DNA of 64,000 nt from the NCBI GenBank assembly GCA_001899305.1, contig MKWL01000002.1, positions 1 to 64,000 on the forward strand, in the 5' to 3' direction. Every line of letters starts with the position of its first letter. Position 1 is the first letter of the stretch. Below, one piece after another: positions 1 to 64,000 of this stretch. The DNA comes from Thiobacillus sp. 0-1251 (GTDB lineage Bacteria; Pseudomonadota; Gammaproteobacteria; Burkholderiales; Thiobacillaceae). The notes below the pieces were generated by a model. It saw nothing but the letters and a program-made list of their open reading frames with translations. It did no database searches and had not been told where the DNA came from. Made by a program: the position numbers and the translations under genes.

Positions 1-32
1 TCATGACGGACTCTCCTCCTCTTTCGATTGAT

Positions 33-103
33 CGGAACGACTCCATTCAATCTGGCACATACGATGCCGTCGGGGGCGGGGGAGTCCATTTCATTCGTTA
101 GGT
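33..103 (+). other. Partial attC-like site at left edge
   Basis: The core-site sequence GTTAGGT at 97-103 fits the attC R' consensus GTTRRRY. Inside it, GACTCC at 39-44 pairs with GGAGTC at 81-86, giving the expected L''/L' stem. The opposite R'' box near 33-38 (CGGAAC) is degenerate. The site lies just before the sugE cassette, as the attC of a preceding cassette would. It would be cut between G97 and T98. The R' box and stem are seen; calling it attC is inference. Confidence 0.5.
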
Positions 104-116
104 CCATTGAAAGGAA

Positions 117-162
117 GTGAGGACGACCTCGCCGCTCCAACGTATATCGGGGACGACTCCGG
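117..162 (+). promoter_or_regulatory. Guanidine-II (mini-ykkC) riboswitch
   Basis: Two small hairpins sit in the leader of sugE. Each has the loop ACGA: 117-122/127-132 closes loop 123-126, and 147-152/157-162 closes loop 153-156, with a 14-nt linker. Paired ACGR-loop hairpins are the defining feature of the guanidine-II class. Its ligand makes the two loops dock and frees the ribosome binding site. The ribosome binding site AAGGA at 173-176 and the ATG at 183 follow directly, so translational activation by guanidinium is the expected mode. Confidence 0.88.
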
Positions 163-182
163 CGTTTTTGAAAGGAAAACAG

Positions 183-503
183 ATGGCGTGGGTCATTCTG
201 GTTATTGCGGGGCTGTTTGAGGTCGTCTGGGCGATCGGCCTGAAGTACACGGAAGGTTTCACCCGGTTGTGGCCTACCATCGGCACCGTCTTGGCGATGA
301 TCATCAGTCTTTGGTTACTGGGCGTCGCTATGAAATCACTTCCTGTTGGCACAGCGTATAGCGTTTGGGTTGGGGTTGGAGCCGCCGGAACCGTGGCGCT
401 TGGCATCATACTGCTCGGAGAGCCAGTGAACGCCGCTCGGCTCATTAGTGTTACGTTGATTATCGCCGGTATCGTCGGCCTTAAGCTTGCGACACCGGCC
501 TAA
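183..503 (+). CDS. sugE: SugE/Gdx guanidinium exporter (SMR family)
   Basis: The product is 106 residues with four hydrophobic helices, the normal size for the small multidrug resistance family. It acts as an inner-membrane dual-topology dimer exchanging guanidinium for protons. The central Glu13 is present in [13 protein letters not shown], and [11 protein letters not shown] followed by [10 protein letters not shown] is typical of the SugE/Gdx branch rather than the EmrE/Qac branch. The ATG at 183 is preferred over upstream starts because AAGGA at 173-176 precedes it and the family starts there. Its stop codon lies inside the R'' box of the next attC, the usual layout of an integron cassette gene. 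The guanidine-II riboswitch just upstream supports the substrate. Confidence 0.93.
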
Positions 504-578
504 CAACGCCATCAACTCAGACGTGCAAAAGCGCCGCTTCGCTCTGCTTTTGCATGCCGGTTATGGCGAACGTTAGGG
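498..578 (+). other. attC recombination site of the sugE cassette
   Basis: R'' GCCTAAC (498-504) overlaps the sugE stop codon and R' GTTAGGG lies at 572-578. Inside, CGCCAT near 507-512 pairs with ATGGCG near 563-568, and a central arm pairs TGCAAAAGC with GCTTTTGCA. The outer boxes, inner boxes, central arm and length of about 81 nt all match an attC. The outermost base pair is mismatched (G against G). Confidence 0.85.
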
Positions 579-586
579 AATAGCGA

Positions 587-658
587 ATGTCCGCAAAGAG
601 CGTATCCGTCAAATCCCTGCCTGGTCTGCTCTTGCTTGCCTTTGTAGGTGGCGCATAG
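587..658 (+). pseudogene. Remnant of a short secreted cassette ORF
   Basis: An ATG at 587, nine bases after the attC R' box, opens 23 codons (MSAKSVSVKSLPGLLLLAFVGGA) that read like a bacterial signal peptide. A TAG at 656-658 ends it. The same frame continues ASSQPVA before another stop at 680. A first ORF this close to the core site is the normal cassette layout, so this may be a broken original cargo gene. Very short; it could be chance. Confidence 0.2.
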
Positions 659-840
659 GCCTCATCCCAACCCGTTGCCTGACCAATTAAAAAAACTTTA
701 GGCAAGCTGTCGAAACCTCCCCTGCTTATTCGTCGACAAGTAGTACCAGGAAATCGCCGGTACATAACAGTCGAGATTTGCTGCAGCGCATGAAGCCCTG
801 TTTGCTGAGCCCGAGGCCAAAATTAAAGGAATCGAGAATT

Positions 841-1470
841 ATGAGCAAAGTATTCGTCAACATTGGACTTAGCCTCGATGACTACATGGCCCCGGAAGGA
901 ATGACCATGGATAATCCTGGGTACAAGAACTGGGGCGCCAAGTGGGGTGCGCTGATGGCTTGGATCATCAATCAACAGTACTTCCGCGAGAACCTCAAGT
1001 TCGGATCAGGGGGAGAGACCGGCCCGGTCAATGATCTGGTTCGCAGCACCATGGAGCGCATTGGTGCCAACATTATGGGCAAGCGAATGTTCGACCAAGG
1101 CGAGAGCGTCTGGCCAGAGGAGGCTCCGTTTCACACACCGGTATACGTTCTTACCAATGAGAAACGCGAACCCTGGGTACGCCCCGGTGGGACGACCTTC
1201 TACTTCATCAATGACGGGCCGGAGCGTGCCCTGGAGCTGGCTCGGGAATCCGCAGGCAGTCGTGATATTCGTATCGCGGGTGGAGCGGATGTGATCCAGC
1301 AGTACTTGAACCTGGGTGTCGTCGACGAGCTGGAAATCGCCTTGGCGCCCGTGTTGTTCGGCGGCGGGCGGCGTCTCTTCGAGAACCTACGCGAGCCCGG
1401 GCCGCAGTTTCGCATCGACAGGGTTCTTGATGGTCCAGCCGCAACACACGTGCGCTATGTGCGTCAGTGA
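841..1470 (+). CDS. RibD C-terminal/dihydrofolate reductase-like protein
   Basis: The 209-residue product begins with the VFVNIGLSLDDYMA stretch typical of YyaP/YwjB-type proteins of the RibD C-terminal domain family. It ends with the IRIAGGADVIQQYLNLGVVDELEIALAPVLFGGG region, a Rossmann-like dihydrofolate-reductase fold with a glycine-rich NADPH loop. Members are NADPH-dependent reductases, mostly of unknown substrate. The ATG at 841 follows AAAGGAA at about 826-832. The gene lies between two attC sites but starts about 260 bases after the first, which is unusually deep in a cassette. No signal peptide or membrane segment. Family firm, substrate unknown. Confidence 0.82.
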   Translation: MSKVFVNIGLSLDDYMAPEGMTMDNPGYKNWGAKWGALMAWIINQQYFRENLKFGSGGETGPVNDLVRSTMERIGANIMGKRMFDQGESVWPEEAPFHTPVYVLTNEKREPWVRPGGTTFYFINDGPERALELARESAGSRDIRIAGGADVIQQYLNLGVVDELEIALAPVLFGGGRRLFENLREPGPQFRIDRVLDGPAATHVRYVRQ

Positions 1471-1475
1471 GGGCG

Positions 1476-1532
1476 GCCTAACAGCCGGTTGCCGCGGGCG
1501 GCTGAATTCTAACGTTACCTCCGACGTTAAGC
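1476..1532 (+). other. attC recombination site of the second cassette
   Basis: R'' GCCTAAC (1476-1482) and R' GTTAAGC (1526-1532) are near-perfect inverted repeats, and the flanks GGCG/CGCC extend the match. The 57-nt length is that of the shortest typical attC sites. It starts six bases after the stop codon of the preceding gene. Internally AGCCG/CGGCT pairs and a competing TAACGT/ACGTTA pair exists. Confidence 0.8.
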
Positions 1533-1623
1533 CGCCATGGCAGAAGATACGTGTAAATCGCTCACATCGGCTGGCAACTGGACGTCCAACCGCTATCTTT
1601 GACACCACGAATGGAGAATGAAT

Positions 1624-2103
1624 ATGGTCCCCAAGAACACGATCTGTCTTTGGTATGACGGCACTGCCCTGGATGCCGCGAAGTTCTACGCCGAGACGTT
1701 CCCGGACAGCTCGGTGGGGACGGTCTGTCGTGCACCCGGCGACTACCCCGCGGGCGAGCTGGGCGATATCTTGACGGTGGAGTTCACCGTGATCGGCATC
1801 CCTTGTCTCGGCCTCAATGGCGGCCCGGCGTTCAAGCACAGCGAGGCTTTTTCGTTTCAAATTGCGACTGACGACCAAGCCGAAACCGACCGCTTGTGGC
1901 ATGCGATCGTGGATAACGGCGGTCAGGAGAGCGCCTGCGGCTGGTGCAAGGACAAGTGGGGCCTGTCGTGGCAGATCACGCCGCGCGCGCTCACTGCCGC
2001 AATCGCCGATCCCGATCGCGCTGCAGCCAAGCGAGCGTTCGAGGCGATGATGCAGATGAGAAAAATCGACATCGCGGCGATCGAAGCGGCCCGGCGTGGC
2101 TGA
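1624..2103 (+). CDS. PhnB-like VOC (glyoxalase-fold) protein
   Basis: The 159-residue product starts with VPKNTICLWYDGTALDAAKFYAETFPDS and contains VEFTVIGIPCLGLNGGP and then GWCKDKWGLSWQITPRAL. This is the usual pattern of PhnB/3-demethylubiquinone-methyltransferase-like proteins of the vicinal oxygen chelate superfamily. These are cytosolic dimers, often of unknown substrate. The ATG at 1624 is chosen over the one at 1618 because GGAG at 1613-1616 is then seven bases away instead of one. It follows the attC at 1476-1532, so it may be cassette cargo or the first gene beyond the intact array. No enzyme activity can be assigned. Confidence 0.82.
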   Translation: MVPKNTICLWYDGTALDAAKFYAETFPDSSVGTVCRAPGDYPAGELGDILTVEFTVIGIPCLGLNGGPAFKHSEAFSFQIATDDQAETDRLWHAIVDNGGQESACGWCKDKWGLSWQITPRALTAAIADPDRAAAKRAFEAMMQMRKIDIAAIEAARRG

Positions 2104-2166
2104 CGCTCATGCGCGACCGTTTCGATGGCTGCGAACTGCCATGGTCGAAACCGAGCCAATGTCAGC
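2099..2166. repeat. Nested inverted repeat after the PhnB-like gene
   Basis: GCTGAC at 2099-2104 pairs with GTCAGC at 2161-2166, and GTTTCGA at 2119-2125 pairs with TCGAAAC at 2145-2151, with TGGC/GCCA nearer the tip. The overlap with the stop codon and the two-box layout resemble an attC, but GTCAGC does not fit GTTRRRY. It may be a decayed attC or a structured 3' end without a T run. Confidence 0.35.
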
Positions 2167-2275
2167 GCCCAAGGCGCCTACGCAAACAGAAACGAGCCGG
2201 GCGACGCCATTGAAACAAGACCACGGCATGCGCTAAATTGATGATGTCTGCATCACGGCTCAACTGGAGAAACCG

Positions 2276-2674
2276 GTGCCCGATCTCTCTCCCCTTTTCG
2301 ATTTCCTGGTTATTTCGCGCGGGAAATGGGATTCCGACAAGTCCCCGGAAGAAATCCAGCGTGCCATCGACGCCTTCTACGTCTGGCACGATCGCCTTGT
2401 ACAAGAAGGCCGGCTCAAGCCGGGCCAGAGGCTTTCCACGCAAGCCAGGTTGGTTTCGCGATCGGGTGTGAGGGATGGCCCCTATGCAGAGGCAAAGGAG
2501 GTCATCGGAGGCTACTGGTTTTTCTGCGCGGCCAACCTGCAGGAAGCCGTCGATTTGGCATCCCGGAATCCTTGCCTGGCCTGCGGACTGACATTCGAGA
2601 TTCGACCTATCGAAAGCGAGCGGGCAAGCGCCTTCAAGCTGACGAACGAGACCCCGGGCCCTGTAACCAGGTAG
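2276..2674 (+). CDS. YCII-related (DGPF) domain protein
   Basis: The 132-residue product carries RSGVRDGPYAEAKEVIGGYWFFCAANLQEAVDLASRNPC, the DGPF/YCII signature of a small dimeric alpha+beta fold. The Asp-Gly-Pro triplet lies at about residues 66-68. The start is GTG at 2276, six bases after GGAG at 2266-2269; no better ATG exists. YCII/DGPF proteins often sit beside ECF sigma factors, but none is visible here. Its neighbours are a PhnB-like and a RibD-C protein, a combination common in such accessory clusters. Function unknown. Confidence 0.8.
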   Translation: MPDLSPLFDFLVISRGKWDSDKSPEEIQRAIDAFYVWHDRLVQEGRLKPGQRLSTQARLVSRSGVRDGPYAEAKEVIGGYWFFCAANLQEAVDLASRNPCLACGLTFEIRPIESERASAFKLTNETPGPVTR

Positions 2675-2723
2675 CGTGTGGGCCTCACCTTAGACGGATG
2701 AAATCCTATTCAGGGTAATAGCA

Positions 2724-3296
2724 ATGAAAACGCAGTATTACGCAGCGACAAGTCTCGACGGCTTCATTGCTACCGAGAATGACTCACTTGACTGGCTGTT
2801 TCCGCTTGGCGACCTGAATGACTCCAGCTATCCCGCGTTCATTGCCGATGTCGGTGCGTTGGCAATGGGATCAGCAACTTACGAATGGATGGTGCGCAAC
2901 GCTGAAAAGCTTGCCTCCGAGACCGGCTCGGCATGGCCGTACACGCAGCCAGCCTGGATATTCTCCAGTCGCAAGCTTCCAATCATCGAAGGGGCAAACA
3001 TCAGATTCGTCAATGGAGAAGTACGCGACGTCCACGCTGAAATGCAAGCGGCTGCAGGCACCAAAAATATCTGGATAGTTGGAGGCGGGGATCTCGCGGG
3101 CCAGTTCTACGATGCTGGCTTACTGGACGAACTGATCATCCAGGTGGGTTCGGTTACCCTCGGCAAGGGCAAGCCACTTTTTCCTCGCAGACTGCTCAGC
3201 CCAGTTCTTCGCCTGATGTCAGTTCATCAGATGGGGGCTGGCATGGCTGAGTTGCACTATGAGATACACAAAGGCGGTCCGGGTGGAGCTGTTTAA
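2724..3296 (+). CDS. RibD C-terminal/dihydrofolate reductase-like protein
   Basis: The 190-residue product is a second RibD-C family protein. Its opening YYAATSLDGFIATENDSLDWLF and the NIWIVGGGDLAGQFYDAGLLDELIIQV block give the substrate loop and the NADPH-binding glycine cluster. It is only distantly similar to the protein at 841-1470, so this is not a recent duplication. A weak AGGG at about 2711 precedes the ATG. The stop codon lies within a half attC-like sequence. Expected to be a cytosolic NADPH-dependent reductase of unknown substrate. Confidence 0.83.
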   Translation: MKTQYYAATSLDGFIATENDSLDWLFPLGDLNDSSYPAFIADVGALAMGSATYEWMVRNAEKLASETGSAWPYTQPAWIFSSRKLPIIEGANIRFVNGEVRDVHAEMQAAAGTKNIWIVGGGDLAGQFYDAGLLDELIIQVGSVTLGKGKPLFPRRLLSPVLRLMSVHQMGAGMAELHYEIHKGGPGGAV

Positions 3297-3316
3297 CGAT
3301 TCATTCAAACGCGACT
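3291..3316 (+). other. Half attC-like site at end of array
   Basis: GTTTAAC at 3291-3297 fits the R'' consensus RYYYAAC and overlaps the preceding stop codon. The next bases, GATTCATTCAAACGCGAC, resemble the left arm of Pseudomonas-type attC sites. No matching GTTRRRY box is found downstream; GCTAGGG near 3352 is the nearest, with a changed base. It looks like a truncated or decayed site marking the end of the cassette array. Confidence 0.4.
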
Positions 3317-3543
3317 GGCTAGAACACGCCCCTTAAGTCGCCCATTCCCCTGCTAGGGACAACTCCATTTTTCAGTCGCATTCGTAACTACCGTACTGTC
3401 GATGATCGGCTGGGCACCTCCAGGCAACCCTCTGTGGACACGTTGCGCGGGATCGCAGAGGCTGTATTGAATTCAAGCCTTGGGGCGCTAGGGCTAGGCC
3501 GCCTAGAATACCCTCGATACCAACCGCAACAGGAGTGGACGGC

Positions 3544-5046
3544 ATGGCCGATACCCCGCGTTACCCCATCATCTACGTCCGCGGCTACGCGATGACGAAA
3601 TCGGAAATCACCGAAACCACCTCGACGCCGTACATGGGCCTCGAACTCGGTTCGACCAAGGCGCGCCAGGCCTGGGACGGTGCGGTGCGCAAGGTCTTCT
3701 TCGAGTCGCCCATCGTGCGATTGTTGAAAGAAGGCTACAGCGACATCTACCGGGACGGCCTGCAGGTCGAGTCCGGACCGATCCCGTTGCAGAGCATCAT
3801 CATCCATCGCTACTACGATGCGGCCGATCCGGATTTCGGGTCCGGCAAGGTGCCCACGATCGTCGATGCCGCGAAAGGACTGAGCGATCTGATCCTGCGC
3901 GTGCGCGACCAGGTCTGCCTCGACGGCCGCATGAAGCCCGAGGATTTCAGGGTGTATCTGGTGGCGCATTCGATGGGCGGCCTGGTCTGCCGCTGCTTTC
4001 TCCAGAACGGTGCGGCCGGCAGCGACGCGGCACGCAAGCTTGTCGACAAGGTGTTCACGTTCGCCACACCCCACAACGGCATCGAGATGGCCGGGATGAA
4101 TGTTCCGGGATTCCTCGGTCTGTGGGACCTGAACAACTTCAACCGCGACGAGATGAGAAAGTATCTCGACATCAAGGACAAAGGCGTCGGGGTCAATTCG
4201 CTCGACGGAAAATTCGACCCGAGCCGATTCTTCTGCCTGGTCGGTACGAACAGTAAGGACTACGATGTGGCGCGCGGCGCCTCCCGGCTGCTTGCCGGCG
4301 AACTGAGCGATGGACTGGTGCGCATCGAGAACGCCTATGTGTCGGACGCGCCGCGTGCCCACGTCCACCGCAGCCACAGCGGTCCATACGGCATCGTGAA
4401 TTCGGAGGAAGGCTTCCAGAATCTCACCCGCTTCCTGTTCGGCGACGTCAGCGTCAATGGTGTGCTGGAAATCGAAAACCTGCCGCTTCCGCCCGTGGCC
4501 AGACTGCAGAAGCTGCTGGGGACGAAGGTCGGCTATTACTTCGAGGTGGCGGTCGCCACCCGGGGCGCACTCGACTTCGATCTCACCCGCCGCACGGTGG
4601 CCAACAACAGCGCCATATTGCGATCGCGTGCCGAACTCTTCGAGGACGATGGCACGCTGAAGCCGGATGCGCGCCATCCGCATCTCTTCTCCGCCTTCCT
4701 CGACCTGTCGAAGCGGCCGCGGGATAGCCAGGAAATGATGTTCACGATCCAGCTTGCCGTATCGATGATCACCTATACCGGCGAGGATGTTGCGCGCGAC
4801 GACCACTACGTGCCCGGCGAATACCTGTTCCGCGACACCGTCGTGATCAGCGCCATTCCGCCGACAGACCCGACCGCATCCTGGCAGGTCGGCTTCGTCC
4901 TGGCCGACAGCGGATGGTCGAGTGCGAAGACGACCCTGGCAAGCGGAAAAACCGACGAGCAGGGCCAGCCCTATGTCGCGATCCCGCTGGAGAACGAGAA
5001 GGGCTTCAAGGCCAGCTTGCGGCTATACGGCTCGCATTGGTTCTGA
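3544..5046 (+). CDS. Alpha/beta hydrolase (lipase/esterase-like)
   Basis: The 500-residue product has a lipase nucleophile elbow, VYLVAHSMGGLVCRCFL, with Ser in AHSMGG at about residue 143. An early PIIYVRGYA strand/oxyanion region and FTFATPHNG further downstream are both typical of PGAP1-like and triacylglycerol lipase-type hydrolases. The region past about residue 310 looks like a separate C-terminal beta-rich domain. There is no signal peptide, so it is probably cytosolic or released by another route. The ATG at 3544 follows AGGAG at 3531-3535. It stands alone downstream of the cassette array and opposite a cyclase gene. Substrate unknown. Confidence 0.75.
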   Translation: MADTPRYPIIYVRGYAMTKSEITETTSTPYMGLELGSTKARQAWDGAVRKVFFESPIVRLLKEGYSDIYRDGLQVESGPIPLQSIIIHRYYDAADPDFGSGKVPTIVDAAKGLSDLILRVRDQVCLDGRMKPEDFRVYLVAHSMGGLVCRCFLQNGAAGSDAARKLVDKVFTFATPHNGIEMAGMNVPGFLGLWDLNNFNRDEMRKYLDIKDKGVGVNSLDGKFDPSRFFCLVGTNSKDYDVARGASRLLAGELSDGLVRIENAYVSDAPRAHVHRSHSGPYGIVNSEEGFQNLTRFLFGDVSVNGVLEIENLPLPPVARLQKLLGTKVGYYFEVAVATRGALDFDLTRRTVANNSAILRSRAELFEDDGTLKPDARHPHLFSAFLDLSKRPRDSQEMMFTIQLAVSMITYTGEDVARDDHYVPGEYLFRDTVVISAIPPTDPTASWQVGFVLADSGWSSAKTTLASGKTDEQGQPYVAIPLENEKGFKASLRLYGSHWF

Positions 5047-5128
5047 CTTCTTCCCTCGCCGTCTCGATGCGGCGAATCGTAAGGGCCCGATCAGTCCTAT
5101 GCGCGCCGGAAGGCGGGGATCACGGGCA

Positions 5129-7249
5129 TTAGCCGGTACGTGCTGCTGCACAGGGCGGATCCACGTAGAAATGCAACTGGTTGCGGCCAGCTGATTTGGC
5201 CTGGTACATGGCTTCATCGGCATGCCTGAGCAACTGATCCGCGCTTGTTGCATGACCGCAGAACGTGGCGATGCCGATGCTGGGTGTGCTGATGCAGAGT
5301 TGTTCGCCGAGCCGGTAGGGCCGTGCGAGCTTGGTCAGGATCTTGTGGCCCAGCTCGCCTGCCTCCACGGCGGCCGCGGACGCCGTGTCGCCCAGGTTGT
5401 CGAGGATGATGACGAATTCGTCGCCACCCAGGCGCGACACGGTGTCGCTTTCCCTGACGCTGGCGAGCAGGCGCCGCGCCACCTCACCGAGCACCCGGTC
5501 GCCGGCCTCGTGGCCAAGCGTGTCGTTGATGATTTTGAAATTGTCCATGTCGATGAACAGAAGGGCGCCGTACCTTCCGCTACGGCTGCTGGCTGCGAGT
5601 TGATGCTCGAGGCGGTCCAGCAAAAGACGGCGGTTGGGCAGTCCGGTCAGCGGATCGTTGTAGGCGAAGTCGCGAATCATGATTTCGGCGGTCTTGCGCT
5701 CGGTGATGTCCAGTATGACGCCGTCCAGCCATCGCGCCCGGCCGTCATGGTCCGACGTGACGCGGCCTCGTTCGCTGACCCAGCGCGGGAATCCATCGGC
5801 GGTTCTGATGCGATATTCGATGTTGTAAATACTCCGCTTGGCAATCGCTTCGGAAATCGCCTGGCTCACCATGAGTCGGTCATCCGGGTGGATGAAATCG
5901 ATATAGGAAACCGCTCCGGAAACAAAGCGTTCCGGCGGCTCGCCCGTGAGTGCCTGGATACCAATGCTGAGTTGCTGCACCGGCGAAGATGATCCTACCT
6001 CAGCCCGGAACACGGCCCCGGGGACGTTTTCGACGAGGGCCTTGAAGCTGTCGAGGCTGGTTTCGAGTTTTTCCGCCACATCGCGCATCGCCCGGCGATG
6101 TCGCGCATTCATATAGAGGACCGAGAAAAACAGCAGATCGAGCGCCAGACCGCCGAAAAGAATCATGCGGGGCTGGGCGCTTTCCGTTCTCGATTCGAAT
6201 ACGGAATTGCTCTTGAAGCGCGCCGTCCAGCGATGGCCGCCGATCTGCAAAACCTTGTCGGTCACATAGCGAGAAACATGCGCAGAACCGGTGGAGGCGA
6301 AGAGCAGGTTTTCCGGCCTCGGCTGATCGTCGTACAGTTCGATTTCAACTTCCCGCTCAGCGTCGCCAAATACCCTGTTCAACAGATCGTCCACCCGGAA
6401 CGGGCTGTAGACGAAGCCGAGCAACGCACGCCGTCGTGCGGCCACGCTGTCGTGCGGCATCCCGTTGCGATAAACCGGTAGATACATCAGGAAACCGGCT
6501 TGGTTCTGCCGCCCCGTTTCCTGAACGAGCGTGACCTTTCCCGACAGGGCAGGATTGCCGCTATCACGTGCACGCTCCATAGCCTCGCGGCGAACTGGAT
6601 CGGAAAACATGTCATAACCGAACGCGCGCAAATTTCGCCCGCTGAAGGGTTCGAGATAAACGATGCTGCTGTAAATCGTGCGGTCGCCGGCCGGATGGAT
6701 GGTGTAGGCGGGGTATCCTTCCGCACGCACGCTGCGCTCGTGTCCTTGCTTCGCCTCCTTGGGGACCATGAGGGAAAAGCCGGTGCCCTGGATGTCGGGG
6801 AGGCCGTTGTCGAGTTGGAGCATCTCGACATAGGCGTGCCATTCCGCGCGGCTAACCCGGCTTTTCGCGGCAAAAAGGGCAGCACCGCCGCGCAGCGCCT
6901 GCTCGTAATCCTGCATGCGGCCGAGCAGGAGGGTTTCCTGTTTTCTGGCGTCATTCTCGAAACTTTCGTTTGCCCGCCTGGCAAACTCCGTCTCGGAATA
7001 ACGCCACAAGGCGATAGTCAGAAACAGCGTAATCCCCAGTACGACCCACGCGATCGTTTCTCGATCCAGGATCGCGCTGATCCGCTGCAAGGGCGGGGTC
7101 TTTGCCGCCGGCGTCGCAGTGAACAAGCTCTCGGGTACGACCGCACCTTTTTTAATGGCTGATTCCCCTTCGCTCCACGTGCTTGTGCTCGATAAAAAAA
7201 GCGGTGTGATCGGCCGTGGTCTGAATTTCATGCATCCGGCTGCACCCAT
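5129..7249 (-). CDS. CHASE-PAS-GGDEF diguanylate cyclase
   Basis: The roughly 706-residue membrane protein has a first helix at about residues 65-85 (IAWVVLGITLFLTIALW). A periplasmic CHASE-type sensor domain follows to about residue 340, then a second helix, a PAS domain with a PAC-like tail (YRIRTADGFPRWVSERG), and a GGDEF domain. The active site GGDEF is intact and is preceded five residues upstream by RESD, an RxxD product-inhibition site. It should make c-di-GMP in response to a small periplasmic ligand. No EAL domain. The N-terminus is uncertain: ATG at 7249 or at 7231, both with weak ribosome binding sites. Confidence 0.88.
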   Translation of the reverse strand: MGAAGCMKFRPRPITPLFLSSTSTWSEGESAIKKGAVVPESLFTATPAAKTPPLQRISAILDRETIAWVVLGITLFLTIALWRYSETEFARRANESFENDARKQETLLLGRMQDYEQALRGGAALFAAKSRVSRAEWHAYVEMLQLDNGLPDIQGTGFSLMVPKEAKQGHERSVRAEGYPAYTIHPAGDRTIYSSIVYLEPFSGRNLRAFGYDMFSDPVRREAMERARDSGNPALSGKVTLVQETGRQNQAGFLMYLPVYRNGMPHDSVAARRRALLGFVYSPFRVDDLLNRVFGDAEREVEIELYDDQPRPENLLFASTGSAHVSRYVTDKVLQIGGHRWTARFKSNSVFESRTESAQPRMILFGGLALDLLFFSVLYMNARHRRAMRDVAEKLETSLDSFKALVENVPGAVFRAEVGSSSPVQQLSIGIQALTGEPPERFVSGAVSYIDFIHPDDRLMVSQAISEAIAKRSIYNIEYRIRTADGFPRWVSERGRVTSDHDGRARWLDGVILDITERKTAEIMIRDFAYNDPLTGLPNRRLLLDRLEHQLAASSRSGRYGALLFIDMDNFKIINDTLGHEAGDRVLGEVARRLLASVRESDTVSRLGGDEFVIILDNLGDTASAAAVEAGELGHKILTKLARPYRLGEQLCISTPSIGIATFCGHATSADQLLRHADEAMYQAKSAGRNQLHFYVDPPCAAARTG

Positions 7250-7456
7250 ACGCAAGCGCTTTTCTTCTCGTGGTCATCATCATTCAGCCCCGGTCTACAC
7301 AGATGTAAGAAAGCTCTGATTCCCCCGTAAGCGCTTCGAGGAATGCGCCGAGGGACGGTGCGGGGCCGGGAAATTCAGGCCGAAGGCTCGGCGATCCGAT
7401 TCATCGGTTGATGGTAGGCTGTGCGCTTCCCCCTAATGCCAAAGCCTTAGACGACG

Positions 7457-8119
7457 ATGCTTCCTTCGCCTGCAGCAGTCTGGTTGGTGATCACCCATCT
7501 GGGTGCGGCCGGCATCATGCTTCCGTTGTTCCTGGTCATCGCGACCGAGCTGTGGCTCGCTGGACAGAAGTCCGACCTCCTGGCCTGGATGCTGGCAATG
7601 TCGACAGGCGGGGCGATCGTGCTCGCCAGCAAGATCGCTTTCATCGGCTGGGGATGGGGAAGCGCGTCGCTGGACTTTACCGGCGTCAGCGGCCACACCA
7701 TGCTGGCCACGTCCATTCTTCCCGTCTGGATGGGCCGACTGCTGGCAGAGCCGGGGCAGCGCTTCAGTCTTTCCGGCGTATCCCTGGGCCTCGTGATCGG
7801 TGCCGCGGTAGGGGTATCAAGGCTGGCATTGGAGGCGCACAGCCCGAGTGAAGTGATGGCAGGCTGGCTCCTCGGGCTGGCGATCAGCCTGACCGCCTAC
7901 ACGGTGATGCGGCACCGGCGTGCCGTCCAGGGCGTCGCCGCTCTGGCGGGCGCCTTCCTGCTGCTGGTCTTCAGCCCTTCCTGGCCCGGCTATTTCCCCA
8001 CCCACAAGTGGGAGGTCGGCATTGCGCTGGCATTGTCGGGCCATGCGCAACCCTATGTCAGGCAGGATCTCCACCGCCCGTTGCGAGAAAGCGCGGCTGA
8101 ACTCTCCCGGCGCGACTAG
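7457..8119 (+). CDS. PAP2-family membrane phosphatase
   Basis: The 220-residue product has about six hydrophobic helices. It contains PAP2 motif 2 (SGHTMLAT) and motif 3 (GVSRLALEAHSPSEVMAGW), which supply the two catalytic histidines and the aspartate-like position of this superfamily. Motif 1 (KxxxxxxRP) is not evident, the corresponding stretch being KIAFIGWGWGS, so activity may be altered. Family members dephosphorylate lipid phosphates such as undecaprenyl pyrophosphate or phosphatidic acid at the membrane. It stands alone, convergent with the diiron-protein gene. Confidence 0.78.
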   Translation: MLPSPAAVWLVITHLGAAGIMLPLFLVIATELWLAGQKSDLLAWMLAMSTGGAIVLASKIAFIGWGWGSASLDFTGVSGHTMLATSILPVWMGRLLAEPGQRFSLSGVSLGLVIGAAVGVSRLALEAHSPSEVMAGWLLGLAISLTAYTVMRHRRAVQGVAALAGAFLLLVFSPSWPGYFPTHKWEVGIALALSGHAQPYVRQDLHRPLRESAAELSRRD

Positions 8120-8137
8120 GCACGGAACGCGCAGCGC

Positions 8138-8968
8138 TCAAACTGCCGCCAGCGCCTGCTTCCGATATTTGTTCAGGTCGCGCACGTTCTCGAATGTCTG
8201 GCCCAGCAGGCTCGACAGGTTGCGGAGAATGCCGCCGACAACCTTGCTTTCCCAGGCATCGTCGAAACGGATCTGCTCGTCGAGCCAGTGCTCCAGCCAT
8301 TCCGGATTGGGTAGGCGCGACTGGATGGTGTCCTTCGGGAACAGGGTTTCGTTGACATGCAGGTTGGTCGGGTGCAGCGCCTTGTCGGAACGCTTGCTGG
8401 ACGCCATCAGGAAACCGATCTTGGCGAAGGCTGCGGCAACGCTCTGGCCCCCCTCCTTCAGCGCGCGCTTCATGTATTGGAGATAGGCGCCGCCGTGGCG
8501 GCCTTCATCGCGCGAGATGGTTTCGTAGATGTGCTTGATGACCGGTTCGGTATGCCATTCCGAGGCGCGCTTGTACCACTGCGTGAGACGGACTTCGCCG
8601 CAGAAGTGCAGCATCAGGGTTTCCATCGGCGGCGCCGGGTCGAAGGGGAAGCGGATGGCGTGCAGCTCGTCCTCGGTGGGCGCAAAATCGGGCTTGAAGC
8701 GGCGCAGATATTCCATCAGCACCAGCGCGTGTTTCTGCTCCTCGTAGAACCAGATCGACATGAAGGCGGAAAAATCGCTGTCGTGCACGAAGTCGCGCAG
8801 GAACATCTCGGTGGCCGGCAGCGCCGCCCACTCCGTAATGGCATTCATCTTGATGGTCAGCGCCTGCTCGTCGGTCAGCTTGGCGGCATCGAAACTGTCC
8901 CACGGAATGTCGGTTTCCATGTTCCAGCGGGCACGTTCGAGAGATTTGAAAAGGTCGATGTAAAGCAT
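8138..8968 (-). CDS. Ferritin-like diiron protein
   Basis: The 276-residue product is helical and carries two diiron half-sites, WFYEEQKHALVLMEYL (ExxH) and ISRDEGRHGGAYLQYM (ExxH). Matching carboxylates are at TEWAALPATEMF and FCGEVRLTQW. This fits the acyl-ACP desaturase/ferritin-like superfamily. It could be an oxygenase or desaturase acting on an unknown substrate; nothing nearby narrows it. No signal peptide. The start at 8968 gives MLYIDLFKSLERARW. The family call is good, the reaction is unknown. Confidence 0.72.
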   Translation of the reverse strand: MLYIDLFKSLERARWNMETDIPWDSFDAAKLTDEQALTIKMNAITEWAALPATEMFLRDFVHDSDFSAFMSIWFYEEQKHALVLMEYLRRFKPDFAPTEDELHAIRFPFDPAPPMETLMLHFCGEVRLTQWYKRASEWHTEPVIKHIYETISRDEGRHGGAYLQYMKRALKEGGQSVAAAFAKIGFLMASSKRSDKALHPTNLHVNETLFPKDTIQSRLPNPEWLEHWLDEQIRFDDAWESKVVGGILRNLSSLLGQTFENVRDLNKYRKQALAAV

Positions 8969-9186
8969 GTTGTAGGGAGGGGCGCGGATTATTGGGGTGT
9001 CCCCAGTGTGCCCATTGTTGTCCGAATGAATGACATTTTAGTGTCTTTCCACGGTTTTTCCCTCATTCCCGCCCATAGGGCACCCGAATCGCCGGATCGC
9101 GTCGCGGCCCCCCCTGCCATCCCGTCCGCCGTCCGGTCAATGCGGAAGTGGCATAATAATCAGGTTTTCTGCATCTTCCAGCCACG

Positions 9187-10059
9187 ATGAATCCCGAGCG
9201 TACAGCCCCCTCCCTACCCGATACGTTTGCCCTGCACGAAGGCGAGCTGATCGCGCTGCAAGTGAATGCCGCGCACGCGCTCGGCCTGTCCGACACCCAC
9301 TTCCGGGATCCCCTGGCCGACGGCACCCTGGGGCCCATGCTGACGGTCATACCGGCAGGCGCATTCGAATACGGCGCCGCGCCGCGGGAAGCAGCACCGG
9401 CGCAGGATCGCCCGCGTCGTGCCGCCCTGATCGAGCGCGGTTTCGCCATCGGCGTGCTGCCCGTCACGACGGAAGAGTTCGAGGCCTACGGCCGTGCCAC
9501 CGGCTGGCGGCGGCGTGCGGAACTGGTCTGGCTGTCCGGCCGCAAGCCGGTCATCAACGTGCGACAGACCGAGGCGCGCGATTACTGCGCCTGGTTGAGC
9601 CGGCAGACCGGCCAGCACTACCGTCTGCCGACCGAACAGGAATGGGAGTACGCCTATCGCGCCGGCGCGTCGAGCGCCTATCCGCAGGGTGACCGCATCA
9701 CGCCGGCGGATGCGCTCTATAACGCGAGCCAGGGTTATGACGCCGCACGCCCCAAGCGGCCGCGCCTGTTGTCGCGCTGCTTTGTCCGTTGCGGCGCGAT
9801 GGAGGCTGGCAAGTTGCGCCCCAACCGCTGGGGCCTGCACGACATGGCAGGCAATGTATGGGAATTCACCGCCAGTTCCTGGACCCGCGATCATGCCAGC
9901 CTCCCCGAGCGTCCCCTGTCCGGCAAGCCACAAGCCGTGGTCACCAAGGGCGGCTCATGGTTCGATGGCCCCGAGGACTGCCGGGCTGCCGCACGCCGCC
10001 GCCGGCTGGAGAATGAACTGGACCTCAATCTGGGTTTCCGCGTCGTGCGCGACATTTAA
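9187..10059 (+). CDS. SUMF1/formylglycine-generating-enzyme-type protein
   Basis: The 290-residue product has the FGE-sulfatase fold landmarks in order: VIPAGAFEYG, FAIGVLPVTTEEFEAYG, INVRQTEARDYCAWLSRQTGQHYRLPTEQEWEYAYRAG, GLHDMAGNVWEFTASSW, and GGSWFDGPEDCRAAARRR with GFRVVRD at the end. I do not see the paired cysteines that bind copper in true formylglycine-generating enzymes, so it is more like the EgtB/PvdO/regulatory branch. No signal peptide is obvious. Its stop is 18 bases before the DgcZ-like cyclase gene, so the two are probably cotranscribed and may be linked in function. Confidence 0.85.
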   Translation: MNPERTAPSLPDTFALHEGELIALQVNAAHALGLSDTHFRDPLADGTLGPMLTVIPAGAFEYGAAPREAAPAQDRPRRAALIERGFAIGVLPVTTEEFEAYGRATGWRRRAELVWLSGRKPVINVRQTEARDYCAWLSRQTGQHYRLPTEQEWEYAYRAGASSAYPQGDRITPADALYNASQGYDAARPKRPRLLSRCFVRCGAMEAGKLRPNRWGLHDMAGNVWEFTASSWTRDHASLPERPLSGKPQAVVTKGGSWFDGPEDCRAAARRRRLENELDLNLGFRVVRDI

Positions 10060-10077
10060 AGGGTGGGTGCGCACACC

Positions 10078-10992
10078 ATGACCGCGACACAACAGGACGA
10101 GAACCAGGTCAAAACAGACCTGACTCTCAATACCACGAGTTTCGTTGCCGAACTCGACGCTGCTGTCGAGGCGCACCTGGAGTGGACACGCCGAATCTTG
10201 CGTTGCGTTGTTCTGCAGTCGTCACCCGGCGAGGATGTGCTCGACCTCAAAGCACATACTCTGTGCCATTTCGGCGGGTGGTTTAGGACGCATCGGGAGC
10301 TTTTCGAGCTGATGGACGCCCCATCCGCCGCGCGTGTGGGAGCGGTTCACCAAACGATGCATGATGCCATCCGGTCAATCTGCAGCACCGTCCTTGCCGG
10401 CCGCAAGGGAGCAAAAGCCGACCTCGAAGTCTTTGAAGCGTCGCAATCCGAACTGATTGACCTGCTTGCTCGTTTCAAGACGCTGATCCTTTCGGCCGCA
10501 CACCGTATCGACCCCCTTACCCGGTTACCACTGCGCTATGGCATCGAAAACGATTTTGCCCTGTATCAGAAGGAAGCCAAACGCAATCGCACCCTGCTCT
10601 ATGTGGTCATCATCGATGTCGACAATTTCAAGCCGATCAACGACACCTTCGGCCATCCCGTGGGCGATCAGGTCTTGTGCCACCTGGCCAATACCCTGAA
10701 GCAGAGCCTGCGTGGCGATGAACCGCTCTACCGTTATGGCGGGGAGGAATTCCTCTGGCTGCTGAAATGCAAGTCAGCCACCGAGGCCCGGCAATCGGCG
10801 CGTCGCGTCCTGGCTATCGTAGGCACCACACCGGTGCCGATCGACGGCGAAGTCCTGAGGCTGACCGTGACGATGGGGATGGCCCTGGCCGGCGAACAGG
10901 AAGACCTCGCGAGCGCCATCAAGCGGGCCGATCTGGCGCTGTACGAAGGCAAACGCGAAGGCCGAAATCGGTTCGTCATCGCCGAGCCCTGA
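10078..10992 (+). CDS. DgcZ-like diguanylate cyclase with zinc-binding CZB domain
   Basis: The 304-residue soluble protein has an N-terminal CZB domain with the zinc ligands in DgcZ order and spacing: His33, Cys63 (in [10 protein letters not shown]), His91 and His95 (HQTMH). A GGDEF domain with an intact GGEEF motif ([12 protein letters not shown]) follows. The I-site position reads RGDE rather than RxxD, so product inhibition may be weak. In E. coli DgcZ, zinc binding to this domain switches c-di-GMP synthesis off. The ATG at 10078 is chosen because it matches the family's short N-terminus; a GTG at 10063 is possible. Confidence 0.88.
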
Positions 10993-11109
10993 GGCGTCCC
11001 CTGGCAACGGTCCTGGCGATTCCTTGCCCCTCACCCTGTCGCGGTTTCCGGTCCGCTGGGGCGTCGCCTATAAATAACGAAGCGCTCGCCGCCACAACAG
11101 GGAAACCGC

Positions 11110-12063
11110 ATGCAATTCAAGGATTACTACCAGACGCTGGGCGTGGCGCGCGATGCCACGGCGGACGAAATCAAAAAAGCCTTCCGCAAGCTCGCGCGCA
11201 AATACCATCCCGACGTCTCCAAGGAGGCGGATGCCGAACTGCGCATGCAGGAGGTGAACGAAGCCCATGCCGTGCTCTCGGATCCGGAAAAGCGCGCCGC
11301 TTACGATCAACTGGGGCGCGGCCATCGGCCGGGCGAGACGTTCCGCCCGCCGCCGGACTGGGACGCCGGCTTCGAATTTACCGGCCAGGCTTACTCACCC
11401 GGCGAAACCGCCGATTTCAGCGACTTCTTTGCCGAACTGTTCGGCCATATGGGCGGTGCGCACGCGGGGACCCGCCATGCCCGCACCGGCTTCCGGGCAC
11501 AGGGCGAGGATCACCATGCCAAGGTGCTGCTTGATCTGGAAGACAGCTTCACTGGCGCCACCCGGCAGATTTCGCTGCGGGCACCGAAAGTGGACCCTCA
11601 AGGCCGGGTTCAACTGGAAACCCGTACGCTCAACGTGAAGATTCCCAAAGGCGTACATGCCGGCCAGGTCATCCGTCTCGCGGGCCAGGGTGCCCCCGGG
11701 ATGGGCGGAGCCCCGGCCGGCGACCTGCTGTTGGAAGTGCAGTTCAAGCCGCACCCGCGCTTCCGGGCAGAAGGCCGCGATCTGCACCGGACCCTGCCGG
11801 TAGCACCGTGGGAAGCTGCCCTTGGCGCCATCGTCGCAGTGGATCTGCCGCAGGGCAGCGTCAAGGTACGGATTCCCGAGGGCGCCCAGAGCGGGCGGCA
11901 GTTGCGCGTGCGTGGCCATGGCATTCCCGGACAGCCGCCCGGCGACCTGCTGCTCGATCTCCAGGTGGTGCTGCCGCCGGCCAAGACGCCGAGGGCGCGG
12001 GAGTTGTATGAAACGATGGCGCGCGAACTCGCGTTCGATCCGCGCGCGCAGGAAAAGGATTGA
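11110..12063 (+). CDS. cbpA: CbpA, DnaJ-type cochaperone/curved-DNA-binding protein
   Basis: The 317-residue product has an N-terminal J domain (residues 1-70) with the HPD motif at 33-35, a Gly/Phe-rich linker, and two DnaJ C-terminal beta domains, without the zinc fingers of DnaJ. This is the CbpA class. It stimulates DnaK and, in E. coli, also binds curved DNA in the nucleoid. A ribosome binding site (AGGGAAA) precedes the ATG. The modulator gene cbpM starts three bases after its stop, the conserved cbpAM arrangement. Confidence 0.95.
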   Translation: MQFKDYYQTLGVARDATADEIKKAFRKLARKYHPDVSKEADAELRMQEVNEAHAVLSDPEKRAAYDQLGRGHRPGETFRPPPDWDAGFEFTGQAYSPGETADFSDFFAELFGHMGGAHAGTRHARTGFRAQGEDHHAKVLLDLEDSFTGATRQISLRAPKVDPQGRVQLETRTLNVKIPKGVHAGQVIRLAGQGAPGMGGAPAGDLLLEVQFKPHPRFRAEGRDLHRTLPVAPWEAALGAIVAVDLPQGSVKVRIPEGAQSGRQLRVRGHGIPGQPPGDLLLDLQVVLPPAKTPRARELYETMARELAFDPRAQEKD

Positions 12064-12066
12064 ACC

Positions 12067-12384
12067 ATGCAAGACGACGATATTCTGATCGGCTGCCTGA
12101 TGGAGGATTCCTGGCTGACGCTGGAACAGGTGGCCGCTGCCTGCAGCGTGGAGCCCGTCTGGCTCATCCGCCATATCGAGGAAGGCCTCTTCCCGCATGC
12201 CGAAAGCGTGGCAGGCACCTGGCGGTTTTCCGGCGCCAGCCTGCTGCGCGCGCGGCGCATGCGGCAACTGGAGCGTGACTTCGACGCCGTGCCGGAACTT
12301 GCCGCCCTGGTGGCCGACCTGCTGGAGGAAATGGACACGCTGCGGGCGCTGACCCGGCAGGCCGTCCCTGGAAGGGACCGCTAG
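12067..12384 (+). CDS. cbpM: CbpM, MerR-like modulator of CbpA
   Basis: The 105-residue product has a MerR-like helix-turn-helix core (WLTLEQVAAACSVEPVWLIRHIEEGLF) and a C-terminal leucine-rich helix. In E. coli CbpM binds the CbpA J domain and blocks its cochaperone and DNA-binding activity. Its place three bases after cbpA supports the assignment. The 3' end overlaps the convergent oxidoreductase gene by four bases, so there is no room for a terminator between them. Confidence 0.9.
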   Translation: MQDDDILIGCLMEDSWLTLEQVAAACSVEPVWLIRHIEEGLFPHAESVAGTWRFSGASLLRARRMRQLERDFDAVPELAALVADLLEEMDTLRALTRQAVPGRDR

Positions 12385-13370
12385 ATCAGGAGTTCTTCCC
12401 GGGCCTGAACCAGCGCCTGGGCCAGCCGCACGCCGCTCTCCCACGCACGCTCGACCCCGACACCGGCAATGCCGTCGCCGATCAGGGCGACCCGGCTCTC
12501 GCGGTCGCTGACCCAGAAGCCGCCGACCGAGGTTTGCGGACGCGCATGGCGCCACAGGTGCGAGGCTTCGATCTCGACCGGCCACGGCAGGCCCAACAGG
12601 CCCATCAGTGCTGAAGCCGCGCGGTTGCTGGCCTCCATCTCCGAAGCTTCCAGGTAGGTTTCGGCGAATTCGTGGCTGCTGTGCACCGCCCACAGGCCGG
12701 GGCCGTCGGCCGTCTGGCGTACCGCCAGATTCAACAGATGGTCGTCGAACTTGATGACGTCCGCCGCGGGGCCACCCTCCCAGCGCATCAGGAACGACCA
12801 GATCGGACGATAGCGCACCTCGCCCAGGCGCTCACGCAACAGCGGCAGCGCATCGAGCATGGGAATGGCCTGCGGCGTGGGCACGCTGCAGATCACGCAG
12901 TCGTAGTCGCCGCGCACCTCGCCATTCTCGAGGATGATCGTTCGCGGCTGCAGGGTCGCCACGCGTGACTGGGTGTGCAGGTGGGCATCGCCGAGCAGTT
13001 TGCGAACCAGTTGCGACGGTTCGATGGTGGGACGGAAATGGTTTTGCAACTGCGCTTCCCCCCACGAGATGGTGGCGCGTCCCTGCCAGACGTTGCCGCG
13101 AACCGGTGCGGCCCAGCCCTGTCGCACCCAGTCGCGCAACTGGCTGCGGAAAGGCTCGCGCTTGGCAGAGATGAACGGGGTACCCAGCGTAGCCCAGCCC
13201 TGTTCCGTACGCCGGGTCGACAGGCGCCCGCCCGCGCCACGCGCCTTGTCGAACACGTCGACCTCCCAGCCCGCCGCGGCGAGCGTGCCTGCACAGCTTG
13301 CACCTGCAATCCCTGCCCCAACGATGCCTGCCCTGAGCCCTGTCGAAGGGCCTGCCCTCAGTTTTGTCAT
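12381..13370 (-). CDS. Renalase-like FAD-dependent oxidoreductase
   Basis: The 329-residue product has a dinucleotide-binding motif GIVGAGIAGASCAG near the N-terminus, followed by VDVFDKARGAGGRLSTRR. The C-terminal FAD motif is VALIGDGIAGVGVERAWESGVRLAQAL. This is the amine-oxidase/renalase-like family. The N-terminus MTKLRAGPSTGLRAG is encoded by a REP-like repeat that pushes the Rossmann strand to residue 14. The start codon overlaps the end of a small frame upstream (ATGA). It is probably cytosolic; the substrate is unknown. Confidence 0.82.
   Translation of the reverse strand: MTKLRAGPSTGLRAGIVGAGIAGASCAGTLAAAGWEVDVFDKARGAGGRLSTRRTEQGWATLGTPFISAKREPFRSQLRDWVRQGWAAPVRGNVWQGRATISWGEAQLQNHFRPTIEPSQLVRKLLGDAHLHTQSRVATLQPRTIILENGEVRGDYDCVICSVPTPQAIPMLDALPLLRERLGEVRYRPIWSFLMRWEGGPAADVIKFDDHLLNLAVRQTADGPGLWAVHSSHEFAETYLEASEMEASNRAASALMGLLGLPWPVEIEASHLWRHARPQTSVGGFWVSDRESRVALIGDGIAGVGVERAWESGVRLAQALVQAREELLI
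13327..13360. repeat. REP-like repeat in the oxidoreductase start
   Basis: The core CCTGAGCCCTGTCGAAGGGC belongs to the same family as the repeats at 15241-15312 and 30604-30662. It lies inside the coding region, just after the ATG, and is translated as the LRAGPSTGLRAG stretch. Confidence 0.7.
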
Positions 13371-13462
13371 GCCTCTCCATCCTTGTATATGACCACGCGA
13401 CGATCTCCCGTATCGCCGTGGGGGAGCGCACGGCGCATGGCGCGCGCGGCTTCCCGTTCCAT
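13367..13462 (-). CDS. Possible small protein upstream of the oxidoreductase
   Basis: An in-frame stretch ends MEREAARAMRRALPHGDTGD then RRVVIYKDGEA, and its TGA overlaps the ATG of the oxidoreductase gene (ATGA), the coupling seen in real operons. Starting at the ATG at 13462 gives 31 residues. The frame stays open further upstream (GRVFESAFKNLLIQFD), so a longer form from a TTG or GTG start is possible. No clear ribosome binding site. I recognise no family. Confidence 0.3.
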   Translation of the reverse strand: MEREAARAMRRALPHGDTGDRRVVIYKDGEA

Positions 13463-13529
13463 ATCGAACTGTATCAGCAAATTCTTAAATGCCGATTCAA
13501 AAACCCTGCCCAGACTGATGCCTGCGCGC

Positions 13530-13958
13530 TCAGGCCAATACCCTCTGCATGGCCACATGCGGAATGCCGGCTTCCTCGTATTCGGCACCTTCGGCGACAA
13601 ACCCTGCGCGGGCATAGAATCCTGCGGCATGGGTTTGTGCACTGAGTCTGAGCACGGTCTGGCCGCGCGCCTGCGCGGCGCGCAGGATCCGATCCAGCAA
13701 GGCCCGGCCCACGCCGCGCCCGCGCCAGGCCGGCAGCACGGCCATGCGGCCGAGGTGTCCGTCGGGCAGCAGGCGGGCGCAACCGATGGGCGAGCCATCC
13801 CCGGCCAGGGCGAGCCAATGCGTCGAGACGGCATCGTATTCGTCCCATTCCAGCGCTTCCGGGACCCCCTGCTCGTCGATGAACACGGCGCGCCGTACGG
13901 CGCCAAGGCGTGCCGCATCGCGGGCCCAGTCGGTTTCTCCAATCGTGAAGGCCGTCAT
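13530..13958 (-). CDS. GNAT-family N-acetyltransferase
   Basis: The 142-residue product shows the GNAT order: FIDEQGVPEALEWDEYD, then a strand with HWLALAGDGSPIGCARLL, the acetyl-CoA loop MAVLPAWRGRGVGRALLDRIL (R/QxxGxG/A), and a C-terminal AAGFYARAGF element. It is like YjcF/ElaA-type acetyltransferases of unknown substrate. The ATG at 13958 lies two bases after the stop of the MFS transporter gene, so it is translationally coupled to it. Confidence 0.87.
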   Translation of the reverse strand: MTAFTIGETDWARDAARLGAVRRAVFIDEQGVPEALEWDEYDAVSTHWLALAGDGSPIGCARLLPDGHLGRMAVLPAWRGRGVGRALLDRILRAAQARGQTVLRLSAQTHAAGFYARAGFVAEGAEYEEAGIPHVAMQRVLA

Positions 13959-13960
13959 CG

Positions 13961-15322
13961 CTACGCCCCGATGCGGGCGAACCGCCGCGCGGCACGATGG
14001 CCGCGCGCCGCCTTCACGCCGACCAGCATCCACAGTCCGGCGACGAAATAACAACCGGTGATGAGCAGCGACTGGCGGTGGTCACCCTGTGTGATCCAGC
14101 TCGCAATCCCATAGGTCAGCGGGCCGACGATCGACGCCAGCTTGACCGCCAGGCCCCACAAGCCGAAGAACTCGGCCTCCTGTGCCGGGGGCGCCAGCAA
14201 TCCCACCATGGCACGCCCGGCCGATTGCGAGGCCCCCATGCACAGCCCGGCCAGATTGGCCGCCACCCAGAACATGCGTTCGTCAGGCGCGGCCCAGGCC
14301 AGCAGCACCATCACGATCCAGCCGACCAGCGTGAACGCAATCAGGCGCACATGGCCGACCCGATCCTGCACATGGCCGAAGACGAAGGCGCCGACAGCCG
14401 CCGTGATGTTGACCACCAGCACCAGCAGGATGGTTTGTTGGGTGCTGAAGTGAAATGCTTGGTTGGCGTAGATTGCCGCCAGCGTGATGACAGCCTGGAT
14501 GCCGGCCTGATACAGCACGGTGCAGACGAGAAAGCGCTTGAGGTCGGGCAGGTATTCGAGATGGCCGAGCGTGTGCCGCACCTGGGCCCAGGCGTTGCGC
14601 GCCGTTCGGTCGCGTTGTGGCACGGCACGCTCGCGCAACATCAATAGCGTCGGCAAACTCGCCAGCAGGAACAGCGCGGCGGTGATCAGCATGGAGACCG
14701 GAACGAATGCCGCGGCTTCCTGGCCATGCGCCTGCGCCCAGCTGATGTAGGCGAGGCTTGCGCCCAACGACACCAGCCCGCCCACGTAGCCGAGCGACCA
14801 ACCCCAGCCGGATACCCGGCCCAGTGCACGCGGACGCGCGAGTTCGTTCAGGAAAGCGGCGATCAGGTTTTCGCCGGTGCCGAAGAAATAATTGGAGAGT
14901 ACCAGTCCCACGATGGCCAGCGCCAGTGCGCCCGGCACGGCAAAATACAGCAGCGCGGTGAAGCCGACGCAGCCCAGCGTGGTCAGCCACAGCAGCATTT
15001 TCTTGTTGGCGTGGGCATCGGCATACGCGCCGATCAGCGGTGCCGTGAGCATCACCAACGCATAGGAAACCGATAGCGCGAGCGTCCAGACGAAAGTCGC
15101 CCATGGCGCGTTGCCGGCCACCGCCGCGACGAAATAGGCGCTGAACACGGCCGTAATGACGACCGTCGTGTAGCCCGAATTGGCGAAGTCGTACATCGCC
15201 CATGCCCAGATTTCGCGCCGGCGCACGCCGGGTTGCAGCAGGCCTGTCCTGAGCGGAGTCGAAGGGCCTGTCCTGAGCGGAGTCGAAGGGCCTGTCCTGA
15301 GCGGAGTCGAGGGGCTGCTCAT
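13961..15322 (-). CDS. MFS transporter of the UMF1/Atg22-like family
   Basis: The 453-residue product has about twelve hydrophobic helices and opens its transporter domain with EIWAWAMYDFANSGYTTVV, the hallmark of the Atg22/UMF1 branch of major facilitators. Its start at 15322 shares one base with the ABC transporter stop (TGATG), which fixes the start. That forces residues 4-27 to be three copies of PSTPLRTG, encoded by a tandem REP-like repeat. Without them the protein would begin near LLQPGVRRRE, a normal length. Substrate unknown; it lies between an exporter and an acetyltransferase gene. Confidence 0.87.
   Translation of the reverse strand: MSSPSTPLRTGPSTPLRTGPSTPLRTGLLQPGVRRREIWAWAMYDFANSGYTTVVITAVFSAYFVAAVAGNAPWATFVWTLALSVSYALVMLTAPLIGAYADAHANKKMLLWLTTLGCVGFTALLYFAVPGALALAIVGLVLSNYFFGTGENLIAAFLNELARPRALGRVSGWGWSLGYVGGLVSLGASLAYISWAQAHGQEAAAFVPVSMLITAALFLLASLPTLLMLRERAVPQRDRTARNAWAQVRHTLGHLEYLPDLKRFLVCTVLYQAGIQAVITLAAIYANQAFHFSTQQTILLVLVVNITAAVGAFVFGHVQDRVGHVRLIAFTLVGWIVMVLLAWAAPDERMFWVAANLAGLCMGASQSAGRAMVGLLAPPAQEAEFFGLWGLAVKLASIVGPLTYGIASWITQGDHRQSLLITGCYFVAGLWMLVGVKAARGHRAARRFARIGA
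15241..15312. repeat. Three tandem 24-bp REP-like repeats in a coding region
   Basis: Copies at 15241-15264, 15265-15288 and 15289-15312 differ at one base in the last. The unit length is a multiple of three, so on the minus strand each copy adds eight residues, PSTPLRTG, to the MFS protein's N-terminus without breaking the frame. Confidence 0.9.
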
Positions 15323-17118
15323 CAGGCGACCTCCTCTTCGGCCTGCTGCTGCAATGCCCACATGTGGGCATATACGCCATTTTTCTCCAGCAGATCGGTA
15401 TGCCGTCCGCGCTCGACGATGCGCCCGCCTTCCATCACCAGGATCTCGTCGGCCTCGACCACGGTGGAGAGGCGGTGCGCGATGATGAGGCTGGTGCGGC
15501 TGCGCGCGATTTCCAGCAGCTCGGCCTGGATGGCCTTTTCGGTCTTGGTGTCGAGCGCCGAGGTGGCCTCGTCGAGAATGAGGATGGCCGGATTCTTCAG
15601 CAGCGTGCGTGCGATTGCCACGCGCTGCTTCTCGCCGCCCGAGAGTTTCAGTCCGCGCTCGCCCACCACCGTGTCCCATCCCTGCGGCAGGGCTTCGATG
15701 AAATGCAGGATATGCGCGGCACGCGCGGCTTCGAGTACCTCGTCGCGGCGGGCGTCGGGTCGGCCGTAGGCGATGTTGTAGTAGATGCTGTCGTTGAACA
15801 GCACGGTGTCCTGCGGCACCACGCCGATGGCGGCGCGCAGGCTGTCCTGCGTGACCTGGCGGATGTCCTGGCCGTCGATGCGGATGCTGCCCGCGCCGAC
15901 ATCGTAGAAACGGAACAGCAATCGTGCGAGCGTCGACTTGCCGGCGCCGCTGGACCCCACCGCCGCCACGGTCCTGCCGGCGGGGATGGTGAAGCTGACA
16001 TCATGCAGGATCGGTCGGTCGGCGTTGTAGGCAAAGCTCACATGCTCGAACCTCACCTCGCCTGCCACCACGTCGAGGTCGCGCGCATCGGGGGCATCCT
16101 CCACCTCGCGCGGCCGCTGTAGCAAGGCGAACATGCGCTCGACGTCGGTGATCGACTCCTTGATCTGGCGATACATCACGCCGAGAAAGCTCAGCGGCTG
16201 GAACATCTGCAGCAGGAAAGCATTGACCATCACCAGATCCCCCAGTGTCAGCGTACCGTGCACGACGCCGTTGGCGGCGCGCAGCACCATCAGCGTCACC
16301 CCGACTGCGATGGTCCCGGCCTGGGCGGCATTGAGCATGCCCAACGAGCGCTGCGACTTCAGCGCCATGTCTTCCCATTCGATCAGGCTTTTGTCGTAGC
16401 GTGCGGCCTCGTATTTTTCGTTGCCGAAGTATTTGACTGTCTCGTAGTTCAGCAGGCTGTCGATGGCGCGGCCGTAGGCCTCGGAATCGAGGGTGTTGGC
16501 GCGGCGCACGAACTGCGTGCGCCATTCGGTGATGGTCACGGTGAAGCCGATGTAGGCCGCCAGGGTGATGAGCGTCAGCACCCCGAACACCCAGTCGAGC
16601 TTGACGAACAGGATGCCCGCGACCAACAGAATTTCCAGCACCGTGGGCGTGATGCGGAACAGCAGATAGCCGACCAGGCTGGACAGCGCCTTGGAGCCGC
16701 GCTCGATGTCGCGGGTGATGCCGCCGGTCTGCCTTTCCAGATGAAAGCGCAGCGACAGCGCGTGCAGGTGCTGGAACACCGCCATGCTGATGCGTCGCAT
16801 GGCGCGCTGCGTGACCTTGGCGAACACCACGTCGCGCAGGTCGGCAAAGGTGGTGCTGACGAAGCGCAACAGACCGTAGCTGACGATGAAGGCCAGCGGC
16901 AGCACCAGTTCGGGACGCGGCTTGTTCAGGGAGTCGATGATGTCCTTCAGCACCAGCGGCACCGCCACCGAGGCCAGTTTGGCGCCGACCAGCAGCGCCA
17001 GTGCCAGCAATACGCGGCCGCGAAATTCCCATAAATAGGGAAACAGGCGGCTGATCGAGCGCAGGCTGGGGTCGCCAGGCGGCGGCGGGGGCGAATGGGA
17101 ATGAACGGCGGGATGCAT
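15322..17118 (-). CDS. ATM1-type ABC exporter (membrane-ATPase half-transporter)
   Basis: The 598-residue half-transporter has six N-terminal membrane helices (about residues 30-320) and an ATPase domain with Walker A GSSGAGKST, signature LSGGEKQR, and Walker B AILILDEATSALD. The NYETVKYFGNEKYE segment is characteristic of the ATM1/HMT1 (ABCB7-like) branch, which exports glutathione- or persulfide-related compounds or heavy-metal conjugates in bacteria and mitochondria. The ATG at 17118 is chosen because sequence further upstream does not resemble the family. It begins a coupled run with the MFS and GNAT genes. Confidence 0.9.
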   Translation of the reverse strand: MHPAVHSHSPPPPPGDPSLRSISRLFPYLWEFRGRVLLALALLVGAKLASVAVPLVLKDIIDSLNKPRPELVLPLAFIVSYGLLRFVSTTFADLRDVVFAKVTQRAMRRISMAVFQHLHALSLRFHLERQTGGITRDIERGSKALSSLVGYLLFRITPTVLEILLVAGILFVKLDWVFGVLTLITLAAYIGFTVTITEWRTQFVRRANTLDSEAYGRAIDSLLNYETVKYFGNEKYEAARYDKSLIEWEDMALKSQRSLGMLNAAQAGTIAVGVTLMVLRAANGVVHGTLTLGDLVMVNAFLLQMFQPLSFLGVMYRQIKESITDVERMFALLQRPREVEDAPDARDLDVVAGEVRFEHVSFAYNADRPILHDVSFTIPAGRTVAAVGSSGAGKSTLARLLFRFYDVGAGSIRIDGQDIRQVTQDSLRAAIGVVPQDTVLFNDSIYYNIAYGRPDARRDEVLEAARAAHILHFIEALPQGWDTVVGERGLKLSGGEKQRVAIARTLLKNPAILILDEATSALDTKTEKAIQAELLEIARSRTSLIIAHRLSTVVEADEILVMEGGRIVERGRHTDLLEKNGVYAHMWALQQQAEEEVA

Positions 17119-17201
17119 CAGGTCGGGTAGAATTACGAATTCGGTTTTTCCTGATTTTACGTCCGATGCGATGCATTCCGGCAGCGGACAAAAACAACGG
17201 C

Positions 17202-17549
17202 ATGAAGCTCTACGGTATTCCCAACTGCACGACGGTGAAAAAAGCACGCGCCTGGCTCGATGACCATGCGTGCGACGTCGTCTTCCACGATTTCAAGAAA
17301 CAGGGCGTGGACGCGGCCTGGCTGCGCAAGGTCGTCGCGCAGGTCGGCTGGCAGGCACTGGTGAATACGCGCGGCACGACCTGGCGCCAACTCACCGATA
17401 CGGAGAAGGCGGCGGTCATCGACGACGCCAGTGCGATCGCGCTGATGCAGGCCTACCCCAGCGTGATCAAGCGGCCGGTGCTGGAGCGAAACGGGAAATA
17501 CCATCTCGGCTTTGCCGAAGAACAATATCAAGCCTTGTTCGGAGAATGA
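17202..17549 (+). CDS. ArsC/Spx-family reductase-like protein (YffB type)
   Basis: The 115-residue product has the thioredoxin-like ArsC fold: MKLYGIPNCTTVKKARAWLD with a single N-terminal cysteine (Cys9), the VNTRGTTWRQL loop, and the SVIKRPVLERNGKYHLGF block. It matches the Spx/MgsR/YffB subfamily, whose members usually lack the full arsenate reductase triad. The gene sits six bases before dapE, as yffB does in E. coli. A role in thiol chemistry is plausible but not shown. Confidence 0.88.
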   Translation: MKLYGIPNCTTVKKARAWLDDHACDVVFHDFKKQGVDAAWLRKVVAQVGWQALVNTRGTTWRQLTDTEKAAVIDDASAIALMQAYPSVIKRPVLERNGKYHLGFAEEQYQALFGE

Positions 17550-18716
<1,167 letters not shown>

Positions 18717-18736
18717 CCCTGACCAGAACCCGCGCG

Positions 18737-19639
18737 ATGAAACACTTCGAAGACACCGAATCCCTGATCACCGTGCGCGACTGGCTACGCTTCGCCGTGT
18801 CGCGCTTCAACGAGGCCGAATTGTTTTTCGGCCATGGCACCGACAATGCCTTCGACGAGGCGGCCTATCTGATCCTGCATACCCTGCACCTGCCGCTCGA
18901 CCGGCTCGAACCCTTCCTCGATGCCAGCCTGACGCACGGCGAGTCCGAACAGGTGCAGGCGGTGATCGAGCGCCGGGTGCGCGAACGCCTGCCTGCCGCT
19001 TACCTTACGCACGAGGCCTGGCTGGGCGCGCACCGTTTCTATGTCGACGAGCGCGTGATCGTGCCCCGTTCCTTCATCGCCGAGTTGCTGCACGAACAGC
19101 TGGCGCCGTGGGTGGACAATCCGGACGAGGTGACGCGCGCACTTGACCTCTGCACCGGCTCTGGCTGTCTCGCCGTGCTCGCGGCGCTGGCCTTTCCGAA
19201 TGCCGAGGTCGACGCGGCCGATCTGTCGAAGGATGCGCTTGACGTCGCCGCAAAGAACGTCAGCGATTACGGTCTCGCGGACCGTATCGAGCTGATCGAG
19301 TCGGATCTGTTTGCGGCGCTGGACGGCCGGACCTATGACGTCATCGTCAGCAACCCGCCCTATGTGAACGCCGAATCGATTGCCGCGCTGCCGCCGGAAT
19401 ACCAGGCGGAACCCGCGCTGGCGCTGGGCTCGGGCGAGGACGGCCTGGATGCCACCCGGAAGATTCTGGCCGGCGCCCACGCCCACCTCAATCCCGGCGG
19501 CCTGCTGGTGGTCGAAATCGGCCACAACCGCGAGGCGCTCGAAGCCGCCTATCCTGCCCTGCCCTTCACCTGGCTCGACACCGAGAGCGGTGACCAGTAC
19601 GTGTTCATGCTGCGGCGCGAGGATCTCGCCGGCCGGTAA
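18737..19639 (+). CDS. prmB: Ribosomal protein L3 glutamine methyltransferase
   Basis: The 300-residue enzyme has the PrmB/HemK layout: a helical N-terminal domain (about 1-95), AYLTHEAWLGAHRFYVDERVIVPRSF, a Rossmann SAM site LDLCTGSGCLAVLAAL, and the glutamine-binding NPPY motif in VIVSNPPYVNAE. The N-terminal sequence and IVPRS place it with PrmB, which methylates a glutamine of ribosomal protein L3, rather than PrmC. It follows dapE closely. Confidence 0.93.
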   Translation: MKHFEDTESLITVRDWLRFAVSRFNEAELFFGHGTDNAFDEAAYLILHTLHLPLDRLEPFLDASLTHGESEQVQAVIERRVRERLPAAYLTHEAWLGAHRFYVDERVIVPRSFIAELLHEQLAPWVDNPDEVTRALDLCTGSGCLAVLAALAFPNAEVDAADLSKDALDVAAKNVSDYGLADRIELIESDLFAALDGRTYDVIVSNPPYVNAESIAALPPEYQAEPALALGSGEDGLDATRKILAGAHAHLNPGGLLVVEIGHNREALEAAYPALPFTWLDTESGDQYVFMLRREDLAGR

Positions 19640-19660
19640 TCAGGCCGATCCTGACGCGCG

Positions 19661-21889
19661 CTACCGGTCCAGCAGCGTGACCAGCTGGTCCGCCGCCTGC
19701 GGCCGGCTCATCAGATAGCCCTGACCGAATTCGCAACCGTTCTCGCGCAGGAAGTCATACTGCTGCGAGGTTTCGATGCCTTCGGCGATCACCTCCAGCC
19801 CGAGTCCTTTCGCCAAGGCCAGAATGGTCGTGACGATCTGGGTATCGCCCGCCTGGTCCGGGATTCGGCGGACGAACGACTGGTCGATCTTGAGCGCGTG
19901 AAACGGCAGCTGCTTGAGGTAGCTCAGACTGGAATAGCCGGTGCCGAAGTCGTCGAGCGAGAGACGCACGCCCATGCTGCGCAGTTTGTCGAGACTGCTG
20001 CGAACCTCGTCGTTCATGATCAGCATCACGTTCTCGGTAATCTCGAGTTCGAGGCACTCCGCAGCCAGGCCGGTACGCGCAAGTGCCTGGGCAACCGATT
20101 TCACCAGGCGCCCCCCTTCGAACTGCCGGGTCGAAACGTTCACGGCCAGCGTCAATTCGGCAGCCCTGCCCTGCTTCTGCCAGGCGTGCAGTTGAGCGCA
20201 GCCGGCCTCCAGCACCCATTCGCCGAGCTGGACGATCAGGCCGGTGTCTTCGGCGGCTGAAATGAATGCGCCGGGCGGCACCAGTCCCTGGTCCGGATCG
20301 TTCCAGCGCAGCAGCGCCTCGAGCCCGACGATGCGCCCGCTTTCCAGTTCCACGATCGGCTGGTAATGCAACAGGAATTCGTCGCGTTCCAGCGCCTGGC
20401 GCAGGCGGGTGTCGAGCGTCAGCCGCTCCACCACGCGCGCGGTCTGCTGCGCGTGATAGAACAGGAAGCGATTGCCGCCTTGTTCCTTCGCCTGATACAT
20501 GGCCGTGTCGGCATGCTTGAGCAGCGTTTCCACCGACGATGCGTCGTCGGGATACAGTGCAATGCCGATACTGGCGCTGCTGTATATCTGGGTGGCGCCG
20601 ATATCGATCGGCATGGCAAGACTGTTCAGCAGGCGGGTGGCGACCAGTTCGGCATCCGCCTGCACGTCGATATCGGATACGATCGCCACGAATTCATCGC
20701 CACCGAAACGGCTCAGATGATCGTGCGCGCGCAACACCGATTGCAGGCGCTGGGCGACCTGCTGCAGCAAGAGGTCACCTGCCCCATGACCGAGCCCGTC
20801 ATTGATGTTCTTCAACCGGTCGAGGTCGATGAACAACAGGGCCAGTCGCGCTTCGCTGCCTTGGAGGGCGGACAGCATTCTTTCGAGTGCGGTGCGGAAA
20901 CCTTCGCGGTTCGGCAGCTGCGTCAGCCCGTCGAAATAAGCCAGCTGGTTCAGGTGTTGCTGGGCCGTTTCACGCTGCTGGATTTCAGTCTGCAGCAGAT
21001 CGGCACGGCGCTGCAGCTCGCCCGTCTGCCGCTTGACCTGATAGCGCAGCAAGCCGACGATCGCCAACGCCAGGACGAACAAGCCTGCGATCGCAGCAAC
21101 GGCCCACGACAGCCAGCTGGGATAGCGCGTTTCAGGCGCGGCTTCGAGCCAACGCCGTAGCGACGCGTAATAGGCCGACCCGGGATCAGCCTTGAGCGCA
21201 GCCAGGTCCCGATCCAATGCATGCAGGAGGGCGGGATCAGCATGCTTCGGGGCGGCGTAATGGACGAAAATGGGATTGAATACGATGCCGGTCGCGACCA
21301 TGTCGTTGGGGTGGACATGCAGCGCCGCGAACACCCGGTTCACCGCGCCTGCATCAGCCCGGCGTTCGATGATCGCCCGCAACACATCCGCATAGGTATC
21401 CACGTAGACCGGCGTAAATCCCGCGTCGAACTGCTTCGCCAAATCGATCAGTGCCTGGCTGTGCGTGCTGCCCCGCATGAGCGCGACCCGCTTGCCCTTG
21501 AGATCGGGCAGCGACTCGATGCGGGACCGGATATGGCGGAACACCATGCCCCAGTTTCCGATGAGGCTCTGCTGGCTGAATTGGAAGCGCTTCGCACGTT
21601 CCTCGCTATAGGCAATTCCCACAAGCAGATCGATCTCGCCCTTGTCGAGGCGGGAAAGGAGATTGTCGAAGGAATCGGGAACGTAGGTGATCCGCCAGCC
21701 TTCCCGATCCGCCACCGCACGGATGACGTCGATCGCGATACCCTGGGGCGGCACACCGGGCGTTGCCGTGACGATGGGAGGATTGTCGGCCACGCCGACC
21801 CGGACAGGAATCCCGCCTTGCACGGCCATTGCCGGCGAGCCCGACAACAACCAGAACAGACAGGCCTGCAGAAGAATACGGAAAACCAC
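19661..21889 (-). CDS. Substrate-binding-domain GGDEF-EAL c-di-GMP protein
   Basis: The 742-residue protein has a signal/anchor (SPAMAVQ near residue 22) and a periplasmic family-3 solute-binding domain (GVADNPPIVTATPGVPPQGIAIDVI to about residue 255). A membrane helix at about 262-285, a coiled linker, a GGDEF domain with intact FGGDEF, and an EAL domain with intact LEALLRW follow. The solute-binding domain is expected to sense an amino-acid-like ligand. EAL residues later in the chain (LSLDDFGTGYSS, LKIDQSF, EGIET) are present, so phosphodiesterase activity is likely. It stands alone. Confidence 0.9.
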   Translation of the reverse strand: MVFRILLQACLFWLLSGSPAMAVQGGIPVRVGVADNPPIVTATPGVPPQGIAIDVIRAVADREGWRITYVPDSFDNLLSRLDKGEIDLLVGIAYSEERAKRFQFSQQSLIGNWGMVFRHIRSRIESLPDLKGKRVALMRGSTHSQALIDLAKQFDAGFTPVYVDTYADVLRAIIERRADAGAVNRVFAALHVHPNDMVATGIVFNPIFVHYAAPKHADPALLHALDRDLAALKADPGSAYYASLRRWLEAAPETRYPSWLSWAVAAIAGLFVLALAIVGLLRYQVKRQTGELQRRADLLQTEIQQRETAQQHLNQLAYFDGLTQLPNREGFRTALERMLSALQGSEARLALLFIDLDRLKNINDGLGHGAGDLLLQQVAQRLQSVLRAHDHLSRFGGDEFVAIVSDIDVQADAELVATRLLNSLAMPIDIGATQIYSSASIGIALYPDDASSVETLLKHADTAMYQAKEQGGNRFLFYHAQQTARVVERLTLDTRLRQALERDEFLLHYQPIVELESGRIVGLEALLRWNDPDQGLVPPGAFISAAEDTGLIVQLGEWVLEAGCAQLHAWQKQGRAAELTLAVNVSTRQFEGGRLVKSVAQALARTGLAAECLELEITENVMLIMNDEVRSSLDKLRSMGVRLSLDDFGTGYSSLSYLKQLPFHALKIDQSFVRRIPDQAGDTQIVTTILALAKGLGLEVIAEGIETSQQYDFLRENGCEFGQGYLMSRPQAADQLVTLLDR

Positions 21890-21985
21890 GCAAATAAATC
21901 CCTGTAGATCAAACCACGCCAGGTGCCCTGGCTGTTGCGGAGGTAGCCTAACCTAATATCCAGCCCGGTACTAAGCGCGAACCGG

Positions 21986-22443
21986 CTAGCGAGACGCGGT
22001 GGCCAAGTCGGCAGCAATGTGTCGGGCAAGTTGTCGTGCGGCTGCCTGGATGTCGTCGCCGGCCTCGCCGCCGGGGCAGGCAAGCGCGATTTCGATGCCA
22101 TACAGATCGAGCCGGGGCGGCAGGATACCGAACGCGCGCGCCAGCGACAGCGCGTCGAGCACGCCGAGCCCGTGGCTGGATAGACCCTGCGTGTAGCCCG
22201 GCCACGCATCCTGGTCGAAACGTTTGATGCGGCCAGGCCGATCGCCGCTTTGCATGGCGTCGACCAGGATGACCCAATCCGCCTGTTCCAGCAGGCCGAT
22301 CAGGCTGGCGCCGGGCCTGTCCAGCTTGTCGATGGCAAGTTCATGCTCGCTCTGGACACCGCAATCCGCCAAGGCATCCACGGTCAGCCAGCCGGCCTGG
22401 TCGTCGCCCGACGGCGAACCGATGCCGAGGATGCGGACCTTGC

Positions 22444-22447
<4 letters not shown>
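21986..22447 (-). CDS. [NiFe] hydrogenase maturation protease
   Basis: The 153-residue product starts VRILGIGSPSGDDQAGW and contains VILVDAMQSGDRPGRIKRF and SSHGLGVLDALSLAR, the three conserved blocks of the HyaD/HybD/HycI endopeptidase family. The Glu, Asp and His of these blocks normally bind nickel. It trims the C-terminal tail of the hydrogenase large subunit after metal insertion. Its ATG overlaps the hydA stop by four bases (ATGA), so it matures that subunit. Confidence 0.92.
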
Positions 22448-23734
<1,287 letters not shown>

Positions 23735-23742
<8 letters not shown>

Positions 23743-24538
23743 GCGCGCCCATCCTCAGTTTGTCGGCGGCTGCGAGAAACACCGGCGCCTGGCTGTTGAT
23801 CGACTGAAAACGCCGCACGATGGCCTCGGGCGTCAGCCCCAGATGGCCGAACTGCATGGCCAGCGCATCGGTGTTGGCATTTTCTGCCGGGCCATAGCAA
23901 CCATAACAGTCGCGGCCGAGACTGGGGCACAGCGCGCCGCAGCCCGCCCGCGTCACCGGCCCCATGCAGGCGATGCCGTGGCTCACCATCACGCAAGGGT
24001 AGCCCTGGCGCTTGCATTCGGTACACACCTTGTCGACGTTCTCGCGCGGCGCGACGCCGAGCAGGAGGGCATTGACCACCGCCAGCATCTGCGGTCCGCT
24101 GACCGGGCAGCCCCATAACTCGAAATCCACTTTCACATGGCTGGAAATCGGCGTCGAGCGTTCCAGGCTGGCGATCGCCTCGGGATGGCTGTAGATCTGC
24201 GCCACCCATTCCGCGCCCTTGGCCTGGTTGCGCAAACCCTGGATGCCGCCCGAGGTGGCACAGGCACCAATGGCGATCAGCAGACCGCTATGGGCACGGA
24301 TGCGCTGTATGCGTTCGAGATCTTCAGGCGTCGACACGCTGCCCTCGACGAACGCCACATCCACACCGGTATCCGGATCGAGCGGCCCCGCTTCGGCAAA
24401 GTGCACCAGATCGATCCGCTCGGCGAGCGTCAGCAGCGCCTCGCCGAGATTGAGGAAAGACAACTGGCAGCCGTCGCAGGAACTGAACTTGTGCACGGCC
24501 ACGCGCGGTTTGCTCGAGTGAGCGGTCTGCAGGCTCAT
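23735..24538 (-). CDS. hydD: Group 3b hydrogenase small (delta) subunit
   Basis: The 267-residue subunit binds the proximal iron-sulfur cluster with FSSCDGCQLSF, GACATSGG and LWGCPVSGPQ. A cysteine-rich C-terminal part (CTECKRQGYPC, then CGALCPSLGRDCYGCYGP) can hold further clusters. No Tat signal is present, as expected for cytosolic group 3 enzymes. The start at 24538 shares one base with the hydG stop. It passes electrons between the nickel site in HydA and the flavoprotein HydG. Confidence 0.92.
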
Positions 24539-25386
24539 CAGAACCCCTTGTGTGCGAGCAGGGCCTTGACCTCGCCCCAGTTGAAAACCGGGCCGTCGCG
24601 GCAAACGAACGCCCCTCCGAACTGGCAGTGGCCGCAGCGGCCGACCGCGCACTGCATGTTGCGTTCCATGCTGAGATACAGGCGCGACTCGGGCAGGCCG
24701 CGTGCCAGCAGGCTGTCGGCCGCCGCGCGCATCATGCCTTCCGGCCCGCACATCATGGCCACGGCACACTCCGGATCGAAGTTGGCCAGATTGAACAATT
24801 CCGTCACCCGCCCGACATGCCAGGGCCACAACGCGGCCCCCTCGCTGGCCGCCACCAACACCTGGGTATCCGGCAATTTCGCCCAGCGGTCGTATTGTTC
24901 GCGCCAGATCAGGTCTTCGGCATGCTTCACGCCCTGGATGATGACGAGCTTGCCGAAGCGTTCGCGCCGCCGCAGCACGTAATGAATCACCGACACGACC
25001 GGTGCGCAGCCGAGGCCGCCTGTCACGAGCACGACATCGCATCCGCCGACTTCCTGCAACGGCCAGCCGCGTCCGAACGGTCCGCGCAGTCCCACCCGAT
25101 CGCCCGGTTTGAGTGCGGCCAACCCCCGGGTGACGCGTCCCAGTGCACGGATGGTATGGCCGACGAGATCGCGCTCTTCCGGATCCGACATGATGGAAAT
25201 CGGGACTTCGCCGACGCCGTAGAGATACAGCATGTTGAACTGGCCGGGCGCAAAACGGTAGGCCGCCTGCGCGGCTGCATCATCGAGCCGCAACTGCAGC
25301 GTGAAGATGGTCGGCGACTCCTGGATGCGCGCCAGGACGGTGGCGGCATGCGGAGGGCCGGCATCGAGACGGTTCGACATGTTCAT
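24538..25386 (-). CDS. hydG: Hydrogenase flavoprotein (gamma) subunit, NAD(P)-linked
   Basis: The 282-residue subunit is a ferredoxin-reductase-type module: a flavin-binding barrel (FAPGQFNMLYLYGVGEVPISIMSD), a nucleotide-binding half (LVTGGLGCAPVVSVIHY and MMCGPEGMM), and a C-terminal [2Fe-2S] site CAVGRCGHCQFGGAFVC. This is the gamma subunit of sulfhydrogenases, which exchanges electrons with NAD(P)H. The ATG at 25386 overlaps the hydB stop (ATGA); a second ATG lies at 25380. Confidence 0.92.
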   Translation of the reverse strand: MNMSNRLDAGPPHAATVLARIQESPTIFTLQLRLDDAAAQAAYRFAPGQFNMLYLYGVGEVPISIMSDPEERDLVGHTIRALGRVTRGLAALKPGDRVGLRGPFGRGWPLQEVGGCDVVLVTGGLGCAPVVSVIHYVLRRRERFGKLVIIQGVKHAEDLIWREQYDRWAKLPDTQVLVAASEGAALWPWHVGRVTELFNLANFDPECAVAMMCGPEGMMRAAADSLLARGLPESRLYLSMERNMQCAVGRCGHCQFGGAFVCRDGPVFNWGEVKALLAHKGF

Positions 25387-26501
25387 GGCTGCCTCTCGGT
25401 GAGGGCGGCGACTTCCTCGGTCAGGTCGATGCCGACCGGACACCAGGCGATGCAGCGGCCGCAGCCGACACAGCCGCTGCGGCCGAACTGGTCATGCCAG
25501 GTGGCCAGCTTGTGGGTCAGCCACTGGCGATAGCGGCCACGGATGTCGGCCCGTACGTTGAAACCGTGTAAATGGCCGTGCGCCTCGACGAAGCAGGAAT
25601 CCCACATTCGCGCATGCTCGCTGGCCGCGCCGTCGAGCGCCGGGGTGTCGGCCTCGGCATGACAGAAACAGGTGGGACACACCGCCGTGCAATTGCCGCA
25701 GGCAAGGCAACGCGCCGCCACCTCGTCCCAGCGCGGATGTTCCAGCCGGCTCATCAGGCTGTCGCGCAGATGACGGCTCGGCAGGCCGCGGGTCTGGACG
25801 GCGGCGGCGGATACGCCCTGCTGGCGGGCCGCCTCGATCTGTTGCGGGGTGGCCAATGCCAGGTTCAGATCATCCAGCACCGCTTGTCCCTGCCCGCTGC
25901 CCGCCACGACGACAAAACCATCCGCCAATTCTGCCAACGCAAGATCGTAGCCGGCGGTCGGGGTGGGGCCATCGCCGGTCGACACGCAAAAACACGTCGA
26001 CGCCGGCTCGGCACATTGCACGGCGACCAGGAACAAGTTGTCGCGTCGCTGCGCATAATGCGCGTCGCGCCGGTCTTCGCGCAGGAAATGCGCATCCTGC
26101 AAGGCCAACGCCGCCAGGTCGCAAGCGCGCACGCCGATGATGGCTTGCCGGAGAAGCGGCGGGTGGTCGGCCGTAAACTGCAGCTTGCCCGCCTCGTCGC
26201 GTTCGACGCGCCACAGCGATTCCTTCGGTGCGAAGGTGTGCGGTTTGATGGCCTGGGGGCCGTTGGCCCAGGCGAAATAGCGGTTGAGAGGATCGGACGT
26301 GAGCCGATAGCGGCCGGGCGTTTGCTCGGCCTGTATCCCGCGCGGCAAGTCATCCGGCGGTTCGAGTTCGCGCATGACGATGGCACCCTCCTCCACCGTG
26401 GGTCCCAGGCATTGATAACCCCGCTCCCTGAGCCGGGCCAGCAGGGAAGGCAACTGCGCAAGCGGCAGAAATCCAGCACGGTCGGATTGGGAAGAAAGCA
26501 T
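25383..26501 (-). CDS. hydB: Hydrogenase iron-sulfur (beta) subunit
   Basis: The 372-residue subunit has two C-terminal [4Fe-4S] motifs, CLACGNCTAVCPTCFC and CVGCGRCIAWCP. Its N-terminal part (APKESLWRVERDEAG, IIGVRACDLAALALQD) is typical of the sulfhydrogenase beta/anaerobic sulfite reductase A family. In P. furiosus-type enzymes this subunit, with gamma, is linked to sulfur reduction. The ATG at 26501 follows GGAGG at about 26512-26516. First gene of the operon hydBGDA-protease. Confidence 0.92.
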   Translation of the reverse strand: MLSSQSDRAGFLPLAQLPSLLARLRERGYQCLGPTVEEGAIVMRELEPPDDLPRGIQAEQTPGRYRLTSDPLNRYFAWANGPQAIKPHTFAPKESLWRVERDEAGKLQFTADHPPLLRQAIIGVRACDLAALALQDAHFLREDRRDAHYAQRRDNLFLVAVQCAEPASTCFCVSTGDGPTPTAGYDLALAELADGFVVVAGSGQGQAVLDDLNLALATPQQIEAARQQGVSAAAVQTRGLPSRHLRDSLMSRLEHPRWDEVAARCLACGNCTAVCPTCFCHAEADTPALDGAASEHARMWDSCFVEAHGHLHGFNVRADIRGRYRQWLTHKLATWHDQFGRSGCVGCGRCIAWCPVGIDLTEEVAALTERQP

Positions 26502-26518
26502 GGGCCGGACGCCTCCGC

Positions 26519-26584
26519 TTGGTTTTTTACATTGGTTTTTTACAGTGTATGCATAAAATCGCAGGCAGAACAAATAGTGTATGC
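26519..26584 (-). promoter_or_regulatory. Direct repeats upstream of the hydrogenase operon
   Basis: TTGGTTTTTTACA occurs twice in tandem (26519-26531, 26532-26544). AGTGTATGC occurs twice, at 26544-26552 and 26576-26584, 32 bases apart, about three helical turns. They lie between hydB and the divergent membrane-protein gene and are good candidates for regulator binding. I do not recognise an FNR box (TTGATN4ATCAA). Confidence 0.5.
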
Positions 26585-26673
26585 CACTGCGACAGCGTCA
26601 CGAGCCGGAAAGGCCGTCATGCAGCGTTCGTTATAATGCGCCATTTACGCAGTAATGAATGAAGGAGTGAGTC

Positions 26674-27339
26674 ATGCAGCAACAACTCGATGTATTCGTT
26701 TCGTCCCTGACGTCTTTCTGGACGCAACTGGCTGCGTTTGTCCCGCAGTTGTTGGCAGCCCTGCTGCTTCTATTCATCGGCTGGCTGTTTGCGAATCTGG
26801 TTCGAACCGGCGTCACCAAGCTGCTCGATGTATTGCATTTCGATAGCCTGGCCGAGAAAACCGGCATAGAAGCCTTCCTCAAGCAAGGCAATCTCGAACT
26901 GAGCCTGTCACGCCTGCTGGCCAAGCTGGCCTACTGGGTTGTCATTTTCATCGTCGTCGTGACCGTGGCCAACAGTCTCGGCCTGCATATCGTGGCCGAT
27001 CTGTTCAACAAGATCGTGCTTTACATCCCCAATATCATCGTCGCCATCCTGGTCCTGGTGTTCGGCGTACTGGTGGCGCGTTTCATCAACCGCATGGTGT
27101 TCGCCTACCTCAACAACATCGGCGTGCAGGGCGCGCTCACCATCAGCACGCTGTCGGAATATGCGGTCATTATCTTCGTGGTGTTCGTGGCGCTCGAACA
27201 GCTCCAGATCGGCACCAGCCTCCTCACTGCGGCGTTCCAGATCGGCTTCGGCGCGGTCGGGCTGGCGTTTGCGCTGGCGTTCGGCCTGGGCGGCCGCGAA
27301 TGGGCCGCAGGCGTGATCAAGAAAATGACCGAGAAGTAA
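26674..27339 (+). CDS. MscS-related small membrane protein (TM-helix repeat)
   Basis: The 221-residue protein has four to five hydrophobic helices, including LAALLLLFIGWLFANLVRTG and IIVAILVLVFGVLVARFINRMV. These are TM-helix repeats as found in front of mechanosensitive channel domains. It ends with GFGAVGLAFALAFGLGGREWAAG, which resembles the pore helix of MscS. It lacks the large cytosolic MscS vestibule. Likely an inner-membrane channel-like protein of unknown gating. It is divergent from the hydrogenase operon. Confidence 0.78.
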   Translation: MQQQLDVFVSSLTSFWTQLAAFVPQLLAALLLLFIGWLFANLVRTGVTKLLDVLHFDSLAEKTGIEAFLKQGNLELSLSRLLAKLAYWVVIFIVVVTVANSLGLHIVADLFNKIVLYIPNIIVAILVLVFGVLVARFINRMVFAYLNNIGVQGALTISTLSEYAVIIFVVFVALEQLQIGTSLLTAAFQIGFGAVGLAFALAFGLGGREWAAGVIKKMTEK

Positions 27340-27345
27340 GACGAG

Positions 27346-27370
27346 GCCAGGCGGGCCATGCCCGCCTGGC
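27346..27370. terminator. Hairpin between convergent genes
   Basis: GCCAGGCGGGC (27346-27356) and GCCCGCCTGGC (27360-27370) form a perfect 11-bp stem with a three-base loop. It lies seven bases after the membrane-protein stop and just before the convergent rluB stop, so it could end transcription from both sides, although no T run follows. Confidence 0.55.
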
Positions 27371-27378
27371 TACAGGAT

Positions 27379-28269
27379 TCAGCGAATCCGCGGCTTGCGG
27401 GTGTGCTTGTCGGGCACCCCGCGCGTCTGCCGCCGCGGGCTGGGGGCCATTCCGGCCCATTCCATCACCCGCGCAACCAGATCGTCGTCGAGTTCCATCT
27501 TCTGCCCGCGCCGCAACTGCGGCGGCAGCGCGATCGGGCCGAAACGGATGCGCGTGAGGCGCGACACCGTCAGGCCGAAATGCTCGAATAGCCGCCGCAC
27601 CTCGCGCTTGCGGCCTTCCTTGATCACCACGCGATACCATTTGTTGGCGCCCTCGCCGCCGGCGGCGAAGCAGCTTTGCAGCTGCGCCGGGCCGTCGTCG
27701 AGCTCCACCCCGGCGAGCAGCTGCGCGATCATGTCCTCGGTCAGTTCACCCAGCACCCGCACCGCGTATTCGCGCTCGACTTCGAAGCGCGGGTGCATCA
27801 ACTGGTTGGCGAGTTCGCCCGAGGTGGTGAAGACCATCAGGCCGTCGGTGTTGTAGTCCAGCCGGCCGATGGAAATCCACTTGGCGCCGCGCAACTTGGG
27901 CAGCGCATCAAATACCGTGGCGCGGCCCTTGGGATCGTCGCGGGTGACGATCTCGCCTTCCGACTTGTGATAGATCAGGATGCGGGTGCGCTTTTCATCA
28001 AAGCGCAGGTAGACGCGACGGCCGCTGACCTTGACGATGTCGCGCGGCCCGACCTTACTGCCGATGGTGGCGGTCTCGCCGTTGACCTGCACGCGGCCCT
28101 CGGCGATCCATTCCTCCATCTCGCGGCGCGAGCCGAGGCCGGCCGAGGCCAGCGCCTTCTGCAGGCGCTCGCTCGGGGCTTCGGGTGCAATCGCCTGCTG
28201 CAGGCGGCTCGCCGCGCGCCCCATGGGGGCGGTGGGCGAACGGCGGATGGGGGATGCGGGGCGGGCCAT
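27379..28269 (-). CDS. rluB: 23S rRNA pseudouridine synthase RluB
   Basis: The 296-residue protein has an S4 RNA-binding domain (SERLQKALASAGLGSRREMEEWIAEGRVQVNG) and a pseudouridine synthase core with the catalytic-Asp motif GRLDYNTDGLMVFT. KEGRKREVRRLFEHFGLTVSRLTRIRFGP matches the RluB/RluE/RsuA family. RluB isomerises U2605 of 23S rRNA (E. coli numbering). The C-terminal tail is short and basic. It is downstream of scpAB, a common betaproteobacterial arrangement. Confidence 0.9.
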   Translation of the reverse strand: MARPASPIRRSPTAPMGRAASRLQQAIAPEAPSERLQKALASAGLGSRREMEEWIAEGRVQVNGETATIGSKVGPRDIVKVSGRRVYLRFDEKRTRILIYHKSEGEIVTRDDPKGRATVFDALPKLRGAKWISIGRLDYNTDGLMVFTTSGELANQLMHPRFEVEREYAVRVLGELTEDMIAQLLAGVELDDGPAQLQSCFAAGGEGANKWYRVVIKEGRKREVRRLFEHFGLTVSRLTRIRFGPIALPPQLRRGQKMELDDDLVARVMEWAGMAPSPRRQTRGVPDKHTRKPRIR

Positions 28270-28271
28270 AT

Positions 28272-28964
28272 TCAGGAAATCTCGGTAACTGCGCTATCCG
28301 ACGCCGTGCTGGCGCGGGCGGTTTCGATCACCGCGCCAAACGTCGGGGGGACGTCATTGTCCGCCAATTCCTCGCGCAATTCAGGAATTAATGCGGTTTC
28401 GTCCGGGGTGACCAGATTGCCGAGCTCTTCCAGCGGCGGCAATTCGGACAGCGTGCGCAGCCCGAGATCGCTGAGGAAATGGCCGGTGGTGCCGAACAGC
28501 GCCGGGCGTCCCGGCACGTCGCGATGGCCGATCGCCTCGATCCAGCCGCGCTCCTCCAGCGTCTTGATGATGTTGGGATTGACCGACACGCCGCGGATGT
28601 CCTCGATGTCGCCGCGCGTCACCGGCTGGCGGTAGGCGATGATGGCGAGCGTTTCCAGCACCGCGCGCGAGTAGCGCGGCGGCTTCTCGTTCTTCAGCCG
28701 CGACAGCCAGGGCTGCATTTCGGCACGCGTCTGGAAGCGCCAGCCGTCCGCAACCTGGATCAGCTCGACGCCGCGGCCGTGCCACTGCGCGCGCAGTTCG
28801 TCGAGCGCGCGGCGCAGCACATCGTTGGACAGGCCTGGATTCGATTCTTCCTGTTCGAACATGCGCCTGAGCTCGGCCAACGTCAGCGGCTCGACCGCCG
28901 CCAGCAGTGCCGCTTCCAGCACGACCTTCAGATCATCGGGATTGTCACTCGGTTGCAGATTCAT
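28272..28964 (-). CDS. scpB: Condensin accessory protein ScpB
   Basis: The 230-residue protein has two winged-helix domains, with [23 protein letters not shown] near the start. The strongly conserved core is [28 protein letters not shown], followed by [21 protein letters not shown]. ScpB dimers join ScpA and SMC (or an equivalent) in chromosome organisation. It overlaps scpA by 20 bases and ends two bases before rluB starts. Confidence 0.94.
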
Positions 28965-29781
28965 GGAGCTTTACGTAGATGGGGGCGAAGGGCTCGGCCT
29001 GCGTCACGTCGAGCAGGGTTTCCTTGGTCAGTTCCAGCACCGCGAGGAAGGTGACCACGAGTTCATGCACGGTCGAGGCTTCCGGGAACAGGTCCTTGAA
29101 TTCCATGAATTCGCCCGGCGTCAGGCGCTTCAGGATGCGGCTCATGTGCTCGCGGATCGACAGCTCCTGACGGCCGATGCGGTGATGGGTGCGGTTCTTC
29201 GCGCGCGACAGGATGGCCAGCCAGGCGGCGGCGAGTTCTTCCGGGTGCAGGCTGGGCAGGCGCTTGGCCGCCGCCGGCAGGAACACGCTGACGGTGTCGA
29301 AATCGCGCCCGGCCTGCGGCAAGGCATCGAGATGCTGTCCGGCGAGCTTCATCTGCTCGTATTCCAGCAGGCGGCGCACCAGCTCGGCACGCGGGTCCTC
29401 GCCCTCGCCCGCCTCCTCGGCCTGCTCGCGGCGCGGCAGCAGCATGCGCGACTTGATGTCGATCAGCATCGCCGCCATCAGCAGGTATTCGGCCGCCAGT
29501 TCCAGCCGTGTCGCGCGCGCCGCCTCGACGTAGGCCATGTACTGCTTCGTCAGCGCCGCCATCGGAATGTCGAGGACATCCAGGTTCTGCTTGCGGATCA
29601 GGTACAAGAGCAGGTCGAGCGGGCCCTCGAAGGCGTCGAGGAACACCTCGAGCGCGTCGGGCGGAATGTAGAGATCCTGCGGCAGTTCTGTGAGCGGCTC
29701 GCCCCGTACCTTGATGACGGGTGCGGCGGGGGCGGCTTCGGGGGCGAGATCGAGGAGCGCGGCGTCGGTCATGGACGGCAT
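28945..29781 (-). CDS. scpA: Condensin kleisin subunit ScpA
   Basis: The 278-residue kleisin contains [35 protein letters not shown], the conserved N-terminal SMC-binding block. [25 protein letters not shown] and a C-terminal winged helix follow. It bridges the SMC head domains with ScpB. The ATG at 29781 has a GGGGAG upstream at suitable distance; a second ATG lies at 29772. The tetR gene is divergent. Confidence 0.93.
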
Positions 29782-29864
29782 TTTACCCGACTCCCCCGCC
29801 ATCTCTCGGGAATTCGCCATCGCAATCCCGGTGTGGCGCCTCTTTCCGTCCGACGCTTGCATTT

Positions 29865-29877
29865 TACCGAACGGTCA
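29865..29877. promoter_or_regulatory. ACCGNNCGGT operator in front of tetR
   Basis: ACCGAACGGT at 29866-29875 is a dyad lying 17 bases before the tetR start codon. The same dyad recurs at 30537 and 30745. Its place suggests that the TetR protein represses its own gene. Confidence 0.65.
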
Positions 29878-29892
29878 ACTAGCATCCGGTTC

Positions 29893-30495
29893 ATGAACGC
29901 TGCCACCGATACCCGCTCCCGCATCATCGCCGCCGCCAAGCCGCGCTTCCACTCGCGCAGCTACGCCAATGTGGGCATCCAGGAAATCTGCGAGAGCGCC
30001 GGCGTGCAGAAGGGCAGCTTCTACCACTTCTTTCCGTCCAAGCGCGACCTGGTCATGGCCGTGATCGATGAGTTCGCCGACGAATGGGCCCACGGCTTCG
30101 TCGCCGAGGCCTTCGACCCCGCCCTGCCGCCGATGGAGCGCATCGACTACCTGGTCGACGCCGCCTACTTCTGGCAGAAGTCGATCAAGCAGGTGCACGG
30201 CCGCATGCTCGGCTGCATCTTCGGCAACCTCACGCTCGAGGTCAGCACCCAGGACGACATCCTGCGCGCCAAGCTGCTTGCGATCTTCTCGCGCGCCAAG
30301 TCGCGCTTCAAGGAGACGCTGGAGGAAGCCGTCGCCGCCGGCACCATTGCGCCCCTCGACGCCGACCTGACCGCCGAAGCCATGCTCGCCTATCTCGAGG
30401 GCGTGATCCTGCTCGCCAAGTCGCAGAACGATCCCGAGGTCATCTACCGCCTCGGCCCCGCCATCAAGACGCTGCGCGTCGAAAAAGCCGCCTGA
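29893..30495 (+). CDS. TetR-family transcriptional regulator
   Basis: The 200-residue protein has the TetR helix-turn-helix (SRIIAAAKPRFHSRSYANVGIQEICESAGVQKGSFYHFFPSKRDLVMAV) and a helical ligand domain. The C-terminal domain resembles the AcuR/NemR-like group; cysteines are few, Cys at ICESAG and at GCIFGN. The start at 29893 is the first ATG after the operator. Operator copies before it, after it and ahead of tusA suggest that it controls itself and the tusA-dsrE2 pair. The signal it senses is unknown; a reactive sulfur or electrophilic compound is a guess from the neighbours. Confidence 0.88.
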   Translation: MNAATDTRSRIIAAAKPRFHSRSYANVGIQEICESAGVQKGSFYHFFPSKRDLVMAVIDEFADEWAHGFVAEAFDPALPPMERIDYLVDAAYFWQKSIKQVHGRMLGCIFGNLTLEVSTQDDILRAKLLAIFSRAKSRFKETLEEAVAAGTIAPLDADLTAEAMLAYLEGVILLAKSQNDPEVIYRLGPAIKTLRVEKAA

Positions 30496-30534
30496 TCGCC
30501 ATGATCGCCGGCCGGTTTTTTTTCGCCCACGAGT

Positions 30535-30549
30535 TAACCGACCGGTCTA
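30535..30549. promoter_or_regulatory. ACCGNNCGGT operator after tetR
   Basis: ACCGACCGGT at 30537-30546 within AACCGACCGGTCTA is the second copy of the dyad. It lies 40 bases after the tetR stop and about 230 bases before tusA. It might mark an upstream promoter of tusA or allow looping. Confidence 0.55.
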
Positions 30550-30603
30550 GCGGCAGCTGGCGGCTCAACTTCACAGCCGGGGAAACGCTGATTCCACTCG
30601 TGG

Positions 30604-30662
30604 TTCGACAAGCTCACCACGAACGGAATCAACGATTTGCCGTTCGTCCTGAGCTTGTCGAA
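30604..30662. repeat. REP-like inverted repeat
   Basis: Two 23-base arms, 30604-30626 and 30640-30662, are inverted copies with two mismatches around a 13-base spacer. They belong to the same CCTGAGCNNNGTCGAAGG family as the repeats at 13327 and 15241. It is intergenic here, between tetR and tusA. Confidence 0.85.
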
Positions 30663-30742
30663 GGACTTGCCAGCGTTTTCCTTGTAATGCACTGCCCGCG
30701 CCTTTCCCGCCTTTCCGCCCGGCAATTTTTTTGCCGATCATC

Positions 30743-30758
30743 TTGACCGAACGGTCAT
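30743..30758. promoter_or_regulatory. GACCGAACGGTC operator in front of tusA
   Basis: GACCGAACGGTC at 30745-30756 is the most symmetrical copy of the dyad. It ends 22 bases before the tusA ATG, where it would overlap the promoter or early leader. Confidence 0.7.
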
Positions 30759-30778
30759 CTACTATAGGAGGTTTCACC

Positions 30779-31012
30779 ATGAGCACGACCGCAACCCAGA
30801 CCCTGGACGCCCGCGGCATGAATTGCCCGCTGCCCATCCTGCGCACCAAGAAGGCCCTGAACGAACTCGGCAAGGGCGAGACCCTCGCCATCGTGGCCAC
30901 CGACCCCGGCTCGCTCAAGGACATGCAGGCCTTCTGCAAGCAGACCGGCAACGAACTGGTCTCGTCGAGCGAGAACCAGGGCGAGTTCGCCTTCCTGATT
31001 CGCAAGAGCTAA
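30779..31012 (+). CDS. tusA: TusA-family sulfur carrier protein
   Basis: The 77-residue product has the TusA core LDARGMNCPLPILRTKKAL with the persulfide-carrying Cys16 in the CPxP motif. TusA proteins carry sulfane sulfur from a rhodanese or DsrE-type partner to an acceptor; in sulfur oxidisers they feed the Dsr or sHdr pathway. GGAGG at 30767-30771 is a strong ribosome binding site. The dsrE2 gene follows 10 bases later, the module known from chemotrophic and phototrophic sulfur oxidisers. Confidence 0.94.
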   Translation: MSTTATQTLDARGMNCPLPILRTKKALNELGKGETLAIVATDPGSLKDMQAFCKQTGNELVSSSENQGEFAFLIRKS

Positions 31013-31022
31013 GGAGACGACC

Positions 31023-31634
31023 ATGGGCGCACCTGAAAAACTCCTCGCCGAACATCTGACTCCAGCGCTGCTCGACCAGTGGTTCGACCAGCGCTTCGAG
31101 GCCAAAATGGCAGAGCGCGAAGCCGCGCACGTGCCGTCGCTGGCTATCATAGCCACCAAGGGCACGATGGACTGGGCCTACCCGCCCTTCATCCTCGCCT
31201 CCACCGCCGGCGCGCTGGGCTGGGACGTGTCGGTGTTCTTCACCTTCTACGGCCTCGAACTGCTGAAAAAGGACCTGCACCTGGAAATCAGCCCGCTCGG
31301 CAACCCGAGCATGCCGATGAAGATGCCGTTCGGCCCGCAATGGCTCAAGGACATCAACTGGAAGGTGCCGAATGTCGTCATGGCCGGCATACCGGGATTC
31401 GAGAAAGTGGCAACCGGGCTGATGGAACAGACCGTGAAGAACAAGGGCGTCGCCAGCATCGACGAGCTGCGTAGCGCCTGCCTCGAGGCCGACGCCAAGC
31501 TCTATGCCTGCCAGATGACGGTCGACCTGTTCGGCTATTCGCAGGACGAATTCATCCCCGAGATCGCGGGCTGGATCGGCGCGGCGAGTTTCCTGCCGCA
31601 GGCGCAGAAGTCGGATGTGTGTTTGTTCATCTGA
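31023..31634 (+). CDS. dsrE2: DsrE2-type sulfurtransferase
   Basis: The 203-residue product belongs to the DsrE/DsrF/DrsH-like family in its longer DsrE2 form. SLAIIATKGTMDWAYPPFILASTAGALGWDVSVFFTFYGLELL gives the Rossmann-like first half, with a hydrophobic stretch. The conserved cysteines are in RSACLEADAKLYACQMTVDLFG. It is expected to exchange sulfane sulfur with TusA. It starts after AAGGAGA. No terminator is evident directly after it. Confidence 0.92.
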   Translation: MGAPEKLLAEHLTPALLDQWFDQRFEAKMAEREAAHVPSLAIIATKGTMDWAYPPFILASTAGALGWDVSVFFTFYGLELLKKDLHLEISPLGNPSMPMKMPFGPQWLKDINWKVPNVVMAGIPGFEKVATGLMEQTVKNKGVASIDELRSACLEADAKLYACQMTVDLFGYSQDEFIPEIAGWIGAASFLPQAQKSDVCLFI

Positions 31635-31978
31635 GCCGAGACTTGCCCCGGTCGCGCCTGAAGCATCGGCACGGCTTGGGCAATTGTGCAGTAACAAGCG
31701 GGTTGTTTTGCACGACCTGCCCCACAGATGGTTCCGAAAGCCACGAAGTGGCGCCAAAGAACAATCGAGGTCGCCCCCTTAGCGTCAAGCCGAACGACAT
31801 CTGGACCGGCTACGAGGAAACTAACCTGCCCCATTAATAGACTACATCGGATGCAGCAACGGACGAGCTGGGAACACAGCGCGGGGTTGGCTGCGTTTAA
31901 TGGACCCGACGACTTCCTACAGTGGCAACCAGACGGGCTATTCCAACCATTTGTCACTCTTCTTAAGGAGGCAATGCC
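31635..31978. other. 344-base stretch without a recognised gene
   Basis: I see no convincing coding frame or RNA. ACCTGCCCCA occurs twice, at 31715-31724 and 31824-31833. The strong ribosome binding site AAGGAGG at 31965-31971 serves the GST gene. The gap may hold its promoter. Confidence 0.4.
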
Positions 31979-32587
31979 ATGAAACTCTATTACAGCCCGG
32001 GAGCCTGCTCCCTTTCCCCACACATCGTGGCGATCGAGGCTGGCGTACTCATGGAACTTGTACGCGTCGATCTTGGGACAGGCCAAACGGAATCAGGCGA
32101 GGACTACCGCAAGATCAACCCGGACGGCTATGTGCCCGCGCTGGTGCTTGCGGATGGCGATGTGCTCACCGAAGGTCCGGCCATCGTGCAGTATCTGGCG
32201 GACCAGGCGGTAGACAAGGAACTCGCGCCGGTGTACGGAAGCCGGGCGCGTTACCGTCTCATGCAGTGGCTGAACTTCATCTCCACCGAACTGCACAAGA
32301 CCTATTCGCCACTGTTCGACCCGCGTGTCCCGCCTGACTGCAAGGCCCAGTTCACCGAGCGGCTGGCCGAGCGTTTCGCCCACGTCGCGGCGGTACTCGA
32401 GACGCAGCCCTATCTCATGGGCGAGCGCTTCAGCGTGGCGGACGCCTACCTTTTCACGGTGAGTTCGTGGGTGCCTCATGTCGGCTTAGATCTTTCGCCC
32501 TGGCCCGCTCTGACCGCCTATCAGGGCCGCGTGGCGGCGCGTCCGGCGGTGCGGCAGGCACTGGCCGAGGAAGGCCTGCTCAAGTAG
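31979..32587 (+). CDS. Glutathione S-transferase (beta-class-like)
   Basis: The 202-residue protein has a thioredoxin-fold N-terminal domain, MKLYYSPGACSLSPHIVAIEAG, with the Cys10 typical of bacterial beta-class GSTs. The glutathione-binding block NPDGYVPALVLADGDVLTEGPAIVQYLAD follows, then a helical C-terminal domain with FSVADAYLFT. It uses glutathione to conjugate or reduce electrophiles in the cytosol. AAGGAGG precedes the ATG. It is a stand-alone gene after the sulfur-carrier pair. Confidence 0.92.
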   Translation: MKLYYSPGACSLSPHIVAIEAGVLMELVRVDLGTGQTESGEDYRKINPDGYVPALVLADGDVLTEGPAIVQYLADQAVDKELAPVYGSRARYRLMQWLNFISTELHKTYSPLFDPRVPPDCKAQFTERLAERFAHVAAVLETQPYLMGERFSVADAYLFTVSSWVPHVGLDLSPWPALTAYQGRVAARPAVRQALAEEGLLK

Positions 32588-32730
32588 ATGGGACGGCCAT
32601 CGGCTTCAGGAATCGAAGCGGATATCCATCGAGGGCCCGACGCCCCGTTGGCGATATCACCGCATAGCCTACCTTGACGGGTAACGCACTTAATTCGCCC
32701 TAGCGGCTACCGGTAAAATTGGTTGCTAAC

Positions 32731-33315
32731 ATGCGTGACATGAAGATATCCGCCCTCTGTTCATTCCCAGCCCTTTTGCTTGCCGTTGCGACGGCGATGG
32801 CGGGCACCGTGCAAGCCACCAACCCGAGCAACGGCTTGTCCAACTGGCAGTCCGAGGACACGCCGTTCAGCGTTCAGCTTCTTCAGCTCATGCCGGACAA
32901 CGTACGTGCCGTGTATTCCAATAAGGGTTTCCCCCACGCCCTGGTGGAGGAAATGGCTGGGTACTGCATTTTCGGCTCCGTCATACGCAATCTGGCCAAC
33001 GAACCCATCAGCTACGACGTGGCTGACTGGCGCGCGATCACCGCCGATGGCGTGCGGCACCCGCTGCGGACGAAGACCGAGTGGCTGAAGATATGGCAGA
33101 GCCAGGGCGTGGATTTCGGCTGGTCCATCCTCCCCGCGGCCCAGACGCTCGAAGTCGGTGACTGGGGCCAGGGCTTCTCCACGGTCAAGCTCCCCCACGG
33201 CACGCGTTTCGACCTCGATTATTCCTGGAGGCAACATGGCAAAACATTCCACGCTGTTCTCGAAGGGCTCCAGTGCGCTCCCGAAGAACTCCCCGTCTCG
33301 CCTCGAAAACCCTGA
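32731..33315 (+). CDS. Secreted protein of unknown function
   Basis: About 194 residues starting with a clear signal peptide (ISALCSFPALLLAVATAMAGTVQA), so it is likely periplasmic. The mature part has two cysteines (GYCIFG and LQCAPEE) that could form a disulfide and a beta-rich look (DFGWSILPAAQTLEVGDWGQGF). I recognise no family. The start may be ATG 32731 or 32740; no strong ribosome binding site. Its last 80 bases overlap the thioredoxin-like gene in another frame, implying cotranscription, and the partner may act on its cysteines. Confidence 0.65.
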   Translation: MRDMKISALCSFPALLLAVATAMAGTVQATNPSNGLSNWQSEDTPFSVQLLQLMPDNVRAVYSNKGFPHALVEEMAGYCIFGSVIRNLANEPISYDVADWRAITADGVRHPLRTKTEWLKIWQSQGVDFGWSILPAAQTLEVGDWGQGFSTVKLPHGTRFDLDYSWRQHGKTFHAVLEGLQCAPEELPVSPRKP

Positions 33316-33859
33316 ACGGCGTAATGCCCTGATCACCCTGGGCGGGCTCGGCCTTGGCCTGCTGGCCACGGGCACGGCGCGTGCCGATCTGCCGGAACCG
33401 CCGCTCACCCACATACTGGCCCCGGTCAAACCGGCCAGACCGGCACCGGATTTCAGCCTGGCGGACACGGAGGGCAAGATCCACAAGCTGTCCGACTATC
33501 CCGGCAAGGTGGTCCTGCTCAACTTCTGGGCGACCTGGTGCCCGCCCTGCAGGCGTGAATTGCCGTCCATGGAAAAGCTGTATCAGGCGCTGAAGGGCAA
33601 GCCATTTCAAGTCCTGGCCTGCGACCAGCAGGAAGACGCCGATACCTTGTTCGCCTTCACCGGCCAGTTGGATCCGGCGCCTACCTTTCCCGTGCTCCTG
33701 GACAGCAACAGCGCCGTATCCAAGGCATACGGCGTTCCCGGCCTACCCACCACGTTCCTCATCGACAAGACCGGGCAGATCGCCTATCGGGCCGTAGGCG
33801 GGCGTGAATTTGACCACCCGGCGATCCATGCGCTGATAGAAAAGTTGATGGCCGCGTAG
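33236..33859 (+). CDS. TlpA-like thiol:disulfide oxidoreductase
   Basis: The 207-residue protein has a twin-arginine-like signal (ENPERRNALITLGGLGLGLLATGTARA) and a thioredoxin-fold domain with the active site FWATWCPPCRRELP. GVPGLPTTFLIDKTGQI carries the cis-proline loop. TlpA/ResA-type proteins reduce periplasmic disulfides or help cytochrome c maturation. The ATG at 33236 is fixed by GGAGG at 33227-33231, inside the upstream gene. The unusually long N-terminal region before the RR pair is rich in Ser and Lys. Confidence 0.88.
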   Translation: MAKHSTLFSKGSSALPKNSPSRLENPERRNALITLGGLGLGLLATGTARADLPEPPLTHILAPVKPARPAPDFSLADTEGKIHKLSDYPGKVVLLNFWATWCPPCRRELPSMEKLYQALKGKPFQVLACDQQEDADTLFAFTGQLDPAPTFPVLLDSNSAVSKAYGVPGLPTTFLIDKTGQIAYRAVGGREFDHPAIHALIEKLMAA

Positions 33860-34077
33860 CGCGGAGGATAAGCCCTGGGGCATAGGGGCTAACCTCATAC
33901 GACCTTACTGATTCGCAAGGACCGCTCAAAGAATCCTAGCGGATGCGCTTGCCTTGCTGGCGTAAGAGTGCATTTCGGTCGATAAGTGGACCCCTCCTCC
34001 TCACATACTGAAAGTCAACTCCTGCCTGGCTGTTTAGCATTGTTCCAGTGCCCCTGAGTGCCTGAGAAAAATCTCGC

Positions 34078-36450
34078 TTACCCGAACACCACCTCCGCCA
34101 CATCCTGATACCGCTTGGCGAAATGCACCGTCATCCCGGCGCGGATGTGGTCGGGCAGCTTGTCGAAGTCGCGTCGGTTGGCATCGGGCAGGATGAGTTC
34201 GTGCAGGCCGATGCGGCGCGCGGCGATGACTTTCTCGCGGATGCCGCCGACCGGCAGGACCTGGCCGGTGAGCGTGAGTTCGCCGGTCATGGCGAGCGGT
34301 CGCGGAATCTTTTTGTTCTTCGCCAGCGACAAGAGTGCGGTGGCCATGGTGACGCCGGCGCTGGGGCCGTCCTTGGGCGTGGCGCCTTCCGGAACATGGA
34401 GATGCACGAAGCTCTTGTCGAAGAAGGCCGAGTCGGCTCCGTAGGCCTTGAGGTGCGAGGCGACGTAGCTGTAGGCAATCTCGGCCGATTCCTTCATTAC
34501 CTCGCCGAGCTTGCCGGTGAGCTTGAAGCCACGATTCAGCGTGTGAATGCGCGACGCCTCGACCGGCAGTGTCGCGCCGCCCATTGCGGTCCAGGCGAGG
34601 CCTGTCACGACGCCGACGCCGGTGATGGGCTTTTCCTTGGTGAAGACGGGCTTGTCGAGGTAGGCCTCGACTTCCTTCGTGCCGATCTTGATCGGCGTGG
34701 CGCCGCCGCCGAGGATTTTCACCACGGCCTTGCGCGCCACCCGCCCCAGCTGCTTTTCCAGGTTGCGCACGCCGGCCTCGCGGGCGTAGCCCTCGATCAC
34801 GTGGCGGATCGCGCCTTCGCTGATCGTGAGCTGGTTCTTCTTGAGGCCCGCTCGTTCGAGTACGCGCGGCCACAGGTGGTGCTTCGCGATCGCGAGCTTT
34901 TCCTCGGTGATGTAGCCCGAGAGGCGGATGACCTCCATGCGGTCGAGCAGCGCCGACGGGATGGTGAAGTCGTTGGCGGTGCAGATGAACAGCGCCTTGG
35001 ACAGATCGAAGCGCACGTCGAGGTAGTGATCGAGAAAGTCGGCGTTCTGCTCGGGGTCGAGCACTTCGAGCAAGGCGCTCGCCGGGTCGCCCTGGTAGCT
35101 GGCGCCGATCTTGTCGATTTCATCCAGCATGATGACCGGGTTGGCCGAGCCGACTTCCTTCAAGGCCTGTACGAACTTGCCCGGCATGGCGCCGATGTAG
35201 GTGCGGCGGTGGCCCTTGATCTCGGCCTCGTCGCGCATGCCGCCGACCGAAAAGCGGTAGAACTTGCGCCCCAGCGCCTCGGCGACCGATTTGCCGATGG
35301 AGGTCTTGCCGACACCGGGCGGACCGATCAGCAGCAGGATCGAGCCCGCCATCTCGCCGCGCATCGCGCCGACGGCGAGGAATTCGATGATGCGGTCCTT
35401 GACGTCTTCGAGCCCGTCGTGGTCGCGGTCAAGGATATGGCGCGCACGCTCGAGGTCGATCTTGTCCTGCGTATGCACGCCCCACGGCAGCACGGTGAGC
35501 CAGTCGAGGTAATTGCGGGTGACGGTGTATTCGGCCGATCCCGTCTCCAGCAGCGACAGCTTGTGCATTTCTTCGTCGACGCGCTTTTGCGCCTGCTCGG
35601 GCAGCGTCAGCTTGGCGAGACGCTCGCGGAAGGTGTCGAGCTCGGCGGTCTTGTCGTCCTTGGCGATGCCCAATTCCTTCTGGATCGCGCGCAGCTGCTG
35701 GTGCAGGAAGAACTCGCGCTGCTGCTCACTCATCTTCTCGTCGACGCGTTCGCGGATCTGCGATTGCAGGCGTGCAACGTCGAGTTCCTTTTTCAGCAGG
35801 ACGAGCACCTTCTCCATGCGCTTCTTCAGGCTGAAGGCTTCCAGTACCTCCTGCAGCTCCTGCTTGGACGCGGTGGTCAGGCTGGCGGCGAAATCGGTCA
35901 GCTGGGACGGCTCGTTGGGGCCGAAGCGGTTGAGGAAGAACTTCAGTTCCTCCGAATAGAGCGGGTTGAGCGGCAGCAACTCCTTGATCGTGTTGATGAT
36001 GGCGATGGAATAGGCGCGGATCTCCTCCGATTCCGGCTTGCCGGGCTCGTTCGGGTAATCGACCCGGACCTTGTAGGGCGGGGTATCCGACAACCATTCG
36101 ACGATGCGAAACCGCTTGGAGCCCTCGGCAATGAACTGCATCTTGCCGTCGGAACGGACCGGGTGGTGGATGCGCACCACCGTACCCACGCTGTGGAAAT
36201 CCGCCCGCTTGACGTCGTCGGTGTTGTCGGGCTTGACCACCACCAGCCCCACCATGTGGTGCGCGGTTTCGCCGATGGCCTCCACCGTCGACAACCAGGG
36301 GGCCTCGTTCATCAGCAACGGCAGCGTTTGCGCCGGGAAGAACGGCTTTTCGGTCAGCGGCAGCAGGTACAGTTCGGCGGGCAGTGCCGGCGCAGCCGGC
36401 AACTGGCGTTCATCGGGGAGGATTTCGCCTTCTAGCGGGTCATTGGGCAT
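34078..36450 (-). CDS. lon: ATP-dependent protease Lon
   Basis: The 790-residue protein has an N-terminal substrate domain (to about 220), a coiled region, an AAA+ module with Walker A GPPGVGKTSIGKS and FRFSVGGMRDEAEIKGHRRTY, and a C-terminal Ser-Lys protease. Catalytic Ser697 is in PKDGPSAG and Lys740 in REKVIAA. The spacing equals that of E. coli Lon (43 residues). It degrades misfolded and regulatory proteins in the cytosol. It lies 60 bases downstream of motD at the end of the flagellar block, so it could be read through from there. Confidence 0.94.
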   Translation of the reverse strand: MPNDPLEGEILPDERQLPAAPALPAELYLLPLTEKPFFPAQTLPLLMNEAPWLSTVEAIGETAHHMVGLVVVKPDNTDDVKRADFHSVGTVVRIHHPVRSDGKMQFIAEGSKRFRIVEWLSDTPPYKVRVDYPNEPGKPESEEIRAYSIAIINTIKELLPLNPLYSEELKFFLNRFGPNEPSQLTDFAASLTTASKQELQEVLEAFSLKKRMEKVLVLLKKELDVARLQSQIRERVDEKMSEQQREFFLHQQLRAIQKELGIAKDDKTAELDTFRERLAKLTLPEQAQKRVDEEMHKLSLLETGSAEYTVTRNYLDWLTVLPWGVHTQDKIDLERARHILDRDHDGLEDVKDRIIEFLAVGAMRGEMAGSILLLIGPPGVGKTSIGKSVAEALGRKFYRFSVGGMRDEAEIKGHRRTYIGAMPGKFVQALKEVGSANPVIMLDEIDKIGASYQGDPASALLEVLDPEQNADFLDHYLDVRFDLSKALFICTANDFTIPSALLDRMEVIRLSGYITEEKLAIAKHHLWPRVLERAGLKKNQLTISEGAIRHVIEGYAREAGVRNLEKQLGRVARKAVVKILGGGATPIKIGTKEVEAYLDKPVFTKEKPITGVGVVTGLAWTAMGGATLPVEASRIHTLNRGFKLTGKLGEVMKESAEIAYSYVASHLKAYGADSAFFDKSFVHLHVPEGATPKDGPSAGVTMATALLSLAKNKKIPRPLAMTGELTLTGQVLPVGGIREKVIAARRIGLHELILPDANRRDFDKLPDHIRAGMTVHFAKRYQDVAEVVFG

Positions 36451-36509
36451 GGTCTGATCTTCTCAATCCGGACAACGGAACTGGAAGTATCGGGCCTATC
36501 CCCTCGTTT

Positions 36510-37289
36510 TCAAGGCCGGGGTGGGTTGGGGCGTACCGGAATTTCCTCGACCGTGTCCGGCATGCTCGACAGGATCATCAGCTCGACCCGCCGGTTTCGG
36601 GCGCGTCCCTCCGCCGTATCGTTGGGCGCGATCGGCTGGCTGGCCTCGCGCCCGATGGCGGACAGGCGAGCCGGCGCGATGCCGCTGTCGGCCAGCAGGC
36701 GTACCACGCTGGTCGCCCGAACCGCCGACAGTTCCCAGTTGGAGGCAAACGCCGAATTGCTGATCGGCACGTTGTCGGTATGGCCGGTGACCTCAAGGTT
36801 GAAGGGCTCGTTCTTCAATTTTTCCGCCACGGCCTGCAACACCTTCAGCGATTGCGGCTCGAGTTCGGCACGGCCGGGCGCAAACAGGACATTCGCATTG
36901 ATCTCGATGCTGACGCCGCGACGGCTCTGCGTGACCCGCACCTGGCCTTCTTTCACCAGCGGGGCCATGACGTCGAGCAGGCTGCTCGCCACTTCGGTCA
37001 TGTGCGCCTGCTCTTCGATCGCCTGCTGCTGTTTCAGGGTGCGCTGTTTGACTTCAGGGGGCAAGGTGACTGTCGGCAGTTGCGGCACCGGAACGTCGTT
37101 TGTTGCCGCCTTGCCGAAGGCGCTGCCGAGCGAGCTGGCCAGGATGCGGTATTTGTTCTCATTGACGGCCGAAATGGCGTACATGACCACAAAAAAGGCG
37201 AACAGCAAGGTGATGAAATCTGCATACGAAATCAGCCAGCGATCGTGATTGTCGTGATCGGAGACGATGCGGCGACGGCGGCGGCGCAT
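36510..37289 (-). CDS. motD: Flagellar stator protein MotD (MotB paralogue)
   Basis: The 259-residue protein has one N-terminal helix with the proton-carrying aspartate (SYADFITLLFAFFVVMYAIS), a linker, and an OmpA-like peptidoglycan-binding domain (LEVTGHTDNVPIS, NWELSAVRATSVVRLL, GRARNRRVEL). It partners MotC, whose stop shares one base with its start (TGATG). MotCD is the second stator set known in pseudomonads, used for motility in viscous conditions and swarming. Confidence 0.9.
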   Translation of the reverse strand: MRRRRRRIVSDHDNHDRWLISYADFITLLFAFFVVMYAISAVNENKYRILASSLGSAFGKAATNDVPVPQLPTVTLPPEVKQRTLKQQQAIEEQAHMTEVASSLLDVMAPLVKEGQVRVTQSRRGVSIEINANVLFAPGRAELEPQSLKVLQAVAEKLKNEPFNLEVTGHTDNVPISNSAFASNWELSAVRATSVVRLLADSGIAPARLSAIGREASQPIAPNDTAEGRARNRRVELMILSSMPDTVEEIPVRPNPPRP

Positions 37290-38026
37290 CAGAGATAACC
37301 TTTCAGGCGTGCCTCGATGATGCGCGGGTTGTCGCCCTGCGCAATACCCATGAGGCCGTCGCAGACGATCTCGCGCTCGCTCACGCGGCGCGCGATGGTG
37401 AACTTGATCTTGTTGGCGATGGGCAGGAACACCAGGTTGGCCAGGCCCACGCCATAGATGGTGGCAACGAAGGCGACCGCGATGCCGGTGCCCAGCTTGC
37501 CGGGTTCGGTCAGGTTTTCCATCACATGGATCAGGCCCATGACCGCGCCGAGAATGCCGAGTGTCGGCGCATAGCCGCCCGCCGCTTCCCATACGCGTGC
37601 AGCCTGGCGTTCGTTCGTTTCGAAATTGACGATCTGGACGTCGAGCGTATCGCGCAGCTTGGCCGCATCGGCACCGTCGATCAACAATTGCAGCCCGGTT
37701 TTCTGGAACGGGTCATGCGTCATGTTGACGTGTCTTTCCAGCGCCAGCAGGCCGTCCTGACGCGCGGTGTGGGACCATTGGACGACACGGCGAATGAGCG
37801 TGAGGGCCTCCGGCTCGGGCGGGCGGAATACCCATCTCGCCATGCGCATGCCCTGCATGAAGACCGGCAGCGGGTAATGCAGCAGCACGGCAGCCAGGGT
37901 GCCGCCCATCACGATGAGGAAGGCCGCCGGCTGCACGAACAGGCCGATATGTCCGCCTTCCATCGCCTGGCCGCCCAGTACGGCGGCCGCCGCCAGCCCG
38001 AGCCCGATCAGGCTGCCACGATCCAT
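37289..38026 (-). CDS. motC: Flagellar stator protein MotC (MotA paralogue)
   Basis: The 245-residue membrane protein has four helices, including AAFLIVMGGTLAAVLLHYP, YAPTLGILGAVMGLIHVM and AVAFVATIYGVGLANLVFLPIANKI. The charged cytosolic loop contacts FliG. Smaller than MotA here, it fits the MotC branch. It overlaps fliA by 19 bases, so stator and sigma factor are translated together. Confidence 0.9.
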   Translation of the reverse strand: MDRGSLIGLGLAAAAVLGGQAMEGGHIGLFVQPAAFLIVMGGTLAAVLLHYPLPVFMQGMRMARWVFRPPEPEALTLIRRVVQWSHTARQDGLLALERHVNMTHDPFQKTGLQLLIDGADAAKLRDTLDVQIVNFETNERQAARVWEAAGGYAPTLGILGAVMGLIHVMENLTEPGKLGTGIAVAFVATIYGVGLANLVFLPIANKIKFTIARRVSEREIVCDGLMGIAQGDNPRIIEARLKGYL

Positions 38027-38748
38027 GCGTCTTCCTTCAGTTTGGCGCGCAGCCGCGCGATGGCCTGGCCGTGCAGCTGGCAGATACGGGACTCGCTGAC
38101 GCCGAAGACCTCGCTGATCTCGCGCAGGTTGAGCTCCTGCTCGTAGTACAGCGACATCAACAGCTGCTCGCGCTCCGGCAGATTCTCGATGCCGGCGATG
38201 ATGCAGGCGCGCAGGTTGGCGTCGAGCAGCTGCGGCAGCGGCATGCTCGCCTCATCCGCCGACTGCTTGTCGAGGAAGGAATCGTCCTCGTCCGACTCAC
38301 CGAAATCCTCGAAATACAAGAGCTGGTGGCCGCGCGCATCGCCGAGCATGGCCTGGTACTCGGCCAGCGGGATCTTCATGGATTCCGAAATCTCGGTTTC
38401 GCTGGGTTGCCGACCGAGCTTGTGCTGCAGTGTATTGATCGCCTGTTCGATCTTGCGCATCGACTGGCGCGCGCTGCGCGGCATCCAGTCGGACTGGCGC
38501 AGCTCGTCGATCATCGAGCCGCGGATGCGCTGGATGGCGTAGGCCTCGAACTGCGCACTCTGTGCTTCGTCGTAGCGGCTGATCGCGTCGAGCAGGCCGA
38601 TCATGCCGGCCTGCACCAGGTCGTCTTCTTCCACGCTGGGCGGCAGCCGTCCCATCATGTGATGCGCCAGGCGCTTCACCATCGGCATGTATTGCGCCAG
38701 CAGGTCGTTCTTCTCGCTTTTTTCGCTTTTGCCCGTTGCGGTGTACAT
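38008..38748 (-). CDS. fliA: Flagellar sigma factor FliA (sigma-28)
   Basis: The 246-residue sigma factor has region 2 (MPMVKRLAHHMMGRLPPSVEEDDLVQAGMIGLLDAISRYD), region 3 (RQSMRKIEQAINTLQHKLGRQPSETEI) and region 4 (LNLREISEVFGVSESRICQLHGQAIARLR). It directs late flagellar genes. The ATG at 38748 has AGGAGATAGGG upstream. It starts two bases after flhG stops. Confidence 0.96.
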   Translation of the reverse strand: MYTATGKSEKSEKNDLLAQYMPMVKRLAHHMMGRLPPSVEEDDLVQAGMIGLLDAISRYDEAQSAQFEAYAIQRIRGSMIDELRQSDWMPRSARQSMRKIEQAINTLQHKLGRQPSETEISESMKIPLAEYQAMLGDARGHQLLYFEDFGESDEDDSFLDKQSADEASMPLPQLLDANLRACIIAGIENLPEREQLLMSLYYEQELNLREISEVFGVSESRICQLHGQAIARLRAKLKEDAWIVAA

Positions 38749-38750
38749 CC

Positions 38751-39647
38751 CTATCTCCTGTAGGCTTCCACCAGGCGTCCGCCCTGGATCACGCGCTGCA
38801 TGAACCCGCCGACGCTGCCCAGGCTGGCGGGCTGCGGCCACCGCAACAGGCCGTCGGCCAGCTTGCGGAACTGCGAGGTCGACTGTGCGACGGGAAACGC
38901 CTCCACCACCGAGGTGCGCAAATGGCCTGCACGCGTGAGCCGCTCGTCGAGCGGAATATAGCCCAGGTAATCGACCGACACCCTCAGATACTGTTCGGCG
39001 GTATGGGCAAAATTACGCGCGACAGCCTGCGCCTGCTCAGGCGACTCGATGCGATTGAGCAGCAGGCGGAACTGGCGTTTGCCGAAGTTGTGGGCGAGCC
39101 GCTTCACCAGCGTGTAGGCCTGGGTGATCGCCGTGTTGCCGGGTGGCAGCACCACCATGATTTCGGACGCGGCCAGGCCCAGCGGCAAGGCGTCCGGGTC
39201 GGTCGCCTCCTCCATGTCCACCAGCACCACGTCGACGCCGCACTGCAGGCGGTTGAAACTCTGCGCCAGCCATTCCTGGTCGCGCTCGGACAGGCGGCCC
39301 AGGCGGTTGAAACCGCCGCCCAGCGGCAGGACCTGCACATTGTCGGGGCCGGTGAGGATCAGGGAATCCAGCGTGCAATGTCCGGCCAGCACATCCGCCA
39401 CGTCATGGCGCGGCGTCAGCCCCAGCGCGGCGCAGGCACCGCGCCCATGCCGGTCCTGATCGACGATGAGGACATCGCGGCCGGAACGTGCCAGGGCGAC
39501 GGCGAGATTGGCGGTCGCGGCAGTCTTGCCCGCCCCTTGCTGTCCCGACATCACGGTGATGACCTGAAACCCGGTCTGCCCCAGCAAACGGCGCAGTCCG
39601 GCGGCCTGGTCGCTGACGAATTTATCCAAGGGCCACCGCGCTTTCAC
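38751..39647 (-). CDS. flhG: FlhG/FleN MinD-like ATPase
   Basis: The 298-residue ParA/MinD-type ATPase has a deviant Walker A, VMSGQQGAGKTAATANLA, and Walker B-like VVLVDMEEATDPDALPLGL. FlhG limits flagellar number and works with FlhF at the pole. The likely start is GTG at 39647, overlapping flhF by 26 bases. I do not see an obvious C-terminal amphipathic membrane-targeting helix beyond GGFMQRVIQGGRLVEAY. Confidence 0.9.
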   Translation of the reverse strand: MKARWPLDKFVSDQAAGLRRLLGQTGFQVITVMSGQQGAGKTAATANLAVALARSGRDVLIVDQDRHGRGACAALGLTPRHDVADVLAGHCTLDSLILTGPDNVQVLPLGGGFNRLGRLSERDQEWLAQSFNRLQCGVDVVLVDMEEATDPDALPLGLAASEIMVVLPPGNTAITQAYTLVKRLAHNFGKRQFRLLLNRIESPEQAQAVARNFAHTAEQYLRVSVDYLGYIPLDERLTRAGHLRTSVVEAFPVAQSTSQFRKLADGLLRWPQPASLGSVGGFMQRVIQGGRLVEAYRR

Positions 39648-40881
39648 GTTGAATGGATTGAATGCCGCTCATGGCGAAGGCCAGCTCGCTGTCGTCCAAC
39701 TGCCAGGGCGAGGACAACGAGCGGGTCTTGAAGGCGCGGTGAATCAGGTATTGGCGGTTGGCCAGATGCAGGTCTTCGGGCACGCGCTGGCCGGTCGCCA
39801 GGTAGTGCACGTTGAGCTCGTGGCGGATCGCGCAGTCAAGCGCCGGGCCGAGGCTGGCCGCCTCGTCAACCTTGGACAGGATGCAGCCGTCCAGACCGCG
39901 CGCCTGATACGCCTGCACGACTTCGTTCAGGGTGTCGCCGTGGCTGGTTGCGTTCAGCAACAATAATCTTTTGATCTGCTTGCCGGCCTGGCACAGCATC
40001 TCGACCTGCTCGGCGACGGCCTGGTCGCGCTGGCTCATGCCGACAGTGTCGATCAGGACCGTGTGTTTGTTGCGCAGTTCGGACAACGCCAGCCGCAGGT
40101 CGGCGGCGTCGCGCACCGCATGCACGGTCACGCCCAGGATCTTGCCGTAGATGCGCAGCTGCTCGTGACCGCCGATCCGGTAGCTGTCGGTGGTCAGCAG
40201 TGCCAGCTTGTCGGCGCCATGGCGTACCACGAAACGCGCCGCCAGCTTGGCGGTGGTGGTGGTCTTGCCGGCGCCGGTCGGCCCCATCAGGGCGAACACG
40301 CCGCCGCCGTCGAGCATGTCGGTTTCGCTCTGCATCACGTTCAGGCGCTTCATCAGCGTGTTGCGCATCCAGGCCTGCGCCTGTTCGGCGTCGCCCTTGG
40401 GCAGGGTTTCCAGCATCTCGCGTGCCAGGGTGGCGGAAAAGCCGGCCGCCAGCATGTCGCGCATGATCGACGCCCCTGCCGGATCGCGCCCCGGGAGATC
40501 ACGCCAGGCCAGATCCGCCAGCTGACTTTCCAGCCGGGCCTGCATCGACTTGATCTCGCTGATCACGCTTTGCGCCAGCTGAGCGCTGTCCTCGGTCGGT
40601 ACGGCGACCCGTTCGATCAGGCGGCGCTTGATGGTGACTTCCGGCTCCGGTTCCGGCTCGGGCAGCGTTTCCTGCATCCTCGCGCGATGAGACAGCGACA
40701 CGACGGGCTCATCCACCGCGGGGGGCGCCATCGCGGCAATGTCTTCGGCCGGCAGGGCCAGCACTTCCACACCGCCATCGACCGCGCGATTGGAAAGGAT
40801 GACCGCATCGGGTCCGAGTGCGTCGCGCAACTGGCGCATGGCCTCACGGGATGTTTTGGCGACGATACGTTTGACGTTCAT
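39622..40881 (-). CDS. flhF: Flagellar SRP-like GTPase FlhF
   Basis: The 419-residue protein has a basic N-terminal segment (MNVKRIVAKTSREAMRQLRDALGPDAVILSNR), a helical N domain, and an SRP-type G domain with ALMGPTGAGKTTTTAKLAARF, VLIDTVGMSQRD and LSKVDEAASLG. It sets the polar position of the flagellum and pairs with FlhG. It overlaps flhA by four bases. Confidence 0.95.
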   Translation of the reverse strand: MNVKRIVAKTSREAMRQLRDALGPDAVILSNRAVDGGVEVLALPAEDIAAMAPPAVDEPVVSLSHRARMQETLPEPEPEPEVTIKRRLIERVAVPTEDSAQLAQSVISEIKSMQARLESQLADLAWRDLPGRDPAGASIMRDMLAAGFSATLAREMLETLPKGDAEQAQAWMRNTLMKRLNVMQSETDMLDGGGVFALMGPTGAGKTTTTAKLAARFVVRHGADKLALLTTDSYRIGGHEQLRIYGKILGVTVHAVRDAADLRLALSELRNKHTVLIDTVGMSQRDQAVAEQVEMLCQAGKQIKRLLLLNATSHGDTLNEVVQAYQARGLDGCILSKVDEAASLGPALDCAIRHELNVHYLATGQRVPEDLHLANRQYLIHRAFKTRSLSSPWQLDDSELAFAMSGIQSIQRESAVALG

Positions 40882-42956
40882 GCTGCTCCTCCTACAAGGG
40901 AAGTCACTTTGATCTGCTTGCCTTCAGGCACTTCGGCGTGTGAAAGCACTTTGAGTTGCGGCACCGTGCGCCGCAGGAAACGTGCAAGGAGCGGACGCAG
41001 CACGGCCGGCGTCAGCAAAACGGCGGGATGGCCGAGCGCTTCCTGGCGCTGCGTCGAGGCCTGGGTCCGCTCCAACAGGGTGTCGGCCAGGCCCGGTTCC
41101 ATGCCGGCCGAATCATGGCCTGCCTGCAGGGTCTGCAGCAGGAGGCGTTCCAGGTTCTGGTCGAGGGCGATCACCGGCAGCTCGCTCGACGAACCGTAAA
41201 TCTGCTGCACGATCGAACGGCCCAGTGCCACCCGTACCAGCGAGGTGAGTTCATGCGGATCCTGCACGCGCGCGGCATGCTCCAGCAGGGTGTCGATGAT
41301 GGTCCGCATGTCGCGAATGGCCACGCCTTCCGTCAACAGGTTCTGCAGCACTTTCTGCACGGTGGACAGCGGCAGCATCTTCGGCACCAGGTCTTCCACC
41401 AGCTTGGGCGCGCTCTTGCCCAGATGGTCGAGCAGTGCCTGCGCTTCCTGGCGTCCCAGCAGCTCGGCGGCGTGCAGCGTCACCAGATGGTTCAGGTGCG
41501 TGGCGACCACGGTGCCGGGATCGACCACGGTATAGCCCATGGCCTGCGCCTGCTCGCGCAGATCGGATTCGATCCACACGGCCGGCAGGCCGAAGGCCGG
41601 GTCCTGCGTCGCGACGCCCGGCAATGCCGTGGCGACCGTACCCGGATCGATGGCCAGGAAAGAGCCGGTGCGCACTTCGCCGCTGCCGATTTCCACGCCC
41701 TTCAGCGTGATGCGGTAGCTGTTCGGATTGATTTCGAGGTTGTCTCGGATGTGCACGGCCGGCGGCAGGAAGCCGATCTCGCGGGCGAATTTCTTGCGGA
41801 TGCCCTTGATGCGGCGCACCAGTTCGCCGTCGGCGGCATTGTCGACCAGCGGGATCAGGCGATAGCCGACTTCCAGCCCGAGGGTGTCGATCGGGGCGAC
41901 ATCTTCCCAGCTGGCTTCCTGGGATTCGATGGCCGGGGTGGGCACAGTCTCCACGGTGGGCGGCGTCTCTTCCTTCTGGTGGCTCCTTTTCCAGGCCAGC
42001 CAGACGATGCCGCCGGCCAGCAACAGGAAGGCCAGGTTCGGCATGCCCGGAATCATGCCCATCATGCCGAGGATCGCGGCCGTGATGTAAAGCGCCTGTG
42101 TCTTGTTGAACACGTTGGACAGCATCTGCCCGGCGATGTCCTCCTCGGTGCTGACGCGGCTGACGATGATGCCCGCGGCGATCGAGATGACCAGGGCCGG
42201 GATCTGCGCGACCAGGCCGTCGCCGATCGCCAGCAGGGTGTAATTCTGCGCGGCGTCCGCCAGCGACAGGTCGTGCTGCATCAGGCCGATGACCAGACCG
42301 CCGACGATGTTGATCAAGAGGATCAGGATGCCGGCGATGGCGTCGCCGCGGACGAATTTCGACGCACCGTCCATCGAGCCGTAGAAATCGGCTTCCTGGG
42401 AAATCTCGGCACGGCGCCGGCGCGCTTCGTTCTCGTCGATCAGGCCGGCATTGAGATCGGCGTCGATTGCCATCTGCTTGCCCGGCATCGCGTCGAGGGT
42501 GAAGCGCGCGCTGACCTCGGCGATCCGCCCTGCGCCCTTGGTGATGACGATGAAGTTGATCACCACCAGGATGACGAACACGATGATGCCGACCGCGTAG
42601 TTGCCGCCGACCAGGAAATGGCCGAAGGCCTCGATCACCTTGCCGGCTGCGTCGGGGCCGGTGTGGCCATGCAGCAGCACGACACGGGTGGAGGCGACGT
42701 TGAGCGACAGGCGCAGCAGCGTCGAGAGCAGCAGCACGGTGGGGAAAGCGGCGAAATCGAGTGCCTTCTTGGTCGACAGGCCGACCAGCAGCACCATGAT
42801 GGACAACGCGATGTTGAAGGTGAACAACATGTCCAGCGCGAACGGCGGCAGCGGCAGCACCAGCATCGCCAGGATGAGGACGATGAACAGCGGTGCCGCC
42901 AGCGCGCGGGCATTGGTGCTGCTGAACAGATTGGACAGGCTCAAGGTACCGTTCAT
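40878..42956 (-). CDS. flhA: Flagellar export gate protein FlhA
   Basis: The 692-residue protein has eight predicted helices in its first 330 residues, with the conserved FHIPEP-type cytosolic loop (GKQMAIDADLNAGLIDENEARRRR). The cytosolic C-domain begins near residue 360 (LGLEVGYRLIPLVD). It forms the nonameric export gate with FlhB. The start overlaps flhB by four bases. Confidence 0.96.
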   Translation of the reverse strand: MNGTLSLSNLFSSTNARALAAPLFIVLILAMLVLPLPPFALDMLFTFNIALSIMVLLVGLSTKKALDFAAFPTVLLLSTLLRLSLNVASTRVVLLHGHTGPDAAGKVIEAFGHFLVGGNYAVGIIVFVILVVINFIVITKGAGRIAEVSARFTLDAMPGKQMAIDADLNAGLIDENEARRRRAEISQEADFYGSMDGASKFVRGDAIAGILILLINIVGGLVIGLMQHDLSLADAAQNYTLLAIGDGLVAQIPALVISIAAGIIVSRVSTEEDIAGQMLSNVFNKTQALYITAAILGMMGMIPGMPNLAFLLLAGGIVWLAWKRSHQKEETPPTVETVPTPAIESQEASWEDVAPIDTLGLEVGYRLIPLVDNAADGELVRRIKGIRKKFAREIGFLPPAVHIRDNLEINPNSYRITLKGVEIGSGEVRTGSFLAIDPGTVATALPGVATQDPAFGLPAVWIESDLREQAQAMGYTVVDPGTVVATHLNHLVTLHAAELLGRQEAQALLDHLGKSAPKLVEDLVPKMLPLSTVQKVLQNLLTEGVAIRDMRTIIDTLLEHAARVQDPHELTSLVRVALGRSIVQQIYGSSSELPVIALDQNLERLLLQTLQAGHDSAGMEPGLADTLLERTQASTQRQEALGHPAVLLTPAVLRPLLARFLRRTVPQLKVLSHAEVPEGKQIKVTSLVGGAA

Positions 42957-44107
42957 GCGTTCGCCCCCATGCCGGATTGCAGCGGATCGAGTTCAGGCGG
43001 AACCGGCAAGGCGGTCGGCGCCTCAGGATAGGCCCCGCCCAATTGTTGGAAGTGGCGCAGCTGGAACACGTAGGCCAGCACTTCGGCCACCGCTGCGTAC
43101 AGGGTGGCCGGGATTTCGTCGCCAAGTTCGGTGTGGCGGAACAAGGCGCGCGCCAGCGGCGGTGCTTCCAGCAACGGAATCTTGTGCTCGGCAGCCAGTT
43201 CGCGGATCTTCGCGGCCACCGCGTCGGCGCCTTTGGCCACCACGCGCGGCGCACCCATCTTGCCCTCGGTGTATTTGAGCGCGACGGCATAGTGGGTCGG
43301 GTTGGTCACCACGACGTCGGCAGTGGGAATCTCGGCCATCATGCGGCGGCGAGCCATTTCGCGCTGCTGGGCGCGAATGCGTGCCTTGACGTGCGGATCG
43401 CCTTCCGATTCCTTGGCTTCCTGGCGCAGTTCTTCCTTGCTCATCTTGAGCTTGTTGAAATAGCTCCAGAGCTGGTACGGCAGGTCCAGCACGACGATGA
43501 AGATCATCGCGCCCGAGGCCAGCAGGAAGATCTTTCCGATGAGATCGCCCATGTGCTGGATGGCGTCGGTCGGCTCTTCCATGCTGAGCGAGAAAATCGC
43601 GTCGAGATTGGACCAGATCAGCCAGACCGCCACCACGCCCAACAGACCGACCTTGGCCAGCGACTTGACCAGTTCGACCAGACCCTGACTGGAGAACATG
43701 CGCTTGATGCCTGACAGCGGATTCAGGCGCTTGAAATCCGGCATGAAGGCCTTGGCGCTGAAGAGCCAGCCGCGCAGCAGCAGCGGCGAAGCCAACACGG
43801 CGATCACCACCAGTGCCAGGAAGGGGGCCAGTGCCAGTGCGGCCTCCAGGACCTGGTCGGACATCTGGGTCATGACGTAGTTGCTGTCGCGCGCAACTGC
43901 CGGATCGAACTGCAGGCTGCCGCGCACAATCTGCGACATGGTCTTGCCCAGGCCGTTGGCCATCATCCACAAGGCCGCGCCGCTGGTCATCAGCACGACG
44001 AACGTAGCCAGCTCGCGCGATTGCGGCACCTGGCCTTCTTCGCGCGCCTTTTCCAATCGCTGTGGCGATGGGGCTTCTGTCCGTTCCTGATCGCTTTCTT
44101 CAGCCAT
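42953..44107 (-). CDS. flhB: Flagellar export switch protein FlhB
   Basis: The 384-residue protein starts ESDQERTEAPSPQRLEKAREEGQVPQSREL, has four helices, and carries the autocleavage site NPTH in VVVTNPTHYAVALKYTEG at about residue 268. Cleavage switches export from hook to filament substrates. The tail after about 350 is proline-rich. It is 116 bases downstream of motB. Confidence 0.95.
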   Translation of the reverse strand: MAEESDQERTEAPSPQRLEKAREEGQVPQSRELATFVVLMTSGAALWMMANGLGKTMSQIVRGSLQFDPAVARDSNYVMTQMSDQVLEAALALAPFLALVVIAVLASPLLLRGWLFSAKAFMPDFKRLNPLSGIKRMFSSQGLVELVKSLAKVGLLGVVAVWLIWSNLDAIFSLSMEEPTDAIQHMGDLIGKIFLLASGAMIFIVVLDLPYQLWSYFNKLKMSKEELRQEAKESEGDPHVKARIRAQQREMARRRMMAEIPTADVVVTNPTHYAVALKYTEGKMGAPRVVAKGADAVAAKIRELAAEHKIPLLEAPPLARALFRHTELGDEIPATLYAAVAEVLAYVFQLRHFQQLGGAYPEAPTALPVPPELDPLQSGMGANA

Positions 44108-44223
44108 CCCTGATTCACCCGGTTAGAGGGAACCGTCTCTTGCGCGAGACGGGCTTTCTACAGGGTGAATTATTGGTCAGGCCCCGTACGGGCGATCAGG
44201 GGAATAAGGGTGGATTTGGCCTG

Positions 44224-45198
44224 CTATTTCGCCTCAAGCGGCGCCTGCGGAGGAACCAGGGCACTTGCAGGGGGCGAAACCTTGGCCTGGCCAGACTCAT
44301 CCTGCGCATCGGCGGCATCCGCCGTGCTCACGCCGCTGGCTTCCTTCGTAATGGCATCCTCGGTGCGCTTGTTCATCACGATGATGCTGATGCGGCGATT
44401 GACCGGGTCGTGAGGCGCCGCGTGGCCGAACGGAACGGATGACGCCAAGCCAACCACCCGCAGCATTTTCGATTCGTCCATACCGCCGGCAATCAGTGCC
44501 CGGCGCGAGGCATTGGCGCGATCGGCCGACAGTTCCCAGTTGCTGTAGCCGCGTGCGCCGTTGGCGTAAGGCGTGGCATCCGTATGTCCGGACAGGCTAA
44601 CCCGGTTCGGCACGTCGTTCAGCATCTTGCCGATTTCATGCAGGATGACCTTGGTATAGGGCTGCAGCTCGGCGCTCGCCAGATTGAACATGGGACGGTT
44701 CTGTTCGTCGACGATCTGGATGCGCAGGCCTTCGCTGGTGATGTCGATCAGCAGTTGCCGCTTGAACTGCTTCAAGGTGGGATTGGCGTCGATCGCCATT
44801 TCCATGCGCTTCTTCAGCTGCTTGAGATTGGCCGCCTCGATGCGCTCGAGCTCGGCCTGGGCGGCTTTCAGGTTGTAGGATTTCTTTTCGGCCTTGGTCT
44901 CGCCTTTCTTGATCTGCCCCGTCTCGCGTGTCAGATCGGCACCGCCACCCTTGATCACGCTGGAACTGTCGCCGCTGCCCGAGCCACCCTGCATGGCCAC
45001 TTTCAGCGGGGTCTTGAAATATTCCGCGATGCCTTCCAGATCGCCCTTGGCAGTCGAGCCCAGCAGCCACATCAGCAGGAAGAACGCCATCATCGCCGTC
45101 ACGAAGTCGGCGTAGGCGATCTTCCATGCGCCGCCATGGTGGCCACCCGCCACTTTCTTGACGCGCTTGATGACGATGGGGGCTTTTTGTTCGCTCAT
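44224..45198 (-). CDS. motB: Flagellar stator protein MotB
   Basis: The 324-residue protein has one N-terminal helix with the proton-binding aspartate (AYADFVTAMMAFFLLMWLLGS), the plug region, and an OmpA-like domain (SLSGHTDATPYAN, NWELSADRANASRR, DPVNRRISIIV). It anchors the stator to peptidoglycan. The C-terminus is a low-complexity Ala/Pro/Ser tail. It follows motA by 52 bases. Confidence 0.95.
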   Translation of the reverse strand: MSEQKAPIVIKRVKKVAGGHHGGAWKIAYADFVTAMMAFFLLMWLLGSTAKGDLEGIAEYFKTPLKVAMQGGSGSGDSSSVIKGGGADLTRETGQIKKGETKAEKKSYNLKAAQAELERIEAANLKQLKKRMEMAIDANPTLKQFKRQLLIDITSEGLRIQIVDEQNRPMFNLASAELQPYTKVILHEIGKMLNDVPNRVSLSGHTDATPYANGARGYSNWELSADRANASRRALIAGGMDESKMLRVVGLASSVPFGHAAPHDPVNRRISIIVMNKRTEDAITKEASGVSTADAADAQDESGQAKVSPPASALVPPQAPLEAK

Positions 45199-45250
45199 TT
45201 ATGCCCTAGGGGTATGGGTGCGTCATGGAGATCGGGACAGGCAACGGAAA

Positions 45251-46111
45251 TCAGCGCGACTTCGCGTTCTTGACGTGCTCTTCTAGTTCGCTGAATGAAG
45301 GACGTTCAGTCGAGAACAGGACCTTGCGCCCGAACTCGACGGCAATCGCCGGCGCGTAGCCGTTGATGCTGGCCAGCAGCGTCACCTTGATGCACTGGAA
45401 CATCTTGGTCGATTCGTGCAGCTTCTGTTCGAGCAGCGTGGAAAGCGGGCCGACAAAACCGTAGGCCAGCAGGATGCCAAGGAAGGTTCCGACCAGCGCA
45501 TGCGCGATGAGGATGCCCAGTTCCGCAGGCGGCAGGCCGACCGATTCCATCGTGTGCACGACCCCCATTACCGCCGCCACGATACCGAATGCCGGCATGC
45601 CGTCACCCAGCTTGGCGACAACGTGAACGGGCACCTCGCCTTCGTGATGATGGGTTTCGATTTCATTGTCCATCAGGTTCTCGATTTCGAAGGCGTTCAT
45701 GCTGCCGCTCACCATCAGGCGCAGATAGTCGGTCAGGAATTCGATGATGTGGTGATCCGCCAGGATGGTCGGATATTTCGTGAACAAGGGACTGCTCTCG
45801 GGCGAATCGACATCGGCTTCGACCGACATCAGGCCTTCCTTGCGGATCTTGGTCAGCAGTTCATACAGCAGCGCCATGATGTCCATGTACAGGGCACGCG
45901 TGTATTTCGATCCCTTGAACACGGTGGGCAGCGCCTTCAACGTGGCTTTAACGGCCTTGCTGTTGTTGCCGACCAGAAACGCACCGCCCGCCGCCCCGCC
46001 GATCATCAGTAATTCCACCGGCTGGAACAGCGCGGCCAGGTGGCCGCCCGCCAGTGCGAAGCCACCAAAGACACTCAACGCCACAACGATATAACCAACG
46101 ATGACTAGCAC
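45251..46111 (-). CDS. motA: Flagellar stator protein MotA
   Basis: The 286-residue protein has four membrane helices, ending with PAFGIVAAVMGVVHTM and AHALVGTFLGILLAYGFVGPL, and a large cytosolic loop with conserved charges. It starts with GTG at 46111, about ten bases after AAGGGA. A sigma-28-like promoter lies upstream at 46207-46233. Confidence 0.95.
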   Translation of the reverse strand: MLVIVGYIVVALSVFGGFALAGGHLAALFQPVELLMIGGAAGGAFLVGNNSKAVKATLKALPTVFKGSKYTRALYMDIMALLYELLTKIRKEGLMSVEADVDSPESSPLFTKYPTILADHHIIEFLTDYLRLMVSGSMNAFEIENLMDNEIETHHHEGEVPVHVVAKLGDGMPAFGIVAAVMGVVHTMESVGLPPAELGILIAHALVGTFLGILLAYGFVGPLSTLLEQKLHESTKMFQCIKVTLLASINGYAPAIAVEFGRKVLFSTERPSFSELEEHVKNAKSR

Positions 46112-46206
46112 GGCCGTCTATCCCTTATTGATTGGTACACCAAGTGAGAGCGGCCTCGCTCCATCCCGGTCTGGCAGCATCCAAGAACTGGCGCTTTCAA
46201 GTGGAG

Positions 46207-46233
46207 GATTCGACAAAATCACAAAAAACTTGA
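46207..46233 (-). promoter_or_regulatory. Sigma-28 (FliA)-like promoter of motAB
   Basis: Read on the minus strand, TCAA (46233-46230), a 15-base spacer and GTCGAATC (46214-46207) match the FliA pattern TAAA-N15-GCCGATAA at the main positions. It lies about 100 bases before the motA start, inside the gap after the methyltransferase gene. Confidence 0.45.
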
Positions 46234-46267
46234 TGGCGCAGCGCGAGTATTTCCACTCTGCGACGCC

Positions 46268-47026
46268 TTACATTTTCCAGGCATACAGCGTGTGGCGCGG
46301 ATCTGCATCCCCTGCCACCACGTGATCTGGCAGGCGGTCTTCCGCCGGAAACGCCAGGCTGACGAACAGCGTGCCAGGGCGCATCTGGGCCTGTACCTGT
46401 TGCCACAACCCGGGCATGGCTGCGGGCGAAAGAAAGGCAAACACGACATCGAAACGAGATAGATCGAGGCTTGCGTAATCGTCCCGCATGAATTCCACCC
46501 GACTCCCCTTGAGCCTGGCGCGCACACGGCTGATAAACCAGGGGGCCGGTGCAATTTCGGTTCCGTAAAAATGGCCGTGCGGAAATTTCGCTTCCAGATA
46601 GAACGGCACACCGCCCAGGCCGCTGCCGAGATCAATGAAGCTGAATGGGGTTTGCGGCAACAGGGATGCCAGAGATTGCCATGCTGCATGGCCGGACAGA
46701 TACAACGGCACCCGGGTGCGGAACGTGCTCCAGTAGAACAGGACCAGCAACACGAATATGGCCAGATAGATCCAGGCAGGCAGATCAGCCTGTCGGGCCA
46801 GGAGTACGGCAGGCAGGAAACCGAGATGCAGGGGGGGCCACCACGCGGGCTGCCGCCATGCGCGGCTCAGGAGCGCCGCGATTCCGCCCTGTGCGAACGC
46901 AAGTTGCCAGAGGGCGGCTTGATACGAGAATGAAATCTGCAGCAGATAGTTCAGGAAGACGGCCGCCAACAGGGCTGCGCACTGGATGACAAGCGACTGA
47001 AGGCTGACCGGCAGACGCGCCATCAC
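46268..47026 (-). CDS. Membrane-anchored SAM-dependent methyltransferase
   Basis: The 252-residue protein has two or three N-terminal helices (LVIQCAALLAAVFLNYLLQIS and LPAWIYLAIFVLLVLFYWS). A class I methyltransferase core follows, with the SAM motif FSFIDLGSGLGGVPFYLEAKF and later VVFAFLSPAAMPGLWQQVQ. The substrate is unknown. It lies 20 bases downstream of flhC and before motA, which suggests expression with the flagellar master regulator. Confidence 0.8.
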   Translation of the reverse strand: MMARLPVSLQSLVIQCAALLAAVFLNYLLQISFSYQAALWQLAFAQGGIAALLSRAWRQPAWWPPLHLGFLPAVLLARQADLPAWIYLAIFVLLVLFYWSTFRTRVPLYLSGHAAWQSLASLLPQTPFSFIDLGSGLGGVPFYLEAKFPHGHFYGTEIAPAPWFISRVRARLKGSRVEFMRDDYASLDLSRFDVVFAFLSPAAMPGLWQQVQAQMRPGTLFVSLAFPAEDRLPDHVVAGDADPRHTLYAWKM

Positions 47027-47045
47027 CGGCTCCCGAAGAAGCCCG

Positions 47046-47600
47046 TCAGGCGGCGGCGGTCAGCTCGGTCTGGGCTTCCGCCTTGGCCTTGCGGGTTTTG
47101 CCTGCGCGTGCCGGCATATTGCACAAGCCGCACACGTAGTGATTGTTCAGGTCGTCGGGATGAACCACGAAGTGGCCGCCGCAACCACTGCACACGGCCG
47201 TTTCGAGCATGCGGCTTTCGAAGAAGCGATTCAGCGTCCACGCACGGGTGAAGCTCAGCACGGCTTCGATCTGGTTGGTATGCAGGTATTCCTGATACAG
47301 GCGGTAGCTCTTGAGCACGGCCTCGATGCCGCTGCAATCGCTATTCTTCGTGATGTAGCGGTGGATGTTGATGAACAATGAGGAATGAACGTTGGGCAGC
47401 CAGGTCAGGAACCAGTCGGTCGAGAACGGCAGCATGCCCTTGGGAGGCGACACGCCTTTGACTTCCTTGTACAGCTTGAGCAAGCGTTCGCGCGACAGTG
47501 TGGTTTCGGATTCAAGAACCTGCGGGCGGGCGCCGAGTTCGATCAGTTCGATCGCCAGTTGGGTGTCACGCATTTCAGTCAACAGACTTTTCTTACTCAT
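47046..47600 (-). CDS. flhC: Flagellar master regulator FlhC
   Basis: The 184-residue protein is full length for FlhC and has the C-terminal four-cysteine zinc site, CSGCGG with CGLCNMP. With FlhD it forms the FlhD4C2 activator of early flagellar genes. The Ala/Lys-rich tail after residue 165 is typical of betaproteobacterial FlhC. It lies 51 bases after flhD. Confidence 0.95.
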   Translation of the reverse strand: MSKKSLLTEMRDTQLAIELIELGARPQVLESETTLSRERLLKLYKEVKGVSPPKGMLPFSTDWFLTWLPNVHSSLFINIHRYITKNSDCSGIEAVLKSYRLYQEYLHTNQIEAVLSFTRAWTLNRFFESRMLETAVCSGCGGHFVVHPDDLNNHYVCGLCNMPARAGKTRKAKAEAQTELTAAA

Positions 47601-47651
47601 GAAGCCACTCCCCTTTTTTATTGTGCGACGTTTGCTGCAGGTACGACAGAA

Positions 47652-47969
47652 TCAGGCAAAGGCTTCCACAGCCTGGCCGGCCATCAGGATGGCGGCGTGG
47701 GACTGGGCGATGGCGCGATCCTTGGTGTAGTTGGTCAGCATGTTGAGCACCACGCCGTCGTCGAAGCGGAAGCGCGACACCATCATGCCGGACGCGGCAA
47801 GCTTGAGGACTTGTGCGGGCGTCAGCGCCTCGATCAGGTCGGCAACGTCCTGGCTGATGCCCAGACGAAAGACGGCGGTCGCCTTGTCGTGTTGGATCAT
47901 GCTCTGCGCCAGCATCAGGTAGTTCAGATTGACGTCGCGCATTTCGTCCAGCATTTCGTCCATTTTCAT
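47652..47969 (-). CDS. flhD: Flagellar master regulator FlhD
   Basis: The 105-residue helical protein contains LDEMRDVNLNYLMLAQSMIQHDKATAVFRLGIS, the conserved FlhD core. It pairs with FlhC. The ATG at 47969 has AGGACAGG upstream; a second ATG lies two codons later. The 290-base region up to manC should hold its promoter; I see no recognisable operator in it. Confidence 0.94.
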   Translation of the reverse strand: MKMDEMLDEMRDVNLNYLMLAQSMIQHDKATAVFRLGISQDVADLIEALTPAQVLKLAASGMMVSRFRFDDGVVLNMLTNYTKDRAIAQSHAAILMAGQAVEAFA

Positions 47970-48260
47970 TTTGCCTGTCCTTCTTCGTTGAATTTTTTTC
48001 AAACTCACACTTAAGTCAGCGTGGTGAATTCGTTTTCGGACGACACCCGGGAAAGTTAATGTGGACAAGCGCTGTATTGAAGGACGGAAACCAATCACCA
48101 CCGATGTAGGTGTTTGTCTTACACGCGAGGCCGGAATGAAGCGCAAGTCGGCCGGGCCGGCTCACTGGAAAGTCGGATAAATTCAGTAAAAACAATGGGA
48201 TAAAACAAGGAAAAACCAATCCGCTACGGGCAGGAGCCCGCAGCGTGGGATCAGGCGCCC

Positions 48261-49682
48261 TTAACTGCGCTTGTAGATGTCCTCGAACCGGACGATGTCG
48301 TCCTCGCCAAGATAGGTGCCCGACTGGACTTCGATCATATGCAGATCGATCTTGCCGGGGTTTTCCAGCCGGTGCGAGGTGCCGAGTGGAATGTAGGTGG
48401 ACTGGTTCTCGGTCAACAGCATGACCTCGTCGCCGCAGGTGACGCTGGCCGTGCCGGAGACCACGATCCAGTGCTCGGCACGGTGATGGTGCATCTGCAG
48501 GCTGAGCTTTTCGCCCGGTTTGACCATGATGCGCTTGACCTGGAAACGTTCGCCTTCGTCGATGCCTTCATACCATCCCCAAGGGCGATACACCTGCTTG
48601 TGGACCAGATGCTCGCAGCGTTTCTCGGCTTTCAGGCGATCGACCAGTTTCTTGACGTCCTGGACCTGGTCCTTGTTGGCGACCAGGACCACGTCGGCCG
48701 TTTCGACCACCACCAGATCGGATACGCCCAGCATCGCGACCATGCGGGTTTCGGCGCGGACGAAGTTGTTGCGCGCGTTTTCCAGCATGACGTCGCCACG
48801 GATTGCATTGCCCTGCCCGTCTTTTTCAGCCACGTCCCACAGCGCCGACCAGGCGCCGATATCGTTCCAGGCCATGTCCGCAGGGACCACAGCGGCACGA
48901 CGGGTATGTTCCATGACGGCGTAATCGATCGACTCCGACGGGCAAGCCTCGAATGCAGTTGGATCGAGCCGTACGAAATCGAGATCGAGCGTGGCGGCAT
49001 CCAGTGCGGCGCGGCTGGCGTCCAGGATGTCGGGCCGCAAAGCCTGCAACTCCTGCAGGAAATCCGACGCGCGGAACAGGAACATGCCGCTGTTCCAGAA
49101 ATACTCGCCCGATTCGACATACTGTTGCGCGGTGGCAAAGTCGGGTTTTTCGACGAAGGCCGCGACCTGGTGCGCTCCGGCGGTATCGGCCAATTGCGCA
49201 CCCTTGCGGATATAGCCGTAACCGGTTTCCGGCGTGGCTGCGACGATACCGAAAGTGGCAAGATGGCCGTTCTGGGCGGCTTGTGCCGCGGTGCGGATTG
49301 CGTCGTGGAACGCCGCAACGTCGCCGATGAGATGGTCGGCGGGCAGGATCAGCATCAGCGCGTCCGGATCGTCGCGCGACAGCATCAATGCGGCCACCGC
49401 AATCGCGGGGGCGGTATTGCGCCCGACCGGCTCCAGCACGATGGCGCGCGGTGCAGTATCGATCTGGCGCATCTGCTCGGCAATCATGAAGCGATGCTCC
49501 ACGTTGCAAACCATCAAAGGTGCGGCCATTTCCGGCATGTTCGCCAATCGGCTGACAGTGTCCTGCAGCAGGCTCCGGTCGCTGGCAAGCGGCAGCAGCT
49601 GCTTGGGCAGCGCCGCACGGGACAACGGCCACAGTCGGGTGCCGGAGCCCCCGGAGAGAATCACGGGATGAATGGTGGTCAT
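48261..49682 (-). CDS. manC: Mannose-1-phosphate guanylyltransferase/mannose-6-phosphate isomerase
   Basis: The 473-residue bifunctional type II enzyme has an N-terminal nucleotidyltransferase (VILSGGSGTRLWPLSR, then FVEKPDF) and a C-terminal cupin isomerase domain (VKPGEKLSLQMHHHRAEHWIVVSGTA). It makes GDP-mannose for exopolysaccharide or lipopolysaccharide. The upstream PPIase gene suggests an exopolysaccharide link. It is about 120 bases downstream of that gene. Confidence 0.94.
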   Translation of the reverse strand: MTTIHPVILSGGSGTRLWPLSRAALPKQLLPLASDRSLLQDTVSRLANMPEMAAPLMVCNVEHRFMIAEQMRQIDTAPRAIVLEPVGRNTAPAIAVAALMLSRDDPDALMLILPADHLIGDVAAFHDAIRTAAQAAQNGHLATFGIVAATPETGYGYIRKGAQLADTAGAHQVAAFVEKPDFATAQQYVESGEYFWNSGMFLFRASDFLQELQALRPDILDASRAALDAATLDLDFVRLDPTAFEACPSESIDYAVMEHTRRAAVVPADMAWNDIGAWSALWDVAEKDGQGNAIRGDVMLENARNNFVRAETRMVAMLGVSDLVVVETADVVLVANKDQVQDVKKLVDRLKAEKRCEHLVHKQVYRPWGWYEGIDEGERFQVKRIMVKPGEKLSLQMHHHRAEHWIVVSGTASVTCGDEVMLLTENQSTYIPLGTSHRLENPGKIDLHMIEVQSGTYLGEDDIVRFEDIYKRS

Positions 49683-49800
49683 GTCGAGTGCTCTTGAAAT
49701 TGAAATTCCGTTCTAACGAGGCAAATTCCGTTCCTGACGCCGAGGTACTTCCGCAATCGTTCGCCCGTCCAGTCCCTGGCGATCTGGATCATGCTGGGGC

Positions 49801-50664
49801 TCAAGGCTTGCCGGACTGCGTGGCCGGCTCCGCGGGCGCAAAACCGCTGGCATATTCGATCTTGCCGCTGCCACGCAGTTTGTGGATTTCGGCTTCCAGC
49901 AGGGTTTTGCGCTTCCCGCCCAGAATCAACTGAGCGATCGCGTCTCGGGCCTGCTCGAACGACACGGGCTGCGCCTGGCTGTCCAGCAATTGCAGCACAC
50001 TGACCCGACCCGCGTCCATCGGCACGACGACCGCCTGGCCATCCTTCATTCTGACGAGTTGCGCCAGCATGCTGGCCGGGATCTTTTCTGCCGGCCTGAC
50101 CGCCTCGCCGGACTTGACGGCAATCCCTTGCGTGCCCAGCCAATCGGTGAACTCGGTCAGGCTACTGCTTTGCTTCAACTGTGCTTCCACTTCGGCAACC
50201 CGCCCTGCCGCCAGTTGCAGTTCGAGTTCGTGGACGCGGTATAGCTTGCGCTGCGCAAACAATTCGGGATGCCGGTTGTAGTAGTCCCGAATGGCAGCGT
50301 CCGAAGGTTGGGGCAGATCCTTGAACAGGCGTTCCATATAGGCCTCCACAAGCACCTGGCGTTGTGCCTGCTGCATGGCCAGCGCAACCTCCGGCAACTT
50401 GTCCAGCTTCGCGTTCCTGGCGGCATGGCTGACCAAATGCTGGTCGATCAGGGCTTCCAGCACCTTGCCCCGAGCCTCGGCGGCGTCTGCAGCACTCATG
50501 GAACCCAGACGAGCCACCGCTCGATCCAGTTCAAATTCGCTGATCGTGTCGTCCCCCACTTTGGCTGCAACAGTATTCGGGGGCGGTGCTGCCGGCTGTT
50601 CGCAGCCAGACAGCAGCGTAGATACGGCCAGCATGACTGCAAGGGTGACACGGGGATTTTTCAT
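49801..50664 (-). CDS. epsD: EpsD-family peptidyl-prolyl isomerase lipoprotein
   Basis: The 287-residue protein has a lipoprotein signal with lipobox LLSGC (Cys21), a SurA-like helical N-terminal domain, and a parvulin-like region (KLYRVHELELQLAAG and later). It matches the EpsD family that sits in methanolan-type exopolysaccharide loci of betaproteobacteria. The rest of such a locus is not in the window. The symbol is by family, not by proven role. Confidence 0.82.
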   Translation of the reverse strand: MKNPRVTLAVMLAVSTLLSGCEQPAAPPPNTVAAKVGDDTISEFELDRAVARLGSMSAADAAEARGKVLEALIDQHLVSHAARNAKLDKLPEVALAMQQAQRQVLVEAYMERLFKDLPQPSDAAIRDYYNRHPELFAQRKLYRVHELELQLAAGRVAEVEAQLKQSSSLTEFTDWLGTQGIAVKSGEAVRPAEKIPASMLAQLVRMKDGQAVVVPMDAGRVSVLQLLDSQAQPVSFEQARDAIAQLILGGKRKTLLEAEIHKLRGSGKIEYASGFAPAEPATQSGKP

Positions 50665-51005
50665 CAACACTCCGGCGTTCTTGAATGCCCGGTATGGTGC
50701 GGGATTCGACCACATTGAGCAAGCCAAGGAAGCGGGCGTTCAAAATATGCTCAAGAAAGAAAGATTTACGCCGTAATTCAAAATCACTACACCGGAGCGG
50801 ATCAATATACCGATGGCACTCGCCGCTTATTGACCTATATTCCGACATGTAGCACTCCCGGTAGGGGTTCTTCCCCAGGCGCTCCTCCTCCTGCCACACC
50901 GGGTTTTTCGCGGCGCCTCTGGCGCCGCTTTTTGTTTGCCCCTCCCAGTCGCCAATTGGCACCTCCGCTGTCCGGCGCAGGATGCCCAATTGTCCCCGGA
51001 TGGCC
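50665..51005. other. 341-base gap with an orphan plus-strand hairpin
   Basis: I see no convincing coding frame. On the plus strand GGGG/CCCC hairpin bases near 50861-50878 are followed by the strong terminator at 50910-50933. The genes on both sides point left, so the plus-strand hairpin serves no visible gene. Confidence 0.35.
50910..50933 (+). terminator. Strong intrinsic terminator, plus strand
   Basis: GCGGCGCC (50910-50917), loop TCT and GGCGCCGC (50921-50928) are followed by five T residues at 50929-50933. Read leftwards the stem is not followed by T residues. It therefore terminates a rightward transcript, though no rightward gene is seen before it. Confidence 0.7.
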
Positions 51006-51611
51006 TTAAAACGCTCGCTCGCCGGTCGACATGCGCGCTTTTCTGAGCGCTTCGGCTGCCCTGGCCTTCGCGGCGGCTTGAGCGGCTTGCGGATCATCTC
51101 CCCCGAATGCCCGCACGCCGACGGATTCACGCGCCGCCTTGAGCGCTGCGGCCGCTCTCGCCTTGGCTTCTTCCTGCTTGGCGGCTTCCAGTTGCTTCGC
51201 GCGCAACGCTTCCAGTCGTTGGCGCTCGGCCTGCTCCGCCCGTGCGGCCGCTTCCTTGCGTGCCCGTTCCTGCGCGGCCAGTTGGGCTTCGCGCTGCTGT
51301 TTTTCCTTGAGCGCCTGCTGGCGTTCCAGTTCTTCCTGCCGTTTACGCTCGGCTTCCTGATGTGCCTTTTCAGCCTCCTGGCGTGCTCTTTCCGCTTCCT
51401 GCTGCGCCTTCTGGGCTTCAAGGCGTGCGCGAGCCTTCTTCAGGTCCTCGCGCATCTGCGCACCGGTCTGACGGATGCGTTCGCTTGCCGCGGTCAAGTC
51501 CTCGCCGGACACGGCAGGCGTGCCCGCTCCGGCATCGGCAGCATGGACATAGATAGGCAGGGAACATATCAGCGAAAGAACGGCGATATGCGGTGCGAAG
51601 TACAGCTTCAT
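51006..51611 (-). CDS. Secreted coiled-coil protein
   Basis: The 201-residue protein has a signal peptide (YFAPHIAVLSLICSLPIYVHA) and a long Arg/Gln/Glu/Ala helix from about residue 45 to 155 that should form a coiled coil. Two related segments follow: ALKAARESVGVRAF near residue 160 and ALRKARMSTGERAF at the C-terminus. I recognise no family; it might be a periplasmic spacer or envelope scaffold. It stands alone between clpA and the EpsD-type gene. Confidence 0.75.
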   Translation of the reverse strand: MKLYFAPHIAVLSLICSLPIYVHAADAGAGTPAVSGEDLTAASERIRQTGAQMREDLKKARARLEAQKAQQEAERARQEAEKAHQEAERKRQEELERQQALKEKQQREAQLAAQERARKEAAARAEQAERQRLEALRAKQLEAAKQEEAKARAAAALKAARESVGVRAFGGDDPQAAQAAAKARAAEALRKARMSTGERAF

Positions 51612-51767
51612 GGGCGTGCCCTCTCTAGATCAACTGGTGCACAGGCGCCTGATCGCCGCGGCCCCCACCTCATCGGAGGGCCGCGATCAAACCATGACGC
51701 ACCTGTATCTAGAACGGCTTACGACCACCCATGCGGAATCTTTATGGGTAATTTTGCTGCGACCGAT

Positions 51768-54020
51768 TTATACCGCAACTGCTTCTTCGAATTCGAGGCT
51801 GACTTTCTCGCTGGCGTCGATGTCGATGGTCACCCGGCCGCCATGCGCCAGCTTGCCGAACAGCAGTTCGTCGGCCAGCGCCTTGCGGATGGTGTCCTGG
51901 ATCAGGCGCGCCATCGGACGAGCCCCCATCAACGGATCGAAACCATGCTTGGCGAGATAGGCCTTGAGCGCGTCGGTAAAAACCGCCTCGACCTTCTTCT
52001 CGTGCAGCTGCTCCTCCAGCTGCATCAGGAATTTGTCGACCACCTGCAGGATGACGGGCTCGGTCAGGGGCGCGAAGGGGATGATGGCATCCAGCCGGTT
52101 GCGGAATTCCGGCGTGAACATGCGCTTGATCTCGCCCATCTCGTCGCCGCTTTCACGCGCATTGGAGAAGCCGATGGTCGCCTTGTTGAGCATTTCCGCA
52201 CCGGCGTTGGTGGTCATGATCAACACCACGTTGCGGAAGTCGGCCTTGCGCCCGTTGGTGTCGGTCAGCGTGCCGTGGTCCATCACCTGGAGCAGCACGT
52301 TGAAGATGTCCGGGTGGGCTTTTTCAACTTCATCAAGCAAAACAACGGCATAGGGGTGTTTCGTGACAGCTTCCGTCAAGAGTCCACCCTGGTCGAAACC
52401 GACATAACCGGGCGGCGCACCGATCAGCCGCGAGACGGCGTGGCGTTCCATGTATTCCGACATGTCGAAGCGGATCAGCTCGACGCCCAGCACGTAGGCC
52501 AACTGACGCGCGACTTCGGTCTTGCCGACGCCGGTCGGGCCGGAGAACAGGAAATTGCCGATCGGCTTCTGCGGATTGCCCAAACCGCTGCGCGACATCT
52601 TGATCGCGGTCGCCAGCGCGTCGATCGCCGCGTTCTGGCCGTACACCACGGCCTTCAGGTCGCGGTCCAGCGTCTTCAGGGAATTCTTGTCGTCGGACGA
52701 GACGGTCTTGGGCGGAATCCGCGCGATCTTGGCGATGATGTCCTCGATCTCCCGAGGGGTGATCGTCCTTTTCTGCTTCGATTTCGGCAGGATGCGCTGG
52801 GCGGCACCCGCCTCGTCGATGACATCGATCGCCTTGTCGGGCAGGTGGCGGTCGTTGATGTAGCGCGCGGCCAACTGCGCCGCCGTGGTCAGCGCAGCCG
52901 CCGTGTATTTGACACCATGATGGTCTTCGAAACGCGATTTCAGGCCACGCAGGATCGCCACTGTTTCGTTGACCGAGGGTTCCGGCACATCGACCTTCTG
53001 GAAGCGCCGCGATAACGCGTGATCCTTCTCGAAAATGCCGCGATATTCGGTGTACGTGGTCGCGCCAATGCAGCGCAGATTGCCGGACGACAGCGCCGGC
53101 TTCAGCAGGTTGGAGGCATCCAGCGTACCGCCGGACGCCGCGCCGGCGCCGATCAGGGTGTGGATCTCGTCGATGAACAGGATCGCCTTGGGGTTGTCGG
53201 CCAGCTGCTTCAGCACGCCTTTCAGGCGCTGCTCGAAGTCGCCGCGGTATTTGGTCCCGGCCAGCAAGGCGCCCATGTCGAGCGCATACACCGTGCTCTG
53301 CGCCAGGATGTCCGGCACCGAGCTTTCGACGATGCGGCGCGCCAGGCCTTCCGCAATCGCGGTCTTGCCGACACCGGCTTCGCCCACCAGCAGGGGATTG
53401 TTCTTGCGGCGGCGGCACAACGTCTGGATCACCCGTTCGAGTTCCTGGTCGCGCCCAATCAGGGGATCGATCTTGCCGGCCAGCGCCTGGGCATTCAGAT
53501 TCTGCGCAAAGCTGTCGAGCGGCGAACTGGTCGGCGCCTCGGCGTTGACTTCCGAGGCCTCGTCCGGCCGCGCCGGTTCGCTCTGCGGGGTCTTGGTAAT
53601 GCCGTGGGAGATGAAATTGACGATATCGAGCCGCGTCACGCCCTGCTGGGTGAGGAAATACACGGCATGCGAGTCCTTTTCACCGAATACCGCCACCAGG
53701 ACGTTGGCGCCGGTCACTTCCTTCTTGCCGGAGGACTGGACATGCAGAATGGCGCGCTGGATCACGCGCTGGAAGCCGAGCGTCGGCTGGGTGTCGACCT
53801 CGCCCTCGCCCGCCACCTTGGGGGTGTGCTCATCGATGAACTTGCCGAGCTGGTCGCGCATCGCATCGATATTGGCGCCGCAGGCACGCAGCACCTCGGC
53901 TGCCGACGGGTTGTCCAGCATCGCCATCAGCAGGTGCTCCACCGAAATGAATTCGTGACGCTTCTGCCGCGCGTCCATGAAGGCCATGTGCAGCGTGACT
54001 TCGAGTTCCTGGGCAATCAT
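51768..54020 (-). CDS. clpA: ClpA unfoldase of the ClpAP protease
   Basis: The 750-residue AAA+ protein has an N-domain that docks ClpS, two ATPase modules ([13 protein letters not shown] and [13 protein letters not shown]), and the P-loop for ClpP near residue 610. It unfolds N-end-rule and SsrA-tagged proteins and feeds ClpP. It starts directly after the clpS stop. Confidence 0.96.
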
Positions 54021-54329
54021 CTAACTTTCCTCCATCGTACATTGCAGCGGATGCTGATGCTGCCGCGCGAAATCCACAACCTGCTCGACCTTGGTGTGAG
54101 CGATATCCCTTGGGTACACCCCACACACACCCACACCCTCAGTATGCACTTTGAGCATGATTTGTGTCGCCCGTTCTTGGTCGATGCCGAAAAACTTTTT
54201 GAGGACCAGCACCACGAATTCCATTGGGGTGTAGTCGTCGTTCAGCAGCAGAACCTTGTACAAGGGCGGCGGCTTGACCTTTGCCGCAGACGGTTCCAGT
54301 AGGGTAGTGCCTTCTCGCTTGGTTGCCAT
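54021..54329 (-). CDS. clpS: ClpS adaptor for N-end-rule substrates
   Basis: The 102-residue protein contains [25 protein letters not shown] and [19 protein letters not shown], the conserved N-degron pocket and ClpA-docking surface. It delivers proteins with bulky N-terminal residues to ClpAP. Its stop abuts the clpA start (TAGATG). Confidence 0.96.
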
Positions 54330-54686
54330 AGCCGGAATAAGCCTGGATTACTGGCTTTATTTTGATGTGATGGAAGGATTTTTCAAGCCCGCTGGAAGTA
54401 GGGCCAAACAATTAAGTGGGGTGCGAGGGAGGGAAAAGCGAGGAAAACCGGCCTCTCCCCCTTATTCACTGCACGCCATAGCGGATTTTCGCTTCCAGGC
54501 AGGTGTCGAGTGTAACCCTTTTTATGGCCGTCTTTATGGCCGTGATCCTTGCAAGTCCCCAGCCCACGGGAGAACCAGGCTGGGCCGCGAGCACGAAAGT
54601 CGCGTCAGGCGGCCAGGAGGCAGCCTAAAATGATCGTGGCCCGAAATGGCAGTTCCGGCCCGATTTTGCGCAAAGGGATCATGTAC
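54330..54686. other. Intergenic stretch between clpS and phoX
   Basis: About 357 bases hold the leftward clpS promoter region and no convincing gene. An 11-base direct repeat TTTATGGCCGT occurs at 54521-54531 and 54533-54543. No cspD gene is present, although it often faces clpS in other proteobacteria. Confidence 0.4.
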
Positions 54687-54719
54687 GCGTCATTTCATTG
54701 TCACGGCGGCTTGTTAGAT
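54687..54719 (+). promoter_or_regulatory. Pho box and -10 element of phoX
   Basis: GCGTCAT (54687-54693), spacer TTCA, TTGTCAC (54698-54704) match the PhoB direct repeat CTGTCAT-N4-CTGTCAY at five and six of seven positions. TTAGAT at 54714-54719 lies ten bases downstream, the usual place for the -10 of PhoB-activated promoters. The phoX ATG is about 67 bases further. Confidence 0.62.
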
Positions 54720-54786
54720 TTTGTGCGTTCCCGGTCGCCGGCCTGACGGCGACTGGTTTCGTCAAATCCATACCGGAGATCCGTCA

Positions 54787-56706
54787 ATGTCAGAACCTGT
54801 TTCCCATTCCCGCCGCCGCGCACTCCAACTGCTGTCTGGCGTACCGATGTTGCCGCTGGCCTCGTCGCTGGCCGGTTTGCCCCTTTTGGCCGAGGCTCGG
54901 CCCATGATGGGCGCGGCTGTTCGCTACCAGTTCAATGCGATGTCGGCCCCCTCGCTGGCCAACCCTTCGCAAATGGCTGAGACCTATGTCGCCTCGACCC
55001 TGACGAAAAGCATCGGCCGCCATGCCGAGACCTACGCGCTGGGCTACGAGACCTTCTTCCTGACCGGCGACACCGTGCCAAGCGCGGAAGGCGGCTCCAT
55101 CCTGGCCGGCGGCTACTTCGACATCAACAACGCACCCATCCTCGACACGACTTCGCCCGACCAGCGCCAGTTCTTCTCCGACTGCCCGGATGGCATGTCG
55201 CTGATCGCGCTGGGGCACGGACACGCGCGCTCGCGCCGCCGCGATTGCGAGCGTGTCTTCGCGGTGGTGCAGTTCGAATACGTGACACGGAACGTCGCCG
55301 GCGATTCGATGTACGGCATGCTGCCTTCGCCGATTGCGGTTCTGGCCATGGACCAGGATAAGCGTACCGGCAAGCTGACGCTGGAAAGCTATTCGAACGT
55401 GGACACCAGCGGCGTGCATGGCCTGTGGATCACCTGCGGCGCCAGCCGTTCGCCCTGGAACACGCATCTGTCGAGCGAGGAATACGAGCCCGACGCGGTC
55501 ACCATCGCCGGCAATGCGCAGTTCAAGGCGTTCAGCCAGAACCTCTACGGCAACCCGGATGCCGCCAACCCCTACCACTATGGCCACCTGCCGGAAGTGA
55601 CCGTGAACCCCAATGGCACGGGCAGCATCAAGAAGCATTACTGCATGGGCCGCATCTCGCACGAACTGGTGCAGGTGATGCCCGACGAGCGCACCGTACT
55701 GATGGGCGACGACACCACCAACGGCGGTCTGTTCATGTTCGTGGCCGACCGCAAGCGCGACCTCTCGGCCGGCACCCTGTACGTGGGCAAATGGACGCAG
55801 ACGTCCGGTGTGGGCGCTGGCGCCGGCGACATTTCCTGGATCAAGCTGGGGCATGCCACCAGCGACGAGATCAAGGCCCTGGCCGACACCCTGACCGCCG
55901 CCGACATCGTCGACGTGAAGACCAGCAACCCGAACGACGCCAGCTACGCGAAGATCGCGTACAACGGCAAGGCCCAGTGGGTGAAGTTCATGCCCGGCAT
56001 GGACAAGGCCGCCGCCTTTCTGGAAACCCACCGCTATGCCGCCTACAAGGGCGCGTCGATGGCCTTCACCAAGATGGAAGGCACCACGGTCAACGCGGCT
56101 GACAAGCGCGCCTATTCCGCCATGTCCTACATCTACAAGTCGATGGTCGACGGCACCACTGACATCAAGGTGCAGGGCCCCGTGGCCGGCGCGGTGTACG
56201 AGCACGTGCTGGCCGGCGGCCAGAAGGACAGCGACGGCGACCGCATTCACAGCGAGTGGGTCTCCGTCTCCATGTCCGCCCCCGCCGCCCTGGTGGGCGA
56301 GGACCTGGCGGTGCGCGACGCCCTGGGCAACAGCGCCAACGCCGACAAGATCGCCAACCCGGACAACCTCAAGTACTCCGAAGCGATGCGCACCCTGTTC
56401 ATCGGCGAGGACAGCGGCAACCACGTGAACAACTTCCTGTGGGCCTATAACGTCGACACCAAGGAACTGAGCCGTATCCTGTCCTGCCCCGCCGGTGCCG
56501 AATCCACCGGCCTGCATGCTGTCGACGACGTGAACGGCTTCAGCTACATCATGAGCAACTTCCAGCACCCTGGCGACTGGGAATCGCCGCTGCACGACAA
56601 GGTGAAGCCCATCCTGGATCCGCTGGTGAAGGCCAATTACAACGGCCGGTTCAGCGCGGCCGTCGGCTATCTCACGATCGAAGGATGCACCCGGCACGAC
56701 GACTGA
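54787..56706 (+). CDS. phoX: PhoX-family Tat-exported alkaline phosphatase
   Basis: The 639-residue protein has a Tat signal (SHSRRRALQLLSGVPMLPLASSLAGLPLLAEA) and the DUF839/PhoX fold: YALGYETFFLTGD, VHGLWITCGASRSPWNTHLSSEEYEPDA with the conserved WNT..SEEY metal/phosphate region, LVQVMPDERTVLMGDDTTNGGLFMFVA and GLHAVDDVNGFSYIMSNFQHPGDW. PhoX enzymes are Ca/Fe-dependent monoesterases that scavenge phosphate in the periplasm or outside. The Pho box upstream supports phosphate control. It converges on the TonB/FHA operon. Confidence 0.92.
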   Translation: MSEPVSHSRRRALQLLSGVPMLPLASSLAGLPLLAEARPMMGAAVRYQFNAMSAPSLANPSQMAETYVASTLTKSIGRHAETYALGYETFFLTGDTVPSAEGGSILAGGYFDINNAPILDTTSPDQRQFFSDCPDGMSLIALGHGHARSRRRDCERVFAVVQFEYVTRNVAGDSMYGMLPSPIAVLAMDQDKRTGKLTLESYSNVDTSGVHGLWITCGASRSPWNTHLSSEEYEPDAVTIAGNAQFKAFSQNLYGNPDAANPYHYGHLPEVTVNPNGTGSIKKHYCMGRISHELVQVMPDERTVLMGDDTTNGGLFMFVADRKRDLSAGTLYVGKWTQTSGVGAGAGDISWIKLGHATSDEIKALADTLTAADIVDVKTSNPNDASYAKIAYNGKAQWVKFMPGMDKAAAFLETHRYAAYKGASMAFTKMEGTTVNAADKRAYSAMSYIYKSMVDGTTDIKVQGPVAGAVYEHVLAGGQKDSDGDRIHSEWVSVSMSAPAALVGEDLAVRDALGNSANADKIANPDNLKYSEAMRTLFIGEDSGNHVNNFLWAYNVDTKELSRILSCPAGAESTGLHAVDDVNGFSYIMSNFQHPGDWESPLHDKVKPILDPLVKANYNGRFSAAVGYLTIEGCTRHDD

Positions 56707-56716
56707 CGTCCTGCCA

Positions 56717-56740
56717 GCCCGCCTGGACATCCAGGCGGGC
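56717..56740. terminator. Hairpin after phoX
   Basis: GCCCGCCTGG (56717-56726), loop ACAT and CCAGGCGGGC (56731-56740) form a perfect 10-bp stem eleven bases after the phoX stop. The following CTCTCAGT gives only a weak T run. Confidence 0.55.
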
Positions 56741-56878
56741 CTCTCAGTATCGTCCGGAACATCTCCCAAGCTGTTCCGGACGATCGCTCCGTATCATGTG
56801 AACCTATTTGAACTGAACGGCACCGAGACCTGAAAAAGCTCGGCTACGGCTGTTGAAAAGTCACAATCTGCGAACAGC

Positions 56879-57559
56879 TCAACCGCCAGGTGGCCTGATC
56901 AGCTTCTGGTCATCCAGTTTGTCGCGATATTCTTCCAGCAGGTTTTCCGTCTCCACCTTCCTGAGGCCGGAAAACGGTTCCTTTTCTGCCAGTATCTCGC
57001 CGCACGTCTTGTGTTCGAAACGATCCATCAGCGACCGTCCCACCTCGTAGAGCGCTACATTCTTGCGCTCGCACGAAGCGATGTCGCGTTCATGGCGTGT
57101 CTTGAGGGCTTCCAGGTCGCGTTTTTCCGCCCGCGTCTGTTGCAGGGCCTGGGTGGTGTCGGCCAGGGTCTTTTGAGTGTCAGCCAGCTGCTGCGATGCA
57201 GTGGCCAGTTCTTCCTTGACCTGCGTCAACTCACGGGTTGCCGCCACGAGTTGCTGCTTGCTGGCACCAAGCCCGTGCCTCAGGCTCGCCACTTGCCCTT
57301 CCACGGTCTTTGACGATGCCTGGGACTGCTCCAGGTCCGCCGCCAGCCGGGCCTTTTCCTGTTCCACGGCATCGAGTTGTCCCTGCACCTGGGACAACTG
57401 CTGCTGTACCCGCCGCAAGGCCTCGCGCTCGCGGCTGGCCTTCTTGTCGGACGCCTCGGCGTGCGGCGCCAGGCTGGCCATGCACACCATGAGCGCCAGC
57501 GACAACGTGCCCAGCCGTGCCGGACGTACATACTCGGATAGTCGATGTATCTGTTTCAT
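56879..57559 (-). CDS. Secreted coiled-coil protein of the TonB/FHA operon
   Basis: The 226-residue protein has a signal peptide (LSLALMVCMASLAPHAEA) and an almost unbroken Gln/Ala/Leu heptad region from about residue 40 to 165. A short C-terminal part follows with two cysteines (IASCERKNVALYEVGRSLMDRFEHKTCGEIL). A second tail segment is GLRKVETENLLEEYRDKLDD. I know no function. It is the last gene of the leftward operon and may be a periplasmic spacer for the Ton machinery. Confidence 0.75.
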   Translation of the reverse strand: MKQIHRLSEYVRPARLGTLSLALMVCMASLAPHAEASDKKASREREALRRVQQQLSQVQGQLDAVEQEKARLAADLEQSQASSKTVEGQVASLRHGLGASKQQLVAATRELTQVKEELATASQQLADTQKTLADTTQALQQTRAEKRDLEALKTRHERDIASCERKNVALYEVGRSLMDRFEHKTCGEILAEKEPFSGLRKVETENLLEEYRDKLDDQKLIRPPGG

Positions 57560-57605
57560 GGATTGATGCCCTGAACAAGAAAAAACAGGTCGTGGCCGAT
57601 GTGCT

Positions 57606-58382
57606 TCAAAACGAGGTCCCCCCACGCGCCACCAGCATGGTGGCGATATCCTGACGGTCGCCCGCCCAGAACAGCGGCCGGTTGCCATTGCGATCCATGA
57701 GATTGGGATCCACGCCGGCTGCCAGCATCATCGTCACGATATCCGTGTCGCCCTGCTCGACTGCGATGCCCAGGCTCACCCGGCCCTCCCGGTTCCAGAT
57801 CGTCATGTCGGGGTGATAGGCCAGCAGTTCCCGCACCACATCGACCCGGTGCATGAGCGTGGCCGCGATGATGGGCGTGTTGCCGTCATTGCTTTTCCTG
57901 TCGACGTCCGCACCGGCCTTCAGCAGCAGGCGGACGATCCGGACCTGTCCCTGGAGAGCTGCCATACCCAGCGGGGTAAAGCCGCGCCCCTTCAGATCCG
58001 GATCGGCGCCGGCCTCCAGCAGGATGCGCACCATCTCCACATTGCCGTTGGCGACGGCACGGGGAAGCGCCCGATCCCCCCAACGGTCGGCGCTGAGGTT
58101 GGGATTAACACCTTTGGCCAGCAATAGCGACACGGCTTTGAAATCATTCTCACCGGCGGCGGCAATCAACTTGACCTGATCGCCCTGGGCGTACTCCGGC
58201 TCCTGATCATTGCCGTCGGCCTTGATCCGCGCAAACACCAAGGGGTCCTGGCGCAAAGTGTTAGTTGCGGCGTTATCTTCCGGCAACAGCCAGGTGTCAC
58301 GCTCCATATCGAAGGCGTAGGCCGACAATGCCGTCAGCGCGGGCAGGATCAACAGCCAACGCAGTGCCTTAGAACTTGGCAT
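57606..58382 (-). CDS. Periplasmic ankyrin-repeat protein
   Basis: The 258-residue protein has a signal peptide (LRWLLILPALTALSAYA) and about five ankyrin repeats from residue 75, such as GNVEMVRILLEAGADPDLKGRGFTPLGMAALQGQVRIVRLLLKAGADVD. The start at 58382 overlaps the porin stop by 14 bases, so it is translated with the porin. Likely a periplasmic protein-binding partner of the porin or TonB. Confidence 0.82.
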   Translation of the reverse strand: MPSSKALRWLLILPALTALSAYAFDMERDTWLLPEDNAATNTLRQDPLVFARIKADGNDQEPEYAQGDQVKLIAAAGENDFKAVSLLLAKGVNPNLSADRWGDRALPRAVANGNVEMVRILLEAGADPDLKGRGFTPLGMAALQGQVRIVRLLLKAGADVDRKSNDGNTPIIAATLMHRVDVVRELLAYHPDMTIWNREGRVSLGIAVEQGDTDIVTMMLAAGVDPNLMDRNGNRPLFWAGDRQDIATMLVARGGTSF

Positions 58383-59916
58383 TGAAGTCCACTTGAAGAA
58401 CATCCACCCCAAAGGACAGCGGGCCGTCGATCGAGTCGGCGGACAGCCACTTCACCCCCAGCCAGGAATTGCGATCGATCCCGTACAGGCCGCCAAGATA
58501 AAATCCCTTGCTATTGGTCCCGCCCAGGTTGAAATCCGAGTCGGTAAAGGCATCCAGCGTGGCATCTCGCTGAAGATTGCGGTAGCCCAGGAAGGCTTGC
58601 CAATCCCCTTCCTTATCGACCTTCGGCATGCCCACAGTGAGCTTGGTGTTCCAGCCCAGGGTTCGGGCCTGATACCCTGCCCCCATGCGCTGTTGTACTT
58701 CGACGCTGTCATAGCCTAAGTTCTTGACCACATCGCCTGTCAGGATCACATGCACCGGTTCGAACTGGGCCAGATCGACCATCGCCGTCAGGTTGGCCAA
58801 TTGATAATCGGCAGCCAGCGCCCAGGTTCCCGTCCCTCCCAGGCTGATGTCAAACAGGGAATTTCCCTTCTGGCGATAGCCGGGTGTGGTCGCATCATAC
58901 AAATGGGGTCGGAAGGGATCCGTGTTGGGGATGCCCTTGATATTGCGATAGTCGTAATAGGCCAGACCGAAGCGCCAGCGGGTATCCGGACCTGCACGCC
59001 AGTTCACCCCCAATTGCGCCGCATAGAGCCATTTGTTTTTGGCCAGATTGGTCGGCGACGTCTCTACTGACTGCAGCGGGAAGGCGCCGATGGTCGCGAA
59101 AGGCTTCCAATCCCAGTTTTCTCTCGACCAGGGCGTAAAGCTGGCGGCAGCGCCTTCGAAGTTCACGTCGTCGTCCCAAACCAGGTCCGTACTGAAAAAT
59201 GGATTGGGAATGCGGCCACCGCTCACACTCAACCATTCCCACGGTGCCACCTTGGCGTAGGCCCGGTCCAGCACCAGGGAATATTTGTTGAAGGTCGTAC
59301 CCATGGTCTGATTGGTGGACACGGGGTCCGAGGTGTCGCCCGTCGTGATCCTGAATCCTGCCGAGACGTTATCCGTGATCTTGGCCAGCAGGCCCAGACG
59401 CGCACGCAGGCGGAGACGCTCCCGGGTCTCCGAGGTATTGTTGAGGTTGATGCCGTAACCCGCGAAGCTGTTGGGAATGTCATTGCTTTTGGCGTACAGG
59501 TCATCCTGAAAACGCAGACGGATATCGCCTTCCCACTTCAGGCGTTCCACCCATTCCGGTACCGCGTTTACGTCGCCCCAGTGCTCGGTCTTGGCCTGCG
59601 CCACCACTTCCTGCCGGATCTGCTCGCTGATTTCGCGCTTCACCACTTCGGGGATGTAAGGCACGCGCACCACGCCGGGCGCCGTTTCGGCCCTGGCGCT
59701 GGCTTCGGCCGCTTCCTGGCCTTTTTTCTCCGCCTGTTGGACGAGGTCCTGCGCCGCCTCGGCGCTCAGCACGCCCTTCTTCACCAGCGCGTCCACCAGG
59801 GCCAGCGTCGTCGCCCGCAGGGTTTCGAGGTCCTGGCGCTCGCTGCCGGCCTGGGCAGGCAACGCAAAGGCCAGGCTCAGCGCCATGACCAGGGGCTTGA
59901 TGTAATGAGTTTTCAT
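58369..59916 (-). CDS. Putative outer-membrane porin
   Basis: The 515-residue protein has a signal peptide (ALSLAFALPAQA), an N-terminal helical/coiled stretch (about 25-95), and a beta-barrel from about residue 130. The barrel begins with WEGDIRLRFQDDL and ends in the C-terminal phenylalanine VLQVDFNAKF needed for barrel assembly. It resembles the putative-porin family found beside DUF2341-ExbB genes. The N-terminal coil suggests trimerisation or a cell-wall contact. The substrate may be a phosphate compound, given the neighbours; this is inference. Confidence 0.85.
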   Translation of the reverse strand: MKTHYIKPLVMALSLAFALPAQAGSERQDLETLRATTLALVDALVKKGVLSAEAAQDLVQQAEKKGQEAAEASARAETAPGVVRVPYIPEVVKREISEQIRQEVVAQAKTEHWGDVNAVPEWVERLKWEGDIRLRFQDDLYAKSNDIPNSFAGYGINLNNTSETRERLRLRARLGLLAKITDNVSAGFRITTGDTSDPVSTNQTMGTTFNKYSLVLDRAYAKVAPWEWLSVSGGRIPNPFFSTDLVWDDDVNFEGAAASFTPWSRENWDWKPFATIGAFPLQSVETSPTNLAKNKWLYAAQLGVNWRAGPDTRWRFGLAYYDYRNIKGIPNTDPFRPHLYDATTPGYRQKGNSLFDISLGGTGTWALAADYQLANLTAMVDLAQFEPVHVILTGDVVKNLGYDSVEVQQRMGAGYQARTLGWNTKLTVGMPKVDKEGDWQAFLGYRNLQRDATLDAFTDSDFNLGGTNSKGFYLGGLYGIDRNSWLGVKWLSADSIDGPLSFGVDVLQVDFNAKF

Positions 59917-59954
59917 GATAAGTGGGTTAATGAATCTGTTCAAAAATCGGAATG

Positions 59955-60599
59955 TCAACGCGACACCACGCGCAGCCGCACCGGCTGCGGGATGTCGGCC
60001 GGCAAGGGGTCGCGCAGGCTCACCCGGAGAATTTCCTGGCGCAGCGCTTCGTCCAGTTCGCTGTCGCCCGTGCCCTTGTCGAGCTGCACCCGGCTGACGC
60101 CCCCTGACGGGTTGAACCAGATCTGCGCGACCACCTTGTAATCCTTGCCCTGCAGGCGCTTGGCACGCCTCAGGTCGTCCTCGAGTTGGCGCGAAATCAT
60201 GTTCGAATACCAGCTGCGACGTTCATCGCCGGCGCCGCCCCCGCCGATGCCGATCCCGCTGCCCGCAGCCAGGTCGGTCGCCATCCCGCCTGCCGGCCCG
60301 TCGGGGATGCCGCCGGGCGGCGGGGGCGGTGCCTCGGGCTGGGGTGGCTGGGGCTGGTCGAGCTTGACCTCTTCCTTCGGCTTGTCGATCTTCTGCGGCT
60401 CCGGCGGCTTTTCTTCCGGCGGCTTGGGTGGCGGCGGCTTGACCAGGGAAATGGTCTGGATCTTTGGCCTTTCGGGCTTGCCCGAATCCTGGATGAAACC
60501 CATGACGCCCCAGATCACGCCCGCCGTGAACAGCGCCATGAACAGCAGGCCGCCGATGAGCGGCAGCCGGCTGCGCAGGGATCGCTTGGGCGCCGGCAT
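59955..60599 (-). CDS. tonB: TonB-like energy transducer
   Basis: The 214-residue protein has one N-terminal helix (LIGGLLFMALFTAGVIWGVMGF), a proline-rich stretch with Pro-Lys and Pro-Glu runs (about 45-95), a Gly-rich hinge, and a C-terminal TonB domain (YKVVAQIWFNPSGGVSRVQLDKGTGDSELDEALRQEI). It transmits proton-motive force from ExbBD to an outer-membrane partner. It starts two bases after exbD ends. Confidence 0.88.
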   Translation of the reverse strand: MPAPKRSLRSRLPLIGGLLFMALFTAGVIWGVMGFIQDSGKPERPKIQTISLVKPPPPKPPEEKPPEPQKIDKPKEEVKLDQPQPPQPEAPPPPPGGIPDGPAGGMATDLAAGSGIGIGGGGAGDERRSWYSNMISRQLEDDLRRAKRLQGKDYKVVAQIWFNPSGGVSRVQLDKGTGDSELDEALRQEILRVSLRDPLPADIPQPVRLRVVSR

Positions 60600-60601
60600 C
60601 G

Positions 60602-61009
60602 TTATTTGGTCTGCTTGGCCGTCACCAGACCGAGCTGGGTGATGTCGAGCCGGCCGCACAAATCCATCACGTCGATCACTTTTTCATACGCGATCTTCGA
60701 ATCGCCCTTGATCACCACCGGCAGATCGGGGGTGATCGCCTTGAAGCTCTTCAGGCGGCTTTCGAGTTCGGCCATGCTGACCGGATAGGTATCCAGGTAG
60801 ATCTGCCCGTTGGCGTCGATGGTGACCGACTTTGTCTTCGGCTTGGCGAGGCTCGGTGTGTTGCTCGCCTTCGGCAGGTTGACCTTGATGCCCTGCACCG
60901 AGGCGGTCGTCATGATTATGAAGATGACCAGCAGCACATACGCCAGGTCCAGCATCGGCGTGATGTTGATATCGTCGAACGGTTCGTTGTCTTCGCGGAT
61001 CTCGGCCAT
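60602..61009 (-). CDS. exbD: ExbD-like proton channel subunit
   Basis: The 135-residue protein has one helix with the proton-carrying aspartate (DDINITPMLDLAYVLLVIFIIMTTA) and a periplasmic domain (SVTIDANGQIYLDTYPVSMAELESRL). It pairs with the ExbB-like protein encoded nine bases upstream. Confidence 0.93.
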   Translation of the reverse strand: MAEIREDNEPFDDINITPMLDLAYVLLVIFIIMTTASVQGIKVNLPKASNTPSLAKPKTKSVTIDANGQIYLDTYPVSMAELESRLKSFKAITPDLPVVIKGDSKIAYEKVIDVMDLCGRLDITQLGLVTAKQTK

Positions 61010-61018
61010 GTCCGTCTC

Positions 61019-62773
61019 CTATCGGCTGTAGGTTTCGGCGATGCGGGCGATGTACTCGTCGACGAACACGTGCATGTCGGCGCTGATCGACTTGATGCGC
61101 GAGCCGAGGTAGTTGTAGCCGAACAGCGCCGGGATCGCGACCGCGAGGCCGGCCACTGTTGCGACCAGCGCGGCGGCGATGCCGGGCGCGATCGCCGCGA
61201 CGTTGACGTCGCCGGTGGCGGCGATGGCGGCGAAGGTGATCATCACCCCCACCACGGTGCCGAGCAGGCCCAGGAACGGCCCGCCCGAAATCGCGATGGT
61301 CAACAGCACCATCAGGCTGTTGAGTTTCTGGTTCTCGCGCACCACCGTGGCATCGAGGCTGGCCTTCACCACATCGAGCGCCTGCGGCGACAGTTCCACG
61401 CCGGCACGCTTGCCCATGCGGTTCTTCACCTGCTGGATGCCGGCGTGATAGATGCGGTACAGGGTCGAGTTCTGGTGATGATCGTGATGGCCGAACAGGA
61501 TCTCCGCCATGCCGCTGCCCTTCAGGTCGGCATCCTCGGGATCGTCGTCGGCATCCAGCCTGGCCGTATCCTGCGCCTTCAAATCATGGAAGGCTTCCAG
61601 GAATTCCTTGTTCGCCCGGGTGATCTTGCTCACCAGCAACGCCTTCGAGGCCATCACCAACATGCTGATGCCGAGCATCACCATCAGCACCGCGATCACC
61701 ACCCAGCCATCCAGGGTCACGCTCTTCAGGATCACGCCGAAATAGGAGGCATCGCCGTCGCTGTCCTCGCTTTCTTCCTCTCCCGCCTGCACCACCTTGT
61801 CGCTGTCCGGGCCTTGCGTCATCGCGGCCAGGCGCAGCCAATCCGCGCTGCGTGCAATGTTGGACACTTCCAGTTCATCGACCTCGCCCTTGAAGCCCGA
61901 GCCAAGTTTCAGATCCAGTGCCGCATCGGGTGCCGCCACTGCGGCCTCGGCTGCCATCGCGCCGTTGAGATACACACGAAGCTTGTCGCCCAGGGTCGCC
62001 GACACCTGGCTCCAGCTTGTTGCGGGAACATCCGGCCCGGTTACCGTGACGCTGCCCGAACGGGCGACCAACTTGCCGCCTTCCAGTGCCAGCGTCAGCG
62101 TCTGCCCGGCATGCAGCAGTTCGGCCGTTTGGCCGGCCGTGTCCGGCTTGATCCAGAGTGAGACCATCATGCCGGCCGCCGCGCCATAGACCAGTTTCGG
62201 TGTGGCAGGAATATCGAGCGTTTGCGTTCCGTCGAACTTGAGGGCCCCACCGATCGCCCCGCCCGGGGTGCGCGTGGCGGTGAAGGCACCGGATGGAATC
62301 GCCGCGGCCGTGCTGTCCTGCGGCGCACCGCTGGCCTCCGCGTAATGCTGGACCAGCATGAAGCTGGGGTCGTAGACTGCTTTGCCGTCGCCAACCGCAG
62401 GCGCGCCCTCGTTGCCGTAATACAGCCAGACCTGCTGCTTGTCCTTGCCGCCTTCCACCTTGGGAACCTGTACCCAGATCAGGGCCTGCTCGGCGGTGCT
62501 GTCGAATTTCTCGATCTGGAAATTCAGCGGCGTCTTGTCGTCACCCGCCACGAAGCGCAGATCGGAGCCATTGGGATTCGCGCTCAGAAAGTCGAAGTTG
62601 CCCGTGTGCAGGCGGATCAGTACCGGCACGTTGGTCTGCGTTTCCTTCACGCCTGCGCCCGAGTCGGCCGTATTGATCGTGAACGCCTTGCGCGCCGACC
62701 AGTCGCCGTTCCACCACGCATGGGCCGGAGCGGCCGCCAACATCAACAGCAAAGGGAACAGGAATCGGATCAT
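61019..62773 (-). CDS. exbB: DUF2341-LamG-ExbB fusion protein
   Basis: The 584-residue protein joins an exported front half to an ExbB channel. A signal peptide (FLFPLLLMLAAAPAHA) is followed by a DUF2341 domain (WWNGDWSARKAFTIN to about 130) and a LamG/concanavalin-like domain (about 150-310, SLWIKPDTAGQTAELLHAG). A first channel helix lies near 350-375, and the MotA/TolQ/ExbB domain has helices at about 484-515 and 528-555. DUF2341 and LamG domains often bind glycans, so the channel may be tied to peptidoglycan or surface sugar. Ordinary ExbB is about 240 residues. Confidence 0.9.
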   Translation of the reverse strand: MIRFLFPLLLMLAAAPAHAWWNGDWSARKAFTINTADSGAGVKETQTNVPVLIRLHTGNFDFLSANPNGSDLRFVAGDDKTPLNFQIEKFDSTAEQALIWVQVPKVEGGKDKQQVWLYYGNEGAPAVGDGKAVYDPSFMLVQHYAEASGAPQDSTAAAIPSGAFTATRTPGGAIGGALKFDGTQTLDIPATPKLVYGAAAGMMVSLWIKPDTAGQTAELLHAGQTLTLALEGGKLVARSGSVTVTGPDVPATSWSQVSATLGDKLRVYLNGAMAAEAAVAAPDAALDLKLGSGFKGEVDELEVSNIARSADWLRLAAMTQGPDSDKVVQAGEEESEDSDGDASYFGVILKSVTLDGWVVIAVLMVMLGISMLVMASKALLVSKITRANKEFLEAFHDLKAQDTARLDADDDPEDADLKGSGMAEILFGHHDHHQNSTLYRIYHAGIQQVKNRMGKRAGVELSPQALDVVKASLDATVVRENQKLNSLMVLLTIAISGGPFLGLLGTVVGVMITFAAIAATGDVNVAAIAPGIAAALVATVAGLAVAIPALFGYNYLGSRIKSISADMHVFVDEYIARIAETYSR

Positions 62774-62899
62774 GTCTCAATGTCTTCGAGATGTTTACAA
62801 AGTCATTGATTGTGTATGTCGCATGTTGCATGGCCATGAACATGCAGCGCCGCGACATGAGCCGATCGGCACATGCCGGCGCCGCATCCAGGACGGTCT

Positions 62900-64000
62900 T
62901 CAGCTGCCTCCTTTCTTCTTGGCACATGCGGTATCGCCATCTGGACAGCGCCCGGCCCCCTCGCCAAAACCCAGTACCTCTACGCTGATAAGCGAAGGCT
63001 TGAAGTTGGCAAGGGCCTCCTGGACCTTTTGCATCTGTTCCGCCGAGTCCGCTGAACCATCCCGCATCGACCGGTTGGTTTCCTCAGCCGACTGGCCATT
63101 CGGAGACAGGTTGCCGAGACCGCTCAAGCCTGCGCCCAAGCCGCTGCTCGACGCGGGCGCACCGACGACATTACCGCCCACTTGGATATTCCCGCTATTC
63201 AGAACCTGCTGGGCTGCGATCAGCAGATTGCCGGAGGAACGGATGCCCGCATCGCCCGCATCCACCACACCGGATGGTGCGGCCAGCACCACATTGCCGT
63301 CGGGAATATTGGGATTGGTCTTGAGCGTTCCGATCCCGCTGCCGCTCACCGTACCCTGCACATTCAGCGTCGGGTTGCCGCTGGCATCATAGGTGACCTG
63401 GGGCGGCGGAGCAGCGGTCGCCGTCTTCTTGCCCTTGCCTGCATCCACGTTGCCCAGGGTTGACCAGAGCAGGATGTCTCCCCCGGCTACGGTGAGTACC
63501 CTGGACTGGTTCACCTGGATATCGTCCCGGGCCATCGCCAGGATATTGCCCCCGGCAAAACTCATGATGCCCAGATCGGATGGCGCCTTGTTGTCAGCCA
63601 GGCTGGGCGGCGGGTTGGCCAGTCCCACGTTGAGGCTGCCGCCCGGCATGAGCAATTGGATATCACCGGTTTGCTGGGTGCTGATACGGCTGAATACCAG
63701 ATTCACATCGCCTTGATAGGCCAGCGGAACGCCCGCGGCATCCTGGCTTGGGAACAATGTGGCAATGGCATCGTAGGCCCGGTCATAGCCCTTGCCTGCC
63801 TGCCCTTCGCTGGCGCCGATCAACAGCTCGTTATTGAGAACAAGCAGGGCCTGCTGAGCCTGAGACAAACTGGAGAAGTCCGCTGGCACCTTGTAATCGG
63901 CCAGGGCCGCGCTACCTGGCGTCAGATAGCGTGCAGCGAATCCGGCATAGTCCGGATCCCGCACGTGACCGTCGCCATCCTGTCCCAGGCCTGCTGCGAC
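62900..64000 (-). CDS. Filamentous-haemagglutinin-like exoprotein, C-terminal part
   Basis: The reading frame is open to the window edge, so about 366 C-terminal residues of a larger protein are visible. Repeated short beta segments (GDIQLLMPGGSLNVG, GGNILAMARDDIQVNQSRVLTVAGGDILLWSTLGNVDAGKGKKTA, GNVVLAAPSGVVDAGDAGIRSSGNLLIAAQQVLNSGNIQVGG) are typical of the DUF3739 region of two-partner-secreted filamentous haemagglutinins. The tail ends CPDGDTACAKKKGGS. It is upstream of exbB on the same strand. The secretion partner and N-terminal TPS domain must lie beyond the window. Confidence 0.85.
   Translation of the reverse strand, partial: VAAGLGQDGDGHVRDPDYAGFAARYLTPGSAALADYKVPADFSSLSQAQQALLVLNNELLIGASEGQAGKGYDRAYDAIATLFPSQDAAGVPLAYQGDVNLVFSRISTQQTGDIQLLMPGGSLNVGLANPPPSLADNKAPSDLGIMSFAGGNILAMARDDIQVNQSRVLTVAGGDILLWSTLGNVDAGKGKKTATAAPPPQVTYDASGNPTLNVQGTVSGSGIGTLKTNPNIPDGNVVLAAPSGVVDAGDAGIRSSGNLLIAAQQVLNSGNIQVGGNVVGAPASSSGLGAGLSGLGNLSPNGQSAEETNRSMRDGSADSAEQMQKVQEALANFKPSLISVEVLGFGEGAGRCPDGDTACAKKKGGS

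Follow-up and report, generated by a model that had tools for sequence, protein, structure and literature searches.

A Ton motor encoded together with a DUF3739 two-partner exoprotein and a Porin_5 channel in Thiobacillus: a possible energized surface system

What do proton-driven motors power at the cell surface? This question is opened by a leftward operon of Thiobacillus sp. 0-1251 at the end of the analyzed window, a stretch of 64,000 nucleotides. Pfam matches and reading frames in the window and the flanking contig gave the gene order TpsB, TpsA, DUF2341-LamG-ExbB, ExbD, TonB, Porin_5, ankyrin-repeat protein and coiled-coil protein, all on the minus strand. An earlier note on this DNA had listed an exoprotein, ExbB, ExbD, TonB, a porin, an ankyrin and a coiled-coil protein with a converging PhoX gene, and this content was borne out. 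A sigma-70 promoter scan of L002:12900-18700 returned zero sites, and a terminator scan of the 64-kb window found 12 terminators versus 6.0 expected, an excess that carries little information.

The ExbB-type protein (61019 to 62773) matched DUF2341, Laminin_G_3 and MotA_ExbB in Pfam. It begins with an apparent signal peptide, as judged by eye, followed by a lectin-like domain and then the proton channel, and its best NCBIfam match was TolQ, under the TolQ cut-off. In motors of the Vibrio TonB2/TtpC type, the ExbB-type subunit likewise carries a sizeable additional domain in the periplasm, which is DUF3450-like there, and a TPS pair is not attached to them. ExbB was compared in an alignment of 22 sequences. 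In ExbD (60602 to 61009, assigned by Pfam), the Asp following TPML, which we take to be the channel Asp, was conserved in 22 of 22 aligned sequences. The TonB-like energy transducer (59955 to 60659, start perhaps at 60599) matched TonB_2 and has a Pro-rich linker. Thus, all three components of a Ton motor are encoded, with the ExbD Asp intact. In the literature collection searched, DUF2341 and ExbB are named together in two papers, one on corals and one a stator phylogeny that lists DUF2341 among the appended domains of unknown function, and no paper joins type V secretion, ExbB, the proton motive force and filamentous hemagglutinin.

The next gene encodes an outer-membrane channel (58369 to 59958, likely start at 59913) with Porin_5 as the sole Pfam match (E 2e-163) and no plug domain. 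Its structural model has 16 predicted main strands and a helical N-terminal part, so that it does not correspond to a classical TonB-dependent receptor with a 22-stranded barrel and a plug. A search of the PDB sequences with the porin gave zero matches. Among the 50 fold matches listed for the model, the best were OmpM1 and general porins, with TM-scores of at most 0.47 by query length; the top match, OmpM1 of Veillonella parvula, shares 15 to 16 percent identity with the porin, and the SLH domain is not among the Pfam matches of the latter. The best-conserved 8-residue window of the porin was VRVPYVPE, with a conservation of 0.90 compared to a mean of 0.56. It is present as the strict pattern in 88 of 108 porins and as a close variant in 17 of the remaining 20 (part shown), with VRVPYIPE as the Thiobacillus form (59647 to 59670). 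In the model, the motif precedes the barrel in a predicted unstructured, low-confidence periplasmic linker. To our knowledge, it is unlike the classical TonB boxes, but its conservation and position make it a candidate docking site for TonB.

The window contains only the C-terminal 366 residues of the TpsA exoprotein, including DUF3739 (62900 to 64000), and the gene continues to C2:73015. The complete protein comprises 3371 amino acids with a TPS secretion domain at residues 60 to 283 and DUF3739 at 3178 to 3287. It is preceded, past position 64000, by the TpsB partner sought by the earlier note, a protein of 560 amino acids with POTRA_2 and ShlB, and both reading frames overlap. The pair constitutes a two-partner system, and, judging from the family, TpsB should place a beta-helical TpsA on the surface. 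TpsA ends with the motif PSLISVEVLGFGE (62960 to 62998) followed by a Cys pair. The tails of 81 TpsA proteins were compared; the initial set had 85, of which 4 were left out because they did not include the DUF3739 region. The strict motif pattern occurred in 51 of these tails and in 1 of 1833 internal windows, the relaxed pattern in 74, and several non-matching tails show the motif by eye. The tail was predicted to be disordered, with pLDDT blocks of 29 to 51 beginning at residue 341 in a model of 420 residues. A Cys pair with a spacing of 5 to 12 followed the motif in 23 of 81 tails, compared to 21 of 3228 internal 45-residue windows, and no tail contained exactly one Cys. In a smaller first set, in which the L037 tail was cut by the contig end, 3 of 21 tails had the pair. 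The two Cys residues of the Thiobacillus protein are 7 residues apart, inside the last 15 residues. Since 58 of 81 tails were free of Cys in the last 45 residues, a Cys anchor is not a general property of TpsA. For the Thiobacillus TpsA, the conserved motif and the Cys pair suggest that the tail probably serves as an anchor.

Exoprotein, motor and porin belong together. Full-length DUF2341-ExbB, full-length Porin_5 and DUF3739 were found in the same 22 of 200 genomes of the order; three further genomes had one member of the trio each, in places where the contig was short or came to its end, and 175 had none. In a class-wide draw of 369 genomes, 23 of 24 genomes with Porin_5 also contained DUF3739. 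Here, ExbB was checked by synteny and searched for in 13 genomes, with G398 (64 percent complete) as a genome without a full-length ExbB. The order ExbB-ExbD-TonB-Porin on one strand was present in 21 of 22 order genomes and 18 of 19 class-wide regions; the exceptions were L037, whose porin is located on a different contig, and L263, respectively. In both draws, DUF3739 above the cut-off without a detected motor or porin came only from matches near a contig end or from incomplete genomes. Because of this co-occurrence in 200 and 369 genomes, DUF3739, DUF2341-ExbB and Porin_5 are regarded as one module, and the conserved synteny excludes chance adjacency. An explanation as unrelated genes that became neighbors by accident is refuted by co-occurrence and gene order in both draws, had no supporting point, and deserves practically no credence. 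PhoX, as a possible fixed part of the module, was rejected: 24 of 42 genomes possess PhoX anywhere but only 5 within 20 kb. The literature collection searched contained no paper mentioning DUF3739.

The closest known relative is the PUMA3-controlled locus of Pseudomonas aeruginosa (pdtA is PA0690). A published gene list gives PA0692 pdtB, PA0693 exbB2, PA0694 exbD2, PA0695 tonB4, PA0696, a putative outer membrane porin, and PA0697 (PMC7035377), and this order of TpsB, ExbB, ExbD, TonB, porin and following protein is that of Thiobacillus. In both, exbB, exbD, tonB and porin form one run with a helical protein next. A Klebsiella plasmid with a Pdt-type row carries DUF2341-ExbB and Porin_5 and served as the sequence comparison for the Pdt set, so that the parallel drawn in the earlier note proved to be close. 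A 2009 study placed exbB2-exbD2-tonB4 in a VreI regulon and reported co-located homologues of TPS, ExbBD and PA0696 in several species (Llamas 2009, PMC2729926), and a 2020 report still terms these genes uncharacterized (PMC7035377). There are also differences. In Thiobacillus, TpsA comes after TpsB and ExbB after TpsA; PstS-like, PEP-CTERM and ankyrin genes are present, and consensus scoring showed no Pho box in front of the operon. Concerning VreA/VreI/VreR-type genes, homologues of the G138 ECF sigma/FecR pair were absent from C2:30000-95000 by clustering, the larger frames scanned beyond TpsB contained no surface-signalling genes, and a LuxR-type gene occupies the place of the ECF sigma/FecR pair. 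A second parallel is HxuA of Haemophilus influenzae, for which a review describes an operon that encodes a TPS pair along with an outer-membrane channel linked to TonB, and in which a C-terminal disulphide loop anchors the TpsA (PMC5422565). As in HxuA and HMW1, the C-terminal Cys pair of the Thiobacillus TpsA could close a loop by a putative bond. In contrast to HxuC, which is a TonB-dependent transporter, the Thiobacillus channel is of the porin type, and the operon encodes a motor of its own.

With a probability that we place just short of even, the Thiobacillus module may be a Ton-coupled two-partner system, a form of the pdtAB-exbB2D2-tonB4-PA0696-PA0697 set, in which TonB works on the porin while an anchored TpsA captures. 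TpsB would bring the giant beta-helical TpsA onto the surface, where it would be held by its tail. The ExbB-ExbD-TonB motor, with the lectin-like domain on ExbB, would energize an outer-membrane partner, most likely the Porin_5 barrel, with TonB engaging the VRVPYVPE linker on the periplasmic side. The porin would then be an energized gate for material gathered outside by TpsA and the PstS-like binding protein, similar to the HxuA/HxuB/HxuC arrangement with a porin replacing the TonB-dependent receptor. Gene content and order, co-occurrence, the motifs and the resemblance to the Pdt set are observed; we infer that TonB contacts the porin, that transport is directed inward, and that the solute may be phosphate or another phosphorus compound. 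Support comes from the co-occurring trio, the conserved gene order, the linker motif, the ExbD Asp, the PstS-like binding protein and the paired tail Cys residues. A DUF3739 exoprotein and a Porin_5 channel are thus the constant partners of an exbB2-exbD2-tonB4-type motor, and should this motor act on the porin, a barrel type beyond the plugged receptors would be added to TonB-driven transport. Missing plug, weak fold matches, a motif unlike TonB boxes, rare PhoX, no Pho box, Cys-free tails and the possibility that TpsA is the client instead were counted against this explanation.

Alternatively, TpsA/TpsB may be the client of the motor, with the proton motive force aiding secretion, holding, retraction or release and the periplasmic TpsA tail as the handle. 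The relaxed tail motif, which closes a region predicted to be disordered, the Cys residues that occur in pairs and never singly, and the location of motor-free DUF3739 matches near contig ends or in incomplete genomes argue for this possibility, and the count of Cys pairs over 81 tails slightly raised our estimate of it. Other TPS systems work without a motor, the porin is left unexplained and most tails are without the Cys pair; we consider it less likely than not. If it applies, it would be an exception to the rule, given in the review, that type Vb translocation proceeds without an energy source (PMC5422565). Both actions might be combined into one energized machine of Beta- and Gammaproteobacteria, a two-partner system powered or regulated by the proton motive force with the motor on the VRVPYVPE linker of the porin and an anchored TpsA tail, which we suggest only tentatively. 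The two short motifs, VRVPYVPE and the TpsA tail, are available for mutation. The surrounding genes offer another candidate, exopolysaccharide. TpsA may be an adhesin that binds exopolysaccharide made by the same cell, which motor and lectin-like ExbB domain would sense or move; Agl-Glt is a gliding motor that handles an adhesin in a comparable way. XrtB-type exopolysaccharide genes (EpsL, CAAX-like protease, EpsD, EpsE or EpsF) were present in the fetched regions of at least 11 of 22 order genomes and type II secretion genes also in at least 11, numbers that are lower bounds since the simple gene picker misses genes in G028, and both are commoner neighbors of the module than PhoX. EpsD is located inside the window (49804 to 50727), a PEP-CTERM protein gene upstream of the operon, and Laminin_G_3 on ExbB. 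However, G138, G158 and the Klebsiella plasmid carry the module without exopolysaccharide neighbors in the stretches seen, which makes exopolysaccharide unlikely as the common client and this explanation improbable as a whole. No paper combining exosortase, two-partner secretion and ExbD was found in the literature collection searched.

The conditions of expression may be phosphate starvation, with control by PhoB in Thiobacillus too, a possibility that we take seriously but would not bet on. The pdtA and phdA promoters of P. aeruginosa need PhoB (PMC4971064). The gene of a PhoX-family phosphatase, assigned by Pfam, converges on the operon (54787 to 56706, plus strand) and is preceded by the Pho-box-like site GCGTCATTTCATTGTCAC (54687 to 54704, plus strand). 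Scored by a simple consensus count, untrained and matrix-free, this site reached 11.25, just above the 95th percentile of 11.01 of 620 control upstream regions, and its core is conserved in two relatives, L120 and L122; this qualifies the Pho box named in the earlier note. No Pho box was found by this scoring before the operon, with best values of 8.75 for TpsB, 9.0 for PstS-like and 8.25 for PEP-CTERM compared to a control mean of 9.4, an outcome that the earlier note had named as counting against its reading. The control 95th percentile was reached by the upstream regions of TpsB in 4 of 16 cases, of TpsA in 2 of 17, of PBP in 0 of 11 and of PEP-CTERM in 0 of 14, and a score of 11.0 came from outside the operon, before another PEP-CTERM-like frame at C2:80123-80716. 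The LuxR-type gene in place of the ECF sigma/FecR pair also speaks against this explanation. The 5 of 42 genomes with PhoX within 20 kb compare to 0.57 expected (P about 3e-4), counted with gene pieces merged by hand and contig ends ignored. One of the five genes is broken by stops; without the window genome 4 remain (P about 0.003), and 3 remain when the broken gene is left out as well (P about 0.02). PhoD is present in 18 of 42 genomes and never lies less than 20 kb from the core; the closest copy is that of G016, at a distance of about 22 kb to TpsB. Co-occurrence with phosphatases is therefore repeated but rare. A PstS-like binding protein occurred in the fetched regions of at least 13 of 22 order genomes, again a lower bound. 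Its best family match was PstS, weak and under the cut-off, and a comparison to PDB sequences gave one weak match to a phosphate-binding protein (E 0.059). The pattern R..[GT]SG[ST] was present in 27 of 28 of these upstream proteins, the remaining one being a cut piece, and GSGT in 23. The phosphate reading of the module is thereby partly supported.

The two genes following the porin differ in their distribution. The ankyrin-repeat protein (57606 to 58412, Pfam ankyrin repeats) was found in no more than 30 of the 80 named loci and is an accessory, non-universal part. The coiled-coil protein (56879 to 57688, likely start near 57559), with Pfam coiled-coil matches below threshold only, was present in 18 of 19 class regions and 77 of 80 named loci, and its C-terminal block is conserved.

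The genes named in the earlier note were borne out by Pfam, with the exception of the coiled-coil protein, for which only sub-threshold matches were obtained. The core genes are located on a single strand with small intergenic gaps, and the porin of the window shares 95 percent identity with its counterpart in Thiobacillus thioparus DSM 505. The exporter TpsB, looked for past position 64000, is present there as a 560-aa protein with POTRA_2 and ShlB; it precedes the exoprotein TpsA with overlapping frames. TpsA, which is whole beyond 64000, has 3371 aa, with the TPS secretion domain close to its start and DUF3739 close to its end. Upstream of it, the strand of TpsB also carries a gene for a PstS-like binding protein, then one for a PEP-CTERM protein and one of LuxR type; the PstS-like gene (contig MKWL01000002.1, 74891-76144) is situated just downstream of the PEP-CTERM gene (76226-76975). 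The PstS-like gene stays beside TpsB in many relatives, and a permease adjoining it was not identified among the frames scanned. An EpsD-family isomerase (window 49804-50727) and a MinD/EpsG-like ATPase (window 38754-39647) suggest that an exopolysaccharide region adjoins the module; in the Thiobacillus genome, EpsD is separated from PhoX by ClpS and a ClpA-like gene.

In a draw of 200 genomes from the order, 23 had a full-length DUF2341-ExbB, 23 had DUF3739, and 22 had a full-length Porin_5; one more had a Porin_5 fragment at a contig end, and another five had only distant partial matches to this family. All three families were common to the same 22 genomes and 175 had none. The odd genomes are G052, where the contig is 3.5 kb long, G082, with a fragment where a contig begins, and G135, whose match is close to a contig start. 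A draw of 369 genomes from the class, which overlaps the order draw in G000 (the Thiobacillus genome) and G049, contained 24 with a near full-length Porin_5, 23 of them with DUF3739 above the cut-off; in the exception, G303, the porin sits on an 8.6-kb contig. The DUF3739 match of G421 was under the cut-off. ExbB-ExbD-TonB-Porin had a constant order and strand in 21 of the 22 order genomes; of 19 class regions, 18 had the same arrangement. TpsA immediately precedes ExbB in 18 of the 22, with one intervening gene in one more (L045). Among 80 named loci, 77 have the coiled-coil protein, which also occurs in 18 of the 19 class regions, and no more than 30 have the ankyrin protein. Gene content is well supported, as is the unity of the genes as one module and not a chance row. 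The loci L046 and L050 and 28 of the 80 named loci have more than one exbD-like frame, usually arranged consecutively between exbB and tonB.

The likeness to the Pdt set of P. aeruginosa, a parallel drawn before, is well supported by published gene order and, for sequence, by comparison via a Klebsiella plasmid. The published row is pdtB, exbB2, exbD2, tonB4, PA0696 (putative outer membrane porin), PA0697, PA0698 (YbjN), and PA0699 (PpiC), and the same source describes the Ton genes as still uncharacterized (PMC7035377); the promoters are under the control of PhoB and of VreI, a sigma factor (PMC4971064). The Klebsiella quasipneumoniae plasmid resembles this row with haemagglutinin, ShlB, ExbB, ExbD, TonB, porin, a hypothetical protein, YbjN, PPIase, another hypothetical protein, and LysR; its ExbB carries DUF2341 and LamG, and its porin is a Porin_5. 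This plasmid (NZ_CP084804.1) is typed as conjugative and has insertion sequences a few genes off; a second Klebsiella plasmid, NZ_CP065459.1, has a DUF2341-ExbB match. FecR, ECF sigma, and STN-domain genes stand beside TpsA in G138; homologues of FecR and ECF sigma also occur in G158. Compared with the Thiobacillus row, these rows indicate two neighbourhoods, a “PUMA3” and a “Thiobacillus” type. Since homologues of TPS, ExbBD, and PA0696 had already been seen together in several species (Llamas 2009, PMC2729926), the gene row itself is not new; new are the three-family rule, the motifs, the Cys pairs, and the non-PUMA3 neighbourhood.

Which protein the motor acts on needs to consider the porin and TpsA. 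The best guess, held tentatively, is that TonB engages the porin. In the porin model (21 sequences; mean pLDDT, 79.8), the N-terminal part forms three long helices and the main strands number 16; the best PDB fold match was OmpM1, an outer-membrane attachment porin. The best conserved 8-residue window (0.90 vs a mean of 0.56), VRVPYIPE, occupies residues 82-89, within a linker modelled with low confidence that joins helix two to helix three. With a strict pattern, this site was detected in 88 of 108 porins; among the 20 missed, 17 had close variants such as VRVTYIPE in the part printed, which in the other three stops short of the site. Ranking next, and rather doubtful, is an action of the motor on TpsA, the C terminus of which ends in a PSF[IL][ST]VEV[LI]GxG-like motif: the strict pattern matched 51 of 81 tails vs 1 of 1833 internal windows, and a relaxed one matched 74 of 81 tails, with background rates of 3.2 percent (internal windows) and 6.6 percent (shuffled tails). 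In the model of the C-terminal 420 residues, a mostly confident, largely strand fold with some weak loops extends to about residue 334, and pLDDT blocks are 29 to 51 from residue 341 onward. Two Cys, 5 to 12 apart, were present within the last 45 residues of 23 of the 81 tails, including that of Thiobacillus, 58 had none, and exactly one Cys never occurred (0/81); 21 of 3228 internal windows had two or more. Because of this count, the TpsA reading was raised slightly. The all-or-pair pattern fits a disulphide anchor of the kind described for HMW1 and HxuA (PMC5422565).

Phosphate as a theme of the Thiobacillus module is plausible but unproved. In favour is the co-occurrence with PhoX, which lies at most 20 kb from the module in 5 of 42 genomes vs 0.57 expected (P ~3e-4); against it, none of these 42 has a PhoD copy that close to the core. 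Without the window, 4 PhoX cases remain (P ~0.003), and 3 (P ~0.02) when the G209 copy, which is broken by stops, is also left out. A Pho-box core before PhoX is also present in T. thioparus and in the locus L122. A Pho box expected before the operon was not recovered, the best scores of 8.25 to 9.0 being under the control mean of 9.4. Upstream regions that reached the 95th percentile, taken from 620 controls, number 4 of 16 for TpsB (G025, G072, G138, G158), a point in favour, and 2 of 17 for TpsA, 0 of 11 for PBP, and 0 of 14 for PEP-CTERM, which count against. Also in favour, the PstS-like protein kept in 27 of 28 cases, variants included, a GSGT-type stretch that resembles the phosphate site of PstS. 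Likewise, on a Methylomagnum ishizawai plasmid, ExbB-ExbD-TonB and a haemagglutinin gene share a stretch of ~31 kb with a Cys-every-fifth RiPP cluster; the genes for PhoX and another alkaline phosphatase separate the ExbB set from the haemagglutinin gene, and no porin was found within this stretch.

As lower bounds for all 22 order genomes, the fetched regions contained a PstS-like protein in at least 13, core type II secretion genes in at least 11, and exopolysaccharide genes (of the EpsL, CAAX-like protease, EpsD, EpsE, and EpsF kind) also in at least 11. In G209, a TPR-sulfotransferase gene (L263, 5613-7508, minus strand), the product of which may modify the exoprotein, directly follows TpsA, and the ExbB gene is located ~12 kb past the other end of TpsA.
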